From: Streptomyces mobaraensis NBRC 13819 = DSM 40847
GTDB lineage: Bacteria; Actinomycetota; Actinomycetes; Streptomycetales; Streptomycetaceae
Direction of reading: 5' to 3'
NCBI RefSeq assembly: GCF_017916255.1
Contig: NZ_CP072827.1
Location: 5,109,501 to 5,173,500, forward strand
Length of the DNA stretch: 64,000 nt
Within the stretch, counting starts at the first letter, position 1. Each line of letters starts with the position of its first letter. Positions 1 to 64,000 of this stretch are shown here, one piece after another. Under the pieces are notes generated by a model. The model was given only the letters and a program-made list of their open reading frames with translations. It was not told the origin of the DNA and ran no database searches. The position numbers and the translations under genes were made by a program.

Positions 1-1456
1 CGTCCTTGTTGGCCTCCCAGTACCGCTGCTTCCACCGGCGGTCGGGGACCCGGCCGGGGACCTCGTTCGGCAGGTCGACCCCGGTGGTCGCGCCGAGGCC
101 GAACCGGTGGGCCGTCCGGTAGAACCAGTCGCCGGCGCCGCCCTTCGCCCGGAGTCCGCCGTCCGCGCGCCACTCGTCGTGGGCGAGCCGGTAGAAGACG
201 GTGTCGCAGGAGACCTCCAGGGCGCGGCCCAGGGAGATCGGGCCGTGGTTCGCCGACTCGAAGTTCTTGAAGACCTGGCTGCCGATCCGGTACGAGCTGG
301 AGCAGTCGTAGGGCCCCTCGTAGGAGTGGCCCGCGTCGACCGCGGCCGTGGTGGAGATCACCTTGAAGATCGAACCGGGCGCCGACTGGCCCTGGATCGC
401 CCGGTTGAGCAGCGGGTGGTGGGAGTCCTCGCCGGTGAGCTTGCGGTAGTCGGCGGCCGAGATGCCGCCCACCCAGGCGTTCGGGTCGTACGTCGGCGCG
501 GACGCCATGGCCACCACGCGGCCCGTCTTCGCCTCCATCACCACGACGGCGCCGGAGTCCGCCTTGTAGTTCTCGCCGGTGTTGTGGTCCCACTCCTTGC
601 GGGCGGCCTTCATGGCCTCGTTCAGCTCGTACTCGGCGACCCGCTGGACGCGGGCGTCGATGCTGGTGACGAGGTTCGAGCCGGGCACCGGCGGGTCGGT
701 CTCGGCCGTGCCGATCACGCGTCCCAGCTTGTCGACCTCGTGCCGGGTCACGCCGGCCCTGCCGCGCAGCACCTCGTCGTACTGCCGCTCCAGCCCGGAC
801 CGGCCGATCATGTCCGAGCGCAGGTACGGCGAGTCGCCGTCCTTGGCCCGCGCCACCTCCTCGTCGGTGACGGGGGAGAGGTAGCCGAGGACCTGCGCGG
901 TGTTGGCCTCGCCGGGGGCCGGGTAGCGGCGCACCGCCGTGGGCTCGGCGGTGATGCCGGGGAAGTCCTCGGCGCGCTCCCGGATCTGGAGCGCCTGCCG
1001 GGTGGTGGCCTTGTCGGTGATCGGGATCGGCTGGTACGGAGAACCGTTCCAGCACGGCCGTGGCGTCTTCGCGTCACACAGCCGGACCTTGGCCATGACC
1101 TCTTTCGGGTCCATGTCCAGCAGCCCGGCGAGCCGGGTGAGCACCGCCTTGCCGCGGTCCTTCGCCTTCGACAGCTCGGTCCGGGACGCGGAGACGACCA
1201 GGCGGCTCTCGTTGTCCGCGAGCGGCACCCCGCGCGCGTCGAGGATCGACCCGCGCACGGCGGGCTGGACGGACCGCTGGACGCGGTTGCCGGTCGCCTC
1301 CGCCGCGTACTCGTCCCCCTTGCGGATCTGGAGGTACCAGAGCCGCCCGCCGAGGGTCAGGAGCAACGAGAAGACGAGGATCTGGACGACGACGAGCCGT
1401 ATGCGGATCCGCTGCGTCCGGCCGCCGGTCTCCGGGATGTTGGTCACGCGCGGCAT
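1..1456 (-). CDS. Penicillin-binding protein 2 (class B transpeptidase), 3' end outside window
   Basis: Class B penicillin-binding protein that cross-links peptidoglycan on the outer face of the membrane. The 485 visible residues start at the ATG whose first base is 1456 (protein begins MPRVTNIPETGG). There is one membrane anchor (about residues 18-42), then a PBP dimerisation region, then the transpeptidase domain. The SxxK motif is PGSIFK with catalytic Ser362. The SxN-type motif is SCD at Ser416, as in PBP2-type enzymes. The KTG motif would lie beyond the left edge. It lies downstream of a D,D-carboxypeptidase gene on the same strand, with a 102-bp gap. The usual mreBCD neighbours are not on its 5' side, so it may be a paralogue of the mre-linked PBP2. 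Confidence 0.9.
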   Translation of the reverse strand, partial: MPRVTNIPETGGRTQRIRIRLVVVQILVFSLLLTLGGRLWYLQIRKGDEYAAEATGNRVQRSVQPAVRGSILDARGVPLADNESRLVVSASRTELSKAKDRGKAVLTRLAGLLDMDPKEVMAKVRLCDAKTPRPCWNGSPYQPIPITDKATTRQALQIRERAEDFPGITAEPTAVRRYPAPGEANTAQVLGYLSPVTDEEVARAKDGDSPYLRSDMIGRSGLERQYDEVLRGRAGVTRHEVDKLGRVIGTAETDPPVPGSNLVTSIDARVQRVAEYELNEAMKAARKEWDHNTGENYKADSGAVVVMEAKTGRVVAMASAPTYDPNAWVGGISAADYRKLTGEDSHHPLLNRAIQGQSAPGSIFKVISTTAAVDAGHSYEGPYDCSSSYRIGSQVFKNFESANHGPISLGRALEVSCDTVFYRLAHDEWRADGGLRAKGGAGDWFYRTAHRFGLGATTGVDLPNEVPGRVPDRRWKQRYWEANKD

Positions 1457-1558
1457 TCCCCCCACAGGAACCGAACAGTCGTACCAGCAGCAGAGCTTAG
1501 GCGACGTGGGGGGAGCGCGGCATCGGGGGGCGGGGCAGGCCCGTCCTTCGGTCGCGGA

Positions 1559-4500
1559 TCAGCCGATCCGGGTGATCCGCGTACCGAAGGACGGCTCCTT
1601 GAGCGCCGACTTCACCACGACGGGGACCTTCCCGGCCGCCGACCCGGGCCCGGGGGTGGCGATCAGCTCGCCGACGACGGTCCCGCGCTTGGCCGTACGG
1701 GCGAGGGCCCGTCCGCCGTCGCGGAAGGTGACGCGCACCCGCTGCCCCGGCAGGCCGACGACGGTGAGGTCCTTGGCGGCCACGACGGGCGTCCGGCCGC
1801 CGAACCCGTCGTCGACATGCCCGACGACTTGCCCCTTGCGCACGACGGTGGCGGTGGTCAGCCCCTTGCGCACGGCCGCGACGACCTTCCTGCTGTTCTC
1901 CAGCACCAGGGCGAGGCTGTTGGAGCCGTTCGGGTCCGGGCCGGTGACGTGCTGGTCCATCATCGTGCCGAGGACCAGCCGTTCCTTCCCGTCCACGGTG
2001 GCCCGCGCGGCCCACGACAACGTGCCGCCGGCGGGGGTGTTGGAACCGGTCTTGATGCCCTCGACGCCCAGACCGGCGGTGAGCAGCGGGGCGTTGTTGT
2101 TGTCGATGTGCCCGGCACCCGGGATGTCGGCCCCGACCATGGAGACGACGGACCGGAACGCCTCCGACTTCATCACGGCGTCGGCCAGCTTGAGCTGGTC
2201 GACGGCGGTGCTGACGGTCCCGCGGTCGAGGCCGCTGGGGTCGGTGTAGGTGGTGTTCCGCATGCCGAGCGCCTTGGCGGCGTCGTTCATCTTCCGGACG
2301 AACGCGGTCTCGTCCTTGGACTTGGTGTCCCAACGCGCCAGCATCCGGGCGATGTTGTTGCCCGACGGGATCATGAGCATCCGCAGCATGTCCAGCTCGC
2401 TGAAGCTCTGCCCTTCCTGGAGCCCCTCGACGCGGGACTCGTCCTCGGCCGTCCCGTCCGTCACGGTCTTGGCGTCGATCGTGATCCGCGGCCCCTTCTC
2501 GCCCTTGGCCAGGGGATGCTCGCGCAGCACCACGTAAGCGGTCATGATCTTGGCGACACTGGCGGTCGGAACGGGCTTCTCCGCCCCGAACGTCCCGACG
2601 GTCCCGCCCCCGGCGACCATGACGGCCCCCTGGCCCTTCTTCGGCCACGGAATGACGAACCGACCCCCCGGAACGGTGACCGTGGAAGCGGCCTCCCGCA
2701 CCTTCAACTCGGGCGAGGGCAACGGCCGCACCATCTGCACGACCAGAAACACGACGACGAGCAGCGCGAGCACACCCCCACCCAGCAGGACGGGCCGCCG
2801 CCGCGCGGCTTCCCGCGCCACGCCCCGCACACCGGCGTCACCGGACTCGGCACTCTCCGCCCCGGCACCACCGCCACTCTTGCCCACGACACCGGCAGGA
2901 CCGGGCGCGGGCACGGCGACCTTGACCGGCCCGGTGGCTTGGGGCTTGGTGCCCGCCGGGGACTTGGCGGAGGCGGCGGCTTGGCTCGATCCGCCGGTCT
3001 TGGGCTTGGCGTCTGTCGGGGGCTTTGCCGAGCCCGCGCCCGTGCCCTTGGTGGGAGCGGCGGCCTTGGACTTGGCATCCGCCGGGGGCATTGCCGAGCC
3101 TGCGCCCTTGGACTCGGCGGAGGCGGATGCCTTGCCCGCGCCGCGGGCGGCCTGGCCCCCGGCCCGGGGCACGGCCTTGCCCTGCGGCTCGGCGGGAGCA
3201 TCGGCCTCGGACTCGGCTTCGGCATCGGCCTCGCCCATGCCGCCGCGCTCGGTTCCGGTCTCCGCCGGCGCCTTGCCCCGGGCAGAGGGCTCCGACTCGG
3301 TGCCGCCGCTGACCGCGGCAGCGTTGCCGGTGGCGGCGGCCTTGCCCCGCCCGCCCGACCGGACGCCGTCCACGACGTCGCCACTCGCCGCCTTCACGCT
3401 GCCGGGCTCACCACCACTCGCGGCAGCGGCCACGTCCGCACCTTCGGTCCCGGAGGCACGGGCGGCGGCATCGCCTTCCGTACCACCCACACCGTCGGCC
3501 TCGGCCGCGTCCGCACCGCCGACAGGTCCACCGACCTTGCCCGTGGCAGCGGGCTCGCCCTCCCCGGACCGGCTGTCGGTGGCCACCCCGTTCGTGCCAC
3601 CGGATTCGGCCCCGGTGTCGCCTTGGTCCGTGCCGTCGCCGGTGGTTCCGACGGCAGAAGCACCGGCCGCGCCCTTGGCGGCGGGCTTGTCCGTCGCGGA
3701 CTTGCCGCGGGCCTCGGCCGTCTTCTTCGCACCGCTATCGGCCTCGGCTTCGCCCTGGCCCCCGACCTCGCCGGAGGCGACGGCGGCAGCGGTGCCGGGC
3801 TCGCCCTTCCCGGACTCGTCGCCGGTCTCGACTTCGGCCGCGTCCCGGTCTTCGACGGTGCCGGAGGCGACGGCGGCGAGGTCGCCCGCCTTGTCCGCGG
3901 CGCCGCGCCCGGACTTCCTGCCGGACTCGCCGGTCTCGTCCGTGTCCGTACGGGCCTCGTCCTGGTCTCGCGTCGTGGCCTTGCCCGCCGCGCCGGCTGT
4001 GGAACGTTCCGTGGATGCGGCGGGAAGCCGGTCGTCCGCAGGATCCGGTACGTCTTTGGCGTCCGCGGTGCGGGCGGTGCCCTTCGTAGCGCTCCCGGCA
4101 AGGGACTTGGGGCCGGCGCCGCCGCTCTTGGCCTCGGACCGGGGAGCGCCTCCGCTGCTCGCCTCGGCTCCGTCCGCGTCATCCGACGCGGCGGGACTGC
4201 CGACGGCGTCCGGGACGCGGACGGAGCCGTGCTCGGAGTCGGCTGAGGTTCCGCTGCCGGGGCGGACCTCGGTACCGGCGTCCGCCGCGCCATGAGCGGC
4301 GGACGCTTCGGCGTCGGCCTCGGTGTCGTCACCGGGCCGAGGGGCGCCCATGGTGTCGTCACCCGGCCGGGAGCCGCCCTCGGCGTCGGCGGTCACCTTG
4401 CCGGACACCTCGGCACGATTCCGCGCCTGGGCGCCGGCCGCCGCGTCGCGCGCGGTGTTCTGCCGGCGAGACTTCGCCTCGGACGCGTCGGAACTCCCGG

Positions 4501-4783
4501 TCGCCGGCCGGGCCGCCGCGGCCTCGGCGCCCGCGTCGGGCCCGGGCTCCGTCGTCCCGCCGGCGGACGCCGCGCGGTCGCCGGCGCGCGTACCGCCCTC
4601 GGCGGAATCGGCGGACTCGGCGTCCCGCTCGGCGCCCACCGCCGTCCCGGCCGCCCGCCCGCGCGAGGCGTCGGCACCGGCCCGTTCGGACGCGGCGCCG
4701 GACGCGGTCGCTTCACGTTCGTCGGAGGAGACGTCCGCCCGCGTCGGCTGCTCGTCGGGTGCGTCGGGGGATCGGCCCGCCAT
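1559..4783 (-). CDS. D-alanyl-D-alanine carboxypeptidase (S11) with giant low-complexity N-terminus
   Basis: Serine-type D-Ala-D-Ala carboxypeptidase of the PBP5/DacA family, which trims the terminal D-Ala of peptidoglycan stem peptides. The 1074-residue protein has three parts. Residues 1 to about 660 are Ala/Gly/Glu/Asp/Lys/Ser/Thr-rich and look disordered. One membrane span lies at about 662-685. The catalytic domain follows, with SVAK (Ser742-Lys745), SGN (Ser807-Asn809) and KTG (Lys911). With this topology the long extension is cytoplasmic and the enzyme extracellular. The ATG at 4783 follows AGGAG at good spacing. Typical S11 enzymes have about 400 residues, so the extension is the oddity. 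It contains degenerate repeats of a Lys/Pro/Thr/Gly-rich unit at about residues 570-640. Confidence 0.9.
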   Translation of the reverse strand: MAGRSPDAPDEQPTRADVSSDEREATASGAASERAGADASRGRAAGTAVGAERDAESADSAEGGTRAGDRAASAGGTTEPGPDAGAEAAAARPATGSSDASEAKSRRQNTARDAAAGAQARNRAEVSGKVTADAEGGSRPGDDTMGAPRPGDDTEADAEASAAHGAADAGTEVRPGSGTSADSEHGSVRVPDAVGSPAASDDADGAEASSGGAPRSEAKSGGAGPKSLAGSATKGTARTADAKDVPDPADDRLPAASTERSTAGAAGKATTRDQDEARTDTDETGESGRKSGRGAADKAGDLAAVASGTVEDRDAAEVETGDESGKGEPGTAAAVASGEVGGQGEAEADSGAKKTAEARGKSATDKPAAKGAAGASAVGTTGDGTDQGDTGAESGGTNGVATDSRSGEGEPAATGKVGGPVGGADAAEADGVGGTEGDAAARASGTEGADVAAAASGGEPGSVKAASGDVVDGVRSGGRGKAAATGNAAAVSGGTESEPSARGKAPAETGTERGGMGEADAEAESEADAPAEPQGKAVPRAGGQAARGAGKASASAESKGAGSAMPPADAKSKAAAPTKGTGAGSAKPPTDAKPKTGGSSQAAASAKSPAGTKPQATGPVKVAVPAPGPAGVVGKSGGGAGAESAESGDAGVRGVAREAARRRPVLLGGGVLALLVVVFLVVQMVRPLPSPELKVREAASTVTVPGGRFVIPWPKKGQGAVMVAGGGTVGTFGAEKPVPTASVAKIMTAYVVLREHPLAKGEKGPRITIDAKTVTDGTAEDESRVEGLQEGQSFSELDMLRMLMIPSGNNIARMLARWDTKSKDETAFVRKMNDAAKALGMRNTTYTDPSGLDRGTVSTAVDQLKLADAVMKSEAFRSVVSMVGADIPGAGHIDNNNAPLLTAGLGVEGIKTGSNTPAGGTLSWAARATVDGKERLVLGTMMDQHVTGPDPNGSNSLALVLENSRKVVAAVRKGLTTATVVRKGQVVGHVDDGFGGRTPVVAAKDLTVVGLPGQRVRVTFRDGGRALARTAKRGTVVGELIATPGPGSAAGKVPVVVKSALKEPSFGTRITRIG

Positions 4784-5505
4784 CCATGTCTCCTACGTCG
4801 CGTGTCCTGGTGCCGCGGGCCGGTGTCACGCCCGGCGGACCCGGCGGTCCACGACTGAGACACTCAGGTGCGCCCGAGCACCGCGAACGCGGGAAAGGAC
4901 GGTGTGGAGAGACGCCGGGAACCGGACTCCGCACAGGCCCTCCCCCTGGGCCTGAAGGCCGTTCACCGTACGGCGGCGTCAGCGTAACCGATCACTGTTC
5001 GACGCCGTCCCGTCCGCCCGGCCCAGCCGACGAGGCCGCAGCCGGAGGGCCCTGTGTCTCAGGCGCTCCCGGCCTGTCGACGGTTTTGAACAGCGTCGCC
5101 GCCACTCGCGGCCGGAGCACGTTGTCGGAAACCGTGCCGCACCCTCGCCGCCGATGGACAGACGGCAATAGGAGGGCTTCGCCGCGCTCATACGCGGACT
5201 GGCGTGTCCGCTCGGTGGCACCGCCCGTCGTCTCCGCCAACGTCATGCACCGGAAGACCGTCGCCAGCGGCGAGCACACGGTTCTGCTGGGCAGTCCCGC
5301 CCTCGCGGGCCCGCGAGACCATGCGCGCCCGACAGGGGCGCTGCTCGAGAGCGTGGGAAGCACCGGTGTCGCCCCGTCGGGGGCATCCGCGGTGAACTGG
5401 ATCCGGCCTCTGGTTCTGTCCGGCGGGAGGCTACGAGGCGCGGCGGCGGCTGCGTTGTCGCGGGAGCTGTCTTTGCCGCGATCGCCTACCGGATAGATTC
5501 GCCTC
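4784..5505. other. Gene-poor interval, no convincing gene
   Basis: This 720-bp stretch separates the divergent carboxypeptidase and ATPase genes. Open frames exist on both strands, but none has a recognisable domain, a good ribosome-binding site or convincing codon bias. Its right end carries the ATPase promoter. It may include the left boundary of an acquired segment. Confidence 0.5.
5494..5499 (+). promoter_or_regulatory. -10 element TAGATT of ATPase-TOPRIM cassette
   Basis: TAGATT lies 6 nt before the ATG at 5506, with TTTGCC about 16 nt upstream as a possible -35. No Shine-Dalgarno sequence lies in between, so the transcript is probably leaderless. Confidence 0.5.
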
Positions 5506-6741
5506 ATGCCCAGCCGCCTCCTCGAACTCCACGTCGAGAACTTCCGAAGCCTGCGAGACGTGACCGTCCCGCTTGGCCCGCTGACCGTCCTGGTGGGGCC
5601 GAACGGTGTGGGCAAGTCGAACGTGCTGAAGGTTTTCGATTTTCTTGCCGACATCATTCGCACGGACCTTCAGCCGGCGCTCGACGTGCGCGGCGGCTTC
5701 GACGAAGTTGCCTTCTGGGGTGGCGTCAAGCCCCCCACCTTCATGCGCGTCCAATTGAAAGCGACCTGGACGAGCAACTCCACACTTAATGCGCCTGACC
5801 AGTACAGTCTCACGATCCGGCGACGATCCCTGCCGGCGAACCGGGACAGCAGCCGGGCCGCCTACACCCTGTCCCGTGAGGAGAGCTTCGTATTCAAGCG
5901 AACCCAGGGGAGGGGACGGCGCATCACCATTTCCGGCGAGGAAGCGCGCGTGGTCGACAGGCGCGCGGGCAAGGAGGAAGGCGGCGGGAGGTTCGGTATC
6001 CGCAGACTGAGCAGTGGCTTGTCCACGCTTCCCAGGCTCGGTCCCGCGGACGGCGGTGACGAGGTGACCCGCGTTGCGGAACGCCTCTCATCCTTTCGGG
6101 TCTTCGACGTCGATGTCGCCGCGGCTCGTATGCCCACTCGGCTGCGTGCCGCAGACATGGATACGCTGGCGTCCCATGCCGAGAACCTCGCTGCTTTCCT
6201 GATCAACCTCAGTGGGCGTGAGGAGATCTGGGAGAACCTGGTCGAAGACGCCCGGCGGGTGCTGCCGCAACTGGAGAGCATCGAGTTCGAGGAGGCCGGC
6301 GGTTCGACCGACCAACTGACGGTCGTTCTGCGCGAGCGAGGCCTGCGCCGCCTGACCCCTCTGGCCGATGCCTCTTACGGCACGGTCCGCTTGTTGGGGC
6401 TGCTCGCCCTTCTCTACGATCCTCACCCGCCGGCCTTCACCTGTATCGAGGAGATCGATCACGGGCTGCACCCGCAGGCGCTGGAGCTCATCGTGGAGCG
6501 GCTGCGGGAAGCCTCTGAGCGTACGCAGCTCATCGTCGCCACTCACTCTCCCGCCCTCGTGAACCGGCTTCGACCTGACGAGTTCGTCGTCTGCGACCGG
6601 GACGATGGAGGCGCATCGGTCATTCCGGCGCTCACGGCGACGGAAGTCGAGGAGATCGTCGAGGAGTCGGGAGACCAGCCACTCGGCGAGCTCTGGTTCG
6701 CGGGCGTGCTCGGCGGCGACCTTACCGGGGGAGCGCTGTGA
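5506..6741 (+). CDS. AAA/ABC-type ATPase (OLD/RecF-like, AAA_21), putative defence ATPase
   Basis: A 411-residue P-loop ATPase of the OLD/AAA_15/AAA_21 class. Walker A is GPNGVGKS (residues 31-38), after the typical LHVENFRSLRDV opening. A signature-like segment SYGTVRLLGLLALL precedes Walker B, TCIEEIDHG (Glu315-Glu316, Asp318). The H-loop is ATHSP (His347). The insert between Walker A and the signature is consistent with the dimerising or coiled-coil region of this class. The stop overlaps the next start by 4 nt (GTGA), so the two genes are translationally coupled. By family analogy (OLD, PARIS AriA, RloA) it would sense or unwind DNA and gate its TOPRIM partner; this is inference. Third codon positions are less GC-rich than in neighbouring genes, suggesting acquisition. 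Confidence 0.85.
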   Translation: MPSRLLELHVENFRSLRDVTVPLGPLTVLVGPNGVGKSNVLKVFDFLADIIRTDLQPALDVRGGFDEVAFWGGVKPPTFMRVQLKATWTSNSTLNAPDQYSLTIRRRSLPANRDSSRAAYTLSREESFVFKRTQGRGRRITISGEEARVVDRRAGKEEGGGRFGIRRLSSGLSTLPRLGPADGGDEVTRVAERLSSFRVFDVDVAAARMPTRLRAADMDTLASHAENLAAFLINLSGREEIWENLVEDARRVLPQLESIEFEEAGGSTDQLTVVLRERGLRRLTPLADASYGTVRLLGLLALLYDPHPPAFTCIEEIDHGLHPQALELIVERLREASERTQLIVATHSPALVNRLRPDEFVVCDRDDGGASVIPALTATEVEEIVEESGDQPLGELWFAGVLGGDLTGGAL

Positions 6742-7403
6742 GCGGCAGAGGCCGGGGAAGTGGCTCGCGCGGCAGTTCCCCAAGCAAAGTGATTGTTCTC
6801 GCCGGTGAGGACCAGAACGACTGCGACATCATGGCGGCTTTGATACGTGCGCACCGCCCCGACTTGTGTGCGGCTGCCAAGCTGGTTCGCATCAATGACC
6901 CCGTGCGACTGCGCAAGAAGTCCGGCGCCGATCTGAGCGCGGCGGTAAAAGCGCTTGTCGGTAAGGCGCGGGCCAAGGCGCTGCAGCAGAAGGCGCAGCT
7001 TCTCGGGTTTGTCGTCCACGAAGACCTGGATGGATTCACCGATCCCCACTACAGCAAGGTCCGTGCAGCGGTCTCCGCTGAACTCGACCGTCAGTGCACG
7101 AGCTTCCACCACACTGCGCTGGCGCTTGCCGCCTGGGAATCGGAAGGCTGGCTACTCCTCTTCCCGGATGCTTTCCCGCACGTACGCCCCAGGTGGAAGG
7201 TTCCCCCTCGGCTGCGGGGAAGGGACATGGGCCGGGTCAAGGAACCCAAGGAGGAACTCAAAGGACAGCTCGGGTCACCGCGCTTTCGCGAGAGCGACGG
7301 CCCCCTGGTCGCGCGTGCCGCTTTGGAGCATGGTCTGATTCGCGCCCCCGAGGGCGAAAACGACTCGTACATGGACTTCGTCGAGGAGCTCAGGAACTGG
7401 TGA
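6738..7403 (+). CDS. TOPRIM-like DUF4276-type protein, partner of the ATPase
   Basis: A 221-residue protein starting at a GTG that overlaps the ATPase stop. It looks like a stand-alone TOPRIM fold. An N-terminal strand ends in Glu24 (VIVLAGEDQND), and a second hydrophobic strand ends in an acidic pair, Asp96 and Asp98 (FVVHEDLDGF). This matches the E...DxD metal-binding pattern of TOPRIM nucleases and DUF4276/DUF4435 proteins. A downstream segment WESEGWLLLFPDAF resembles the conserved Glu/Trp...Asp region of DUF4276. With the ATPase it forms a two-gene module analogous to AriA-AriB (PARIS) or AbiL-type systems. The family assignment is from motif recognition only, and the function is inferred. 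Confidence 0.7.
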   Translation: MSGRGRGSGSRGSSPSKVIVLAGEDQNDCDIMAALIRAHRPDLCAAAKLVRINDPVRLRKKSGADLSAAVKALVGKARAKALQQKAQLLGFVVHEDLDGFTDPHYSKVRAAVSAELDRQCTSFHHTALALAAWESEGWLLLFPDAFPHVRPRWKVPPRLRGRDMGRVKEPKEELKGQLGSPRFRESDGPLVARAALEHGLIRAPEGENDSYMDFVEELRNW

Positions 7404-7578
7404 GCACCCGGGTACCGGAGGCCGTGCAGGGTTCCGACAGGTGCCGCTAGGTCTCGTTCGCGGGGTTCGCCCACGAAAGATGGGCGGGGACGTTCACGGC
7501 CCGGGCCGGCTCAAGGGAACAAGTCAACGTCCCGGTCCGTGGCGCCCGTCGGCGGCCGGATCCATCCACGCATACGGG

Positions 7579-7614
7579 AAAACCCCGCCTCACCGGTTTC
7601 GGTGGTAGGCGGGG
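7579..7614 (-). terminator. Rho-independent terminator downstream of tRNA-Arg
   Basis: An 8-bp stem (7583-7590 with 7607-7614) has a short inner ACC/GGT extension and, read on the minus strand, is followed by TTTT (7579-7582). It lies directly 3' of the minus-strand tRNA gene. Confidence 0.65.
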
Positions 7615-7636
7615 CTTTCCGGCACTTCCTGCGAAG

Positions 7637-7708
7637 TGCCCCCGGCAGGATTCGAACCTGCGCACACGGCTCCGGAGGCCGTTGCTCTATCCCCTGAGCT
7701 ACGGGGGC
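7637..7708 (-). tRNA. tRNA-Arg (anticodon CCG)
   Basis: A 72-nt cloverleaf on the minus strand. The acceptor stem GCCCCCG pairs with CGGGGGC, and the D-arm has GCTC/GAGC. The anticodon stem ACGGC/GCCGT encloses the loop CTCCGGA, giving anticodon CCG. The T-arm is GCAGG-TTCGAAT-CCTGC. The discriminator base is A and the CCA end is not encoded. It would decode CGG. A TACTGT hexamer (minus strand, 7755-7750) upstream is a possible -10. tRNA genes are common integration targets, and the ATPase-TOPRIM cassette lies on its 3' side. Confidence 0.97.
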
Positions 7709-7870
7709 GTGTCTTCCGTTCGCGGTCTCGCTCGCGGCGACAGGAAGAACAGTACCAGCTCCGGGCGGGTGATCCGTAACGGGTTCCGGAACGGGCGCCG
7801 GTGGAGGGAGGCCGGGTCGCTCTCGGGGGTGGAAGTGGGGAAAACCCGGACGCGGTGCGGTGGGCGCGCC

Positions 7871-7876
7871 TACCCT
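7871..7876 (+). promoter_or_regulatory. -10 element TACCCT, leaderless response regulator
   Basis: TACCCT (TAnnnT) lies 6 nt before the GTG at 7883, with no Shine-Dalgarno sequence between. This is the arrangement of an actinobacterial leaderless promoter. Confidence 0.5.
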
Positions 7877-7882
7877 CGGGGT

Positions 7883-8380
7883 GTGCCTGGCTTGCCCGGC
7901 CGGGTCCTCGTTGTCGACGACAACAGGGTCATCCGGCAGTTGATCAGGGTCAACCTCGAGCTCGAAGGCTTCGAGGTCGTGACCGCGGCCGATGGTGCCG
8001 AGTGCCTGGAGATCGTGCACCGGGTGCGCCCCGACGTCGTGACCCTCGACTTCGTGATGCCCCGGCTCGACGGCCTGCGGACGGCGGCGCGGTTGCGGGA
8101 CGATCCGCGGACGCGGGACATACCCATCGCCATCATCAGCGCCTGCACGCAGCTCGAAGCGGAGGGCGGGCGGTCCGCCGGGGTGGACGCGTTCCTGGCG
8201 AAGCCCTTCGAACCGGCGGAGCTCGTGCGGACGGTGTGGGGGCTGCTCCTGGGGCGCGGGGTGCGTGACGGGGGCGACGGGGAGGCGGGGGAGACGGCGC
8301 CCGGTGACGCCGGGGCCGGAGCGGGGACGGGGACCGGGGCCGGGACCGGGACCGTGGTGCGGCCCACCGGCTGCCCATGA
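7883..8380 (+). CDS. Single-domain response regulator
   Basis: A CheY-like receiver of 165 residues. The acidic pair is Asp12-Asp13, the phosphoacceptor is Asp56 in VTLDFVMP, and the conserved Lys lies in FLAKPFEP. There is no DNA-binding output domain. After the receiver comes only a Gly/Thr/Ala-rich tail of about 40 residues. No histidine kinase gene is adjacent, so it is an orphan that would act by protein contact. The GTG start was chosen because the receiver begins right after it (PGLPGRVLVVDD) and because of the -10 element immediately upstream. The open frame extends further upstream but runs into the tRNA gene. Confidence 0.85.
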   Translation: MPGLPGRVLVVDDNRVIRQLIRVNLELEGFEVVTAADGAECLEIVHRVRPDVVTLDFVMPRLDGLRTAARLRDDPRTRDIPIAIISACTQLEAEGGRSAGVDAFLAKPFEPAELVRTVWGLLLGRGVRDGGDGEAGETAPGDAGAGAGTGTGAGTGTVVRPTGCP

Positions 8381-8560
8381 GAACGGATCGGCGTGACGAC
8401 GGACCAGCGTGACGACGGACCGACGTGGCAGCGGCCCGCCCTGGCGACAGCCCGTGTTCGGCGGACCGGCGTGAGGCCGATCGCCCCCGAGGACGGATGT
8501 AGGGGGCATGTCCGGGGAACATCGGGGAAACCGGCTGGCGGAGCGACCCGCTTCCTCCCC

Positions 8561-8566
8561 TAGGCT
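8561..8566 (+). promoter_or_regulatory. -10 element TAGGCT, leaderless start of ArgS-like gene
   Basis: TAGGCT lies 7 nt before the GTG at 8574. No ribosome-binding site lies in between, which supports leaderless initiation and the choice of this GTG. Confidence 0.5.
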
Positions 8567-8573
8567 TGCCCCT

Positions 8574-9428
8574 GTGACCCCCGCAGATCTCTCCCGTACC
8601 GTGCTGCGCGCCGTGCGTCGTGCCATCGACGCCGACGAGCTGCGCGCCGTGGCGCCGGCCGCGGTCGGGATCCGGGTGCCGCCGCACCCGGGCAGTGGGG
8701 ACTACGCCACCGAAGTCGCCCTGCGGCTCGCCAAGGAGAGTGGACGGCCCGCCCGGGAGGTCGCCGAGCTGCTGCGGCGCCGGCTGGTACGGGAGCCCGG
8801 GATCGCCCGGGTCGACATCGCCGGCCCCGGGTTCCTCAACATCACCCTCGCGGGTGCCCCGCACGCGCGGCTCGTACAGGACGTCCTCGCGCGGCGCACG
8901 GACTCCGAGCCGCTCCCGCTGCACCCCTCCGACGAGCTCGTCCGGCGGCTCGGGTCCGACGCCGCCCGCTGGAGCCTGGTCAGCCCGCCCGGCCTCGACC
9001 GCCGCCTGCTGCTGGTGCAGCGCGAGGCCAACCCCCTCTTCCGGGTGCGGTACGCCCACTCCCGGTGCCGCGCCCTGCTGCGCAACGCCCACGACCTCGG
9101 GTTCGGCCCCTCCGTCGCCGACGGCGGCGAAGGCACGGAGGGCACCGACGGCCCCGACCTCTTCGGTGCCGGCTCCGGGCCCCTGATATCCGGCCTCGCC
9201 GATCACCCCCGCATCGTCGCCGCCCGTGACCCCGAGCGGCTCGCGCGGGCCCTGGAGCGCCTGGCCGACGCCTTCCTCCGCTGGCAGACGTCGTGTCCGA
9301 CGCTGCCCCGGGGGGACGAGAAACCCTCGGTCGTCCACCGCGCCCGCCTGGCCCTCGCCGAGGCCACGGGCACGGTGCTCGCCGACGGCCTCCACCAGCT
9401 CGGCATCACCGCACCCGCACATCTCTGA
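8574..9428 (+). CDS. ArgS-like protein: N-terminal and DALR domains, no catalytic core
   Basis: A 284-residue protein resembling the two ends of arginyl-tRNA synthetase joined together. The N-terminal half matches the ArgS Add-1 domain ([17 protein letters not shown], then [12 protein letters not shown]). The C-terminal half matches the DALR anticodon-binding domain ([14 protein letters not shown] at the start, [20 protein letters not shown] at the end). The Rossmann catalytic domain with HIGH and KMSK-type motifs, normally about 300 residues between them, is absent. It cannot aminoacylate but could still bind tRNA-Arg. It lies 44 bp upstream of lysA, the position occupied by argS in corynebacterial argS-lysA operons. 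The first ORF start at 8508 is less likely than this GTG. Confidence 0.85.
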
Positions 9429-9472
9429 GACCCCACATCTCCGAGCACCGAGCACCCGAGGAGATCAGCGCC

Positions 9473-10864
9473 ATGAGCCGCTCCGCCCACCCCGCCGGGC
9501 CCCGCTACGCCGACGTCCTGCCCGAGGGCCACTACCCGGCGCCCCCCGCCGACCTCAACGCCCTCCACCCGCGCGTCTGGTCGCGCACCGTCTCCCGGAA
9601 CGAGGACGGCGTCGCCACCGTCGGCGGGCTGGACGTCAAGCGGCTGGCCGAGGAGTTCGGCACCCCCGCCTACTTCCTCGACGAGGACGACTTCCGGGCC
9701 CGCTGCCGCGCCTGGCGCGAGGCGTTCGGACCGGACGCCGACGTCTTCTACGCGGGCAAGGCGTTCCTCTCCCGGGCCGTCGTGCGCTGGCTGACCGAGG
9801 AGGGGCTCAACCTCGACGTCTGCTCCGCCGGCGAGCTGGCCACCGCGCTCGACGCGGGCATGCCCGCCGAGCGGATCGCCCTGCACGGCAACAACAAGTC
9901 GGCCGAGGAGATCAGCCGGGCCGTCGAGGCCGGTGTGGGCCGGATCGTCGTCGACTCCTTCCAGGAGATCGTGCGCGTCGCGCACACCGCCCAGCGGGCC
10001 GGGAAGCGGCAGCGGGTGCAGATCCGGGTCACGGTCGGCGTCGAGGCGCACACCCACGAGTTCATCGCCACCGCCCACGAGGACCAGAAGTTCGGCCTGC
10101 CGCTGGCCGGCGGCCAGGCCGCCGAGGCCGTCCGCCGCGCGCTCAAGCTGGACGGGCTCGAACTGATCGGCATCCACTCGCACATCGGCTCGCAGATCTT
10201 CGACACCTCCGGTTTCGAGGTCGCCGCGCACCGCGTCGTCGGCCTGCTCCGCGAGATCCGCGACGAGCACGGCGTCGAGCTGCCCGAGATCGACCTCGGC
10301 GGCGGCCTCGGCATCGCCTACACCCCGGACGACGACCCCCGCGAGCCGCAGGAGATCGCCACCGCGCTGCGCGCCATCGTCGAGCGGGAGTGCGCGGCGG
10401 CCGGGCTCGCGGTGCCGCGCCTGTCCGTCGAGCCGGGGCGCGCGATCGTCGGTCCCACCGCCTTCACGCTGTACGAGGTGGGGACGGTCAAGGAGCTCCC
10501 CGGACTGCGGACGTACGTCAGTGTCGACGGCGGCATGTCCGACAACATCCGTACCGCGCTCTACGACGCCGACTACTCGGTGGCCCTGGTGTCGCGTACG
10601 TCGACGGCCGACCCGATGCTCTCCCGCGTCGTCGGCAAGCACTGCGAGTCCGGTGACATCGTGGTCCGCGACGCCTTCCTGCCCGCCGACGTCGCCCCCG
10701 GCGACCTCCTCGCCGTGCCCGCGACGGGCGCCTACTGCCGCTCCATGGCCAGCAATTACAACCACGCGCTGCGGCCCCCGGTCGTGGTGGTGAAGGACGG
10801 CGCGGCCCGGGTGATCGTCCGGCGGGAGACGGAGGAGGACCTGCTCCGCCTCGACGTCGGCTGA
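9473..10864 (+). CDS. lysA: Diaminopimelate decarboxylase
   Basis: PLP enzyme that decarboxylates meso-diaminopimelate to L-lysine, the last step of lysine biosynthesis. The 463-residue protein has the fold-III decarboxylase barrel with PLP lysine Lys96 (YAGKAF), the phosphate-binding GGGLGIAY segment, and the C-terminal CESGDI and [14 protein letters not shown] motifs that complete the dimeric active site. The ATG at 9473 follows GAGGAG. It is preceded by the ArgS-like gene and followed by hom, linking lysine and threonine formation from aspartate semialdehyde. Confidence 0.97.
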
Positions 10865-11048
10865 CGACTCCGACGTCGGCTGACCCCCTGACATCGGCTG
10901 ACGACGCCCGGCCGATCACAGCCCCCGCCGGCCGCCCGAAAACCGGCCGGCGGATGTCGGAATCTCGGATACTGGACGGGGGAGCGAATCCCTCCGACCG
11001 GTGAGTGAGACTGGTGTACCACCCAAGATGTACGAGAAACGAGGTCGG

Positions 11049-12341
11049 ATGATGCGTACGCGTCCGCTGAAAGTGGCGCTGCTGGGCTGTGGAGTGGTCG
11101 GCTCCGAGGTGACGCGCATCATGACGACGCACGCCGACGACCTCGCGGCCCGGATCGGCGCCCCGGTCGAGCTGGCCGGCATCGCGGTGCGCCGGCCCGA
11201 CCGGGTCCGGGCCGGGGTGCCCGCCGAGCTGATCACCACCGACGCGACCGCGCTGGTCAAACGGGGTGACATCGACGTCGTCGTCGAGGTCATCGGCGGC
11301 ATCGAGCCGGCCCGCACCCTGATCACCACCGCCTTCGAGCACGGCGCGAGCGTCGTCTCGGCCAACAAGGCGCTGCTCGCCGAGGACGGCGCCGCCCTGC
11401 ACGCCGCCGCCGGGCAGCACGGCACGGACCTCTACTACGAGGCCGCCGTCGCCGGCGCCATCCCGCTGATCCGCCCGCTGCGCGAGTCCCTCGCCGGCGA
11501 CAAGGTCAACCGGGTGCTCGGCATCGTCAACGGCACCACCAACTTCATCCTCGACAAGATGGACTCGACGGGCGCCGGCTATCAGGAGGCCCTGGACGAG
11601 GCCACCGCCCTCGGCTACGCCGAGGCGGACCCCACGGCCGACGTCGAGGGCTTCGACGCCGCGGCCAAGGCCGCGATCCTGGCCGGTATCGCCTTCCACA
11701 CCCGCGTCCGCCTCGACGACGTGCACCGCGAGGGCATGACGGAGGTCACGGCCGCCGACTTCGCCTCCGCGAAACAGATGGGCTGCACCATCAAACTGCT
11801 GGCCATCTGCGAGCGCGCCGCCGACGGCCGGTCGGTCACCGCCCGCGTCCACCCCGCGATGATCCCGCTCAGCCACCCGCTGGCCTCGGTCCGCGAGGCG
11901 TACAACGCGGTGTTCGTCGAGGCCGAGGCCGCCGGGCAGCTGATGTTCTACGGGCCGGGCGCCGGCGGCGCGCCGACCGCCTCCGCGGTCCTCGGCGACC
12001 TGGTCGCCGTCTGCCGCAACAAGCTGGCCGGGACCACGGGCCCGGGCGAGTCGGCGTACGCGCGGCTGACCGTCAGCCCCATGGGCGAGGTCGTCACGCG
12101 CTACCACATCAGCCTCGACGTCGCCGACAAGCCGGGCGTCCTCGCCCAGGTGGCCACGGTCTTCGCCGAGCACGGCGTGTCCATCGACACCGTCCGCCAG
12201 CAGGGCAAGGACGGCGAGGCGGCGCTGGTCGTCGTCACCCACCGGGCCCCCGACGCCGCCCTGTCGGCGACGGTCGAGGCGCTGCGCAGGCTGGACACGG
12301 TGCGCGGGGTCGCCAGCATCATGCGCGTCGAAGGTGAGTAG
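11049..12341 (+). CDS. hom: Homoserine dehydrogenase
   Basis: Reduces aspartate semialdehyde to homoserine with NAD(P)H, the branch point toward threonine and methionine. The 430-residue protein has an N-terminal Rossmann motif ([11 protein letters not shown]), the catalytic domain (VNGTTNFIL and [16 protein letters not shown]) and a C-terminal ACT domain (about 350-425, [16 protein letters not shown]) that usually confers threonine feedback. Two adjacent ATGs (11049, 11052) follow GAGGTCGG; the first is used. Upstream in-frame starts lack a ribosome-binding site. thrC starts 16 bp after the stop, so the two are probably co-transcribed. Confidence 0.96.
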
Positions 12342-12357
12342 GGGAGCAAGGAAGACC

Positions 12358-13440
12358 ATGTCTGCGAACAACGGCAACGCCGCCACCCGTCAGTGGCGCG
12401 GCATCATCGAGGAGTACCGCGACCGCCTCCCGGTCTCCGCGGACACGCCGGTGGTCACCCTGCGCGAGGGCGGCACGCCCCTGGTGCCGGCCCAGGTGCT
12501 CTCCGAGCGCACCGGCTGCGAGGTGCACCTCAAGGTCGAGGGCGCCAACCCCACCGGCTCCTTCAAGGACCGCGGGATGACGATGGCCATCACCCGGGCG
12601 AAGGAGGAGGGCGCCAAGGCCGTCATCTGCGCCTCCACGGGCAACACCTCCGCCTCCGCCGCCGCCTACGCGGTGCGCGCCGGGATGGTCTGCGCCGTCC
12701 TGGTGCCCGAGGGCAAGATCGCGCTCGGCAAGATGGGCCAGGCCCTGGTGCACGGCGCCCGCATCCTCCAGGTCGACGGCAACTTCGACGACTGCCTGGA
12801 CCTGGCCCGCGCCCTGGCCGACAACTACCCGGTGGCTCTGGTCAATTCGGTCAATCCGGTGCGCATCGAGGGCCAGAAGACCGCCGCCTTCGAGATCGTG
12901 GACGCGCTCGGCGACGCCCCGGACATCCACGTCCTGCCGGTGGGCAACGCGGGCAACATCACCGCGTACTGGAAGGGGTACAAGGAGTACGCCGCCGACG
13001 GCGTCGCCTCCCGCACCCCGCGGATGTGGGGCTACCAGGCGTCCGGCTCGGCGCCGATCGTGCGCGGCGAGCCGGTGAAGGAGCCGCACACCATCGCCAC
13101 CGCCATCCGCATCGGCAACCCCGCCTCATGGCGGTTCGCCGAGCAGGCGCGTGACGAGTCCGGCGGGCACATCGACGAGGTGACCGACCGCCAGATCCTC
13201 GCCGCCTACCGGCTGTTGGCCGCGCAGGAGGGCGTCTTCGTCGAGCCCGCCTCGGCGGCGAGCGTCGCCGGTCTGCTGAAGGCCGCCGAGCAGGGCAAGG
13301 TGGACCCGGGCCAGCGCATCGTCTGTACGGTCACGGGCAACGGCCTCAAGGACCCCGACTGGGCGGTGGCCGGTGCCCCGCAGCCGGTGACCGTACCGGT
13401 GGACGCGGCCGCGGCGGCCGAGCGGCTCGGGCTCGCGTAG
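12358..13440 (+). CDS. thrC: Threonine synthase
   Basis: PLP-dependent fold-II enzyme converting O-phosphohomoserine to threonine. The 360-residue protein has PLP lysine Lys70 in [11 protein letters not shown], a Ser/Thr-rich substrate loop ([14 protein letters not shown]) and a phosphate-binding glycine stretch ([14 protein letters not shown]). The ATG at 12358 follows AAGGAAG. It is the second gene of a hom-thrC unit closed by a strong stem-loop at 13520. thrB is not directly attached. Confidence 0.97.
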
Positions 13441-13519
13441 CGGCGGGCGGCGGCCGTCCCACGGTCCGTGACCCCGGCCGCGTACCCGCGCGTCCGCCGC
13501 GTACGTACGCCGCCCCCCC

Positions 13520-13551
13520 CGGGCGGCCGCCCCTCACGGGACGGCCGCCCG
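13520..13551 (+). terminator. Stem-loop terminator of hom-thrC
   Basis: A perfect 10-bp GC stem (13520-13529 with 13542-13551) with a 12-nt loop, 80 bp after the thrC stop. There is no U-tract, as is common for Streptomyces terminators. Confidence 0.55.
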
Positions 13552-13633
13552 GCTCCCGGGAGGGCGCAGGCACCTCCCGGCGCCGGGCGCGACGCGACGG
13601 ACGGGCGGGGCGCGGCGGACCCGTAGTGGACAC

Positions 13634-13657
13634 GACGGACCCATAGACGGACCCATA
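13634..13657. repeat. Tandem 12-bp direct repeat upstream of thrB
   Basis: The 12-mer GACGGACCCATA occurs twice head to tail. It lies about 200 bp upstream of the thrB -10 candidate. Confidence 0.7.
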
Positions 13658-13836
13658 AAGGAACACCGGAGAAAAAGGGAGAGCGAAAAATTTCGCCCGC
13701 TCCCCTCCGAATCCGCGAATCCGCAGGTCACAACCCCGACGAAAGCCCGCCAAAATCGACACGGGGCATGGCTTGGCGTGCGACACGCATCGCGCGCCTC
13801 CTGTGCGCCCTATGTCGCCACAGAACCTTCCTTCGA

Positions 13837-13842
13837 TAGGCT
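13837..13842 (+). promoter_or_regulatory. -10 candidate TAGGCT of thrB
   Basis: TAGGCT within GATAGGCTGTCC is a typical vegetative Streptomyces -10 context. It would give a leader of about 108 nt before thrB. No clear TTGAC -35 was identified. Confidence 0.4.
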
Positions 13843-13956
13843 GTCCTCACTCCGCCCCGTCGCTGACCCAAGCCGCCCCCCATGCGGTATCGCCGTCGCG
13901 GCCCTTGCGGATGTCGCACGCCCTACCAAGGCCACATCAAGGAGAGTCATCGAGCG

Positions 13957-14871
13957 ATGGCCGGTCCCGCCTTCCGCGCCGCCGCCGTCCGAGTGCGCAC
14001 CCCCGCCACCAGCGCCAATCTCGGTCCCGGCTTCGACGCCCTCGGTCTGTCCCTGGGGCTCTACGACGACGTCGTGGTCCGGGTGGCCGAATCCGGGCTG
14101 CACATCGACATCGCCGGCGAGGGCGCCGATTCGCTCCCGCGCGACGAGGGTCACCTGCTCGTACGGTCCCTGCGCACCACGTTCGACCTGCTGGGCGGCC
14201 AGCCGCGCGGCCTGGAGGTCGTCTGCGCCAACCGCATCCCGCACGGCCGCGGCCTGGGCTCCTCGGCCGCCGCGATCTGCGCCGGGATCGTCGCCGCCCG
14301 GGCGGTGACCATAGGCGGGGCCGAGCGGCTCGACACCACGGCGATGCTGGAGCTGGCCACCGAGATCGAGGGTCACCCGGACAACGTCGCGGCCTGCCTG
14401 CTCGGCGGTTTCACCCTGGCCTGGATGGACGGGGGAGCGGCCCGCGCGGTGCGGATGGACCCCGCCGATTCCATCGTTCCGGTGGTCTTCGTGCCCGGTC
14501 GTCCCGTGGCGACGGAGACCGCGCGCGGCCTGCTGCCGCGCACGGTCCCCCATGTGGACGCCGCGGCCAACGCCGGTCGGGCCGCGCTGCTCGTCGAGGC
14601 CCTGACCAGGCGCCCCGACCTGCTGCTGCCGGCCACCGAGGACCGGCTCCACCAGGAGTACCGCGCCCCGGCGATGCCGGAGAGCGTGGCCCTGGTCAAC
14701 CGACTGCGGGCGGACGGCGTCCCCGCGGTCGTCTCCGGCGCGGGCCCCACGGTGCTCGCGCTGGTCGAGGACAGTGCGGCGGACAAGGTCGCACGGCTGG
14801 CGGGCGAGGGGTGGGCGGCCAACCGGCTGTCCCTCGACGCCGGGGGGACGAGTGTGCTGCCGCTCGCCTGA
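13957..14871 (+). CDS. thrB: Homoserine kinase
   Basis: GHMP-family kinase phosphorylating homoserine to O-phosphohomoserine, the substrate of ThrC. The 304-residue protein has the N-terminal substrate motif (TPATSANLGPGFDALGLSL), the glycine/serine-rich ATP-binding motif (PHGRGLGSSAAA) and the C-terminal GHMP motif (VSGAGPTVLAL). The ATG at 13957 follows AAGGAGAG. Upstream in-frame starts lack a ribosome-binding site. It is separated from thrC by 516 bp and seems to have its own promoter. Confidence 0.96.
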   Translation: MAGPAFRAAAVRVRTPATSANLGPGFDALGLSLGLYDDVVVRVAESGLHIDIAGEGADSLPRDEGHLLVRSLRTTFDLLGGQPRGLEVVCANRIPHGRGLGSSAAAICAGIVAARAVTIGGAERLDTTAMLELATEIEGHPDNVAACLLGGFTLAWMDGGAARAVRMDPADSIVPVVFVPGRPVATETARGLLPRTVPHVDAAANAGRAALLVEALTRRPDLLLPATEDRLHQEYRAPAMPESVALVNRLRADGVPAVVSGAGPTVLALVEDSAADKVARLAGEGWAANRLSLDAGGTSVLPLA

Positions 14872-15285
14872 CAAGGGGCGGAACGCGGTGGCACACCGCC
14901 GAGGAAGGCCCCGCGGAAAACGCGGTTGCCGGACTTTGAGAGGGGGAATGTTTGTGGGATCCGGTAGTGTTAACCTCAAGTCTGCACCCGAAGCCACGTC
15001 GGCTCGGTGCTCTGTGTCCCGATCAGGGACCGCTTTTCTTCCGGGAGCCTCCCAGACTGCCTGAGCAGATTCGAGCACGCTCCGGAAATCGGCGTGGGCG
15101 ACATGAGTGATGCGATGCGTCTTGTCCTCACTGATTTCCCCACGTCGGCATCAACGCACTGATTCTTCCGCCGTACCGCGGCGGACCACCGCCCCGGCCC
15201 GGTCCGCGATCAGGACCGCAGCCGGACAGCACAACCGGTCGCCGAGCCAGACAGGCCGACGCCCGCTCCAGGGAAGGACCCCTTC
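14872..15285 (+). promoter_or_regulatory. rho promoter and long 5' leader
   Basis: A 414-bp interval without a conventional gene. TAGTGT (14965-14970) is a possible -10, giving a leader of about 310 nt. The leader contains small hairpins such as GTCCC-gatca-GGGAC (near 15017) and a 19-codon open frame (15103-15162). Long leaders on rho are a known site of autogenous control in other bacteria. Here that is only inferred from length and position. Confidence 0.4.
15103..15162 (+). CDS. Candidate 19-residue upstream peptide in rho leader
   Basis: ATG-initiated frame encoding MSDAMRLVLTDFPTSASTH, ending 123 nt before the rho start. A weak GTGGG precedes the ATG. There is no homology evidence. It is listed because a leader this long commonly houses a regulatory peptide, and because the internal codons are not all GC-ending. 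Confidence 0.25.
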   Translation: MSDAMRLVLTDFPTSASTH

Positions 15286-17340
15286 GTGAGCGACACCACC
15301 GATCTGATGGGCGTGAACGCCGCGGGCACCAAGGGTGCCGCGGGCAATGCCTCCGCGCCCGCCACGGACGCTCCCGCCGCGCCTGCCACCGGTGCTTCCG
15401 CCGCCCCCCGGCGGCGACGCTCGGGCACGGGCCTCGACGCCATGGTCCTGGCCGAGCTCCAGCAGCTCGCCTCCAGCCTCGGCATCAAGGGCACCGCGCG
15501 GATGCGCAAAGGCCAGCTGATCGAGGTCATCAAGGAGAGGCAGGCCGGTTCCGGCGCCTCCGCCAAGCCCGCCGCCGAGCCGGCCGCGGAGCAGCCGGCG
15601 GAGAAGCCGAAGCGCCGCGCCACCTCCCGGGCCCGTACCGGCGAGGCCGCCGAGAAGACCGCCGAGCAGGCACCCGCCGCCCAGCAGCAGATCGAGATCC
15701 CGGGCCAGCCGGGCAGCGAGGAGGCGCCGGCCGGCGAGCGCCGCCGCCGCCGTGCCACCGCCCCCGCGGGCTCCCCGGAGCCCACCGCCGAGGCCCGCAC
15801 CGAGGCCCGTGCCGAGGTGCTGACCTCGGAGAAGCCCGAGGCCGCGGTGGACACCGCCGAGGGCCGGGGCGCCAAGGGCGACCGCCAGGAGCGCGGCGAC
15901 CGCGCCGAGCGAGGCCAGAAGGGCGACCGCCGCGAGCGGGGCGACCGCGGTGAGCGGGGCGAGCGCGGCGACCGTGGTGAGCGCGGCCAGCGCGACCGCC
16001 GCGACCGCCGCGGCGACGAGGCCGGCGCCGGCCAGCAGGGCGGCAACCGCCAGCAGCGCGCCGGGCGCGCCGAGGGCCCGCAGGACGACTTCGACGACGA
16101 GGCGGGCGGCCGCCGCGGCCGGCGCGGCCGTTACCGCGACCGCCGGGGCCGTCGTGGCCGCGACGAGTTCGCCAACGAGCCGCAGCTGTCCGAGGACGAC
16201 GTCCTGATCCCCGTCGCGGGCATCCTGGACATCCTCGACAACTACGCGTTCATCCGCACCTCCGGCTACCTGCCGGGCCCGAACGACGTCTACGTCTCCC
16301 TCGCCCAGGTCCGCAAGAACGGCCTGCGCAAGGGCGACCACGTCACCGGCGCGGTGCGGCAGCCGAAGGACGGCGAGCGGCGCGAGAAGTTCAACGCCCT
16401 CGTGCGGCTCGACTCGGTGAACGGCATGGCGCCCGAAACCGGCCGCGGCCGCCCCGAGTTCCACAAGCTGACCCCGCTCTACCCGCAGGACCGGCTGCGG
16501 TTGGAGACCGACCCGGGCGTTCTGACGACCCGTATCATCGACCTGGTCGCCCCCATCGGCAAGGGCCAGCGCGGTCTGATCGTGGCCCCGCCGAAGACCG
16601 GCAAGACCATGATCATGCAGGCGATCGCCAACGCGATCACCACCAACAACCCCGAGTGCCACCTGATGGTCGTCCTGGTCGACGAGCGTCCGGAAGAGGT
16701 CACCGACATGCAGCGGTCGGTCAAGGGCGAGGTCATCTCCTCGACCTTCGACCGCCCGGCCGAGGACCACACCACCGTCGCCGAGCTGGCCATCGAGCGC
16801 GCCAAGCGCCTCGTGGAGCTGGGTCACGACGTGGTCGTGCTGCTCGACTCCATCACCCGCCTGGGCCGCGCCTACAACCTGGCGGCGCCCGCCTCCGGCC
16901 GCATCCTGTCCGGTGGTGTCGACTCGACCGCGCTCTACCCGCCGAAGAAGTTCTTCGGTGCCGCGCGGAACATCGAGGACGGCGGCTCGCTGACCATCCT
17001 GGCCACCGCGCTGGTCGAGACCGGCTCGCGGATGGACGAGGTGATCTTCGAGGAGTTCAAGGGCACCGGCAACATGGAGCTCAAGCTCGACCGGAAGCTC
17101 GCCGACAAGCGCATCTTCCCCGCGGTGGACGTCGACCCGTCCAGCACCCGCAAGGAGGAGATCCTGCTCGGCGGCGAGGAGCTCTCCATCGTCTGGAAGC
17201 TCCGCCGGGTGCTGCACGCGCTGGACTCGCAGCAGGCCATCGAGCTGCTCCTCGACAAGATGAAGCAGACGAAGTCGAACGCCGAGTTCCTGATGCAGAT
17301 CGCCAAGACGGCGCCCGCGCCGGGCAACGGCAACGACTGA
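15286..17340 (+). CDS. rho: Transcription termination factor Rho
   Basis: Hexameric RNA helicase that terminates transcription. The 684-residue protein has a Rho N-terminal helical domain (about 45-85, [16 protein letters not shown]) and then an unusually long insertion of about 210 residues rich in Arg, Gly, Asp, Glu and Ala, with repeated GDRxERG-like units (about 85-295). The cold-shock RNA-binding domain follows (about 303-385, [20 protein letters not shown]). The ATPase core has Walker A PPKTGKT with Lys440. E. coli Rho has 419 residues; the insertion is typical of high-GC actinobacteria and probably widens RNA binding. The GTG start follows GGGAAGGA. Confidence 0.97.
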
Positions 17341-17735
17341 CCCGGCGACCGCCGGCAGTCCCCGGAACCTCCCCGTCACGTCCGTGGCGGGGAGGTTCCG
17401 CGTTTTTCGGGGATTCCGGGACCGTTGTCCGGATCCCACGGGCACCCGGTGTCGCCTTCGTGATCTTGTCGAGTCCTCACCGTGACCTTCTGAGACTTCC
17501 GCCACAGGGGCACCCGCCGAAGCGCGGCGCACCGACGCCGATGCGACGGGCGAAAACGCAGGTGACAGGGGGTGTGGGTGGGTTTGTCGCGGCGTTCCGT
17601 CCGGTCGGTTCATAAGAAGGGGCTCTCACCGCTCCGTGCAACCCTGTCGCAGACCTCGCCGTCTGAAAGTGGCGAGGCACCGCGCCTGATCGGGCGGCAG
17701 GGGGGAAGCCGAACCAGCGGAGGACTGAGGAGCGT
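17341..17735. other. rho to LCP intergenic region
   Basis: No gene is seen in these 395 bp. It contains the rho terminator (17364-17407). Further along is a 7-bp inverted repeat (17654-17660 with 17671-17677) about 60 bp before the LCP gene, which could be an mRNA hairpin or an operator. Confidence 0.5.
17364..17407 (+). terminator. Rho-independent terminator of rho
   Basis: A perfect 12-bp stem (17364-17375 with 17388-17399), a 12-nt loop and TTTTT at 17403-17407. It is a canonical intrinsic terminator 24 bp after the rho stop. Confidence 0.9.
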
Positions 17736-18851
17736 ATGGCGGACGAGACCAGGGGCAGGCAGGCGGGAGCGCGCCGTCGGCGCCCCGGCGGACCCCATGG
17801 CCGCAGGCGCAAGCCCCGCGCGCGCCGCACGGGCTGGCGAATAGTCCTCTGGACGGCCGCGGCGCTGGTCGTCCTGGGCGGATCCGGGATCGGGTACGTC
17901 TACTTCAAGCTCAACGGCAACCTGCACGGCGTGGACATCAACTCCGCGCTCGGCACCGACCGCCCCGACAACGTGGACAACGGCTCGCAGGACATCCTCG
18001 TCCTGGGCTCCGACTCGCGGGCCGGCGACAACAACAAGTACGGCCGGGACGAGGGCAGCTCCCGCTCCGACACCGCGATGATCGTCCACGTCTACGCGGG
18101 TCACAAGCAGGCCAGCGTGGTCAGCATCCCGCGCGACACCATGGTCCCCCGGCCCGAGTGCAAGACCCTCGACGGCAAGACCAGCCCGGCCGTCCGGCGG
18201 GCGCAGTTCAACGACGCCTACTCGGTGGGCGGCGCGGTCTGCGCCGTGAAGACCGTCGAGGCCATGACCGGGATCCGGATGGACCACTACCTGGAGGTCG
18301 ACTTCGCCGGCTTCCAGAAGCTCATCGACCGGCTCGGCGGCGTCGAGGTGACCACCACCAAGCCGATCCACGACAAGTGGAGCCACCTCGACCTCCCGGC
18401 CGGCAAGCACACCCTCAACGGCGAGCAGTCGCTCGGCCTCGTCCGCACCCGGCACGGCGTCGGCGACGGCAGCGACCTCGGCCGGATCAAGCTCCAGCAG
18501 GCGTTCATCAAGGCGCTGATCGACCAGGTCAAGTCCGTCGGCCTGTTCACCAGCCCGACCAAGCTCTACGGGATCGCGGACACCGCCACCAAGGCACTCA
18601 CCACCGACTCCGACCTGGCCTCGGTCAACAAGCTGCTCTCCTTCGCCAACGGCCTCAAGGGCATCGGCTCCGGGGACATGCACATGGTGACCCTGCCCGT
18701 CACCACCGACCCGCTGGACAAGAACCGCGTGGTGCCTCTCGCGTCCGCCAAGGAGATGTGGCGGGCGCTGCACGAGGACAAGCCGATCCCCGCGTCGGCC
18801 CTCAAGGGCGGCGAGGGGACGAAGACGGACGCCGACGGCGTCGTGAAGTAG
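17736..18851 (+). CDS. LytR-CpsA-Psr (LCP) family cell-wall ligase
   Basis: Membrane-anchored phosphotransferase family that attaches teichoic acids or other glycopolymers to peptidoglycan. The 371-residue protein has a cytoplasmic Arg-rich tail, one membrane span (about 30-56) and an extracellular LCP domain. Family motifs are present: ILVLGSDSRAGD, RSDTAMIVHV, SIPRDTMV and the C-terminal LVRTRHGVGDGSDLGRIKLQQ. These Asp/Arg residues bind polyprenyl pyrophosphate. The ATG follows GGAGGACTGAGGAG. The exact glycopolymer substrate cannot be told from sequence. Confidence 0.93.
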   Translation: MADETRGRQAGARRRRPGGPHGRRRKPRARRTGWRIVLWTAAALVVLGGSGIGYVYFKLNGNLHGVDINSALGTDRPDNVDNGSQDILVLGSDSRAGDNNKYGRDEGSSRSDTAMIVHVYAGHKQASVVSIPRDTMVPRPECKTLDGKTSPAVRRAQFNDAYSVGGAVCAVKTVEAMTGIRMDHYLEVDFAGFQKLIDRLGGVEVTTTKPIHDKWSHLDLPAGKHTLNGEQSLGLVRTRHGVGDGSDLGRIKLQQAFIKALIDQVKSVGLFTSPTKLYGIADTATKALTTDSDLASVNKLLSFANGLKGIGSGDMHMVTLPVTTDPLDKNRVVPLASAKEMWRALHEDKPIPASALKGGEGTKTDADGVVK

Positions 18852-18890
18852 TCCGCGGCCGGTCGCGCCCCCCGGAAAGAGCCTGGGAAT

Positions 18891-18913
18891 AACGGGCTCC
18901 CGGACCCCGTTTT
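18891..18913 (+). terminator. Terminator of LCP gene
   Basis: AACGGG (18891-18896) pairs with CCCGTT (18906-18911), followed by T residues to 18913. It lies 39 bp after the LCP stop. Confidence 0.5.
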
Positions 18914-19013
18914 GGGGGATGCGACCGGTACTGGCAGACTGGTACGTCGGCCCCGGTTCACGTACGGCAATCCCGCCGCACGACCCGGTGCCCTCCCGAA
19001 CCTAGGAGATCCC

Positions 19014-19238
19014 TTGAAGCGCGACATCCACCCGGAGTACGTCGAGACCCAGGTCAGCTGCACCTGTGGCGCCTCGTTCACCACCCGTAGCACCGTCGCG
19101 GACGGCACCATCCGTGCCGACGTGTGCTCCGAGTGCCACCCGTTCTACACGGGCAAGCAGAAGATCCTCGACACCGGTGGCCGTGTGGCGCGGTTCGAGG
19201 CCCGCTTCGGCAAGAACGCCGGGTCCGCCAAGAAGTAG
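19014..19238 (+). CDS. rpmE: 50S ribosomal protein bL31 (zinc-binding type)
   Basis: A 74-residue bL31. It carries the C+ zinc ribbon: CTCG (Cys18, Cys20) and CSEC further on. It starts with TTG at 19014, preceded by AGGAG at good spacing. The protein [19 protein letters not shown] matches the standard bL31 N-terminus, and upstream in-frame starts would add an unrelated extension. Zinc-type bL31 is normally the copy used when zinc is sufficient. Confidence 0.96.
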
Positions 19239-19248
19239 CGACCCGCAG

Positions 19249-19298
19249 GCGCCGGTCGGCCGTCCCTCCTCGGCGGGGGACGGCCGCACCGGCGCTTT
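19249..19298 (+). terminator. Intrinsic terminator of rpmE
   Basis: A long stem of 8 bp plus 9 bp with a small internal loop (19249-19266 with about 19277-19295), followed by TTT. Confidence 0.75.
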
Positions 19299-19365
19299 GT
19301 CGTCCGGCAGGTCCGTGACAGGTCCGTCACTTCCAGCAGCTCCGTCACCTTCGTAGGGAATCCTG

Positions 19366-20442
19366 ATGTTCGAGGCAGTCGAGGAACTGATCGGCGAGCA
19401 CGCCGACCTCGAGAAGCGGCTCGCCGACCCCGCGGTCCACGCGGACCAGGCCAACGCCCGCAAGCTCAACAAGCGCTACGCAGAGCTGACCCCGATCGTC
19501 GGCACGTACCGCTCCTGGAAGCAGACCGCGGACGACATCGAGACGGCCCGCGAGTTCGCGGCCGACGACCCCGACTTCGCCGCCGAGGTCAAGGAGCTGG
19601 AGAAGCGGCGCGAGGAGCTCACCGAGAAGCTCCGCCTGCTGCTCGTCCCGCGCGACCCCAGCGACGACAAGGACGTCATCCTGGAGATCAAGGCCGGTGC
19701 CGGCGGCGACGAGTCCGCGCTCTTCGCGGGCGACCTGCTGCGCATGTACCTGCGCTACGCCGAGCGCGTCGGCTGGAAGACCGAGATCATCGACTCCACC
19801 GAGTCCGAGCTCGGCGGCTACAAGGACGTCCAGGTCGCCGTCAAGACCAAGGGCAACGTCACCCCCGAGCCCGGCCAGGGCGTCTGGGCCCGGCTGAAGT
19901 ACGAGGGCGGCGTGCACCGCGTCCAGCGCGTGCCGGCCACCGAGTCCCAGGGCCGCATCCACACCTCCGCCGCCGGCGTGCTCGTCACGCCCGAGGCCGA
20001 GGAGATCGACGTCGAGATCAACCCCAACGACCTGCGGATCGACGTCTACCGCTCGTCCGGCCCCGGCGGCCAGTCCGTCAACACCACCGACTCGGCCGTC
20101 CGCATCACCCACCTGCCGACCGGCGTCGTGGCCTCCTGCCAGAACGAGAAGAGCCAGCTCCAGAACAAGGAGCAGGCCCTGCGCATCCTCCGCTCCCGGC
20201 TGCTCGCCGCGGCGCAGGAGAAGGCCGAGGCCGAGGCCGCCGACGCGCGCCGCAGCCAGGTCCGCACCGTCGACCGCTCCGAGAAGATCCGGACGTACAA
20301 CTTCCCGGAAAACCGGATCTCGGACCACCGGGTCGGCTTCAAGGCGTACAACTTGGACCAGGTGCTCGACGGCGAGCTGGACGCGGTCATCCAGGCGTGC
20401 GTCGACGCCGACTCGGCGGCCAAGCTGGCTGCCGCACAGTAG
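19366..20442 (+). CDS. prfA: Peptide chain release factor 1
   Basis: Releases nascent peptides at UAA and UAG stop codons. The 358-residue protein has the class I release factor layout. The PAT tripeptide (190-192, within [12 protein letters not shown]) marks RF1 rather than RF2, and GGQ (234-236) is in [10 protein letters not shown]. It is followed by prmC, whose product methylates the GGQ glutamine. The two are separated by only 47 bp and probably form an operon. Confidence 0.97.
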
Positions 20443-20489
20443 AGATCGCGTACGGAGTTGGTCATGGAGCGCAACAGGAGGAAGGTCCA

Positions 20490-21335
20490 GTGAACCTGCT
20501 GCTCGCCGAGGTGGCGCAGGCCACCCAGCGGCTGGCCGACGCCGGCGTGCCCTCCCCGCGCTTCGACGCGGAGGAGCTCGCGGCCTTCGTGCACGGCGTC
20601 AAACGGGGTGAGCTGCACCTGGTCGCCGACGCGGACTTCGACGCCCGCTACTGGGAGGCCGTCGCCCGCCGCGAGGCCCGCGAACCCCTCCAGCACATCA
20701 CCGGGCGCGCCTTCTTCCGCTACCTGGAGCTCCAGGTCGGACCCGGCGTCTTCGTCCCCCGGCCGGAGACCGAATCGGTCGTCGGCTGGGCCATAGACGC
20801 GGTCCGCGCCATGGACGTCGTCGAACCCCTGATCGTCGACCTGTGCACCGGCTCCGGCGCCATCGCGCTGGCCCTGGCCCAGGAGGTGCCGCGGTCCCGC
20901 GTGCATGCCGTGGAGCTGGACGAGGGCGCCCTGTCGTGGGCGCGCAAGAACGTCGAGGGCTCGCGCGTCCAACTGCACCACGGGAACGCGCTCGACGCGC
21001 TCCCCGAGCTCGACGGCCAGGTCGACCTGGTCATCAGCAACCCGCCGTACATCCCGCTGACCGAGTGGGAGTACGTCGCCCCCGAGGCCCGCGACCACGA
21101 CCCGCAGCTCGCGCTGTTCTCGGGCGAGGACGGTCTCGACACCATCCGCGGCCTGGAGCGCACCGCGCACCGGCTGCTCCGCCCCGGCGGCGTCGTCGTC
21201 ATCGAGCACGCCGACACCCAGGGCGGCCAAGTGCCGTGGATCTTCACCGAGGAGCGGGGCTGGGCCGACGCGGCCGACCACCCCGACCTCAACAACAGGC
21301 CCCGGTTCGCGACGGCCCGGAAGGCCCTGCCGTGA
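20490..21335 (+). CDS. prmC: Release factor glutamine methyltransferase
   Basis: SAM-dependent N5-methyltransferase of the glutamine in the release factor GGQ motif. The 281-residue protein has an N-terminal helical substrate domain, SAM motif I (VDLCTGSGAIALALA) and the catalytic NPPY motif (Asn184-Tyr187). It starts with GTG after a strong AGGAGGAAGG. Placement just after prfA fits its function. Confidence 0.96.
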   Translation: MNLLLAEVAQATQRLADAGVPSPRFDAEELAAFVHGVKRGELHLVADADFDARYWEAVARREAREPLQHITGRAFFRYLELQVGPGVFVPRPETESVVGWAIDAVRAMDVVEPLIVDLCTGSGAIALALAQEVPRSRVHAVELDEGALSWARKNVEGSRVQLHHGNALDALPELDGQVDLVISNPPYIPLTEWEYVAPEARDHDPQLALFSGEDGLDTIRGLERTAHRLLRPGGVVVIEHADTQGGQVPWIFTEERGWADAADHPDLNNRPRFATARKALP

Positions 21336-21382
21336 CCGCCACGGCACCCCAGACATCTGCCCCGTACGAGGAGGTTGGCTCA

Positions 21383-22030
21383 ATGGCTCGGCGATACGAC
21401 TGCGGCGACGCGACCGACCGCAGGACCGGTCTGCGCGAGGCGACCGCCGCGGTCCGCCGCGGCGAGCTGGTCGTGCTGCCCACCGACACCGTGTACGGCA
21501 TCGGCGCGGACGCCTTCAGCCGCGACGCCGTCGGCGACCTCCTCCAGGCCAAGGGCCGCGGCCGGGGCATGCCCTCGCCGGTCCTCGTCGGCTCCCCGAA
21601 CACCCTGCACGGGCTCGTCACCGACTTCTCCGAGCAGGCGTGGGAGCTCGTCGACGCCTTCTGGCCCGGTGCGCTCACCCTGGTCGCCAACCACCAGCCG
21701 TCGCTGACCTGGGACCTCGGCGAGACCCGCGGCACGGTCGCGGTGCGGATGCCGCTGCATCCCGTCGCCATCGAACTGCTCACCGAGTTCGGGCCGATGG
21801 CCGTCTCCAGCGCCAACCTCACCGGGCACCCGGCGCCGCAGACCTGCGACGCCGCCCAGGAGATGCTCGGCGACTCCGTCTCCGTCTACCTCGACGGCGG
21901 GCCCACCCCCGCGGACGTGCCGTCCTCGATCGTCGACGTCACCGGCAAGGTGCCGGTGCTGCTGCGGGCCGGCGCGATCAGCGCCGAGCAGCTCCGCGAG
22001 GTGGTACCCGACCTCGAGGTGGCGAATTGA
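21383..22030 (+). CDS. L-threonylcarbamoyladenylate synthase (TsaC/Sua5 family)
   Basis: Makes threonylcarbamoyl-AMP from threonine, bicarbonate and ATP, the first step of the universal tRNA t6A37 modification. The 215-residue protein has the YrdC fold signature: GELVVLPTDTVYGIGADA near the N-terminus and PMAVSSANLTGHPAP further on. It lacks the C-terminal Sua5 domain, so it is TsaC-like in length. The ATG follows GAGGAGG. Its stop overlaps the start of the next gene. Confidence 0.94.
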   Translation: MARRYDCGDATDRRTGLREATAAVRRGELVVLPTDTVYGIGADAFSRDAVGDLLQAKGRGRGMPSPVLVGSPNTLHGLVTDFSEQAWELVDAFWPGALTLVANHQPSLTWDLGETRGTVAVRMPLHPVAIELLTEFGPMAVSSANLTGHPAPQTCDAAQEMLGDSVSVYLDGGPTPADVPSSIVDVTGKVPVLLRAGAISAEQLREVVPDLEVAN

Positions 22031-22677
22031 TCGCCCCGCAGGGGCGTGGCATAGCGGGACCGGAGACGAGCACCGACACCTTCCGCATCCTCCACGTCAG
22101 CACCGGCAACGTCTGCCGCTCGCCCATCACCGAGCGGCTGACCCGCCATGCCCTCTCCGAGCGCCTCGGCGACCCGGACGCGGGCGGGCTGGTGGTGGAG
22201 AGCGCCGGCACCTGGGGGCACGAGGGTGCCCCCATGGAGGCCCACGCCGCCACCGTGCTGACCGACTTCGGCGCGGACCCGCACGGGTTCACCGGGCGGG
22301 AACTGCTGGACGAGCACGTCATCCGGGCGGATTTGGTGCTCACCGCTACGCGTGATCACCGGGCTCAGGTCATCTCGATGGGGCACTCGGCCGGGTTGCG
22401 GACCTTCACGTTGAAGGAGTTCACGCGGCTGGTGCGGGCGATTGATCCGACGACCTTGCCCGCTCCGGACGGGGCCGGTGGGGTCGTCGAGCGCGCCCGT
22501 GCTCTGGTGCAGGCGGCTGCCGCGTTGCGGGGGTGGTTGCTGGCGCCCGACGCGGAGGCGGATGAGGTGCATGATCCGTACGGGGCGCCGATCACGTTCT
22601 TCCGCTCGATCGGCGAGGAGATCCAGGTGGCGCTGGATCCTGTGGTGACCGCCCTGACCGGGGTCCCGGCGGGTTGA
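22027..22677 (+). CDS. LMW protein-tyrosine-phosphatase-like protein with Cys-to-Ser nucleophile
   Basis: Low-molecular-weight PTP/arsenate reductase fold, 216 residues. The P-loop is HVSTGNVCRSP. In canonical enzymes it is CxGNxCRSP with the first Cys as nucleophile; here that position is Ser25. The second Cys (Cys30), Arg31 and the general-acid loop DPYG (Asp183) remain. Classical cysteine-based catalysis therefore looks impossible, and it may be a phosphotyrosine-binding pseudophosphatase or use another chemistry. The TTG start overlaps the preceding stop (TTGA) and follows GAGGTGG, implying translational coupling. A start further in is possible. Confidence 0.85.
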   Translation: MIAPQGRGIAGPETSTDTFRILHVSTGNVCRSPITERLTRHALSERLGDPDAGGLVVESAGTWGHEGAPMEAHAATVLTDFGADPHGFTGRELLDEHVIRADLVLTATRDHRAQVISMGHSAGLRTFTLKEFTRLVRAIDPTTLPAPDGAGGVVERARALVQAAAALRGWLLAPDAEADEVHDPYGAPITFFRSIGEEIQVALDPVVTALTGVPAG

Positions 22678-22681
22678 GGGA

Positions 22682-22894
22682 GCCCCGGTCCCTCCCTCTC
22701 ACCGTTTCCTGGGGCTGCGCCCCAGACCCCCCTTTTTCGCGGCTTCGCCGCTCGTCCTCAAACGCCGGACGGGCTGAAAGCGCCAGCTCAGGCACCATTC
22801 AGCCCGTCCGGCGTTTGAGGACAGCGCGCGCAGCGCGCTTGGGGGTGCGGGGGCGCAGCCCCCGTAAGAAACGGTCAAAGGGCGGGACCGGGGC
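22682..22894. repeat. Dispersed intergenic palindromic repeat, copy A (full)
   Basis: A long imperfect inverted repeat. The outer ends GCCCCGGTCC and GGACCGGGGC pair. Inner arms carry CCTGGGGCTGCGCCCCAG, GCGGCTTCGCCGC and a module CTCAAACGCCGGACGGGCTG that returns inverted as CAGCCCGTCCGGCGTTTGAG. Related copies lie at 34323 and 44603. It starts 5 bp after the LMW-PTP stop and probably acts as terminator or mRNA 3' structure. Confidence 0.85.
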
Positions 22895-22968
22895 ACCCTG
22901 CACGCGGCCCGCACCCGGCCTACATTGGGAGTGAGCACAGCGCTCACCCCCACCGCACGGAGCCCCCG

Positions 22969-24210
22969 ATGCCCGTCACCGACACAGCGGCCGACGCGCT
23001 CACGCGTCAGGATCCCGAGATCGCCGGCATCATCCTCGCCGAGACGAGACGGCAGTCCGCGGGGCTCCAGCTGATCGCGGCGGAGAACTTCGCCTCGCCC
23101 GCCGTGCTGGAAGCACTCGGCTCGCCGTTGGTGAACAAGTACGCCGAGGGCTACCCGGGAGCCCGGCACCACGGCGGGTGCGAGGTCGTGGACATGGCCG
23201 AGCGGGTGGCCGTGGAGCGGGCCAGGGCGCTGTTCGGGGCGGAGCACGCCAATGTGCAGCCGCACTCGGGCTCGGCGGCCGTGCTGGCCGCGTACGCCGC
23301 GCTGCTGGCCCCGGGGGACCGCGTGCTGGCGATGGGGCTGCGGGAGGGCGGGCACCTCACGCACGGGTCGCCGGCGAACTTCTCGGGGCGGTGGTTCGAG
23401 TTCACGGGGTACGGGGTCCGCGCGGACACCGGGCTCATCGACTACGACCGGGTGCGGGAGCTGGCCCTGGACCGCCGCCCGCGGGCGATCGTCTGCGGGT
23501 CCATCGCCTACCCGCGCCACCCGGACTACGCCCGCTTCCGGGAGATCGCCGACGAGGTGGACGCGCTGCTGATCGTGGACGCCGCGCACCCCATCGGCCT
23601 GGTCGCCGGGGGAGCGGCGCCGAGCCCCGTGCCGTACGCGGACGTGGTGTGCGCCACCACGCACAAGGTGCTGCGCGGGCCGCGCGGCGGGATGCTGCTG
23701 TGCGGCGGGCGGCTCGGGGACCGGGTCGACCGGGCGGTGTTCCCGTTCACGCAGGGCGGCGCCCAGATGCATACCGTGGCCGCGAAGGCCGTCGCCTTCG
23801 GGGAGGCCGCGACGCCGGCGTTCGCCGCGTACGTCCGGCAGGTGGTGGCCAACGCCCGGGCGCTCGCGGCCGGTCTGGCCGAGCAGGGGCTCGCCGTCGC
23901 CACCGGCGGGACGGACACCCACCTCGTCGTCGTGGACGTGACCGGGCTCGGGCTGGACGGCGTCCGGGCGCGCGGCCGGCTGGCGGCGGCCGGCATCGTC
24001 CTGGACGTCTGCGGTCTTGGCCACGGCGCCTCCCGCGGCCTGCGGCTGGGCACCGCGGCGGTGACGACGCAGGGGATGCGCGAGCCGGAGATGGCCCGGG
24101 TGGCGGCCCTGACGGGCGCGGCGCTGCGGGGCGACGGCGACGTCGCGCGGCTCCGGGAGGCGGTCGCGGAACTGGCGCTGGCGTTTCCGCCGTATCCTGC
24201 GCTGGCGTGA
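22969..24210 (+). CDS. Serine hydroxymethyltransferase family protein (divergent paralogue)
   Basis: PLP enzyme of the GlyA family, which interconverts serine and glycine with tetrahydrofolate. The 413-residue protein has PLP lysine Lys233 in TTHKVLRGPRGG, the histidine stacking on PLP in DAAHPIGLVAGG, and the EGYPGARHHGGCEVVD region. The last normally reads YYGGC; here both tyrosines are histidines (His67, His68). The segment DMAHIAGL typical of housekeeping enzymes reads DAAHPIGL. Substrate range may therefore differ from the main GlyA. The ATG at 22969 is preceded by ACGGAG. A TACATT (22921) upstream is a possible -10. Confidence 0.88.
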   Translation: MPVTDTAADALTRQDPEIAGIILAETRRQSAGLQLIAAENFASPAVLEALGSPLVNKYAEGYPGARHHGGCEVVDMAERVAVERARALFGAEHANVQPHSGSAAVLAAYAALLAPGDRVLAMGLREGGHLTHGSPANFSGRWFEFTGYGVRADTGLIDYDRVRELALDRRPRAIVCGSIAYPRHPDYARFREIADEVDALLIVDAAHPIGLVAGGAAPSPVPYADVVCATTHKVLRGPRGGMLLCGGRLGDRVDRAVFPFTQGGAQMHTVAAKAVAFGEAATPAFAAYVRQVVANARALAAGLAEQGLAVATGGTDTHLVVVDVTGLGLDGVRARGRLAAAGIVLDVCGLGHGASRGLRLGTAAVTTQGMREPEMARVAALTGAALRGDGDVARLREAVAELALAFPPYPALA

Positions 24211-24333
24211 TCGTTTACCGAGCGCTCGCAACCATCAGGGGGTGGTGAACGTCTTCATCTGCATTCACGGATCCGGTCCGGACGCGAATATGGTGTGGGG
24301 CTGTGATGGCCGGCGAAATCCCTGGGGCAGCCC

Positions 24334-25677
24334 GTGCGTGAATACCTGCTGACGCTCTGCGTCACCGTGGCGGTCACCTATCTGCTCACGGGTCCGGTAC
24401 GGAAGTTCGCCATCGCGGCGGGCGCGATGCCGGAGATCCGGGCGCGTGACGTGCACCGGGAACCGACGCCGCGGCTCGGCGGGATCGCCATGTTCGGCGG
24501 GCTCTGCGCGGGCCTGCTGGTCGCCTCGCACCTGTCCAGCCTCAAGCACGTCTTCGAGACCTCCAACGAGCCGCGCGCGCTGCTCTCGGGCGCCGGGCTG
24601 ATCTGGCTGCTCGGGGTGCTGGACGACAAGTGGGGCGTGGACGCCCTGGTGAAGCTCGGCGGGCAGATGATCGCCGCGGGCGTGATGGTGCTCCAGGGAC
24701 TCACGATCCTCTGGCTGCCGGTGCCCGGTGTGGGCACGGTGGCGCTGACGCCGATGCAGGGCACCCTGCTGACCGTCGCCCTGGTCGTGATCACCATCAA
24801 CGCCGTGAACTTCGTCGACGGCCTCGACGGCCTCGCCTCGGGCATGGTGTGCCTGGCGGCGGCGGCGTTCTTCCTCTACGCGTACCGGCTCTGGTACGGG
24901 CACAACGTGGAGGCGGCGGCCCCGGCGACGCTGTTCGCGGCCATCCTGATGGGCATGTGCCTGGGCTTCCTGCCGCACAACATGCACCCGGCGCGGATTT
25001 TCATGGGCGACTCGGGTTCGATGCTCATCGGACTGGTGCTGGCCGCCGGCGCGATCTCCATCACCGGCCAGGTCGACCCCGATCTGCTGGGCTCGTTCAC
25101 CGGGTCGGAGAAGGCCACCGTCCAGGCCACGGTGCCGATCTACATCCCGCTGCTGCTGCCGCTGACGATCATCGCGGTGCCGGTGGCCGACCTGCTGCTG
25201 GCGATCGTGCGCCGGACGTGGAACGGCCAGTCGCCGTTCGCGGCCGACCGCGGTCATCTGCACCACCGGCTGCTGGAGATCGGCCACTCGCACAGCCGGG
25301 CCGTGCTGATCATGTACTTCTGGTCGGCGCTGATCGCGTTCGGCACGGTGGCGTACTCGGTGAACTCGGCGGGCGGCGTACTGCTGTTGATCGTCGCGCT
25401 GAGCGCCGTGGGCCTGGTGCTGCTGCTGATGCCGCGCTTCCGGCCGCGGGCGCCCCGGTGGGCCGAGCACCTGGTGCCGCCCCGCTACCGGCGCCGTAAG
25501 ACCGCCGTCGCGCCGGCGTCCGGGGAGGAGCGGCCCGAGGGCCCGGAGGGGGCGGAGAAGCCCGGGGAGGCGCTCGACGAGGACCGCGAGCCGGTCCCCG
25601 CGGGGCTGCACGGCGCGACCGCGGTGGGCGACCGCTCGCGCTTCCGGCACGTGCGCGACATCAGCGGACGGCGCTGA
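24334..25677 (+). CDS. MraY/WecA-like polyprenyl-phosphate GlcNAc-1-phosphate transferase
   Basis: Integral membrane enzyme transferring a sugar-1-phosphate from UDP-sugar to a polyprenyl phosphate, starting cell-wall glycopolymer synthesis. The 447-residue protein has about ten or eleven membrane segments and the family motifs GVLDDKWG, NAVNFVDGLDGLASG, HPARIFMGDSGS and the cytoplasmic HLHHRLLE, which is typical of WecA rather than MraY. The last about 75 residues are a charged tail. It starts with GTG. It is the gene immediately before the ATP synthase operon, as in other Streptomyces. Confidence 0.93.
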   Translation: MREYLLTLCVTVAVTYLLTGPVRKFAIAAGAMPEIRARDVHREPTPRLGGIAMFGGLCAGLLVASHLSSLKHVFETSNEPRALLSGAGLIWLLGVLDDKWGVDALVKLGGQMIAAGVMVLQGLTILWLPVPGVGTVALTPMQGTLLTVALVVITINAVNFVDGLDGLASGMVCLAAAAFFLYAYRLWYGHNVEAAAPATLFAAILMGMCLGFLPHNMHPARIFMGDSGSMLIGLVLAAGAISITGQVDPDLLGSFTGSEKATVQATVPIYIPLLLPLTIIAVPVADLLLAIVRRTWNGQSPFAADRGHLHHRLLEIGHSHSRAVLIMYFWSALIAFGTVAYSVNSAGGVLLLIVALSAVGLVLLLMPRFRPRAPRWAEHLVPPRYRRRKTAVAPASGEERPEGPEGAEKPGEALDEDREPVPAGLHGATAVGDRSRFRHVRDISGRR

Positions 25678-25696
25678 CCCCGGCGTTAGCAGAGAA

Positions 25697-25730
25697 CAAG
25701 CCGCTCGTCAGCACGAGGACGGGCGGCTTG
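25697..25730 (+). terminator. Stem-loop after WecA-like gene
   Basis: CAAGCCGC (25697-25704) pairs with GCGGCTTG (25723-25730), extended by CGTC/GACG inside. It lies 20 bp after the stop and is followed by a T-rich stretch. Confidence 0.65.
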
Positions 25731-25749
25731 ACTCTTGTGTGTGACAGGC

Positions 25750-25810
25750 AGCACACGATATAGGTAAAGACCTCATCAAATAGTTTGTGATACCGTTCAC
25801 GAAACCCGTG
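25750..25810 (+). promoter_or_regulatory. AT-rich promoter region of the atp operon
   Basis: An AT-rich island within GC-rich DNA, containing TAGTTT and TACCGT hexamers of TAnnnT form, about 125-180 bp before atpI. The exact -10 cannot be chosen by eye. Confidence 0.4.
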
Positions 25811-25935
25811 GCAGAGCCGAAGGACCGTAGTGGAGCGCCCCCCGGCGGTTCCTTCGTCGCGAGGTCGCGCCCACACCCCGGGATACCCTCGTCCCCGACG
25901 AATCGTTGCTTCCGAATCCGCCGGAGAGACCCTTC

Positions 25936-26376
25936 ATGCAGGCCAACGACGCCCGAACGCTACTTCAGTGCGCCGTCCCGACCGCAGCCGCGGGGGTCGT
26001 CGCCGTTGCCGTCGGATTCGCCGTCGCGGGCGGCAAGGGGGCCATCGGCGCCGTGGTGGGCACCCTGTTGGCGCTGGCCAGCATGTCCCTCGGGCTGTAC
26101 ATGCTCCAGCGGACCGCGCGGCAGTGGCCGCAGGTCTTCCAGATGATGGGCCTGGCGCTCTACGCCGTGCAGTGCCTGGTGATCGTGATCCTCCTCGGCA
26201 TCCTGAAGGGCACGACGCTCTTCAGCTTCAAGAGCTTCGCCTTCTCCGTGCTCGCCGCGACCCTGGTGTGGGTCGCCGCCCAGCTGCGCGCCCACCTGAA
26301 GATGAAGATCCTGTACGTCGATCCGGAGGCCGCCGCCGACGCGAAGAAGCCCGCGCCGGCGGAGTCTCCGTCATGA
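25936..26376 (+). CDS. atpI: ATP synthase protein I
   Basis: A 146-residue membrane protein with four hydrophobic segments. It heads the ATP synthase operon, where AtpI helps assemble the c-ring. The ATG (MQANDARTLLQ) is preceded by GGAGAG and chosen over an upstream in-frame start. The charged C-terminus (KKPAPAESPS) is cytoplasmic. Sequence conservation in this family is low; identity rests on size, topology and position directly before atpB. Confidence 0.85.
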   Translation: MQANDARTLLQCAVPTAAAGVVAVAVGFAVAGGKGAIGAVVGTLLALASMSLGLYMLQRTARQWPQVFQMMGLALYAVQCLVIVILLGILKGTTLFSFKSFAFSVLAATLVWVAAQLRAHLKMKILYVDPEAAADAKKPAPAESPS

Positions 26377-26640
26377 CAGGTAGGGCCGGGATAAGCCTCC
26401 GTGTGCTCACCTGCTATCGTCCGGTGCCATCTGAGGTGCAGCGGACGCAGACAGCCGGGTCCCCGCTTCCGGCGGGAGCGAACCGGCGGTCCGCGCAGCT
26501 GATGCCCGCGATGGTTCCCGGCCACCGGCCGACCTGCCGCACCCCTAACCGTAAGACCAGTCCAGTGCCGTTCCGTGGCTGCTTGCCGCGCCGACACAAC
26601 GAGGTTGCCGTACCTATGCGCCACGCTGAAGGAGCTCGCG

Positions 26641-27781
<1,141 letters not shown>

Positions 27782-27821
27782 TCCGTAGACGGCCACTCAT
27801 TACGCGACGAAAGGCACTGAT

Positions 27822-28385
27822 GTGATCGCCCTGGTACAGCTGGCATCGGAGGAGACGGAACCCGCGTTCCTCCCCCCGCTGCCCGAGCTCGTCATCGGCA
27901 CGCTGGCCTTCCTCATCGTCGTCCTCTACCTCGGCAAGAAGCTCCTCCCGAACCTCAACAAGGTCCTGGACGAGCGCCGTGCCGCCATCGAGGGCGGCAT
28001 GGAGAAGGCCAAGGCCGCCCAGGACGAGGCTCAGCAGGTCCTCGACGACTACCGTGCACAGCTCGCGGAAGCCCGCAACGAGGCCGCCCGGCTGCGCCAG
28101 GACGCGCAGGAGCACGGCGCCGCCTTGGTCGTCGAGATGCGGACCGAGGGCGAGCGCCAGCGCGACGAGATCGTCGCCGCCGGCCGGGCCCAGGTCGAGG
28201 CCGACCGTCAGGCCGCCGCGGCCTCGCTCCGCCAGGACGTCGGCAAGCTGGCCATCGACCTGGCCGACCGGATCGTCGGCGAGTCCATGAAGGACGCCGC
28301 CCGACAGGAGCGCACCATCGACCGGTTCCTCGACGCGCTCGAGGCCAAGCCGGCCGACACGACGAAGGCTGAGGTCACGCGATGA
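27822..28385 (+). CDS. atpF: ATP synthase Fo subunit b
   Basis: Peripheral stalk subunit of 187 residues. It has one N-terminal membrane helix (about 24-42) followed by a long charged coiled coil rich in Ala, Glu, Arg and Gln. It starts with GTG. The stop overlaps the atpH start by 4 nt (ATGA), so the two are translationally coupled. Confidence 0.97.
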   Translation: MIALVQLASEETEPAFLPPLPELVIGTLAFLIVVLYLGKKLLPNLNKVLDERRAAIEGGMEKAKAAQDEAQQVLDDYRAQLAEARNEAARLRQDAQEHGAALVVEMRTEGERQRDEIVAAGRAQVEADRQAAAASLRQDVGKLAIDLADRIVGESMKDAARQERTIDRFLDALEAKPADTTKAEVTR

Positions 28386-29197
28386 ACGGAGCGAGCCGCG
28401 AGGCCCTTGCCTCGGCACGCGAAAACCTCAACGCGCTGGCGGACAGCGCCTCGGTCGACGCCGCGAAGCTGGCCGGGGACCTTGCCTCCGTCACCGCGCT
28501 GTTCGACCGCGAGGTCTCGCTGCGCCGGGTCCTCACCGACCCGGCGCAGCCCGGCCAGGCCAAGGCCGAACTGGCCGGACGCCTGCTCGGTGGGCAGATC
28601 GGCGCCGACTGCGCCGACCTGGTGAGCGGCATGGTCCGCTCCCGCTGGTCGACCTCGCGCGACCTGGTGGACGCCCTGGAGGAGCTCGCGGCGTCGGCCG
28701 ACCTGGCCGCCGCCGAGCGCGCCGGCCGGCTGGACGACGTCGAGGACGAGCTGTTCCGCTTCGGCCGGATCGTCGACTCCAACCCCGGTCTGCGCGCCGC
28801 GCTGACCGACAAGGTCGCCGACCGCTCCGCCAAGGCCGAGCTGCTGCGCAGCCTGCTGGGCGGCCGGGCGAACCCGGTCACCGAGCGGCTCGTCGTCCGC
28901 CTGGTCACCGCGCCGCGAGGCCGTAGCCTGGAGGCGGGGCTCACCGCCCTCTCCAAGCTGGCCGCCGACCGCCGCGGCCGCGTCGTCGCGGAGGTCGTCT
29001 CCGCGGTGCCGCTGAACGACCGGCAGAAGCGGCGGCTGGGCGACGCGCTCGCCCGGCTGTACGGGAAGGACGTCCACCTCAACCTGGACGTCGACCCGGA
29101 GGTCCTCGGCGGCATCCAGGTGCGCATCGGCGACGAGGTCATCAGCGGGACCATCGCGGACCGCCTCGCCGAGGCGGGCCGGCGCCTCGCCGGCTGA
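28382..29197 (+). CDS. atpH: ATP synthase F1 subunit delta
   Basis: Links the peripheral stalk to the top of F1. At 271 residues it is longer than the 177-residue E. coli delta. The extra N-terminal part is typical of actinobacteria and resembles a duplicated or b-delta-derived helical region. The conserved C-terminus is [20 protein letters not shown]. The start overlaps atpF. Confidence 0.96.
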
Positions 29198-29249
29198 CCA
29201 GCCACCAACTCAAGAGCATGACTGACGGCCCGAGTTGGGCCGACGGTGT

Positions 29250-29271
29250 CCCGCGGGGCAACACCCGCGGG
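29250..29271 (+). other. Intra-operon hairpin between atpH and atpA
   Basis: CCCGCGGG occurs twice, separated by GCAACA. Each copy is self-complementary, so it can form an 8-bp hairpin. It lies 52 bp after atpH. It may be an RNA processing or stability element. Confidence 0.5.
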
Positions 29272-29313
29272 AGAGAAATACTTCGGGCCCAACAAGGAGA
29301 GCAGGGAACCCAG

Positions 29314-30885
29314 ATGGCGGAGCTCACGATCCGGCCGGAGGAGATCCGGGACGCGCTGGAGAACTTTGTCCAGGCGTACAAGCCGGACGCGGCCTCGCGC
29401 GAGGAGGTCGGTACGGTCAGCCTTGCCGGCGACGGCATCGCGAAGGTCGAGGGTCTTCCCTCGGCCATGGCGAACGAGCTGCTGAAGTTCGAGGACGGCA
29501 CCCTCGGCCTCGCCCTCAACCTTGAGGAGCGCGAGATCGGTGCGATCGTCCTCGGTGAGTTCAGCGGCATCGAGGAGGGCCAGCCGGTGCAGCGCACCGG
29601 CGAGGTGCTCTCCGTGGGTGTGGGCGAGGGCTACCTCGGCCGCGTCGTCGACCCGCTGGGCAACCCGATCGACGGCCTCGGCGAGATCAAGACCGAGGGC
29701 CGCCGCGCCCTCGAACTGCAGGCCCCCACGGTCATGCAGCGCAAGTCGGTCCACGAGCCGATGGAGACGGGCTACAAGGCCGTCGACGCCATGACCCCGA
29801 TCGGCCGCGGTCAGCGTCAGCTGATCATCGGTGACCGCCAGACCGGCAAGACCGCCCTGGCGATCGACACGATCATCAACCAGCGTGCCAACTGGCGCAC
29901 CGGCGACCCGAAGAAGCAGGTCCGCTGCATCTACGTCGCCATCGGCCAGAAGGGCTCCACCATCGCGTCCGTCCGCGGCGCGCTGGAGGAGGCCGGCGCC
30001 CTGGAGTACACGACGATCGTCGCCGCCCCGGCGTCCGACCCGGCCGGCTTCAAGTACCTCGCGCCGTACACCGGCTCCGCCATCGGCCAGCACTGGATGT
30101 ACCAGGGCAAGCACGTCCTGATCGTCTTCGACGACCTGTCGAAGCAGGCCGACGCCTACCGTGCCGTCTCCCTGCTGCTGCGCCGCCCGCCGGGCCGCGA
30201 GGCCTACCCGGGTGACGTCTTCTACCTGCACTCCCGCCTGCTGGAGCGCTGCGCCAAGCTCTCCGACGAGATGGGCGCCGGTTCCATGACCGGTCTGCCG
30301 ATCGTCGAGACCAAGGCCAACGACGTCTCGGCGTTCATCCCGACCAACGTCATCTCCATCACCGACGGCCAGTGCTTCCTGGAGTCCGACCTGTTCAACG
30401 CCGGCCAGCGCCCGGCCCTGAACGTCGGTATCTCGGTCTCCCGTGTCGGTGGCTCCGCCCAGCACAAGGCCATGCGCCAGGTGTCCGGCCGACTCCGTGT
30501 GGACCTCGCCCAGTACCGCGAGCTGGAGGCGTTCGCCGCCTTCGGTTCCGACCTGGACGCGGCCTCCAAGGCGGCCCTGGAGCGCGGCAAGCGCATGGTC
30601 GAGCTGCTGAAGCAGACCCAGTACGCGCCGTACGCCACCGAGGACCAGGTCGTCTCCATCTGGTCCGGCACCACCGGCAAGATGGACGACGTCCCGGTCG
30701 AGGACATCCGCCGCTTCGAGCGCGAGCTGCTGGACTACCTGCACCAGGCGCACAAGGGCCTGATGACCAGCATCGTCGAGGGCGGCAAGATGTCCGACGA
30801 CACGCTGCAGGCGCTCGGCGACGCCGTCGCGTCGTTCAAGCAGCAGTTCCAGACCGCGGACGGCAAGCTGCTGGGCGAGGGCTGA
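29314..30885 (+). CDS. atpA: ATP synthase F1 subunit alpha
   Basis: Non-catalytic nucleotide-binding subunit of the F1 hexamer, 523 residues. Walker A is [11 protein letters not shown]. The alpha-type arginine finger region is present as [10 protein letters not shown]. The ATG at 29314 ([15 protein letters not shown]) is chosen over an upstream in-frame ATG because AAGGAGAGCAGGG precedes it and the family N-terminus begins there. Confidence 0.98.
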
Positions 30886-30887
30886 GC

Positions 30888-31808
30888 ATGGGTGCCCAGC
30901 TTCGGGTCTACAAGAGGCGGATCAAAGCCGTCTCCGCGACCAAGAAGATCACCAAGGCGATGGAGATGATCGCCGCCTCGCGCATCGTCAAGGCACAGCG
31001 CAAGGTGGCCGCGTCGACTCCGTACGCCAGTGAACTCACCCGGGCCGTGACCGCCGTCGCCACCGGCTCCAACACCCGGCACCCGCTGACGACCGAGGTC
31101 GAGCAGCCGACCCGGGCCGCGGTCCTGCTCGTCACGAGCGACCGCGGTCTCGCGGGCGGCTACTCGTCCAACGCCATCAAGGCGGCGGACCAGCTCACCG
31201 AGCGGCTCCGCCGCGAGGGCCGGGAGGTCGTCCACTACCTGGTCGGCCGCAAGGGCGTGGGCTACTACGCCTTCCGGGAGCGCCCGGTCGCCGGTTCGTG
31301 GACGGGCTTCACGGACAACCCGACGTACGCGGACGCCAAGAAGGTGGCCGACCCGCTGATCGAGGCCGTCCTGAAGGACACGGCCGAGGGCGGCGTGGAC
31401 GAGCTGTACATCGTCTCCACGGAGTTCGTGTCGATGATGACGCAGACGCCGGTGGACAAGCGGCTGCTGCCGCTGACCCTCGAGAAGGCGGACGCCGAGG
31501 ACGCGGCGGCGAAGGACAGGATCCTTCCGCTGTTCGAGTTCGAGCCGTCGGACGAGGCCGTGCTCGACGCGCTGCTGCCGCGGTACGTCGAGTCCCGGGT
31601 CTACAACGCCCTGCTGCAGGCCGCGGCCTCCGAGCACGCGGCCCGGCGCCGGGCGATGAAGTCGGCGACCGACAACGCCGAAGAGCTCATCAAGTCGTTC
31701 ACGCGGCTTGCCAACGCGGCCCGACAGGCCGACATCACCCAGGAAATCAGCGAGATCGTCGGTGGCGCGAGCGCCCTGGCCGACGCGACCGCGGGGAGTG
31801 ACCGATAA
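30888..31808 (+). CDS. atpG: ATP synthase F1 subunit gamma
   Basis: Central rotor shaft, 306 residues. It has N- and C-terminal helices that form the coiled coil ([20 protein letters not shown] and [20 protein letters not shown]) and a Rossmann-like middle ([16 protein letters not shown]). The ATG lies 2 bp after the atpA stop. The stop abuts the atpD start with no gap. Confidence 0.98.
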
Positions 31809-33249
<1,441 letters not shown>

Positions 33250-33251
<2 letters not shown>

Positions 33252-33302
33252 GCATCGCGATGCTCGCGGTCCGGGGGCGGGGCACTCCCGCCCCCGGACC
33301 GC
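33250..33302 (+). terminator. Palindrome and 16-bp hairpin between atpD and atpC
   Basis: Two adjacent structures. The 16-bp perfect palindrome GAGCATCGCGATGCTC (33250-33265) overlaps the atpD stop. A hairpin with a perfect 16-bp GC-rich stem and 5-nt loop follows (33266-33281 with 33287-33302). A short T-containing stretch follows. It should cause termination or 3'-end protection inside the operon. Confidence 0.75.
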
Positions 33303-33365
33303 ACGTCCCCTATTCTTTGACCCAACACCCGCCGCGCCCGGCGGGTGGAGACCCGAGGAGCCACG

Positions 33366-33743
33366 TTGGCTGCTGAGCTGCACGTCGAGCTGGTCGCGGC
33401 GGACCGAAGCGTCTGGTCCGGCGAGGCCACTCTGGTCATCGCGCGTACCACATCGGGTGACATCGGCGTCATGCCCGGCCACCAGCCGCTGCTCGGTGTG
33501 CTGGAGTCCGGCCCGGTGACCATCAGGACCACGGGCGGCGGCACCGTCGTCGCCGCGGTGCACGGCGGTTTCATCTCCTTCGCGGACGACAAGCTGTCGC
33601 TGCTGGCGGAGGTCGCCGAGCTGGCGGACGAGATCGACGTCACCCGTGCGGAGCGGGCTCTGGAGCGTGCGAAGGCGGAGGCCGACGGCGCCGCCGAGCG
33701 CCGCGCGGATGTCCGGCTGCGTGCGGTCGCGGGCCCTCACTAG
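33366..33743 (+). CDS. atpC: ATP synthase F1 subunit epsilon
   Basis: Rotor subunit that links gamma to the c-ring and can inhibit ATP hydrolysis. The 125-residue protein has an N-terminal beta-sandwich (ELHVELVAADRSVWSGEA, GDIGVMPGHQPLLGVL) and a C-terminal helix pair (AERALERAKAEADG). It starts with TTG 6 nt after GAGGAG. The upstream GTG at 33345 has no ribosome-binding site. Confidence 0.95.
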   Translation: MAAELHVELVAADRSVWSGEATLVIARTTSGDIGVMPGHQPLLGVLESGPVTIRTTGGGTVVAAVHGGFISFADDKLSLLAEVAELADEIDVTRAERALERAKAEADGAAERRADVRLRAVAGPH

Positions 33744-33767
33744 CCCACGGCCACACTGAAGTACGTC

Positions 33768-33816
33768 CCTCAGCCGCGGACCGCCCGGAACAAACCGGGC
33801 CGGTCCGCGGCTGAGG
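33768..33816 (+). terminator. Terminator of the atp operon
   Basis: A very strong hairpin: 16 bp outer stem and 5 bp inner stem with one bulge and the loop AACAAA. It lies 24 bp after the atpC stop. There is no U-tract. Confidence 0.75.
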
Positions 33817-33862
33817 CAATACAGGTGCGGTTGCTCTAGATGATGCGAGGAGGTCGGTGGTG

Positions 33863-34312
33863 ATGGTCCTCGCTCTGCTCGTGAGCGGCATCGTCGTTCT
33901 GCTGGTACTGCTGGGACTCTTCGTCTTCGGACTGCGCAGACGGCTCATCCAGCGGTCGGGGGGCACCTTCGACTGCAGCCTCCGCTGGGACGTCACCGAG
34001 CCGGCCGCGGACCCGCCCGGGAAGGGGTGGGTGTATGGCGTCTCGCGGTACAGCGGTGACCGGATCGAGTGGTTTCGGGTCTTCTCCTACGCGTATCGCC
34101 CGCGGCGGGTTCTCGAGCGGGACGCGATCGAGGTTCTGGAGCGGCGGGCTCCTCATGGGGATGAGGAACTGGCCCTGTTGTCGGACGCGGTTGTCCTTCG
34201 GTGTGCGCATCGCGGCACGCGGCTGGAGCTTGCGATGAGCGAGGACGCTCTCACGGGGTTTCTGGCTTGGTTGGAGGCGGCGCCTCCTGGGCAGCGGGTG
34301 AATGTGGCGTAG
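33863..34312 (+). CDS. DUF2550 family membrane-anchored protein
   Basis: A 149-residue protein with one N-terminal membrane span (about 2-24) and a cytoplasmic domain (FDCSLRWDV, GWVYGVSRYSGDRIEWFRVFS). It belongs to the actinobacterial DUF2550 family, usually found directly after the atp operon. Function unknown. AGGAGG (33848-33853) allows starts at GTG 33860 or ATG 33863; the ATG is given. The terminator before it suggests separate transcription. Confidence 0.85.
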   Translation: MVLALLVSGIVVLLVLLGLFVFGLRRRLIQRSGGTFDCSLRWDVTEPAADPPGKGWVYGVSRYSGDRIEWFRVFSYAYRPRRVLERDAIEVLERRAPHGDEELALLSDAVVLRCAHRGTRLELAMSEDALTGFLAWLEAAPPGQRVNVA

Positions 34313-34322
34313 GGGGGGTGTT

Positions 34323-34445
34323 GCCCCGGTCCCGCCCTTTCTCCGTTTCCTGGGGCTGTGCCCCAGACCCCCTTTTCGCGGCTTCGCCGCTCGTCCTCAA
34401 ACGCCGGACGGGCTGGAAGAAACGGTGAAAGGGCGGGTCCGGGGC
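34323..34445. repeat. Dispersed intergenic repeat, copy B (short form)
   Basis: Same family as the copies at 22682 and 44603, but lacking most of the right arm. It keeps CCTGGGGCTG, GCGGCTTCGCCGC, CTCAAACGCCGGACGGGCTG and the terminal GAAACGG...GGCGGG. It lies between the convergent DUF2550 and chitinase genes and probably serves both as terminator. Confidence 0.8.
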
Positions 34446-34455
34446 TCCTTCCGCG

Positions 34456-36843
34456 TCAGCGGAGACCGTTGTCCAGCGCGGTCATGAGCGTGCCGCTGTC
34501 ACCGCTCATCTCCCACACCATGGCCCCGCCAAGCCTCTTCGACTTCAGCCAAGCCGTCTTCTTCCCGATCGACCAGGCGTCGTCGAACGTCCACCACTGC
34601 CCGTTCTCGCCGGTGTAGCCGTACGTCGCGACCGACGTCTCGTCGTGGTAGACGGTCAAGTTCGGTACCGAGGCGAGCAGGTTGTCGTAGCCGCGGGTGC
34701 CGGACTCCTCGGGGAACTGGCCGGGGGCCGCGCCGTTGGCCTTCTGCCAGACGCCGTGGACGCCGCCGTCGGTGACCTGCTGCCAGCCGCGGCCGTAGAA
34801 GGCCATGCCGAGGACGAGCTTGCGGGAGTCGACGCCGGCGTCGAGGTAGGTCTGGACGGTCTTCTCGACGCTGAACTTGGTGGCGTACGGGTCCTTGGCG
34901 TCCGGGTACAGGTTGCCCTGGTGGCCGGTGAGGTTGGGTTCCCAGCTGTTGTCGCTGCCGGAGCCGTGGAAGTCGTACCCCTGGACGTTGGCGTAGTCCA
35001 TGTAGTCGAACACGCTGGGCGTGCCGTCCTTGGTGGTGATGTCCCAGCCCGCCTCGATCTTGCCGGGGTCGGCCGGGGTGAAGGCGGAGAGCAGGTACTT
35101 CTTGCCGTCGGCCGCGCCCTGCGCGTCGAGCTGCTTGCGGAACTCGGCGAAGAGGAGGGTGTTGCCGGCCTTGTCCTCCTTGGAGATGTGGTTGCCGGCG
35201 TGGCCCTCGGAGCCGGGCCACTCCCAGTCGATGTCGAAGCCGTCGAAGATGCCGGCTGCCGCGCCGTTGCCTCCGCGTCCGTTGCTGACCGGCAGGTTGC
35301 CCTTGATGTACATGTCGATACAGGACTTGACGAACTTCTGCCGGGACGCGTCGGTCTTGACCACGTCGGAGAAGTACTTGCTGTACGTCCAGCCGCCGAT
35401 CGACATCATCACCTTGAGCTTCGGGTACTTGGCCTTGAGCTGCTTCAGCTGGTTGAAGTTGCCGGCCAGCGGCTGGTCCCAGGTGTCCTGGGTGCCGTTG
35501 ACGGACTCGCCGGAGCTGAAGCCCTTCTCGTAGTCGGCCCAGGAGTCACCGGCGCCGTCGCCCTGGTTGGGGTCCTGCGGGTTGGAGCCGGTGGCCTTGG
35601 TGACGCCGTTGAGGCAGGTGAGGTTGTTCGGGTCGATGTTGCTGAAGGCGTAGTTGATGTGCGTGAGCTTCGCGGCGGCGCCGGTGGTGTCCAGGGACTT
35701 CACCGTGTAGGCGCGGCCGTAGATGCCCCACTGGGCGAAGTACCCGGCCTTGATCATGTCGCCGGAGGGCTGGGTGCCGCCGCCGGTGGTGCGGACGGTC
35801 AGCGGCGGGCTGGCCGGTCCGGTCTGGCCGGCGGTGTCGCGGGCGACGACGGTGTACGTGTAGTCGGTGCCGGGCTGGAGGCCGGTGTCGGTGTACGCCA
35901 GTTTGGCGACGGTCGCGACCTTCGCCGTGCCGCGGTAGACGTCGTACTCCTTGACGCCCTTGTCGGACGTCGCCGCCGTCCACTTCAGGGCGACGGAGGT
36001 GTCGGTGACCGCTGTGGCCTGCGGGGTGCCGGGGGCGGACGGCGGCTGGTCCGAACCGCTCTTCGTGGTGCGGAAGGTGGCGGCGGGGCTCGCGGGGCCC
36101 GTCTTGCCGTCCAGGTTGCGGGCCACCACCGTGTACGTGTACTCGGTGTCCGCCGTCAGTCCGGTGTCGGTGTACGCGAGCTTGGCGACGGTGGCGACCT
36201 TGGCCGTGCCGCGGTAGACGTCGTACTCCTTGATGCCCTTGGCGTCGGTGGCCGCCGCCCACTTCAGGCCGATGCTGGTCGCGGTGACGCCGGTCGACTC
36301 CGGCTTGCCGGGGGCGCTGGGCGGGGTGTCGGTCGACGAGCCGTCGCACGCCCCACCGTTGAGCTTGCAGCCGGCCGGGGTGCCGGAACCGGTGGCGACG
36401 AAGCCGAAGGAGACGCTGCCGCCGGGCGGTATGGAGCCGTTGTACTCCCGGTTCTTGGCGGTGTAGTGCGTGCCCGAGCCGGTGATCAGGGCGTCCCAGT
36501 AGGCGCCGACGGCGGTGCCGGAGGGGAGGTCCCACTCGACGGTCCAGCCGTCGACGGCGGTCGTCCCGGTGTTCTTGACGGTCCATTCGCCCTGGTAGCC
36601 GGAGCCCCAGTCGCCGGTCTTGGCGAACGTCGCGGTCGCGGAGGCGGCCTTGAGGGGTTTGCCGGCCGCGCTGGTCGCCGGATGGGCCGGCGCGCCGGCC
36701 GAACTCGCCGGTGCCGCGAAGCCGATGAGGGCGGCGGCCGGGAGGAGCAGTGCGCCGAGGGTGGCGACGGCGCGGGTGAGGGGGCGTCTGCGTGGGGTGT
36801 TGAGGGTGGGGTTCGTGAGATGTCGAGAGGGCTCTGTTGGCAA
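34456..36843 (-). CDS. chiC: Secreted GH18 chitinase with CBM2 and two FnIII domains
   Basis: Extracellular chitinase of 795 residues. The order is a signal peptide (n-region RRRPLTR, hydrophobic core about 26-45, Ala-rich cleavage region), a family 2 carbohydrate-binding module (about 68-165), two fibronectin III domains (about 175-262 and 268-355) and a GH18 catalytic domain (about 365-795). The catalytic motif is DGFDIDWEW with Glu541. The FnIII domains share a nearly identical segment (EYDVYRGTAKVATVAKLAYT). It starts with TTG after GAGGAG, and the alternative starts lack a site. The chitinase-type direct repeats are upstream, and the two-component genes follow on the same strand. The symbol is by resemblance to S. 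coelicolor. Confidence 0.92.
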   Translation of the reverse strand: MPTEPSRHLTNPTLNTPRRRPLTRAVATLGALLLPAAALIGFAAPASSAGAPAHPATSAAGKPLKAASATATFAKTGDWGSGYQGEWTVKNTGTTAVDGWTVEWDLPSGTAVGAYWDALITGSGTHYTAKNREYNGSIPPGGSVSFGFVATGSGTPAGCKLNGGACDGSSTDTPPSAPGKPESTGVTATSIGLKWAAATDAKGIKEYDVYRGTAKVATVAKLAYTDTGLTADTEYTYTVVARNLDGKTGPASPAATFRTTKSGSDQPPSAPGTPQATAVTDTSVALKWTAATSDKGVKEYDVYRGTAKVATVAKLAYTDTGLQPGTDYTYTVVARDTAGQTGPASPPLTVRTTGGGTQPSGDMIKAGYFAQWGIYGRAYTVKSLDTTGAAAKLTHINYAFSNIDPNNLTCLNGVTKATGSNPQDPNQGDGAGDSWADYEKGFSSGESVNGTQDTWDQPLAGNFNQLKQLKAKYPKLKVMMSIGGWTYSKYFSDVVKTDASRQKFVKSCIDMYIKGNLPVSNGRGGNGAAAGIFDGFDIDWEWPGSEGHAGNHISKEDKAGNTLLFAEFRKQLDAQGAADGKKYLLSAFTPADPGKIEAGWDITTKDGTPSVFDYMDYANVQGYDFHGSGSDNSWEPNLTGHQGNLYPDAKDPYATKFSVEKTVQTYLDAGVDSRKLVLGMAFYGRGWQQVTDGGVHGVWQKANGAAPGQFPEESGTRGYDNLLASVPNLTVYHDETSVATYGYTGENGQWWTFDDAWSIGKKTAWLKSKRLGGAMVWEMSGDSGTLMTALDNGLR

Positions 36844-37008
36844 GGGAGTGCTCCTCAGCTGAGGTCAGGAGATGTGGGGGGTGATGTGGGGGGTTTCCGT
36901 GACCTGTGCGCAGTGAGGTGAGCGTGCGAGTGGGCGAGGGGAACGGGCCCGGCGCAGGAGGGTGCTGTCGGCGATGGCGCTCACCACGACTGTGAGGGGA
37001 GCGTAAGA

Positions 37009-37041
37009 AGGTCCGTACCAATGGTCAAGAGGTCTGGACCA
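37009..37041 (-). promoter_or_regulatory. Chitinase promoter direct repeats (operator)
   Basis: Read on the minus strand, TGGTCCAGACCT (37041-37030) and TGGTACGGACCT (37020-37009) form the 12-bp direct repeat pair typical of Streptomyces chitinase promoters; this half-site also resembles DasR binding sites. The chitinase start is 165 bp downstream. The upstream repeat lies inside the last codons of the response-regulator gene. Confidence 0.75.
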
Positions 37042-37699
37042 TGCCCAACTCCTGGGCCAGCACAGCCGCTTGCACCCGGCTGCGCAGCCCCAACTTGGCC
37101 AGCAACCGGCTGACATGGGTCTTCACCGTGGCCTCCGCCATCCCCAGGCGTCCCGCGACCTCCGCGTTGGACAGTCCGCCGCCCAGGCAGGCCAGCACCT
37201 CCCGTTCGCGGCGGGTGAGGGTGTCCACGACCGCGGCGTCCCGATGCGCCGCCGGGTCGGGGGCGCGGCGGGCGAACTCGGAGATCAGCCGGCGGGTCAC
37301 GGCGGGCGAGATCAGCCCCTCGCCGCGGGCGACGGTCCGTACCGCCGCGAGCAGGTCGGCGGCCTCGCTGTCCTTGAGCAGGAAACCGGCCGCACCGGCG
37401 CGCAGCGCGCCGAAGACGTACTCGTCCAGGTCGAAGGTGGTCAGGACGAGGATGTCGGCCAGGCCCTCGCCGGCGATCCGCCGCGTGGCCGAGATGCCGT
37501 CCAGCCGGGGCATCTGGACGTCCATCAGGACGAGGTCCGGGCGCAGTTCGCGGGCGAGCCGGACGGCCTCCTCGCCGTCGGCGGCCTCCCCGGCCACCTC
37601 CACGTCCGGCGCCGACCGCAGGATCAGGGCCAGCCCGGACCGCACGGACGCCTGGTCCTCGGCCACGACCACGCGGATCGGCCGTTCCCGCTCGCTCAT
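37025..37699 (-). CDS. chiR: NarL/FixJ-family response regulator (ChiR-like)
   Basis: A 224-residue regulator. The receiver has acidic Glu14-Asp15 and phosphoacceptor Asp60 (LVLMDVQMP). A LuxR-type helix-turn-helix follows (LTRREREVLACLGGGLSNAEVAGRLGMAEATVKTH, about 160-195). The ATG overlaps the kinase stop by 4 nt. The chitinase gene follows on the same strand. Adjacent kinase-regulator pairs control chitinase in other Streptomyces (ChiS-ChiR). Assignment of this name is by context. Confidence 0.88.
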   Translation of the reverse strand: MSERERPIRVVVAEDQASVRSGLALILRSAPDVEVAGEAADGEEAVRLARELRPDLVLMDVQMPRLDGISATRRIAGEGLADILVLTTFDLDEYVFGALRAGAAGFLLKDSEAADLLAAVRTVARGEGLISPAVTRRLISEFARRAPDPAAHRDAAVVDTLTRREREVLACLGGGLSNAEVAGRLGMAEATVKTHVSRLLAKLGLRSRVQAAVLAQELGMVQTS

Positions 37700-38892
37700 G
37701 TGTTCTTCTCCTCGTCGTCCAGGGGCAGTTCGGCCCGTACTTCCCAGCGGCCGTCGCCGTCCGGTCCCGCCGTCAGCCGGCCGCCCAGCAGGGCGACGCG
37801 CTCCCGCATCCCCACCAGGCCCGCCCCGGCGCCCGGGGCGCGCGGTTCCGTGCCGCCGCCGGCACCGCCGTCCAGGGCGCTGGTCACCCGTACGGTCAGG
37901 GCGCGCTCCCGGCCGTCCGCGCCGGTCAGTTCCACGGCCACCGGGCCCGGCGCCGCGTGCTTGACGGCGTTGGTCAGCGACTCCTCGACGATGCGGTACG
38001 CGGCCAGTTCGACCGGGGCGGGCAGCGGCCCGGGGCCGCGGCCGTCGCGCAGTTCCACGGTGAGGCGCCCGTCGGGCAGCGCGGCACGGGTGCGGTCGAG
38101 GAGGGCGTCGAGACTGCCGAGGGTGGGGGTCGCGGCCGGCTCCCCGGCCTCCTCCGCGCCGCGCAACAGGGCGATCAGGCGGCGCATTTCGGCCAGACCT
38201 TGGACGCTGTTGCCGCGGATGACGCCGAGCGCCTCGCGGGACGTGTCCGGCTCGTCGATCGACAGGGCGGCCGTGGAGTGGATCGCGATGGCCGACAGGT
38301 GGCCCGCGACCACGTCGTGCAGCTCGCGGGCCATCCGCGCGCGCTCCGCGACGACCGCCTCGCGCCGGTCCATCTCGGCCAGCAGCACGGTCCGTTCGGC
38401 CGCGAGCCGGGCGGCCTCCGCCGCGTCGCGGTGCTGCCGGACGCCGACGCCCGTCCAGGCCGGGGCGATGGTGACGACGGCCAGCGCGCACCCGACGAGC
38501 ACCGCCTCCGGCCGGCGGATCAGGGCGAGCGACAGCAGCGTCCCGATCACGGTGACCGCCTCGCAGGCGCGGGGGAGGAGGCGGTACGCGGCCGGGGGCC
38601 CGTAGAGCACGGCCGCGTAGACCAGGTCCGTGAACATCACCGTGGTGGCGACCAGGTTGCCCGAGCACACGTCGACCGCCAGCGCGCACGTCCCCACGGC
38701 GAGTCCCACGAGGGGCCTGCGGCGGCGCAGCAGTTCGACCGCGGCCATCGCGGCCAGTGCCACGAGCGCCACCCGGCGGGGCAGCCCGGCCACCGGGCGG
38801 CTGCTCAGCCCCAGCGCGTACAGCACCAGACCGCCGAGCAGCCCGGACGCCGCGATCAGCAGGTCGTCGCGGTGCGGGAGGGAGCGGGGCAT
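37696..38892 (-). CDS. chiS: Sensor histidine kinase (HisKA_3, ChiS-like)
   Basis: A 398-residue membrane kinase. About five or six membrane segments lie in the first 145 residues. The dimerisation helix has phosphoacceptor His192 (ARELHDVVAGHLSAIAIH), followed by a HATPase_c domain (IVEESLTNAVKHA, GAGLVGMRERVALLGG). It is the partner of the adjacent regulator, overlapping by ATGA. The start at 38892 (MPRSLPHRDD) is a judgement; the open frame begins at 38964 and no start has a strong ribosome-binding site. There is no large extracellular sensor domain. Confidence 0.85.
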   Translation of the reverse strand: MPRSLPHRDDLLIAASGLLGGLVLYALGLSSRPVAGLPRRVALVALAAMAAVELLRRRRPLVGLAVGTCALAVDVCSGNLVATTVMFTDLVYAAVLYGPPAAYRLLPRACEAVTVIGTLLSLALIRRPEAVLVGCALAVVTIAPAWTGVGVRQHRDAAEAARLAAERTVLLAEMDRREAVVAERARMARELHDVVAGHLSAIAIHSTAALSIDEPDTSREALGVIRGNSVQGLAEMRRLIALLRGAEEAGEPAATPTLGSLDALLDRTRAALPDGRLTVELRDGRGPGPLPAPVELAAYRIVEESLTNAVKHAAPGPVAVELTGADGRERALTVRVTSALDGGAGGGTEPRAPGAGAGLVGMRERVALLGGRLTAGPDGDGRWEVRAELPLDDEEKNT

Positions 38893-39050
38893 GAGGACAT
38901 CACAGCACGTGGGAGGGGGTGCCGTCGTCCGCCGGCGGGAGGCGGGGCGGAGCGCGGAGTACATCGAAGGATGCAGCCGTGAATCACCGTCCGCGCGGAC
39001 GAGACGGCGTGCGCGGGCCGGGAGCCTGGAGGGGAGGGAAGGGAGAACAC

Positions 39051-39590
39051 GTGGTCGTCACACTGATCATCGCCTGCGAGGTGGCGTTCTGGCTGCTGCT
39101 GGCCGGTGGGCTGAGCCTGCGCTACCTGCTGCGCATGCCGCGCGCGGGTGCGGCGCTGCTGCTGTTGGAGCCGGTGCTGGAGCTGGTGCTGCTGGTGGTG
39201 ACCGCGATGGACCTCCGCGACGGCGCGACGGCCGACTGGAAGCACGGCCTGGCGGCCGTCTACATCGGGTTCTCGGTCGGCCTCGGCCATTCGACGCTGA
39301 AGTGGGCCGACCAGCGCTTCGCCCACCGGTTCGCGGGCGGACCGCCGCCGGTGAAGCCGCCGAAGTACGGGCCGGAGCGGACCCGGCACGAGTGGCGGAC
39401 GGCGGGCCGCTGGATCCTCTCCGCGGTGGTCGCCATGGCGCTCCTCCAGGCGGCCGTCTGGTACGTCGGGAGCGCGGGGGACACGTCCTCGCTGCGGATG
39501 TGGCAGACGCGCATGCTGTGGGTGATCGGCATCAACGTGGCCATCGCGGGGAGCTACACCCTGTGGCCGCGGCGCGCCCCGGACGCGTGA
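39051..39590 (+). CDS. Conserved integral membrane protein, function unknown
   Basis: A 179-residue protein with about four hydrophobic segments (TLIIACEVAFWLLLAGGLSL, ALLLLEPVLELVLLVVTAM, LSAVVAMALLQAAVWYV and LWVIGINVAIAG). A loop PPVKPPKYGPERTRHEW lies between segments. It starts with GTG after GGGAAGGGAG. It is divergent from the histidine kinase gene. No family function was recognised. Confidence 0.75.
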   Translation: MVVTLIIACEVAFWLLLAGGLSLRYLLRMPRAGAALLLLEPVLELVLLVVTAMDLRDGATADWKHGLAAVYIGFSVGLGHSTLKWADQRFAHRFAGGPPPVKPPKYGPERTRHEWRTAGRWILSAVVAMALLQAAVWYVGSAGDTSSLRMWQTRMLWVIGINVAIAGSYTLWPRRAPDA

Positions 39591-39613
39591 CGCCGCGCGG
39601 CGGCGGTCCCCGC

Positions 39614-39635
39614 CGGGGGCACGCGGGTGCCCCCG
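39614..39635. terminator. Bidirectional stem-loop between convergent genes
   Basis: A perfect 9-bp stem (39614-39622 with 39627-39635) with a 4-nt loop, between the membrane protein and the adenosyltransferase gene. Confidence 0.6.
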
Positions 39636-39654
39636 GGGGCCTTCGGCGTCGCGT

Positions 39655-40227
39655 TCAGCGGTTCTCGCCGGGCACCCAGAGGACGTCCCCGACCTCCTTG
39701 TTCGCCGTGCGCGCCAGGATGAACAGGAGGTCGGAGAGGCGATTGAGGTAGGTGGCCGTCAGGGGGTTCATCGTCTCGCCGTGCGTCTCCATGGCCGCCC
39801 AGGTGGAGCGCTCCGCCCGGCGGACCACCGTGCACGCCTGGTGCAGCAGCGCCGCACCCGGCGTGCCGCCCGGCAGGATGAAGCTGCGCAGCTTCTCCAG
39901 TCCGGCCAGGAAGCGGTCGCAGTCGGCCTCCAGCCGGTCGACGTACGACTGCTCGACGCGCAGCGGCGGGTACTTGGGGTTCTCCACGACCGGCGTGGAG
40001 AGGTCGGCGCCCACGTCGAACAGGTCGTTCTGCACCCGGACGAGCACCTGTACGACGTCCTCGGGCAGCTCCCCGAGGGCCAGGGCCACGCCGATCGCGG
40101 CGTTCGCCTCGTTGGCGTCCGCGTAGGCGGCGATGCGGGGGTCGGTCTTGGCGGTGCGGCTCATGTCGCCGAGCGCGGTGGTGCCCTTGTCGCCGGTGCG
40201 GGTGTAGATGCGCGTCAGATTGACCAT
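39655..40227 (-). CDS. Cob(I)yrinic acid a,c-diamide adenosyltransferase (PduO type)
   Basis: Transfers the adenosyl group of ATP to cob(I)alamin, producing adenosylcobalamin. The 190-residue protein has the ATP-binding N-terminus TRTGDKGTTALGD and the conserved RRAERSTWAAMETHGETMNPLTATYLNRLSDLLF segment (split here across two motifs: RRAERS and YLNRLSDLLFILAR). The product is the cofactor of methylmalonyl-CoA mutase, whose helper genes (epimerase, MeaB) lie about 19 kb away in this window. Confidence 0.93.
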   Translation of the reverse strand: MVNLTRIYTRTGDKGTTALGDMSRTAKTDPRIAAYADANEANAAIGVALALGELPEDVVQVLVRVQNDLFDVGADLSTPVVENPKYPPLRVEQSYVDRLEADCDRFLAGLEKLRSFILPGGTPGAALLHQACTVVRRAERSTWAAMETHGETMNPLTATYLNRLSDLLFILARTANKEVGDVLWVPGENR

Positions 40228-40492
40228 GCCCCGAGCCTAGCCGCGGCCCTCGCCGGGGCGGCCGACGCGGGCGGTCCGGGGGCCGGACAGGTGCCGGACG
40301 GGTGTGACCGTCGGTACGGGAGTGGCTGGATTGAGCCGTGCGCCCGCGCGGCCGAGCCGTCCGGTGTGATGTCCGTCATTTGGGACGTGACGCGCATCTC
40401 TCTGCCCCCACCAGCGCGGTGACGGGCGCTAAGGTCCGCAGCGGAGCCGTAAGTGAACCGCCGGTAAGCGCACAGGAATTAAGGGGACAGTC

Positions 40493-41341
40493 GTGGCCAA
40501 GAAGCTCGCCGTCGTCGGAGCCGGACTGATGGGTTCCGGTATCGCCCTGGTCTCCGCACAGGCCGGCTGGGAGGTCGTCCTGCGGGACGTCACCGACGCG
40601 GCGCTGAAGCGGGGCACCGACGGGATCCGGGCCTCGTACGACAAGTTCGTCTCCAAGGGGAAGCTGACGGCCGAGGCGGCCGACGCGGCGTTCGGGCGGA
40701 TCACGGCCACCACCGACCTGGACGCGGCGGCCGACGCGGACGTCGTCGTCGAGGCGGTCTTCGAGGACGTCGACACCAAGCGCGACATCTTCCGCGCGCT
40801 GGACGGGATGGTGCGCGAGGACGCCGTGCTCGCGTCCAACACCTCCGCCATCCCGATCACCAAGATCGCCGCCGCCACCTCCCGCCCCGAGCGCGTCGTG
40901 GGCGTCCACTTCTTCTCCCCGGTTCCGCTGATGCAGCTGTGCGAGCTCGTGCGCGGCCACAAGACCAGCGACGAGACGCTCGCCAAGGCCCGAGAGTTCG
41001 CCGAGGGCGTCGGCAAGACCTGCATCGTCGTCAACCGGGACGTGGCGGGGTTCGTCACCACCCGTCTGATCACCGCGCTCGTGGGCGAGGCCGTCAAGCT
41101 GTACGAGTCCGGGGTGGCCACCGCCGAGGACATCGACACCGCGTGCAAGCTCGGTTTCGGCCACGCGATGGGCCCGCTGGCCACCACCGACCTCACCGGC
41201 GTCGACATCCTGATGCACGCGATGGGGAACATCTACACCGAGTGCCAGGACGAGAAGTTCGCCCCGCCGGAGATCATGCGCCGCATGGTGGACGCGGGTG
41301 ACCTCGGCCGCAAGAGCGGGCAGGGCTTCTACCAGTACTGA
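40493..41341 (+). CDS. 3-hydroxybutyryl-CoA dehydrogenase
   Basis: NAD(P)-dependent dehydrogenase interconverting acetoacetyl-CoA and 3-hydroxybutyryl-CoA. The 282-residue protein has Rossmann motif GAGLMGSGIA at residues 9-18, catalytic His in VVGVHFFSPVPLM, and the C-terminal domain ending GRKSGQGFYQY. It starts with GTG after AAGGGGAC. In Streptomyces it feeds the ethylmalonyl-CoA and butyrate pathways. It shares a 265-bp divergent intergenic region with the adenosyltransferase gene. Confidence 0.94.
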   Translation: MAKKLAVVGAGLMGSGIALVSAQAGWEVVLRDVTDAALKRGTDGIRASYDKFVSKGKLTAEAADAAFGRITATTDLDAAADADVVVEAVFEDVDTKRDIFRALDGMVREDAVLASNTSAIPITKIAAATSRPERVVGVHFFSPVPLMQLCELVRGHKTSDETLAKAREFAEGVGKTCIVVNRDVAGFVTTRLITALVGEAVKLYESGVATAEDIDTACKLGFGHAMGPLATTDLTGVDILMHAMGNIYTECQDEKFAPPEIMRRMVDAGDLGRKSGQGFYQY

Positions 41342-41478
41342 GCCGTCCGCGCAAAGCCCGGTTCACCCTGCCGTGTGAATTCGGTAATGGTTCGCTAACG
41401 GACGGCAACCTTCGCGTGTGAGAGGCAGTCAGTTCTTTAGAGCCACAACCACACCACGCAGCACTCAGGGGAGCGCAT

Positions 41479-41823
41479 ATGCACATCAGGGGCGACCACG
41501 CCGAACTGGTCGTCGGGGGCCGCCTCGACGTCCGCAACGCGGCGGACGCCCGAACGGTCCTGCACTCCGCGCTCGACGCCGGCCGGGGCGACCTCGTCCT
41601 CGACCTCACCGAGCTGGACTCCTGGGACGCCACCGGACTCGGCGTCATCATGGGGGCCCACCGCCGGGCCGGGCGCACCGGCCGGCGGCTGGTGCTGCGC
41701 GGGGTGCCGGACCGGATGCAGCGCGTGCTGGTGGCCACCCGGCTGCACCGGATCCTGGCCATCGAGGACCCCGAACAGCCGGGCCGCGTCACCCCCCTCC
41801 CGGCGTGTGAACGCGCCGGATGA
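41479..41823 (+). CDS. STAS-domain protein (anti-sigma factor antagonist-like)
   Basis: A 114-residue single STAS domain. The conserved phosphorylation loop reads DSWDATGLGVIMG, with Thr at the place where SpoIIAA-type antagonists carry the regulatory Ser. It starts with ATG after AGGGGAG. No anti-sigma kinase gene is adjacent, so it probably belongs to the large Streptomyces partner-switching network. The last residues (PEQPGRVTPLPACERAG) lie outside the domain. Confidence 0.85.
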   Translation: MHIRGDHAELVVGGRLDVRNAADARTVLHSALDAGRGDLVLDLTELDSWDATGLGVIMGAHRRAGRTGRRLVLRGVPDRMQRVLVATRLHRILAIEDPEQPGRVTPLPACERAG

Positions 41824-42037
41824 GGCGGGTGTGAGCCGAGTGTCCGGATTGCCCGCACGAGGGTGACGCCCGGGGCGCCGTGGGCGCTCCCCGTCGGCGA
41901 TACTGTCCCAAGGTCTGTTCGGTTTCCCGTCGCTTTCGCCTTGCAGAAGCCCGCGGGGCGCCGGACCGGTGGTCGGAAGAGCGCGGACAGGCCGGGAGGA
42001 CACGACGGCACGCCACGCGACTGGGGGGCTTTGAACG

Positions 42038-44590
42038 ATGGACCCGACCAACCGGACACCCGACGCGGCGCGGCCGGGTGAGGGCCGTACGGGTACCGGC
42101 TCCCCGGTGCCCGCCCAGCAGGGCGAGGAGACGGGTCAGAGCCCCGCCCCGGTCCGGGTCGTCCAGCTCGTCGCCGGGGACTACCTGCTCACCGTCAACC
42201 CCGTGGACGGCAGTGAGATAGAGCCCTGTCCGCCCGGCCGCATGCCCCCGCCCGCCCGCCGGCACGATCCCGAGGCACGCGCGGAGCGGGACCGCGCCGC
42301 CGTCCCGCCGCCGCCCGCCGGCGCCGTACGGTCCGGGGCGCCGCTCATCGGCCGCGCCGAGGTCCGCGAACGGCTCGGCCGGCTGCTCTCGCGCGGCCGT
42401 TCCGTCCGCCTCACCGGCCCCGCCGGTTCCGGGCGCACCGCCCTGCTGGACGTCCTCGCGGCCGACTGCGCCCACCTGGCGCCCGACGGCGTCGTCCGGC
42501 TGAACGGCCGTCACCGCACCACCGCCGACCTCCTCCACGAGCTCTTCGCCGCCGTCCACCACGCGCCCCTGCACCGGCCCGACCGGGCCGGACTGCCCGC
42601 CGCCGTACGGGAGATCGGCGCGGTCGTCGTCCTGGACGACCTGGAGTTCGGCGGTGCCGCGCTCGACGAACTCCTGGACGCCACCCCGGAGTGCGCCTTC
42701 CTCTTCGCCGCCCGGCCCGACGTCCCGGCGCCCTCCGCCGACGCGCACGTCGAGGAGGTCGTCCTCGACGGCCTCGACCGCACCGAGTGCCTGGAGCTCC
42801 TGGAGACGGCCGTCGACCGGCCGCTCACCGACGAGGAGGCCGACTGGGCGGCCGACCTGTGGGTCGAGTCGGACGGGCTGCCGCTGCGGTTCGTCCAGGC
42901 CGGCGCGCTGCTGCGGCGGCTCGACAGCGCCGCGTCCGACGCGGACGCGGCCGACGGGGAGCGGCCGTTCAGCATTCCCGAGGACGGCGTCGCCGAGGGC
43001 GATCCCTCGCGCGGCGGGGAGGGGGCCCCGGCCGGCCGGCGCGAACCGCTGCCCCGGGGGACCGCGCCCGCCGCGGCGCTCGCCGCCCGGCTGAGCGACT
43101 CCGCCCGCGAGACCCTGCGGTTCGCCCTCGCCCTGGGCGGCGAGGTGCCGCACCAGGCCCAACTGCCCGCGCTCGTCGGGGACGAGCACGCCGACGCCGC
43201 CGTGGCGGAGCTGTTCGACGGCGGGCTGATCACCGTCGTCGGCGCGCACTACCGGGTGGCCGCCGGGGTCGCGGGAGACCTGGCGGCCGCGGACCGGTCC
43301 GAGGGCGCCGCCGAGCGCGTCCTGGCCGCCGCCCGGCACTACGCCTGGTGGGCCGGGCACCCCTCCGTCACCCCCGAGCGCATCGCCGCCGAGGCGGACG
43401 TCGTCCTCGCCGCGCTCGCCGCCCTGGTCACCTCCGGCGCGCCCGGCCACCCGGCCGCCGCCGTCCTGCTGGCCCGCACGGCCGCGCCGGCGTTCGCGGG
43501 CGCCCTGCACTGGAGCGCCTGGGAGCGCGGGCTCCGGCATGGACAGGAGGCCGCGCGACTGGCCGGCGAAGTGGGCGAAGAAGCGTATTTCCACCATGAG
43601 TTGGGCGTTCTCGCGCTGTGCACCGGGAACCTGGGCCGGGCGCGCGCCGAACTGGAGGCGTCCACCGGGCTGCGCGGGGTGCTCGCCGACAAGCGCGGCG
43701 CCGTCGCGAGCCGGCGGGCGCTCGCCCTGGTCGCCGACCGGTCCCGGCCGGCGCCCGCCCCCACGCCCGTCGGACGGCCCGGCGGTCCCGCCGTCCGGCC
43801 GCCCGCCGCGCCGGCCGGCGGCCCCCGCGGGTCCGCGGGCGAGGAGGTCCCGGCGGCCCGCAGCGAGCAGTCCGCGGCGCCGCCGGCCGGGCCCGCGCCC
43901 TTCACCACCGACCCGGACCGCGTCGCCACCGCGGCCATCAACCGCGTTCCCGCGCCGCGCGCCGGGACGGGCGCCGGTGCGCCCCCGGCGGGCGGCAAGC
44001 GGGGCGGCCGGCCGCAGGCGTGGGTGCAGAAGCTGATGGCCGGCGGCGGGCGCCGCAACCTGGCCGCCGCCGGGGCCGGCGTGGTGCTCGCCGCCGTGCT
44101 CGGCACCGTCGTGTCGCTCGGGACGTCCGCCGGGGGCGGCGAGTCGGGTGGCGGTGATCAGGACGCGGTCAAGCCGGACCGGTCCGCTTCCCAGCAGGAC
44201 GGGGAGCCCGATCTGACCGCCGACCATCCGGTGGGGGGTGGGGGTGGGCCCGCCCCGATGCGGGGGCGGGGTGGCGCGTCGGAGCGGGTCGGTACGCAGG
44301 GGCCGAGTGGGGCGCCGTCGGGGACGCCGTCCGGGAGCACCTCGCCGTCGCCGTCGGGCACCGCTTCGCCCGATGACTCGCCGTCGCCCACCCGGACGCC
44401 TGGTGGTGGGCACTCGACTGGGCCCACTCGTACGCCGGGGGGCGGTGAGTCGACCAAGACTCAGCCTCCGACCACTCCGAGTGAGCCGACGGATACGCCG
44501 AAGACGGAGCCGCCGGTGACGCAGAAGCCGACTCCGCCTGCCGGCGGGGGTGACTCGGCGGGGTCGGGGACGGTCAAGCCGAGTAGCTGA
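42038..44590 (+). CDS. Large P-loop ATPase-like membrane protein
   Basis: An 850-residue protein with an NB-ARC/STAND-like P-loop domain in the cytoplasm. The Walker A-like motif is GPAGSGRT (127-134), in which the usual Lys is Arg133. A VVLDDLEF segment resembles Walker B. Helical ARM/winged-helix-like regions follow (to about 560). Next come a Pro/Ala-rich linker, one membrane span (about 673-697) and an exterior tail of about 150 residues rich in Pro, Thr, Ser and Gly with repeated TRTPGGG units. It is annotated in relatives only as an ATP/GTP-binding protein. It lies 214 bp after the STAS gene, but any functional link is unknown. Confidence 0.75.
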   Translation: MDPTNRTPDAARPGEGRTGTGSPVPAQQGEETGQSPAPVRVVQLVAGDYLLTVNPVDGSEIEPCPPGRMPPPARRHDPEARAERDRAAVPPPPAGAVRSGAPLIGRAEVRERLGRLLSRGRSVRLTGPAGSGRTALLDVLAADCAHLAPDGVVRLNGRHRTTADLLHELFAAVHHAPLHRPDRAGLPAAVREIGAVVVLDDLEFGGAALDELLDATPECAFLFAARPDVPAPSADAHVEEVVLDGLDRTECLELLETAVDRPLTDEEADWAADLWVESDGLPLRFVQAGALLRRLDSAASDADAADGERPFSIPEDGVAEGDPSRGGEGAPAGRREPLPRGTAPAAALAARLSDSARETLRFALALGGEVPHQAQLPALVGDEHADAAVAELFDGGLITVVGAHYRVAAGVAGDLAAADRSEGAAERVLAAARHYAWWAGHPSVTPERIAAEADVVLAALAALVTSGAPGHPAAAVLLARTAAPAFAGALHWSAWERGLRHGQEAARLAGEVGEEAYFHHELGVLALCTGNLGRARAELEASTGLRGVLADKRGAVASRRALALVADRSRPAPAPTPVGRPGGPAVRPPAAPAGGPRGSAGEEVPAARSEQSAAPPAGPAPFTTDPDRVATAAINRVPAPRAGTGAGAPPAGGKRGGRPQAWVQKLMAGGGRRNLAAAGAGVVLAAVLGTVVSLGTSAGGGESGGGDQDAVKPDRSASQQDGEPDLTADHPVGGGGGPAPMRGRGGASERVGTQGPSGAPSGTPSGSTSPSPSGTASPDDSPSPTRTPGGGHSTGPTRTPGGGESTKTQPPTTPSEPTDTPKTEPPVTQKPTPPAGGGDSAGSGTVKPSS

Positions 44591-44602
44591 CCGGGGTGGG
44601 GG

Positions 44603-44785
44603 TGCCCCAGTCCCGCCCTTTCGCCGTTTCCTGGGGCTGCGCCCCAGACCCCCTTTTCGCGGCTTCGCCGCTCGTCCTCAAACGCCGGACGGGCTGAAGA
44701 GGGCGCCCGCTCCAGCCCGTCCGGCGTTTGAGGACAGCGCCCGAAGGGCGCTTCGGGGGTGCGGGGGCGGAGCCCCCGGGGCCCC
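44603..44785. repeat. Dispersed intergenic palindromic repeat, copy C
   Basis: Third copy of the family seen at 22682 and 34323, with both arms: CCTGGGGCTGCGCCCCAG, GCGGCTTCGCCGC, CTCAAACGCCGGACGGGCTG and the inverted CAGCCCGTCCGGCGTTTGAG. It fills the space between the convergent P-loop protein and nucS genes and ends exactly at the nucS stop codon. Confidence 0.85.
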
Positions 44786-45448
44786 TCAGAACAGCCGCAG
44801 CTTGTCGTCCTCGATCCCCCGCAGCGCGTCGTAGTCGAGCACGACGCACCCGATCCCCCGGTCCGTCGCGAGGACACGAGCCTGCGGCTTGATCTCCTGG
44901 GCGGCGAAGATGCCGCGTACCGGTGCCAGGTGCGGGTCGCGGTTGAGGAGTTCGAGGTAGCGGGTGAGCTGTTCGACGCCGTCGATCTCGCCGCGGCGCT
45001 TGAGTTCGACGGCGACCGTCTGACCGTCGGCGTCGCGGCAGAGGATGTCGACCGGGCCGATCGCCGTCGGGTATTCGCGGCGGATCAGGGTGTAGCCCTC
45101 GCCGAGGGTCTCGATGCGGTCCGCGAGGAGCTCCTGAAGGTGCGCTTCCACGCCGTCCTTGATGAGGCCCGGGTCGACGCCCAGCTCGTGCGAGGAGTCG
45201 TGGAGGACCTCCTCCATGGTGATGATGAGCTTCTCGCCCGCCTTGTTGATCACCGTCCAGACACTGCCGTCGCCCTCCTTGAGGGTGCACGGCGGGGACA
45301 TCCAGTTGAGGGGCTTGTAGGCCCGGTCGTCCGCGTGGATCGAGACACTGCCGTCGGCCTTGACGAGGATGAGACGGGGGGCGGACGGCAGGTGGGCGGT
45401 GAGCCGGCCGGCGTAGTCCACGGAGCAACGGGCGATGACGAGACGCAT
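44786..45448 (-). CDS. nucS: Mismatch-specific endonuclease NucS/EndoMS
   Basis: Cuts both strands at mismatches and provides non-canonical mismatch repair in actinobacteria lacking MutS/MutL. The 220-residue protein has an N-terminal DNA-binding and dimerisation domain and a C-terminal RecB-like nuclease domain. The metal-binding D...ExK motif is Asp134 (GPVDILCRD), Glu148 and Lys150 (VAVELKRRG). The C-terminal DDKLRLF resembles the sliding-clamp-binding peptide of this family. The ATG at 45448 opens directly into the family N-terminus ([16 protein letters not shown]). Confidence 0.96.
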
Positions 45449-45658
45449 GGTGAGCCACGCTACTCGACTCCCGGCACCGGACGCGATTCGCCCTGGATGG
45501 GCCCGTTCGCCGGTGGCCAGTTGTAGGTGCGTTCTCCTGGTGGGGCAGCAGTGGCCGGATTACCGTTGAAGCGGGCGGTCGTCGTACGGGCACAGGGCGT
45601 CGTCGTCCGCTCGCCCACCCCAGGACCCCGCCCGGCGGGGTCCGCGAGAGGAGAACTC

Positions 45659-46051
45659 ATGTCGCTCGACGTCTCACCGGCCCTCCTCGAACAGGCCGAG
45701 CGAGGCGAGGTCGACGAAGAGGCATTCGTCGACTGCGTCCGGAACTCCCTGCCCTACGCCTGGGAGATGATCAGCTCGCTGGTGACCCGGCTCGAGGTCG
45801 AAGGCGGCGAGTTCGCCGACAACCGGACGCCGCCGCCGGACGAGCAGGCGCGCGGTCAGCTGCTGCGCGCCCTGGCGAGCGACGCGATCCGCGGAGCGCT
45901 CCAGCGGCACTTCGGGGTCCGGCTGGCGTTCCAGAACTGCCACCGGGTCGCCGTCTTCCCGCTCGACCCCTCGGCCGACGAGCGGCTGGCCCGCTTCACG
46001 TCCGTCCGCGGGCAGCTCCTCAACCAGTCCCCGGAGCTGCGCGACTGCTGA
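45659..46051 (+). CDS. SCO5389-family conserved protein, function unknown
   Basis: A 130-residue soluble acidic protein, widespread in streptomycetes in this neighbourhood. It is mostly helical by eye (LLEQAERGEVDEEAFVDCVR, WEMISSLVTRLEVEG). The ATG at 45659 follows AGAGGAGA; the open frame extends upstream without a second site. It is divergent from nucS with a 210-bp shared upstream region. No catalytic motif was recognised. Confidence 0.85.
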   Translation: MSLDVSPALLEQAERGEVDEEAFVDCVRNSLPYAWEMISSLVTRLEVEGGEFADNRTPPPDEQARGQLLRALASDAIRGALQRHFGVRLAFQNCHRVAVFPLDPSADERLARFTSVRGQLLNQSPELRDC

Positions 46052-46105
46052 ACCGGCGCCGCCGCCGCTCCGCGCGCGGGGGCGCGGGACGGTACGGGGG
46101 CGGCG

Positions 46106-46132
46106 GCTCCCCGGAACCTGTGGCCGGGGAGC
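46106..46132. terminator. Stem-loop between convergent genes
   Basis: GCTCCCCGG (46106-46114) pairs perfectly with CCGGGGAGC (46124-46132) over a 9-nt loop, between the SCO5389-family gene and the luciferase-like gene. Confidence 0.6.
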
Positions 46133-46250
46133 GGGGGCGGTCACCGCGGTGCGCGGCGCCGACGACGTGCCGCGCGCCGGGGGCGGCCCGCCGTGTGGCG
46201 CGCACGCGTCCGCGCGCCCCGTGGGAAACGGCCAAAGACCGTCACCGTTC

Positions 46251-47276
46251 TCAGCGGATCAGCGGCAGTACCTCCGCGCCGAGCCTGCGCAGGTTCTCCT
46301 CGGTCGCCGCGAGGTCCCCCGATCCCTCGGCCAGCAGCGCGAAGCCGCGGATCCCGGTCCGTTCCGCCGTGGCCGCGAGGCGGTCGGCGCACAGCCGGGG
46401 CGAGCCGACCGGGTGGAGGGAGCAGAGCAGCTCCGTGTACGCGAGCGGGTCCCGCATCCGGCGTTCCCGGCCGTCGACGGTGACGTGCGCGCCGAGGCCC
46501 TGGCGCAGCCAGCCGGGCATCGCCTTCAGCAGGGTCTCCGCCGCCTCCTGGCGCCGGTCCGCCACCTGCACCACGCCCGCCGCGACGTGCCCGGCGGTCG
46601 CCACGTGCTCCGGGGAACTCCCGGATTCCAGGGCGCACTTGCGCCACAGGGACACCATTTCGGCCTTCTCCTCGTCGGTGCTGTGCATGCCGAGCAGCAT
46701 GGGCAGCCCGTGCCGGGCGGCCAGCCGGACGCCGGCGGGCGAGGTGCAGGCGACCAGCACCGGCGGACCGGGCCGGTCGAGCAGTTCGTCCGGGCGCGGC
46801 ACCACCGGCACCTCGCGGAAGGAGAATCGTTTGCCCGAAGCGCCGACGCGGGGTTCGCGCAGCCAGCGCATCAGCAGTTCGAGGGATTCCGGAAACGCTT
46901 CTTCGTAAGCCTGGACGCCCGCGTTGAACACTTCCAGGTCCACCCAGGGCCCACCGCGGCCCACCCCGAGGGTGAACCGGCCGCCCGAGGCGATGTGCAG
47001 CACCGCCGTCTGCTCCCCGAGGGTCACGGGGTGGGTGGTGGGCAGGACGCTCACCGCCGTGCCCACCCGGATCCGCCGGGTGCGGCCCAGGAGCAGCCCG
47101 GCCAGCGTCACCGCCGAGGGGCAGACGCCGTACGGGACGAAGTGGTGCTCGGCCAGCCAGACCGCGTCGAGCCCGGCCTCCTCGGCGACCTCGGCCGTCC
47201 GCACCGCCCGGTACAGCGCCTCTCCGTGACCCTGGCCCGGGAACTGGGCGGCCAGGACGAACGCTCCAACGCGCAT
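46251..47276 (-). CDS. Luciferase-like (LLM class) flavin-dependent oxidoreductase
   Basis: A TIM-barrel flavin monooxygenase of 341 residues, using reduced FMN or F420. Family features include VWLAEHHFVPYGVCPSA near residue 45, a GTAVSVLPTTHPVTLGEQ strand-loop and GRFTLGVGRGGPWVDLE. The ATG at 47276 (MRVGAFVLAAQFPGQ) follows AGGAAGG; the frame extends 19 codons upstream without a site. The substrate is unknown. Confidence 0.9.
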   Translation of the reverse strand: MRVGAFVLAAQFPGQGHGEALYRAVRTAEVAEEAGLDAVWLAEHHFVPYGVCPSAVTLAGLLLGRTRRIRVGTAVSVLPTTHPVTLGEQTAVLHIASGGRFTLGVGRGGPWVDLEVFNAGVQAYEEAFPESLELLMRWLREPRVGASGKRFSFREVPVVPRPDELLDRPGPPVLVACTSPAGVRLAARHGLPMLLGMHSTDEEKAEMVSLWRKCALESGSSPEHVATAGHVAAGVVQVADRRQEAAETLLKAMPGWLRQGLGAHVTVDGRERRMRDPLAYTELLCSLHPVGSPRLCADRLAATAERTGIRGFALLAEGSGDLAATEENLRRLGAEVLPLIR

Positions 47277-47478
47277 CTCGTGCACCTTCCTGCGCGACCG
47301 ACCCGACCCCCCGGTGGCAATAACGCCCGACACGTGCCACGAGGTACGGGCGCTCAGGAAGTTTTCATGATGATCGGAGAGGGTGGCCGGGTAGGGCTGG
47401 GGTACGTCCGGCCGGGGTGGTGACCGTCCCGCGTACCCTGGTCACAGCCCGTAGCTCGTCCGACCTCCGAGGTGACCC

Positions 47479-47817
47479 GTGTCCCCGCGCCGAAACCGCC
47501 CCCGAGGCGGCGCCGCCAGCCAAGCCGCCGAGTCCGACCGGTACGAGGGCGGCGGGACGCGCTACGGCCTGGAGCAGACGGAGAGCTGGCAGGGCGAGGA
47601 CTGGTCGGTCCGCATGGTCGGCGGGAGTTCGGCGGGCAAGCGCTACCGCTGCCCCGGCTGCGACCAGGAGATCCCGCCCGGGGTCCCGCACTTGGTGGTG
47701 TGGCCGCAGTACGGCGCCGGGGTCGAGGACCGCCGGCACTGGCACAAGTCCTGCTGGAACGCGCGGGACCGCCGGAGCGCGCGGCTCCAGCGGTCCCGTA
47801 ACGCGCCGCGGTACTGA
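47479..47817 (+). CDS. Small zinc-ribbon-like conserved protein
   Basis: A 112-residue basic protein. The N-terminus is Arg/Gly/Ala-rich. The core has CPGCDQEIPPG followed about 20 residues later by HWHKSCW, a CxxC...HxxxC set suggesting a zinc ribbon or HNH-related fold without clear catalytic residues. It starts with GTG after GAGGTG. A TACCCT at 47434 is a possible -10. It is conserved in streptomycetes and its function is unknown. Confidence 0.75.
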   Translation: MSPRRNRPRGGAASQAAESDRYEGGGTRYGLEQTESWQGEDWSVRMVGGSSAGKRYRCPGCDQEIPPGVPHLVVWPQYGAGVEDRRHWHKSCWNARDRRSARLQRSRNAPRY

Positions 47818-47839
47818 GTACCGCTCGTCTCGACTGCCG

Positions 47840-48736
47840 TCAGGCGTCGCGCTTGTTCAGCACCAGGTGGGCGCCGGCCGTGGCGGCGGCGGTCAGCGCG
47901 AGCATGATCCACAGCGGCTCCCAACCGGACGGGCCGCCGTCCACGTTCGCCCCGTAGAGGGTGAACAGCTGCATGGGGATCGAGTACTTGGCGAGCACCT
48001 CGCCGATGTCCTTGACGGCGTCGGCCTGGAGGAACAGGGACAGCAGCGGCGGCAGCAGCACCAGGCCCAGCATGCCGGTGATCGCCCCGGCGGAGTGCCG
48101 CAGCAGGGTGCCGACGGCCAGCGCCAGCAGCCCGGCCAGCGCCACGTAGAGGCTGACGCCGACGGTCGCCTTGAACCACTGGCCCGCGGTCGGGTCCTCG
48201 GTGACCTGGTCGCTCAGCAGGGCGGCACTGATCATGGCGACGAGGAGCGTCGCGATCAGCGTCGTCACAAAGGACAGGGAGCCGAAGACGATCGCCTTCG
48301 CCGTCAGCACCCGGGAGCGGCTGGGGCAGGCGGTGAGAGTGGTGCGGACGAGCCCGGTGCCGTACTCGGAGGAGATGGTCAGCACGCCCAGGGTGAGCAC
48401 CGGGATCATGCCGAGCAGTACGCCGACGGCGCCCAGGCCCAGCATGTCCTCACCGCTGGCGAGCTTGTCCGAGGCGGAGGCGACCAGCGACAGCGTCAGG
48501 CCGAGGCCGACGACGAGCACCAGCATCGTGCCCAGCGTCCACATCGTGGACCGCAGGCTCCGGATCTTCGTCCACTCGGCGACGACGGCGTCCCCGAGGT
48601 GCGCCGCGCGCACCGGGACCGGCGAGACATAGCCGCCCGGCCCGCCGGGGCCCGCCTGACCGGGCCAGTACGGCTGCGCGTGCTGCGGCGCGCCCTGCGG
48701 GGGCGCGGGGTGCTGAGGGGTCGTCGGGGTGGTCAT
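47840..48736 (-). CDS. ABC-2 type transporter permease (pair 1)
   Basis: A 298-residue membrane subunit. A Pro/Gly/Gln-rich cytoplasmic N-terminus of about 45 residues precedes six membrane segments. The family hallmark VVAEWTKIRSLRSTMWTL sits just before the first span, and SSEYGTGLVRTTL follows the second. The C-terminus is LVLNKRDA. The ATG overlaps the stop of its ATPase gene by 4 nt. It is related to the permease at 50958. The substrate is unknown; exporters of this kind handle drugs, lipids or peptides. Confidence 0.9.
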   Translation of the reverse strand: MTTPTTPQHPAPPQGAPQHAQPYWPGQAGPGGPGGYVSPVPVRAAHLGDAVVAEWTKIRSLRSTMWTLGTMLVLVVGLGLTLSLVASASDKLASGEDMLGLGAVGVLLGMIPVLTLGVLTISSEYGTGLVRTTLTACPSRSRVLTAKAIVFGSLSFVTTLIATLLVAMISAALLSDQVTEDPTAGQWFKATVGVSLYVALAGLLALAVGTLLRHSAGAITGMLGLVLLPPLLSLFLQADAVKDIGEVLAKYSIPMQLFTLYGANVDGGPSGWEPLWIMLALTAAATAGAHLVLNKRDA

Positions 48737-49974
48737 CGGGCGTCCTCGGTGTCGCGCTTGGTCAGGTCGGCGGGTGCTGACGGGGCTGAGGGTGCTGCGG
48801 GGGCCGGGGCCGCCGCGGGTGCGCCGGCCGGCGGCTGCGGCGGGGCGGCGGGGGCCGCGAGGTGCTGCGGGGGCCGGGGTGCCTCCGGTGCCTGCGGGGC
48901 CGCCGCGGGCTGCTGCTGGGCGTACGGGTTGGGCTGCTCGCCCGGCAGCACCGGGTAGCCGGCCGGCCCGCTCCACCCCTGGGGCACCGGCGCGCCGGGC
49001 CCGCCGGGCATCCCGTAACCGGGGGCCGCCGGCGGCTGGAAACCGGCCCGGGCGTCGTGGGTCGACCGGTAGTCGACGGCGCCCTGCGTCATCCGCATGT
49101 ACGCCTCCTCCAGGGACGCCTGGTGCGGGGAGAGCTCCCAGAGGCGGACGTCGTGGTCGTGGGCGACGTCGCTGATCCGGGGCAGCTCCAGGCCGGTGAC
49201 GCGCAGCGCGCCGTCGGGCTCGGGGAGCACCTGGCCGCCCGCCTCGACCAGCGCGGCGGTGAGCTTCTCGCGCTTCTCCGGCTCGGTGTCGGGGGTGCGG
49301 ACGCGGGCGAAGCCGGCCGAGTTGGCGGCGATGAAGTCCTGGACGCTCATGTCCGCGAGCAGCTGCCCGCGGCCGATGACGATCAGGTGGTCGGCGGTGA
49401 GCGCCATCTCGCTCATCAGGTGCGAGGAGACGAACACCGTCCGGCCCTCGGCGGCCAGCCGCTTCATCAGGTTGCGGACCCAGAGGATGCCCTCGGGGTC
49501 GAGGCCGTTGACGGGCTCGTCGAACAGCAGCACCTGCGGGTCGCCGAGGAGCGCCGCCGCGATGCCGAGCCGCTGGCCCATGCCGAGCGAGAAGCCGCGG
49601 GAGCGCTGCTTGGCCACGCCGTGCAGACCCACCACGCCCAGCACCTCGTCCACCCGGGAGCGCGGGATGCCGGCGAGCTGGGCGAGGGACAGCAGGTGGT
49701 TGTAGGCGCTGCGCCCGCCGTGCACGGCCTTGGCGTCGATCAGCGCGCCGACCTGGCGAGCGGCGTTGGGCAGTTCCCGGTAGGGGCGGCCACCGATGGT
49801 GACCCGGCCGGCGGTCGGCGTGTCCAGGCCCAGGATCATGCGCATGGTCGTGGACTTGCCGGAGCCGTTGGGGCCCAGGAAGCCGGTGACGGCCCCCGGC
49901 CTCACCCGGAAGTTCAGGTTGTGCACGGCCGTCTTGGCGCCGTAGCGCTTCGTCAGGCCGACTGCCTCGATCAT
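48733..49974 (-). CDS. ABC transporter ATP-binding protein (pair 1) with Pro/Ala-rich tail
   Basis: A 413-residue ATPase of the DrrA/CcmA type. Walker A is GPNGSGKST, the signature is FSLGMGQRL, Walker B is VLLFDEPVNGLDPEG and the H-loop is SSHLMSE. Residues about 305-413 are a Pro/Ala/Gln/Gly-rich extension not found in its paralogue at 51731. It is translationally coupled to the permease. The ATG is preceded by GGAGAATG. Confidence 0.93.
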   Translation of the reverse strand: MIEAVGLTKRYGAKTAVHNLNFRVRPGAVTGFLGPNGSGKSTTMRMILGLDTPTAGRVTIGGRPYRELPNAARQVGALIDAKAVHGGRSAYNHLLSLAQLAGIPRSRVDEVLGVVGLHGVAKQRSRGFSLGMGQRLGIAAALLGDPQVLLFDEPVNGLDPEGILWVRNLMKRLAAEGRTVFVSSHLMSEMALTADHLIVIGRGQLLADMSVQDFIAANSAGFARVRTPDTEPEKREKLTAALVEAGGQVLPEPDGALRVTGLELPRISDVAHDHDVRLWELSPHQASLEEAYMRMTQGAVDYRSTHDARAGFQPPAAPGYGMPGGPGAPVPQGWSGPAGYPVLPGEQPNPYAQQQPAAAPQAPEAPRPPQHLAAPAAPPQPPAGAPAAAPAPAAPSAPSAPADLTKRDTEDAR

Positions 49975-50080
49975 TCTCCGCCCCTCGCGAGATGGTCGGG
50001 GCGTGTGCCCCCGTTCGGGTTAGGAGGATAACGAGAGGCTGACGGTTCCATTGCATGCCGGGGGAGGGGGACCCGCGTTG

Positions 50081-50950
50081 TCAAGGGGTCAGGTCGGCAT
50101 GGCGGAGGTCGATCGTCCCGGAACCCGACGGAAGATCACCTTCCGGGTGGATCCAGCCCTCCTCGCGGAAGATCCGGGCACCCTCCGCCCGTACCGCCTC
50201 CTCGGCGCGCGCCCGCTCGGTCCAGGCGAGCGGGTCGGGCCCGAGCAGGGTGCGCAGGCGCTTCGAGGAGCGCAGCAGCGCGGAGAGCAGCGTGCCCTGG
50301 TCCTCCGCGCCGGGGCGCGGGCGGCCGGTGGCCGGGTCCAGCAGCACGCCGTGCCGGGAGACGTAGAGGTAGGCGCCGCCCAGCGGGTCGCCGGAGGGCA
50401 GGGTCATGGGGAACGCCGTGCCGGGCAGCAGGACGCGCCGGTAGTGCAGCTCGGAGGCGTCCACGGCGGCCAGTTGGTCCGGGTCCAGCCAGCTCACCAC
50501 CAGCCGCCGCTCGGCGGCCGGGTCGGCGTACGGCGCGGCGGCCACGTACCCGGCGCGCCCGATGTGGGCGGAGCAGCCGACGCCGATGCCGCGGACGGTC
50601 ACCGGGACCATGGGCACGGCGGCCGGCAGGCCGTGTGCGGCCAGCTTGTGGCACATCTGGGCGGGGGAGGCGTTGGAGCCCACGGCGAGGACGGGGTGCC
50701 GGTGGCCGGTGGTGAGCCGGCCGAGGGCGGTGAGGAGGGTGTCCAGCGCGCGCCCGGTGCCGTCCCGGGCCCATGTGTCCCCGTCGGCCACCGGCCACGC
50801 CCCGAGCGGCCGTCCCGGCACGGCGCGCAGCGGCAGCAGTTCCGTCTCCAGCAGCAGGCACGGCTCCGGGGCCGGGCGGCCCGGGTACTCCAGGGGGTGC
50901 CGGAACGGGACGGCGTCCAGTCCCAGCGCGCGCAGCGACCGGCGGCGCAT
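50081..50950 (-). CDS. Uncharacterised conserved protein between two ABC pairs
   Basis: A 289-residue soluble protein. A motif VLAVGSNASPAQMCHKL resembles the GSN nucleotide of gamma-glutamylcyclotransferase-like folds (YGSN), and LYVSRHGVLLDPATGRPRPG follows in the C-terminal half. No confident family. It lies between two paralogous ABC systems on the same strand, 7 bp after the second permease, so it may be transcribed with it. Start ATG at 50950. Confidence 0.7.
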   Translation of the reverse strand: MRRRSLRALGLDAVPFRHPLEYPGRPAPEPCLLLETELLPLRAVPGRPLGAWPVADGDTWARDGTGRALDTLLTALGRLTTGHRHPVLAVGSNASPAQMCHKLAAHGLPAAVPMVPVTVRGIGVGCSAHIGRAGYVAAAPYADPAAERRLVVSWLDPDQLAAVDASELHYRRVLLPGTAFPMTLPSGDPLGGAYLYVSRHGVLLDPATGRPRPGAEDQGTLLSALLRSSKRLRTLLGPDPLAWTERARAEEAVRAEGARIFREEGWIHPEGDLPSGSGTIDLRHADLTP

Positions 50951-50957
50951 CGGCGGG

Positions 50958-51728
50958 CTACGCGTCGCGCTTCTTCAGCACGGCGTACCCGCCCACCAGA
51001 GCCGCGACCACCCACAGCACCATGATCGCGAAGCCTCCCCAGGGCCCGTACGGCGCGTCGTCGTCCACCAGCACGACCTGCATCACCTTCTGCCCTGCCT
51101 TGTCGGGCAGGTACTCGCCGACCTTCTTCGTGGCCGAGACGTTCGCCAGGATGCTGGAGATCAGGAAGAAGAACGGCATCAGGACGCCGAGCGAGAGCAT
51201 GGGGCTGCGCAGCATCGCCGCCACCCCCATCGAGAACATCGTGATCAGCGTCATGTAGAGCCCGCCGCCGACGACCGCGCGGAGGACGCCCGGGTCGCCC
51301 AGGTGCGCGCCGCGGTCGCCCAGCATCGCCTGTCCGACGAAAAAGGTGAGAAAGCTGGTGATCATGCCCACGACCAGCGCGAGCGCCGTCGCAATTGCGA
51401 TCTTGCCGAACAGGAAGACGCCGCGTTGCGGAACCGCCGCCAGCGATGTGCGGATCATTCCGGTGCTGTATTCATTGGCGACCACCAATACCCCGAAAAC
51501 GATCAATGCGAGCTGGCCGAGTCCCATCCCCGCGAAACTGATGAATGTCGGGTCGAAGGTGAACCGGTCCCTCGGGGAGAGGTTTTCGTAGTCGTTTTTC
51601 GCGAGTGCGCTGATCAGCGCGCCGAGCGCGACGGTGACCACCACGCCGGTGCCCAGCGTCCACACCGTGGAGCGCACGGATTTGATCTTCGTCCATTCCG
51701 ATCGCAGGACCTGTGCCGTCACCGCCAT
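50958..51728 (-). CDS. ABC-2 type transporter permease (pair 2)
   Basis: A 256-residue permease with six membrane segments. It shares with the pair 1 permease the opening SEWTKIKSVRSTVWTLGTG, the segment NEYSTGMIRTSL and the C-terminus AVLKKRDA, but lacks the Pro-rich N-terminal tail. The ATG lies 2 bp after the ATPase stop. Confidence 0.9.
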   Translation of the reverse strand: MAVTAQVLRSEWTKIKSVRSTVWTLGTGVVVTVALGALISALAKNDYENLSPRDRFTFDPTFISFAGMGLGQLALIVFGVLVVANEYSTGMIRTSLAAVPQRGVFLFGKIAIATALALVVGMITSFLTFFVGQAMLGDRGAHLGDPGVLRAVVGGGLYMTLITMFSMGVAAMLRSPMLSLGVLMPFFFLISSILANVSATKKVGEYLPDKAGQKVMQVVLVDDDAPYGPWGGFAIMVLWVVAALVGGYAVLKKRDA

Positions 51729-51730
51729 GA

Positions 51731-52726
51731 TCAGGATTCCTTCCCGCGCCAGTCCGCGCCCCAGCCCGGCCGCCCCTCCGGCGGCTCGCCGGGCACCCCG
51801 GCGTCCGGCGGCGCGTCGTCCCCCGCGCGCGCGTGGTACTCCACGGACGCGGCCGTCAGCCGCATGAACGCCTCCTCCAGCGAGGCCCGCTGCGGGCTGA
51901 GTTCGTGCAGCGTGATCCCGTGCCGCGCCGCCAGTTCGCCCAGGTGGGCCGCGTCCTCCCCGGTCACGTCCAGCCCGCCCTCCGGGCCCGGCGCGGCCGT
52001 GATCCCGGCGCCCGAGAGCACGTCCCGCAGCCGCTCGTGCTCCGGCGAGCGCATCCGCACGAACGACTTCGAGTTCCGCGCGATGAAGTCCGCCATGGAG
52101 GTGTCGGCGAGCAGCCGGCCCTGGCCGATGACGATCAAGTGCTCGGCGGTGAGCGCCATCTCGCTCATCAGGTGCGAGGAGACGAACACCGTCCGGCCCT
52201 GCGCGGCCAGCCCCTTCATCAGCGTCCTGATCCAGTGGATGCCCTCCGGGTCCAGGCCGTTGACGGGTTCGTCGAACATCAGGATGCGCGGGTCGCCGAG
52301 GAGCGCCGCGGCGATGCCCAGCCGCTGGCCCATGCCGAGCGAGAACCCCTTGGCCCGTTTGCGCGCCACCGACGTCAGGCCCACCGTGTCCAGCACCTCG
52401 CGCACCCGCGTGGCCGGGATGCCGTTGCTCTGCGCCAGGCACAGCAGGTGGTTGTAGGCGCTGCGACCGCCGTGGATCGCCTTGGCGTCCAGCAGGGCGC
52501 CCACCGTCCGCAGGGGGTCGCGCAGTTCGCGGTAGTGCCGGCCGTCGATGCGCACCGTGCCGCTGGTGGGGTTGTCGAGGTCCAGCATCATGCGCATCGT
52601 CGTCGACTTGCCCGCGCCATTGGGACCGAGGAAGCCGGTGACGATTCCGGGGCGCACGGTGCAGGTGAGGTGATCGACGGCGAGCTTGTCGCCGTAGCGC
52701 TTGGTCAGACCCTCCAGCTCGATCAT
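51731..52726 (-). CDS. ABC transporter ATP-binding protein (pair 2)
   Basis: A 331-residue ATPase, clearly paralogous to that at 48733. Walker A is GPNGAGKST, the signature FSLGMGQRL, Walker B ILMFDEPVNGLDPEG and the H-loop SSHLMSE. The C-terminal part after about 230 is shorter than in the paralogue. It heads a probable operon with its permease and the uncharacterised gene at 50081. Confidence 0.93.
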   Translation of the reverse strand: MIELEGLTKRYGDKLAVDHLTCTVRPGIVTGFLGPNGAGKSTTMRMMLDLDNPTSGTVRIDGRHYRELRDPLRTVGALLDAKAIHGGRSAYNHLLCLAQSNGIPATRVREVLDTVGLTSVARKRAKGFSLGMGQRLGIAAALLGDPRILMFDEPVNGLDPEGIHWIRTLMKGLAAQGRTVFVSSHLMSEMALTAEHLIVIGQGRLLADTSMADFIARNSKSFVRMRSPEHERLRDVLSGAGITAAPGPEGGLDVTGEDAAHLGELAARHGITLHELSPQRASLEEAFMRLTAASVEYHARAGDDAPPDAGVPGEPPEGRPGWGADWRGKES

Positions 52727-53055
52727 TCATTCACGGTACGGGCGTGCCGGGGGCCCCGCCACCGGAAGGACGCCGTTCGCGGGGGCGAGGGCGCGCGGGA
52801 CACGTCAGCGCGCCGTAAGCCGCCGCCGGATCCTCGGACGGCCACGACGCGCTGAGCGCGGGATCCCCCGAACGAATGTGGTGCTGGGTACTGCTGTTGT
52901 CGCTGTGATGCGTTGTCGCGGTGCGGCGTTGCCGCCGTGGTGCGTTGTCGCTGTGGTGCCGCTCTGTGCCGCTGACGCGCGGATCCGCCGTACCGCCCTC
53001 GTGCGGGTCCCCCGCCGCCGCGCGGCCGCTCTCGCCGCCGGTGAACCGCCGCGGT
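52727..53055. other. filP to ABC intergenic region with degenerate tandem repeat
   Basis: No gene is seen in these 329 bp, which lie 3' of filP and 5' of the ABC operon on the minus strand. From about 52890 to 52965 there is a degenerate 16-17 bp tandem repeat. Four units of the form GTGcTGCGTTGTCGCtG can be read. Confidence 0.5.
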
Positions 53056-53994
53056 TCAGCGGCTCTGCTGGGCCGGGACGCCGCGCGAGATCGGCTCGTC
53101 GTCACCGGGCACACCGGCCGCGGCCACCGCGGCGCCGGTCAGCGTGGCCAGCATCTCGCGGACGTTGGTGAGCTGGGCGTTGATGCTGTCGCGGCGGTTG
53201 GTCAGCGCCGCCAGCTCGCGCTCGGACTCGCTGCGGATGCGGTCCGCCTTGGCGTTGGCGTCGGCCACGATGTCCTCGGCCTGGCGCTGCGCGGTCTCCA
53301 CCGTCTGGCGCGCCCGGCGCTCCGCGTCCGTCCGCAGCTTCTCGGCCTCCAGCCGCAGCTGCTCCGCGCGGTGCTCGATCTCCGCGAGCCGCTTCTCCGC
53401 CTTCGCCTGCCGGGAGGCGAGGTCCCGCTCGGACTGCTCGCGGCGCTTGGCCAGGTTGGTCTCGAAATCGGCCGCCGCCTGGGCCGCCTTGGCACGCGTC
53501 TCCTCGAAGAGGGCGTCCGCCTCCTCGCGCTTGGACTGCGCGTCCTTCTGCGCCTCGGCCCGCAGCGTCGCCGCGTCCCCCTTGGCCTTCTCGACGATCC
53601 GGGCGCCCTCGTCCTCCGCCTTCGCCTTCCGGTCGGCGGCGAACGCCTCGGCGTCGTTGCGGACTTGCTGCGCCGCCGACTCCGCCAGCTCCCGGTGCTG
53701 CTCCGCCGCCCGGCGGGCCTCCTCGCGCAGGTCCTTGGCCTCTTCCTCGGCCAGCCGGAGGATCTTCTCGACCCGCGCCCCGAGCCCCGCGTACGACGGT
53801 TCCGCGTCATTGATCTGGGCCTGAGCGTTCTGCGTTTCGAGGTGCAGCTCCTCGATGCGCTTTTCCAGAGAGGTGATCCGGGCCAGTGCGCTGTCACGGT
53901 CGGCGACGAGCTTGGTAATGCGGTCGTCCACCTGGCCGCGGTCGTATCCACGCCGCACGAGCTCGAAGCCGAAGGGGGAGGAAGTGTCGCTCAT
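53056..53994 (-). CDS. filP: Coiled-coil cytoskeletal protein FilP
   Basis: Intermediate-filament-like protein that forms a network behind growing hyphal tips and works with DivIVA and Scy in S. coelicolor. The 312-residue protein starts with a DivIVA-like segment (FGFELVRRGYDRGQVDDRI, about 8-26). A continuous coiled coil rich in Ala, Glu, Arg and Lys follows (about 27-275), then a short non-helical tail. The ATG at 53994 follows AGGAA. Length and N-terminus match the S. coelicolor protein as I know it. It lies 124 bp downstream of scy on the same strand and has its own promoter candidate. Confidence 0.94.
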   Translation of the reverse strand: MSDTSSPFGFELVRRGYDRGQVDDRITKLVADRDSALARITSLEKRIEELHLETQNAQAQINDAEPSYAGLGARVEKILRLAEEEAKDLREEARRAAEQHRELAESAAQQVRNDAEAFAADRKAKAEDEGARIVEKAKGDAATLRAEAQKDAQSKREEADALFEETRAKAAQAAADFETNLAKRREQSERDLASRQAKAEKRLAEIEHRAEQLRLEAEKLRTDAERRARQTVETAQRQAEDIVADANAKADRIRSESERELAALTNRRDSINAQLTNVREMLATLTGAAVAAAGVPGDDEPISRGVPAQQSR

Positions 53995-54033
53995 GGGGTT
54001 CCTGTCGAAAGAGACCGGTGAGGTGATAAGGGA

Positions 54034-54039
54034 ATCCTA
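54034..54039 (-). promoter_or_regulatory. -10 candidate TAGGAT of filP
   Basis: TAGGAT on the minus strand, about 40 nt before the filP ATG, leaving room for a short leader with AGGAA. It suggests filP can be transcribed independently of scy. Confidence 0.4.
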
Positions 54040-54118
54040 GGGCGGTGAGCGGCGTCGCATGGAGCAGATCCTCGTACTCGGTTGGCGGATTGGGGAATTG
54101 TCCCCTCGAATGAGTGGC

Positions 54119-57100
54119 TTACTTCTGACTCTGCTTGCCACCCGAACGAGTTGCGCCGGCTCCCGCCGCCGCCTTCACCCCGCCCTCCTTGGAGCCGCTT
54201 GCCCCGGGGGACTCAAATGATTCCAACGCCTCCAACACGTCCTGGACACGGGAAATCTCCGCGTTGATGTCCTTGCGGCGCCGAACCAGCGCCTCCAACT
54301 CCGCCCGGCCCTCCTCGACCAGGCGCCGCGCCTCCTCCTCGGCCTCGGTGCGCAGGCGCTCCGCCTCGCGTACGGCCTCGGTGCGCAGCCGCTCCGCCTC
54401 GCGCACGGCGGCGTTCCGCTTCTGCTCGGCCTCCTTCAGCAGGCCCTCGGCCTTCTTCACCGCGGCGACGCGGACCTTGTTGGCCTCGCCGCCGGCGTCC
54501 GACACCAGCTGCTTCGCCTTGGCCTCGGCCTCCGCCAACTGCTCGGTGGCCGCCGCGACGAGCTTGTCGCAGCGCTCGCCGGCCGACTGCATGGCCTCCG
54601 CGGACTCCCGCCGCGCCCGGTCGTGCAGCTCCTCGACCTCGGCCTCGATCCGCGCCCGCAGGTCCTCGGCGCGCTCCCTTATGGCGGTCGCGTCCCCGCG
54701 GGCCTCGGCCAGCAGGGTGTCCGCGTCCGTACGGGCCTGCTCCACCAGCGCGTTGCCCTCGCCGGTGGCCTCCGCGACGATCCGCTCGGCCTCCCGGCGG
54801 GCGACGCCCACCATGGTGTCCGCCTGCTCCTCGGCCGCGGCGGCGGTCTTCACCGCCTCCTCCTGGGCCTTGGCGATCAGCGCGTCCGCCTGCTCGGCGG
54901 CCTCGGTACGCCGCTGGGCCGCCGCGTCCCGCGCCTCGTCGACCGTCCGCTCGGCCTCCTCGCGCGCCTCCGCGCGCAGCCGCTCGGCCTCCAGCACCGC
55001 GTCGGCCTTCAGCTTCGCCGAGTCGGCGCGCGTGCTGTTGGCGTTCTCCTGGGCCGCGGCCAGCGCGGCCCGCGCCTCGGCGGCCATCCGCTCGGCCTCG
55101 GCCGTCGCCTCGGCGACCAGCTCGTCGGCCTGCCGCGCGGCCTCCGCGCGCCGCCGCGCCGCCGCCTCCCGCGCCTCGTCCGCCGTCTCGGCGGCCTCCT
55201 GACGCGCCTGCTCCAGCGCCGCCGCCGCGTCGGCCCGGACCCGCTCGGCCTCGGCCTGGGCGTCCGCCAGCGTCCGCTCGGCCTCCGCCGCCGTCTCCGC
55301 GCGGTGCGCCTCCGCCGCCTCGCGGGCCTCCTCGACCGTGCGCGCGGCCTCGGCGGCCATCCGCTCGGCCTCGGCCGTCGCCTCGGCGACCAGCTCGTCC
55401 GCCTGCCGCGCGGCCTCCGCGCGGCGCTTGTCGGCCTCCGCGCGCGCCTCGTCCAGGATGCGGTCGGCGTCCTCCTGCGCGGAAGAGGTCAGCTCCGCCG
55501 CCTCGTTGACGATCCGTTCGGCCTCCGCACGGCCGTCCGCCCGCATCTTGTTCGCGTCCTCACGGGCCTCGGCCCGGGCGCGCGCCGCGTCCTGCTCGGC
55601 CGACGCCAGCGCGTCCGACGCGTCGGTACGCATCTGCTGCGCCTTCGCCGACGCGTCCGAGACCAGCCGCTCGGCCTCCGCCGTCGCCATCGCGACCAGC
55701 TCGTCGGCCTGCTGCGCCGCCTCCACCCGGTGGGCGTCGGCCGCGTCCCGCGCCTCGTCCAGGACCCGCTGGGCCTCGGTCCGCAGCGCCTCCGCGTCGG
55801 ACGCCGCCTGGGCGCGCTCCGCCTCGGCGGCCTCCTCGGCCTCGTCCAGCACCCGGCCCGCGTCCGCGCGCAGCCGCTCGGCCTCGCTCGTCGCCTCCGC
55901 GATCAGCGCGTCCGCCTGCTCGGCGGCGTCCGACCGGCGCTTGTTCGCCGCCTCGCGGGCCTCCTCCAGCACCCGCGCCGCCTCGGCCTCGACGCGCTCG
56001 CCCTCGGCGATCGCCTCCTCGACCGTGCGCTCGGCCAGCTCCCGGGCCGCCTCCGAGGCCGACTGGGCCTCGGCGCGGATCCGCACCGCGTCCTCCCGGG
56101 CGCTCTCGCGCTCGGCGTACGCCTCGGAGCGGACCCGGTCCGCCTCCTCCTGCGCCTCGGTGACCGTCCGCTCGGCACTGTGCTCGGCGGCCGACCGCAG
56201 CCCGGCGATCTCCTCCTCGGCCTGCTCGTGCAGACCCGCGACGGACTCCCGCACCTGCTGGGCCGTCTGCTCGGCCGCGGCCACCAGCTCGGCGGCCCGC
56301 GCCTCGGCCTCCTCGACCAGGCGCCGGGCCTCCTCCTGCGCCTCCGCGACCCGCTTGCGCGCCGAGGCCAGCAGCTCCTCGCTCTGCTCGCGCGCCGCCT
56401 CGCGCTCGGCCTGCGCCTCCGTACGGGCGTCGCCGAGCGTCTCCTCCGCCTCACGGCGGCGCCGGGCGGCCTCCTCCTGCGCGGCGGCCAGCTCTTCGGC
56501 GGCCTCCGCCGCCGTCCGCTCCGCCGCCGCGTTGGCCTCGGCCCGGATCCGGTCGGCGGCCTCCTGGGCCTCCGACCGCAGCCGCTCCGCCTCCTCGGCC
56601 GCCTCGGCACGCAGCCGCGACGCCGTCTCCTGGCCCTCGGCGCGGGCCGCGGCCGCCTCCTCGGCGGCCTCCGCGCGCTGCCGCTCGGCGTCCTCCTCGG
56701 CCTGCGCCCGCAGCGCCCGGGCCCGCTCCGCGGCCTCGGTCCGCTGCCGCTCGGTCTCCTCGGCCGCCTCCTTGCGCAGCCGCTCGGCCTCCGTACGCGC
56801 CTCGCGCAGCGCCTCCTCGGCGGCCTCGACCCGCTCCTCGGCCTCGGTCCGCAGCCGGGTCAGCTCCTCGGCGGCGTCCTCACGCAGCGCCTCGGCGGCC
56901 TTCTCGGCCTCCGCGCGCAGCTTCTCCGCCGCCGCGGCGGCCTCGGTACGGGTGCGCTCGGCGTGGTCCTCGGCCTCCTCGGCCATCTCCTCGGCCTCGG
57001 CCCGGGCGCGCTCCAGCGCCTCCTCGGCCTGCTTGCGCAGCCCGGTGGCGCGCTCGGCCGCCTCGGCCCGTACCCGCTCGCCCTCGGCGGTCGCCGCCGA

Positions 57101-58603
57101 CCGGGTCTCGGCCGCGTCGTCCTTCGCCTTGGCCAGCAGCTCCTCGGCGGTCTTCGCCGCCTCCTCGATCTGCTGCAGCGCCTCGCGGCGCGCCTCGGCC
57201 CGTACCTTCTCGGCCTCGGCGACGGCGTCCGCGCGCAGCTGCTCGGCCTCGCCGCGCAGCCGCCGCGCCTCCTCCTGGAGCTCGACGGTCTTGGCGCGGT
57301 ACTCCTTGGTGTCGTCCTTCGCGGCGCCCTTGAGCTGCTCGGCCGATTCCTCGGCCTGCGCCCGCAGCCGCTCCGCCTCGGCCTCCGCCTCCTTGCGGAT
57401 GCGCTCGGCCTCGGCCGCCGCCGCCTTGGTGGTGGCCCGGGCGTCCTCGGACGCCTTGGACAGCATCTCCTCGGCCGTCCGCGCGGCCTTCGCCAGCTGG
57501 GCGGCCGAGTCCTCGGCGGCGGCGCTGCGCGCCTTGTCCGCCGTCTCCGCCAGCAGCCGCTCGGCCTCCGCCGCCGCGTCGTCACGCAGCTGCTGGGCCT
57601 CGGCCCGCAGCGCCTCGGCCTCCTTGGTGGCCTCGCCGACCAGCCGGGTGATCTCGGCGCGCGCGGCCCGGGTGCGCTGCTCGTTCTCCGTCTCGGCCTC
57701 GGACAGCCGCGCCGCGGCGGCCTGTCCGGCCTCGGAGACGACCTTCTCGGCCTCGGCCCGCGCCTCGCGCAGCGCCGTCTCGGCCTCCCGCATCCGCTCC
57801 TCGGCGGCCCGGGTCAGCTCGGCGGCGGCCGTCCTGGCCTGCTCCGCCTCGCCGCCGGCCTCGGTACGCAGCCGCTCGGCGTGGTCGGTGGCCTCCTGCG
57901 CCTGCTGGGAGGCGGCGGTCAGCAGCCGCTCGGCGTCCGTGCGCGCCCGGCGCAGGATCGCTTCGGCTTCGGCCCGCGCCTCCTCGGCGGCGGCGCCCAG
58001 CCGGGTGCGGGCCTGCTCGGTGAGGCGCGCGGCCTCGGCGCGGGCGGCGCTCAGCGCCTGCTCGGCCTCGGCCCGGGACTCGTCCAGCAGCCGGCGGGCC
58101 TGCGCCTCCGTCCGGGCGCGCAGCTGCTCGGCCCAGGCGACGTTCTCGTTGACGTGCGACTCGACGGTCGAGCGGCGCTCGTTGAGCTCCTCGTCCAGCC
58201 GCTGCCGGCGGGCCACCGCCTCGGCGTGCAGCTCGGCCTCCATGCGGGCCTGCCGCTCGGCCTGCTCCTGGAGCAGCCGCTGCGTCTGGGCGCGCGCCTC
58301 GCGCAGCTCGCGCTCGGCGTCCGCGCGCAGCTGGTCGGCCTGGATCTGCGCGTTGCGCAGCAGTTGTTCGGCCTGGTAGTCGAGCCCGGCCGCGTCATAG
58401 GCGGGACGGTGCGCGAGCGTGCGCCGCGCCTCGTGCAGCTTGGCGCGCAACACCTCGACCTGGTAGCCGAGGTCGTCGGCGTGCTGAACCGCCTTCTCCC
58501 GCTCCTTCTTCAGCCGCTCCATCTCGGCCTCGAATTGCGAGAGGTGGTCGGTTTCAGCCCGCTGGCTGTCCTGGCGCTCGTAGCCCCGCACTGCGCGGTC
58601 CAT
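54119..58603 (-). CDS. scy: Giant coiled-coil polarity protein Scy
   Basis: Scaffold of the hyphal tip-organising centre in Streptomyces, interacting with DivIVA and FilP and marking new branch sites. The product is about 1494 residues. A short N-terminal region (VRGYERQDSQRAETDHLSQF, ELEKERE-like helix) is followed by more than 1300 residues of almost uninterrupted coiled coil built from Ala, Glu, Arg and Asp. A short non-coiled tail (SPGASGSKEGG) ends it. The start is uncertain: ATG 58603 (MDRAVRGY) is given, GTG 58591 corresponds to the start I recall for S. coelicolor, and the frame opens at GTG 58714. S. coelicolor Scy has about 1326 residues as I recall, so this one is longer. Confidence 0.93.
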   Translation of the reverse strand: MDRAVRGYERQDSQRAETDHLSQFEAEMERLKKEREKAVQHADDLGYQVEVLRAKLHEARRTLAHRPAYDAAGLDYQAEQLLRNAQIQADQLRADAERELREARAQTQRLLQEQAERQARMEAELHAEAVARRQRLDEELNERRSTVESHVNENVAWAEQLRARTEAQARRLLDESRAEAEQALSAARAEAARLTEQARTRLGAAAEEARAEAEAILRRARTDAERLLTAASQQAQEATDHAERLRTEAGGEAEQARTAAAELTRAAEERMREAETALREARAEAEKVVSEAGQAAAARLSEAETENEQRTRAARAEITRLVGEATKEAEALRAEAQQLRDDAAAEAERLLAETADKARSAAAEDSAAQLAKAARTAEEMLSKASEDARATTKAAAAEAERIRKEAEAEAERLRAQAEESAEQLKGAAKDDTKEYRAKTVELQEEARRLRGEAEQLRADAVAEAEKVRAEARREALQQIEEAAKTAEELLAKAKDDAAETRSAATAEGERVRAEAAERATGLRKQAEEALERARAEAEEMAEEAEDHAERTRTEAAAAAEKLRAEAEKAAEALREDAAEELTRLRTEAEERVEAAEEALREARTEAERLRKEAAEETERQRTEAAERARALRAQAEEDAERQRAEAAEEAAAARAEGQETASRLRAEAAEEAERLRSEAQEAADRIRAEANAAAERTAAEAAEELAAAQEEAARRRREAEETLGDARTEAQAEREAAREQSEELLASARKRVAEAQEEARRLVEEAEARAAELVAAAEQTAQQVRESVAGLHEQAEEEIAGLRSAAEHSAERTVTEAQEEADRVRSEAYAERESAREDAVRIRAEAQSASEAARELAERTVEEAIAEGERVEAEAARVLEEAREAANKRRSDAAEQADALIAEATSEAERLRADAGRVLDEAEEAAEAERAQAASDAEALRTEAQRVLDEARDAADAHRVEAAQQADELVAMATAEAERLVSDASAKAQQMRTDASDALASAEQDAARARAEAREDANKMRADGRAEAERIVNEAAELTSSAQEDADRILDEARAEADKRRAEAARQADELVAEATAEAERMAAEAARTVEEAREAAEAHRAETAAEAERTLADAQAEAERVRADAAAALEQARQEAAETADEAREAAARRRAEAARQADELVAEATAEAERMAAEARAALAAAQENANSTRADSAKLKADAVLEAERLRAEAREEAERTVDEARDAAAQRRTEAAEQADALIAKAQEEAVKTAAAAEEQADTMVGVARREAERIVAEATGEGNALVEQARTDADTLLAEARGDATAIRERAEDLRARIEAEVEELHDRARRESAEAMQSAGERCDKLVAAATEQLAEAEAKAKQLVSDAGGEANKVRVAAVKKAEGLLKEAEQKRNAAVREAERLRTEAVREAERLRTEAEEEARRLVEEGRAELEALVRRRKDINAEISRVQDVLEALESFESPGASGSKEGGVKAAAGAGATRSGGKQSQK
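55078..55150. repeat. 73-bp near-identical direct repeat in scy, copy 1
   Basis: Nearly identical (one mismatch seen) to 55351-55423, 273 bp (91 codons) away and in frame. It encodes ADELVAEATAEAERM and flanking residues. It is the clearest DNA-level duplication in the coiled-coil coding region. Confidence 0.85.
55351..55423. repeat. 73-bp near-identical direct repeat in scy, copy 2
   Basis: Second copy of the repeat at 55078-55150, in the same reading frame of scy. Confidence 0.85.
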
Positions 58604-58735
58604 CCGTCCCCTGGTCGCGTCGGTGGCCGGCCCCGTGCGTGGTGGTGGAACCCGGAGCCCGCCCTTCCGAAGAAATGGTGTCAGATCATCGGCACAGCCT
58701 GGGCCGGACCCCACCCGTACCCCGGCCGAACCTGC

Positions 58736-58741
58736 ACTCTA
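58736..58741 (-). promoter_or_regulatory. -10 candidate TAGAGT of scy
   Basis: TAGAGT on the minus strand, within GGCCGGTAGAGTGCAGG, about 130 nt before the chosen scy start. It would give transcripts covering all three possible start codons. Confidence 0.4.
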
Positions 58742-58761
58742 CCGGCCGGGGCAGGTGTGGG

Positions 58762-59202
58762 TCAGTGCTCCTCGGCCGGGCGGGGCGCCGAGGTGACCAG
58801 TTCCGTCAGCACGCCGTGGCAGTCCTTGGGGTGCAGGAAGGTGATGCGCGAGCCCATGGAGCCGGTGCGCGGGGTGTCGTAGAGGACGCGGACGCCCTTG
58901 TCCCGCACGGCCGCGGCGTCGGCGTCGACGTCGGCCGTGCCGAAGGCGATGTGGTGCACGCCCTCGCCGTTCTTCGCCAGCCACTTGCCGACCGGGGAGT
59001 CCTCCCGGATCGGCTGCAGGAGCTGGAGGTAGGAGGCGCCGCCGTCCGACGTCTCATTGATCTTCAGCATGGCCTCGCGTACGCCCTGTTCCTCGTTGAC
59101 CTCCGTGTGGAACACCTCGAAGCCGTACGTGGCACGGTAGAAGTCGACGGTGGCGTCGAGGTCGGAGCAGGCGATCCCGATGTGGTCGATGCGCGTCAGC
59201 AT
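58762..59202 (-). CDS. mce: Methylmalonyl-CoA epimerase
   Basis: Vicinal-oxygen-chelate metalloenzyme interconverting (2R)- and (2S)-methylmalonyl-CoA. The 146-residue protein has paired glyoxalase-like modules. Likely metal ligands are His7 (IDHIGIAC), a His in GVHHIAFG, and a Glu in GVLTELV. The ATG at 59202 (MLTRIDHIGIAC) is the natural family start. The open frame extends upstream without a site. It is divergent from the thiolase gene, and with MeaB it belongs to propionyl/methylmalonyl-CoA metabolism. Confidence 0.95.
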   Translation of the reverse strand: MLTRIDHIGIACSDLDATVDFYRATYGFEVFHTEVNEEQGVREAMLKINETSDGGASYLQLLQPIREDSPVGKWLAKNGEGVHHIAFGTADVDADAAAVRDKGVRVLYDTPRTGSMGSRITFLHPKDCHGVLTELVTSAPRPAEEH

Positions 59203-59339
59203 GGGTCCAGTGCACCGCCGCGCGGAGCGGTTACGCAACGTGCGCGCGATCACACCCGCGGCCCGATGACCGACCGGTGTACCGCTCAGTACATTGACGA
59301 GAACCACCGTTAACCGCCTCCGCCGAAGGAGCACCGTCC
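59203..59339. promoter_or_regulatory. Divergent promoter region mce / thiolase
   Basis: A 137-bp region between divergent genes. A TACATT hexamer (about 59290) toward the thiolase and an AT-richer stretch near 59285-59315 are present. GAAGGAG before the thiolase ATG is its ribosome-binding site. Confidence 0.4.
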
Positions 59340-60551
59340 ATGTCTGGTACGAACGGTTCGACCGCCCCCACGTCAGTGATCGTCGCGGGCGCCCGGACGC
59401 CCATGGGCCGCCTCCTCGGCTCCCTGCGCTCCTTCTCCGCGGCCGAACTGGGCGGTTTCGCCATCAAGGCCGCGCTCGACCGGGCCGGCATCGGCGGCGA
59501 CCAGGTGCAGTACGTGATCATGGGTCAGGTGCTGCAGGCCGGCGCCGGGCAGATCCCCGCCCGCCAGGCGGCCGTGCACGGCGGCATCCCGATGAACGTC
59601 CCCGCACTGACCGTCAACAAGGTGTGCCTCTCCGGCCTCGACGCCATCGCGCTGGCCGACCAGCTCATCCGCGCGGGCGAGTTCGAGATCGTGGTCGCCG
59701 GCGGCCAGGAGTCGATGACCAACGCCCCGCACCTGCTGCCCAAGTCGCGCGAGGGCTACAAGTACGGCGCGATCGAGATGCTCGACTCCATGGCGCACGA
59801 CGGACTCACCGACCCGTTCGAGGCCATCGCCATGGGCGAGTCGACGGAGAAGCACAACACCCGGCTGGGCATCGGCCGCGCCGCCCAGGACGAGATCGGC
59901 GCCCGCTCCCACCAGCGGGCCGCCGCCGCGCAGAAGAACGGCCTGTTCGACGCCGAGATCACCCCGGTCGCGGTGCCGCAGCGCAAGGGCGAGCCGGTGG
60001 TCTTCAGCAAGGACGAGGGCGTCCGCGGCGACACCACCGTCGAGGTGCTGGGCAAGCTCAAGCCCTCGTTCAGCAAGGACGGCACCATCACCGCCGGCAC
60101 CTCCTCGCAGATCTCCGACGGCGCCGCGGCCGTGGTCGTGATGAGCAAGGCCAAGGCCGAGGAGCTGGGCCTGGAGTGGATCGCCGAGATCGGCGCCCAC
60201 GGCAACGTGGCCGGTCCGGACAACTCGCTGCACTCGCAGCCGTCCAACGCGATCCTGCACGCCCTGTCCAAGGAGGGGCTGACGGTCGACGATCTGGACC
60301 TGATCGAGATCAATGAGGCTTTCGCGGCGGTTCTTGTGCAGTCAATCAAGGATCTGGGGGTATCGCCGGAAAAGGTGAACGTCAACGGCGGCGCCATCGC
60401 GCTGGGCCACCCCATCGGCATGTCCGGCGCCCGCACGGTGCTCCACCTCGCCCTGGAGCTGCGCCGGCGGGGCGGCGGGGTCGGCGCCGCGGCGCTGTGC
60501 GGCGGCGGCGGCCAGGGCGACGCCCTGATCATCCGCGTGCCGGGCAAGTGA
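59340..60551 (+). CDS. Acetyl-CoA acetyltransferase (thiolase)
   Basis: Condenses or cleaves acetoacetyl-CoA. The 403-residue protein has active-site Cys96 in NKVCLSG, NEAFA, the His motif [16 protein letters not shown], and the C-terminal Cys in CGGGGQGDA. The ATG follows GAAGGAG. meaB follows 38 bp later on the same strand. Together with 3-hydroxybutyryl-CoA dehydrogenase at 40493 it supplies the early steps of the ethylmalonyl-CoA or butyryl-CoA route. Confidence 0.96.
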
Positions 60552-60589
60552 CGGCCGGGACCCGACGGACCCCGGCGGAAGGAGCGGCG

Positions 60590-61549
60590 ATGGCGGACGT
60601 GACCAGGCTGGTCGAGCAGGCCCGGGCCGGCGGTCCGCGCGCCGTCGCCCGGCTGATCTCGCTGGTGGAGGGGGCGTCCCCGCAGCTCCGCGAGGTGATG
60701 GCGGCGCTGGCGCCGCTCGCCGGCGGGGCCTACGTCGTCGGGCTCACCGGCTCGCCCGGGGTCGGCAAGTCCACCTCCACCTCGGCCCTGGTCTCCGCCT
60801 ACCGGCGGCGGGGCAAGCGGGTGGGGGTGCTGGCCGTCGACCCGTCCTCGCCGTTCTCCGGGGGCGCCCTGCTGGGCGACCGGGTGCGGATGTCGGAGCA
60901 CGCCTCCGACCCGGGGGTGTACATCCGCTCGATGGCCACCCGGGGGCACCTGGGCGGCCTCTCCTGGGCCGCGCCGCAGGCGATCCGCGTCCTGGACGCG
61001 GCCGGCTGCGACGTGGTGCTGGTGGAGACCGTGGGCGTGGGCCAGTCCGAGGTGGACATCGCCTCCGAGGCCGACACGACGGTGGTGCTGCTGGCCCCGG
61101 GCATGGGCGACGGGATCCAGGCGGCGAAGGCCGGGATCCTGGAGATCGGCGACGTCTACGTGGTCAACAAGGCCGACCGGGACGGCGCGGACGCGACGGC
61201 CCGGGAGCTCAACCACATGCTGGGGCTGGGCGAGGCCCGCAAGCCCGGCGACTGGCGGCCGCCGATCGTCAAGACGGTGGCGGCCCGCGGCGAGGGCACC
61301 GACGAGGTGGTCGAGGCGCTGGAGAAGCACCGGGCCTGGATGGAGGAGAACGGCGTCCTCGCGGAGCGGCGCGCGGCCCGGGTGGCGCACGAGATCGAGC
61401 GCATCGCGGTCACCGCGCTGCGCTCGCGGATCGGCGACCTGCGCGGCGGCCGGGACGTGGGCGCCCTGGCGGCGCGGGTGCTGGACGGGTCGCTGGACCC
61501 GTACACGGCGGCGGACGAGCTGGTGGCGGGGCTGACGGCGGGGGCGTGA
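60590..61549 (+). CDS. meaB: Methylmalonyl-CoA mutase-associated GTPase MeaB
   Basis: G3E-family GTPase chaperone that protects and reloads adenosylcobalamin in methylmalonyl-CoA mutase. The 319-residue protein has Walker A GSPGVGKSTS, the DPSSPFSGGALLGDRVRM segment of the family, switch region ETVGVGQSEVD and the base-recognition motif NKAD. The ATG at 60590 follows GAAGGAG. Neighbouring mce acts in the same pathway. Confidence 0.96.
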   Translation: MADVTRLVEQARAGGPRAVARLISLVEGASPQLREVMAALAPLAGGAYVVGLTGSPGVGKSTSTSALVSAYRRRGKRVGVLAVDPSSPFSGGALLGDRVRMSEHASDPGVYIRSMATRGHLGGLSWAAPQAIRVLDAAGCDVVLVETVGVGQSEVDIASEADTTVVLLAPGMGDGIQAAKAGILEIGDVYVVNKADRDGADATARELNHMLGLGEARKPGDWRPPIVKTVAARGEGTDEVVEALEKHRAWMEENGVLAERRAARVAHEIERIAVTALRSRIGDLRGGRDVGALAARVLDGSLDPYTAADELVAGLTAGA

Positions 61550-61627
61550 GGCCGTCCTGCCGTGCGCTGTGCCGCGGGGCGCGGGGTCCGGCCGTGCGTT
61601 TCCGACGCGGAGCCGTGGAGCCCGGGA

Positions 61628-61671
61628 GTCCGGCCGTCCGCTCCTCCGGCCGGAGGAGCGGACGGCCGGAC
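61628..61671. terminator. 44-bp perfect palindrome between convergent meaB and marR
   Basis: Positions 61628-61649 are the exact reverse complement of 61650-61671, with no spacer. As RNA on either strand it forms a very stable hairpin, so it is probably a bidirectional terminator. It lies 78 bp after meaB and 16 bp after the marR stop. Confidence 0.75.
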
Positions 61672-61687
61672 CGTGGCGTCCCGAGGG

Positions 61688-62164
61688 TCAGCCCTTGCCC
61701 CGCGCGGCGCGCAGGTGCTCCGCCACCGGCGCCAGCGAGGAGCTCAGCGCCTTCAGCTCGTCCGGCGACAGCAGATCGATGAAGTGCTGCCGGACGGACG
61801 CCACATGGTGCGGGGCCACCTTCCGCATGGTCTCCCAGCCCTGTTCGGTGAGGACGGCGAACAGCCCCCGCCGGTCGGACTCGCAGTTCTCCCGGCGGAC
61901 GAGACCCGCGTTCTCCATCCGCGTGATCTGGTGCGAGAGGCGGCTCTTCGACTGGAGGGTCGCGGCGGCGAGGTCGCTCATCCGCATCCGGTGGTCCTTC
62001 GACTCGGAGAGGTTGACCAGGATCTCGTAGTCGTTGTTGGTCAGTCCGAACGGCTGGAGGTCCCGTTCGAGCTGATGCATCAGCAGTCGGCTGACGTCCA
62101 GGTGGGCCCGCCAGGTGCGCTGTTCCTCATCGCTGAGCCAACGTGTGCCGTTCTCGGTGTCCAT
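61688..62164 (-). CDS. MarR-family transcriptional regulator
   Basis: A 158-residue winged-helix regulator. The HTH lies around residues 55-100 (LTNNDYEILVNLSES, MSDLAAATLQSKSRLSHQI) and the wing around ENCESDRRGLFAVLTEQG. Helical dimerisation ends flank it. The ATG at 62164 has a -10 element 6 nt upstream and an overlapping inverted repeat, so autoregulation of a leaderless transcript is likely. It lies downstream of the AIM24 genes on the same strand. Confidence 0.9.
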   Translation of the reverse strand: MDTENGTRWLSDEEQRTWRAHLDVSRLLMHQLERDLQPFGLTNNDYEILVNLSESKDHRMRMSDLAAATLQSKSRLSHQITRMENAGLVRRENCESDRRGLFAVLTEQGWETMRKVAPHHVASVRQHFIDLLSPDELKALSSSLAPVAEHLRAARGKG

Positions 62165-62170
62165 GGTGAG

Positions 62171-62191
62171 ATTCTACCTAAGAAAGTTGAA
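62171..62191 (-). promoter_or_regulatory. marR leaderless promoter with overlapping operator
   Basis: On the minus strand TAGAAT (62176-62171) is a -10, 6 nt before the ATG. It overlaps an imperfect inverted repeat TTCAACTT-tctt-AGGTAGAA (62191-62172), 6 of 8 positions matching, a plausible MarR binding site. Confidence 0.55.
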
Positions 62192-62263
62192 AAGCGAACC
62201 AATTGGAATGTGGGGCCGGAACGGGAGGTCAGGCGTTCGACGTCACACTCCGCAGGGTACCGC

Positions 62264-63040
62264 TCACAGCCCGAAGCGGCGCTGGAGGTCTCCCAACTGG
62301 CCGGGCAACCGGGGAGCGGATGGCTGATTCCCATGCGTCGACGGCGTCCCGCCCGAGGGCACGCCCGCCTCGTCCGGCGGCGCCCCCGTGGGCTGTTCGG
62401 CCATCAACTGCTCACTGGACTGCAGCAGCACCGTGCCGGCGCCCACGAACTCGAACTGGTGCTCCTCGCCCGACGTCCCGCCGAGACCGGTGAACATCCG
62501 CACCCCGCCCAGCACTCCGCGCATGTACCCGTGGTCGTAGTGGTGGCACGGCGCGGGGCAGTCCGCCCAGCCGACCAGCGCCTGCGGATCCACCCGGATC
62601 GGCGGCTCCACGAAGACCACCGGCCCGTTGGACGCGGCCACGAACTTCCCGGTACCGATGAGCGTCACGAACCCCGGGATGATCGACTGCTTGAGGGCCA
62701 GGGTCGGCTGGTAGGCCAGCAGATTCCCCGACCGCACGGTCAGGTTGCCCTCCTCCAGGTCGTACGAGTTCACGTCGAACGACCGGTCCGCGAGCAGCAT
62801 CCTGCCCCGCCCCTCGGCCACCACCCAGTCCGCGGCGTGCAGCGGCGAGTGGAAGCTGCTCCGGATCAGCCGGTCCAGCGGACCGTGGCCGATACCGTGG
62901 AAGCTGATCTGCCCGAAGTAGGCGATCATCTTCCCCTTCTGCAGGAACCACTGGCCGTCGAGGTCCACGCTGAACGCGTAGGGGTTGACGTTGTCGTCGA
63001 CCGGCAGCGAGTGCGCGTCATGGATGACGGGGCCGTTCAC
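62264..63040 (-). CDS. AIM24 family protein (gene 3 of triad)
   Basis: A 258-residue protein of the AIM24/DUF124 family, a beta-rich barrel fold with internal pseudo-symmetry. Typical stretches are FLQKGKMIAYFGQISF, GNLLAYQPTL and GFVTLIGTGKFVAASNGPVVFVE. It carries a Pro/Gly-rich C-terminal tail of about 45 residues absent from its neighbour. The ATG overlaps the preceding gene's stop by 4 nt. Function unknown; membrane association or phospholipid/stress links are proposed for the family but not shown here. Confidence 0.88.
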   Translation of the reverse strand: MNGPVIHDAHSLPVDDNVNPYAFSVDLDGQWFLQKGKMIAYFGQISFHGIGHGPLDRLIRSSFHSPLHAADWVVAEGRGRMLLADRSFDVNSYDLEEGNLTVRSGNLLAYQPTLALKQSIIPGFVTLIGTGKFVAASNGPVVFVEPPIRVDPQALVGWADCPAPCHHYDHGYMRGVLGGVRMFTGLGGTSGEEHQFEFVGAGTVLLQSSEQLMAEQPTGAPPDEAGVPSGGTPSTHGNQPSAPRLPGQLGDLQRRFGL

Positions 63041-63687
63041 AGCTTCTCCTCGGACGCCTGGACGAACACGGTGCCGGTGCCCGACAGTTCGAGCTGGAAC
63101 GCCTCGCCCGAGCCGCGGCCGATCATCTCCCGCCAGCCGATCGCCGTCGACAGCTTGTTGCGCACATCACCGCGGTGCGCCACATACGCCTGGGGATCGA
63201 CGTGCACCGGCCGCTGCGGCCGGATCGGCAGCTCGATGAAGCCGCCGTGCGCCATCACCGCCACGGCGCCATGACCCTTGAGGGTCGTAGTGAACAGGCC
63301 CTGGCCCGTCACCTGGCCGCGCACCATGCCCATCACGCCGCCCTGCGACCCCATGAACATCGTGCCCTGCTGGAGCGGACCGTCGAACGCCAGCAGCCGG
63401 TCCGCCTCCACGTAGAGGGTGTCACCGGTCAGTTCGATCACATGGACGTGGTGACCGCCGTGCCCGAACATCACCGTGCCGCTGCCCTCCACCGTCATCA
63501 GCGGCGTGGCCTCGTTGGCGATCCGGCGGCCGATCATCCCCATGACGCCGCCCTGGCCGCCCGTGATGCTGGGGGTGAAGGAGACGTCCCCCTTGTACGC
63601 GAGCATCGCCCCGCGCTGGCTGAACAGCCGCTGCCCCGGGATCACCTGGGCCTCGACCATCCGCGAGTTCAACGAACGGAACGGCAT
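63037..63687 (-). CDS. AIM24 family protein (gene 2 of triad)
   Basis: A 216-residue AIM24/DUF124 protein without a tail. Two Gly/Met-rich repeats (GGQGGVMGMIGRR and GSQGGVMGMVRGQ) mark the two halves of the fold. Also present are MLAYKGDVSF near the start and GTGTVFVQASEEKL at the end. The ATG shares one base with the previous stop (TGATG), and its stop overlaps gene 3, so translation is coupled throughout. Confidence 0.9.
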   Translation of the reverse strand: MPFRSLNSRMVEAQVIPGQRLFSQRGAMLAYKGDVSFTPSITGGQGGVMGMIGRRIANEATPLMTVEGSGTVMFGHGGHHVHVIELTGDTLYVEADRLLAFDGPLQQGTMFMGSQGGVMGMVRGQVTGQGLFTTTLKGHGAVAVMAHGGFIELPIRPQRPVHVDPQAYVAHRGDVRNKLSTAIGWREMIGRGSGEAFQLELSGTGTVFVQASEEKL

Positions 63688-64000
63688 CAGACGTCACCCC
63701 CGAACGTGGTGCGCTCGCTCGGCTGCACGTACACCAGCCCGTCGCCCTCGAAGCGGATCTGGAACGCCTCGCCGGACCCCTCGCCCAGGAACGTCCGGAA
63801 GTTGACGCCGGACTGGAAGTGCTGCCGGAGCCCGCCGGTGTGCGCGATGTACGCCCCCGGGTCGACCGACAGCGGCGTCTGCGGTGTCACCCGCAGCACG
63901 ATCGCCGTGCCGTCCGAGAGGATCGCCGCCTGGCCGGTGCCCTCCACGGTCGTCGTGAACAGGCCGTTGCCCTGGGACGCCCCGCGCAGGCCGGTGAACG
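63687..64000 (-). CDS. AIM24 family protein (gene 1 of triad), 5' end outside window
   Basis: The last 104 residues of a third AIM24/DUF124 protein, still open at the right edge. GLFTTTVEGTGQAAIL, DPGAYIAHTGGLRQHFQSG and the end DGLVYVQPSERTTFGGDV align with the same regions of gene 2 (GLFTTTLKGHGAVAVM, DPQAYVAHRGDVRNKL, GTVFVQASEEKL). It is the first known member of the overlapping triad. Confidence 0.88.
   Translation of the reverse strand, partial: FTGLRGASQGNGLFTTTVEGTGQAAILSDGTAIVLRVTPQTPLSVDPGAYIAHTGGLRQHFQSGVNFRTFLGEGSGEAFQIRFEGDGLVYVQPSERTTFGGDV

Follow-up and report, generated by a model that had tools for sequence, protein, structure and literature searches.

Passages of PMC12409363 describe the PARIS effector AriB as a metal-dependent Toprim tRNase that is sequestered by the ATPase AriA, and report that ribosomes are not stalled in an AriB E26A mutant. 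IbfA, a homologue of HEC-04 (HEC, Hma-embedded candidate), is described in passages of PMC12111858 as a fused ATPase-TOPRIM protein that lowers phage productivity. We found no phage assay of HEC-01 in the literature searched, and a text search of two PADLOC papers gave 0 occurrences of the term HEC. Neither 'DUF4276' nor 'PF14103' was found in the full-text literature searched.

We analyzed a pair of genes in a 64,000-nucleotide stretch of DNA from Streptomyces mobaraensis, which we call the window. The original prediction was that an ATPase gene and a gene for a small protein with a TOPRIM motif form a two-gene defence candidate. A profile search with PADLOC-DB 2.0.0 bore this out. The adjacent genes match the two components of HEC-01, which assigns the pair to that system: the HEC-01A model PDLC04183 scored 683.1 bits against the ATPase (residues 1-406 of 411), and the HEC-01B model PDLC04207 scored 298.9 bits against the small protein. 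The pair is not new; it is already in PADLOC-DB as the candidate defence system HEC-01. The features of the locus are as follows.

5494..5499, + strand: TAGATT, a -10-type promoter hexamer 12 nt upstream of the ATG, probably of a leaderless operon
5506..6741, + strand: OLD/AAA_21-type ABC ATPase, HEC-01A, 411 aa, ATG start; proposed sensor/regulator (Pfam, PADLOC, motifs)
6738..6741, + strand: GTGA, the ATPase stop and possible effector start, 4 nt in common (junction comparison)
6738..7403, + strand: effector, HEC-01B, DUF4276 superfamily, 221 aa (204 aa if the start is 6789), GTG start; TOPRIM-like E24...D96xD98, plus E134, E136 and W138 (PADLOC, hhalign, motif counts)
7571..7636, no strand: edge of conserved synteny at the tRNA 3' end (blastn of window positions 1-11000 against the sites of 20 relatives)
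7636..7708, - strand: tRNA-Arg(ccg), 3' end towards the effector; an integration hotspot in relatives (ARAGORN)

The larger protein belongs to the OLD/AAA_21 ABC ATPases. Pfam AAA_21 scored 136.2 bits (cut-off 27), and the complete Walker A, Walker B and H-loop that had been predicted are all present. Walker A (G31, N33, G36, K37 and S38), Walker B (E315/E316 with D318) and the H-loop (T346-H347-S348-P349) are unchanged across 24 pairs, the window pair and 23 others. The AAA_15 and SMC_N models also exceed their Pfam cut-offs on this protein, and the RecF and RecN models match it at scores far short of theirs. These matches would fit a RecF/SMC-like ATPase-nuclease pair that serves DNA repair or chromosome maintenance instead of defence. 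The top-scoring models, however, are defence candidates.

The small protein carries the E...DxD motif of TOPRIM nucleases, an assignment that describes a motif pattern and not a demonstrated fold. Glu24, Asp96 and Asp98 lie at the predicted positions and are invariant in the same 24 pairs. A wider alignment of 23 sequences retains E24 in 22 and D96 in all 23, as it does E136, W138 and K171. Asp98 occurs in just 15 of these 23 sequences, an observation that we counted against reading the pair as a defence module.

The predicted 4-nt overlap between the genes stands in part: the open reading frames do share GTGA, but the database copy of the effector (P0001) has 204 aa, and a composition-based gene caller likewise picked 6789 as the start. 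Residues 1-17 of the 221-aa form are poorly conserved. If the effector starts at 6789, the overlap is absent and the motif residues become E7, D79 and D81. GTGA is found at the junctions of all 23 other pairs, counting ATGA in L010. Because it is formed by the last ATPase codon (CTG, CTA or ATG) and the TGA stop, this conservation may partly mirror the end of the ATPase.

The kinship of the effector was examined by profile comparison. The protein has no significant match in Pfam and none in NCBIfam. PF14103 (DUF4276) does not match it up to E = 1, so it lies outside DUF4276 as defined by the gathering score of that model, and PF14103 matched none of the 10 effector relatives scanned, up to E = 10. 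Using hhalign, we aligned the effector family with HEC-01B intermediates over almost the full length at a probability of 94 (E 8.6e-8 in a single comparison) and with nine proteins above the PF14103 cut-off at a probability of 57 (E 1e-4); a response regulator used as a control gave 0.2. One protein, L079, scores 59.6 bits with PF14103 and matches PDLC04207 at E 3.7e-4. Profile homology to PF14103 members thus places the effector in the DUF4276 superfamily. The original prediction of a DUF4276-type rather than a DUF4435-type effector holds as to kinship, since neither PF14491 (DUF4435) nor AriB matched the protein up to E = 1, but the link to DUF4276 is indirect. Of 180 effector homologues, 120 were listed, and those among them with a named organism are from Streptomyces except for one from Actinacidiphila. 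A sequence search of solved chains returned none significantly similar to the effector family or to its DUF4276-type relatives. Comparisons by hhalign gave probabilities of 0.4, 1.1 and 1.6 with RloB (A5) and 8.9 with the TOPRIM domain of OLD (A10). These values are uninformative because the control, OLD TOPRIM against RloB, also reached only 0.8.

The expression signals and base composition of the pair agree with the original prediction. The proposed common leaderless promoter at 5494 is TAGATT, and a TAG[GA]T[TC] box lies 10-13 nt upstream of the start in 23 of 24 pairs, the window counted. The box in L010 ends in TC, and the exception is L064, whose start is unresolved. This arrangement suggests that the pair is probably transcribed as a leaderless operon. 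Third codon positions are less GC-biased than in neighbouring genes, with a GC3 of 0.798 for the ATPase and 0.747 for the effector. The genes called in the window, a set that includes the ATPase and omits the effector, average 0.949 (SD 0.031, n=43). The next-lowest gene has a GC3 of 0.895. Upstream, the caller placed no gene in 4784-5505, as expected of the gene-poor stretch described there, but open frames are present.

The pair was also placed beside tRNA-Arg(CCG), and comparison with relatives showed this site to be variable. The tRNA gene lies 233 bp from the effector. The leftmost blastn homology begins at 7571-7636 in 19 of 20 relatives and at 7825 in the remaining one (L113), and the pair is missing within about 9 kb of this site in all 20, which were taken from the 45 genomes, out of 46, in which a marker matched. 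On this absence and the outlying GC3 we rejected a vertically conserved core locus, which had been named beforehand as a refuting case. Three relatives (L112, L114 and L120) have second copies of tRNA-Arg(ccg) or of its end, and 3 of the 51 proteins called beside this tRNA are RepSA, a pSAM2-type replication protein. Among 25 copies of the pair, 4 lie within 300 bp of the 3' ends of four different tRNAs, a limit picked after the distances had been seen. Neither the available flanks of five tRNA-linked loci nor the window showed a convincing att-like copy of a tRNA end. We rejected an intact integrative element in the window, where no second tRNA end is present.

We surveyed the pair across 392 Streptomyces genomes in searches that scored at most seven and at most four candidates per genome. 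The neighbourhood survey called for by the original prediction showed consistent pairing: an effector match adjoins the ATPase at all 26 of its places (E up to 1e-60), with coordinates compared by eye. ATPase matches occur in 25 of the 392 genomes, and the loci differ in neighbouring genes. This rarity, the decayed copies, the low GC3 and the differing neighbours argue further against a role in DNA repair, which we regard as very improbable. The 24 loci are partly non-independent; L007, L049 and L054 have several neighbours in common, and other loci one or two.

Some copies are degraded. Effector matches were found in 33 genomes, 8 of which hold only pieces and have no ATPase match at E 1e-60; ATPase pieces adjoin effector pieces in four of the six examined. 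Such remnants would be expected if tRNA-linked mobile elements merely carried the pair along as a neutral passenger that is already decaying. However, the match spans nearly the entire ATPase at 24 of 26 places, and intact copies keep their active-site motifs and promoter box, which makes a neutral passenger a most improbable explanation. A different account is that the pair is a toxin-antitoxin or addiction module, in which the ATPase restrains a toxic nuclease, the pair is kept mainly because it stabilises its carrier islands, and defence is incidental. Pairing and the location in variable regions and at tRNA 3' ends are consistent with this account. One locus, L054 in genome G100, retains a full-length effector adjoining a match to just the last 151 ATPase residues, which argues against a simple antitoxin role for the ATPase. 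The lack of a convincing att-like tRNA end in the available flanks of the five tRNA-linked loci or in the window, and of any match in the plasmid collection, also weighs against an addiction module, and we consider it unlikely.

The two proteins evolve at different rates. In all 276 comparisons the effector is the less conserved protein; identity averages 60% for the effector and 77% for the ATPase. Judged by eye, the tree of the ATPases broadly resembles that of the effectors, and we therefore prefer faster evolution of the effector over its swapping between lineages.

We compared the surroundings of the pair with control regions. PADLOC models of 66 families matched the 113 flanking proteins of the 24 loci, against 35 families for 113 control proteins, where members are counted per family and not as distinct proteins. 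The controls came from 20 regions of carrier genomes and numbered 121 proteins, 8 of which were dropped to equalise the sets. Next to some copies elsewhere are proteins with hits to restriction models or to other models of defence, but the control regions gave hits as well, among them to the DpdJ, BrxHI, SngC, PD-T4-6 and MkoA models, and the excess around the pair is no clean enrichment. Other neighbours, named by eye, are presumably a response regulator, NrtL, LysA, a D-Ala-D-Ala carboxypeptidase and a penicillin-binding protein. The phage and plasmid collections gave no match to the pair, and we rejected carriage by the phages or plasmids searched. This result, the PADLOC-family counts in the controls and the truncated ATPase match at L054 were all counted against the defence reading, as were the negative literature search for a phage assay, the search of solved chains and the low hhalign values with RloB and OLD TOPRIM.

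We judge it reasonably probable that the pair is an HEC-01 type sensor-effector defence module that reached the variable region on the 3' side of tRNA-Arg(ccg) by horizontal transfer. The adjacent HEC-01A and HEC-01B matches, consistent pairing, the -10 box in 23/24 pairs, the junction in 23/23, patchy presence with frequent decay, low GC3, absence from the site in the 20 relatives, invariant motifs and the faster-evolving effector point to this reading, as does analogy with PARIS AriB and IbfA. The pair probably stops phage infection; we infer its TOPRIM fold, target and antiphage activity. The ATPase would keep the small protein inactive, or activate it only upon a signal. A trigger that the phage encodes or that infection induces would alter the ATPase, and the small protein could then cleave nucleic acid in a metal-dependent reaction, either RNA, perhaps tRNA, or DNA. 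Cleavage would halt the infected cell, resulting in abortive infection. In a bolder version, which we think quite unlikely, HEC-01 with this effector branch would form a distinct class of ATPase + DUF4276 toxins. Its two genes would travel together under a leaderless promoter of their own and insert on the 3' side of many different tRNA genes, and its fast-evolving effector would cut RNA or tRNA once freed by the conserved ATPase sensor.

The pair is compact and has defined catalytic candidates (E24, D96, D98 and E134/E136 in the effector; K37 and E316 in the ATPase), so the question of its substrate is directly testable. For the effector family and its DUF4276-type relatives alike, sequence comparison detects no relative of solved structure. 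That copies recur at different tRNA 3' ends offers a lead on how such pairs spread, and the faster-evolving effector a lead on which partner meets the arms race.

Comparison with described systems places the pair most closely with HEC-01. The original term 'PARIS-like' is apt only as an analogy of mechanism: PARIS is likewise a two-gene system of an ABC ATPase and a TOPRIM-motif protein with its catalytic Glu near the N-terminus (E26 in AriB, E24 in the window effector), and the sensor/effector logic would be expected to be alike. Membership in PARIS was rejected. AriA scored 125.1 bits against the ATPase, ranking below seven HEC-01 models, the best of them at 683.1 bits, and the effector matches neither AriB nor DUF4435 up to E = 1. 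The OLD family and IbfA (HEC-04) also tie an ABC ATPase to a TOPRIM-type domain, as the window pair does by motif, but the two parts are fused there and separate in the window, where, as in the 23 other pairs, a stop codon lies between the genes; this differs from OLD classes 1-3, in which TOPRIM is fused to the ATPase. The ATPase resembles MAD3 of MADS at 116.5 bits, far under the curated cut-off of 420. DUF4276 proteins share the collinear E...D(x)D...ExW...PK motifs with the window effector, which differs from them in having no PF14103 match. Both window genes match the HEC-01 component models almost end to end with very high scores, and we found nothing that sets the pair apart from HEC-01 in kind.

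The predicted phage-defense cassette comprises two genes beside a tRNA gene:

5506-6741, + strand: ATPase gene, ATG start, 411 aa
6738-7403, + strand: small effector gene, ORF with GTG start, 221 aa
7636-7708, - strand: tRNA-Arg(ccg), whose 3' end points at the end of the effector gene

The gene caller predicted no gene at 4784-5505. The two ORFs have four bases (GTGA) in common, as originally claimed, and it is uncertain where the effector begins: P0001, the copy in the database, is 204 aa long versus 221 aa for the ORF, and the gene caller picked 6789. We confirmed that third positions are less GC-biased than in neighboring genes. The ATPase gene has a GC3 of 0.798 and the effector gene one of 0.747, against a mean of 0.949 (SD 0.031; 43 called window genes, with the ATPase in the set and the effector left out) and a next lowest value of 0.895.

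We assigned the pair to a family by profile searches. The ATPase matched Pfam AAA_21 (136.2 bits) and, over residues 1-406, the PADLOC model HEC-01A (PDLC04183, 683.1 bits). The effector matched the PADLOC model HEC-01B (PDLC04207, 298.9 bits), gave a single insignificant match in Pfam (E 0.18), and had no match in NCBIfam. Because both proteins match their respective models, the pair is, by sequence, a copy of HEC-01, a candidate that is already catalogued. In PMC12111858 and PMC12988326, HEC denotes "Hma-embedded candidate". A literature search on HEC-01 with PADLOC and defense returned no match; among the papers listed by a broader name search, the only one containing "HEC-01" concerned hydroxyethyl cellulose.

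The two genes were consistently found together. Among 392 Streptomyces genomes, the effector profile matched in 33 (at most 7 candidates scored per genome), and the ATPase search (E up to 1e-60; at most 4 candidates) gave 26 places in 25 genomes. Comparing coordinates, we found an effector match adjoining the ATPase at all 26 places. Nearly the whole ATPase was covered at 24 of these, the match being partial in G100 and G181. Two of the 24, those of G319 and of the second G383 copy, were flagged with one internal TGA, but a tblastn search with residues 4-406 revealed no stop there. The effector is split in two pieces in G294 and G181. Eight genomes hold effector pieces only, with no ATPase match at E 1e-60. 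ATPase pieces adjoin these in four of six loci inspected (L003, L041, L042, and L043; not L035 or L044), G200 and G302 lying outside the six. At L054:9623-10746 the effector is full length and the ATPase match covers the last 151 residues only; this locus may show, as an experiment of nature, if an effector on its own does harm. G383 carries two divergent pairs (L061 and L064) about 20 kb apart, with ATPases 78% and 44% identical to that of the window.

The junction is GTGA in all 23 other pairs except L010, where it is ATGA (L063 was read from its printed junction and frame). It takes these forms because the last ATPase codon is CTG, CTA, or ATG, followed by a TGA stop; in L010 a CTA codon yields ATGA and a start codon is kept. 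Conservation of the junction may therefore partly reflect the ATPase's own end. A TAG[GA]T[TC] box lies 10-13 nt 5' of the ATPase start codon in 23 of 24 upstream regions, amid varied surroundings, which supports the leaderless promoter of the original prediction. The sole exception, L064, has an unresolved start.

We compared the rates of change of the two proteins across 24 pairs. Effector identity was below ATPase identity in 276 of 276 comparisons (means 60% and 77%, correlation 0.80), and thus the effector is the fast-evolving partner. The two trees were broadly alike by eye.

The effector had been called a DUF4276-type protein. At least 6 of 120 effector relatives listed are called "DUF4276 family protein" by a source, and a Pfam scan of 10 relatives gave no match in any of them up to E = 10. 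A second HEC-01B model, PDLC04210, was matched by all five relatives scanned (E 3.9e-6 to 5.5e-4); the window effector had no match to it up to E = 1. Loci found with PDLC04210 have an ORF similar to the window ATPase in 16 of 16 cases. All 10 effectors of this type scanned match PF14103 (DUF4276; E up to 0.055); those of L073 and L079 exceed its cut-off, and the L079 effector also matches PDLC04207 (E 3.7e-4). In single hhalign comparisons, our effector family alignment (17 sequences) matched the PDLC04210-type set (8 sequences) with probability 94 (E 8.6e-8) and nine proteins above the PF14103 cut-off with probability 57 (E 1e-4). Both alignments were nearly full length with acidic motifs in register; a response-regulator control gave 0.2. 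The DUF4276 assignment thus stands as profile kinship and not as a direct Pfam match.

An E followed by DxD is the TOPRIM signature. The residues proposed for it, Glu24, Asp96, and Asp98, are all invariant in the immediate family (24 pairs). When 23 sequences were aligned jointly, 22, 23, and 15 of them, respectively, had these residues, and all 23 had E136, W138, and K171. A sequence search of solved chains found none significantly similar to the effector family. The hhalign probabilities were 0.4 to 1.6 for RloB and 8.9 for OLD TOPRIM, which says little because the control, OLD TOPRIM against RloB, itself gave only 0.8. We consider the effector probably a TOPRIM protein.

We examined the tRNA-Arg(ccg) site in 20 relatives picked from 45 with a marker match. 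The genes next to the window tRNA, which we take by eye to be a response regulator, an NrtL-like protein, and LysA, recur at the site: the first two in 20 of 20, LysA in 19 (missing only in L121, where the contig ends), and the tRNA in 19. The pair was absent within about 9 kb in all 20; with its outlying GC3, this is not a cassette held at the same place with normal codon usage in all streptomycetes. Leftmost homology begins at window position 7571-7636 in 19 relatives and at 7825 in L113. In G018, the nearest by NrtL identity, left synteny returns at its own position 5108433, giving a variable segment of about 3.6 kb versus about 8.6 kb in the window, where it holds the pair and two cell-wall-type genes (named by eye). 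A gene at 1559-4783 (- strand) looks by eye like a D-Ala-D-Ala carboxypeptidase whose N-terminal part is very long and of low complexity; its last 373 residues are 45-63% identical to the best matches in 17 relatives, at other sites.

Second copies of the tRNA end occur at the orthologous site in L114 (5585-5631, 47 bp) and L120 (3567-3609, 43 bp), and L112 has a second called tRNA-Arg(ccg) there (2228-2364). ARAGORN places the two L112 genes about 7 kb apart. These copies are consistent with integrated elements using tRNA-Arg(ccg). pSAM2-type RepSA accounts for 3 of the 51 proteins called next to this tRNA (20 loci, L050 included). From the second copies and RepSA, we conclude that the site is an integration hotspot. 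No second tRNA end was found within the window.

tRNA genes also lie near the pair elsewhere. In three of 24 further loci (L045-L064, L006, L007, L010, and L012), the effector end is 20 bp from tRNA-Cys(gca), 192 bp from tRNA-Lys(ttt), or 299 bp from tRNA-Leu(gag), compared with 233 bp in the window; two more have tRNA-Arg(ccg) at 7.6 kb and tRNA-Leu(gag) at 8.4 kb. In these five loci and the window, the tRNA lies on the side of the effector, and its 3' end faces the pair. On the ATPase side, the available stretch (flanks of unequal length) contained no tRNA in any of the 24. The Poisson probability of at least three tRNAs within 300 bp of 24 loci is about 3e-5 for the effector side and 3e-4 for both sides, on a background of 2 in 239,723 bp. 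We treat association with tRNA 3' ends as a lead, because the 300-bp limit was set post hoc and the loci are not all independent.

Neighbors of the pair were scanned for defense genes. PADLOC matches covered 66 families among 113 flanking proteins, including NsnA, NsnB, and JetC models, versus 35 among 113 control proteins, including DpdJ, BrxHI, SngC, PD-T4-6, and MkoA. We draw no conclusion of enrichment from this comparison. Scanned singly, 4 of 10 neighbors had a match at E 1e-15. Type IIG restriction enzymes adjoin the pair in L056 and, judging by similarity to L056, in L057. Neighbors matched MkoA/MkoC models and PD-Lambda-2_C in L064, and PD-Lambda-2_C in L012. Next to tRNA-Arg(ccg) at L102:5842-9231 is a contact-toxin-like set, made up of an RNAse_A_bac-domain protein and two smaller proteins (~186 and ~218 aa). 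Proteins of comparable size and arrangement adjoin the pair in the mutually similar L007, L049, and L054, L102 being likened to them by size alone.

The pair is consistent in its association, gene order, motifs, and promoter box and variable in its location. The module is most likely a sensor ATPase that would control a nuclease-like effector, which would in turn stop the infected cell. Sequestration or activation of the effector, its trigger and substrate, and an abortive outcome are proposed by analogy with PARIS and with IbfA, a fused ATPase-TOPRIM protein homologous to HEC-04. The partner in PARIS, AriB, is described in PMC12409363 as a metal-dependent Toprim tRNase whose E26A mutant no longer stalls ribosomes.

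This kind of module is already catalogued as a candidate, and the window pair adds one member. This analysis adds that the branch is tied to DUF4276, that a -10 box is conserved, that the two genes pair consistently and some copies have decayed, that the effector evolves faster, and, as a lead, that the pair associates with tRNA 3' ends. The pair differs from PARIS in that its ATPase scores 125.1 bits against AriA versus 683.1 against HEC-01A, and from MADS in that the ATPase reaches 116.5 bits against NCBIfam MAD3, whose cut-off is 420.
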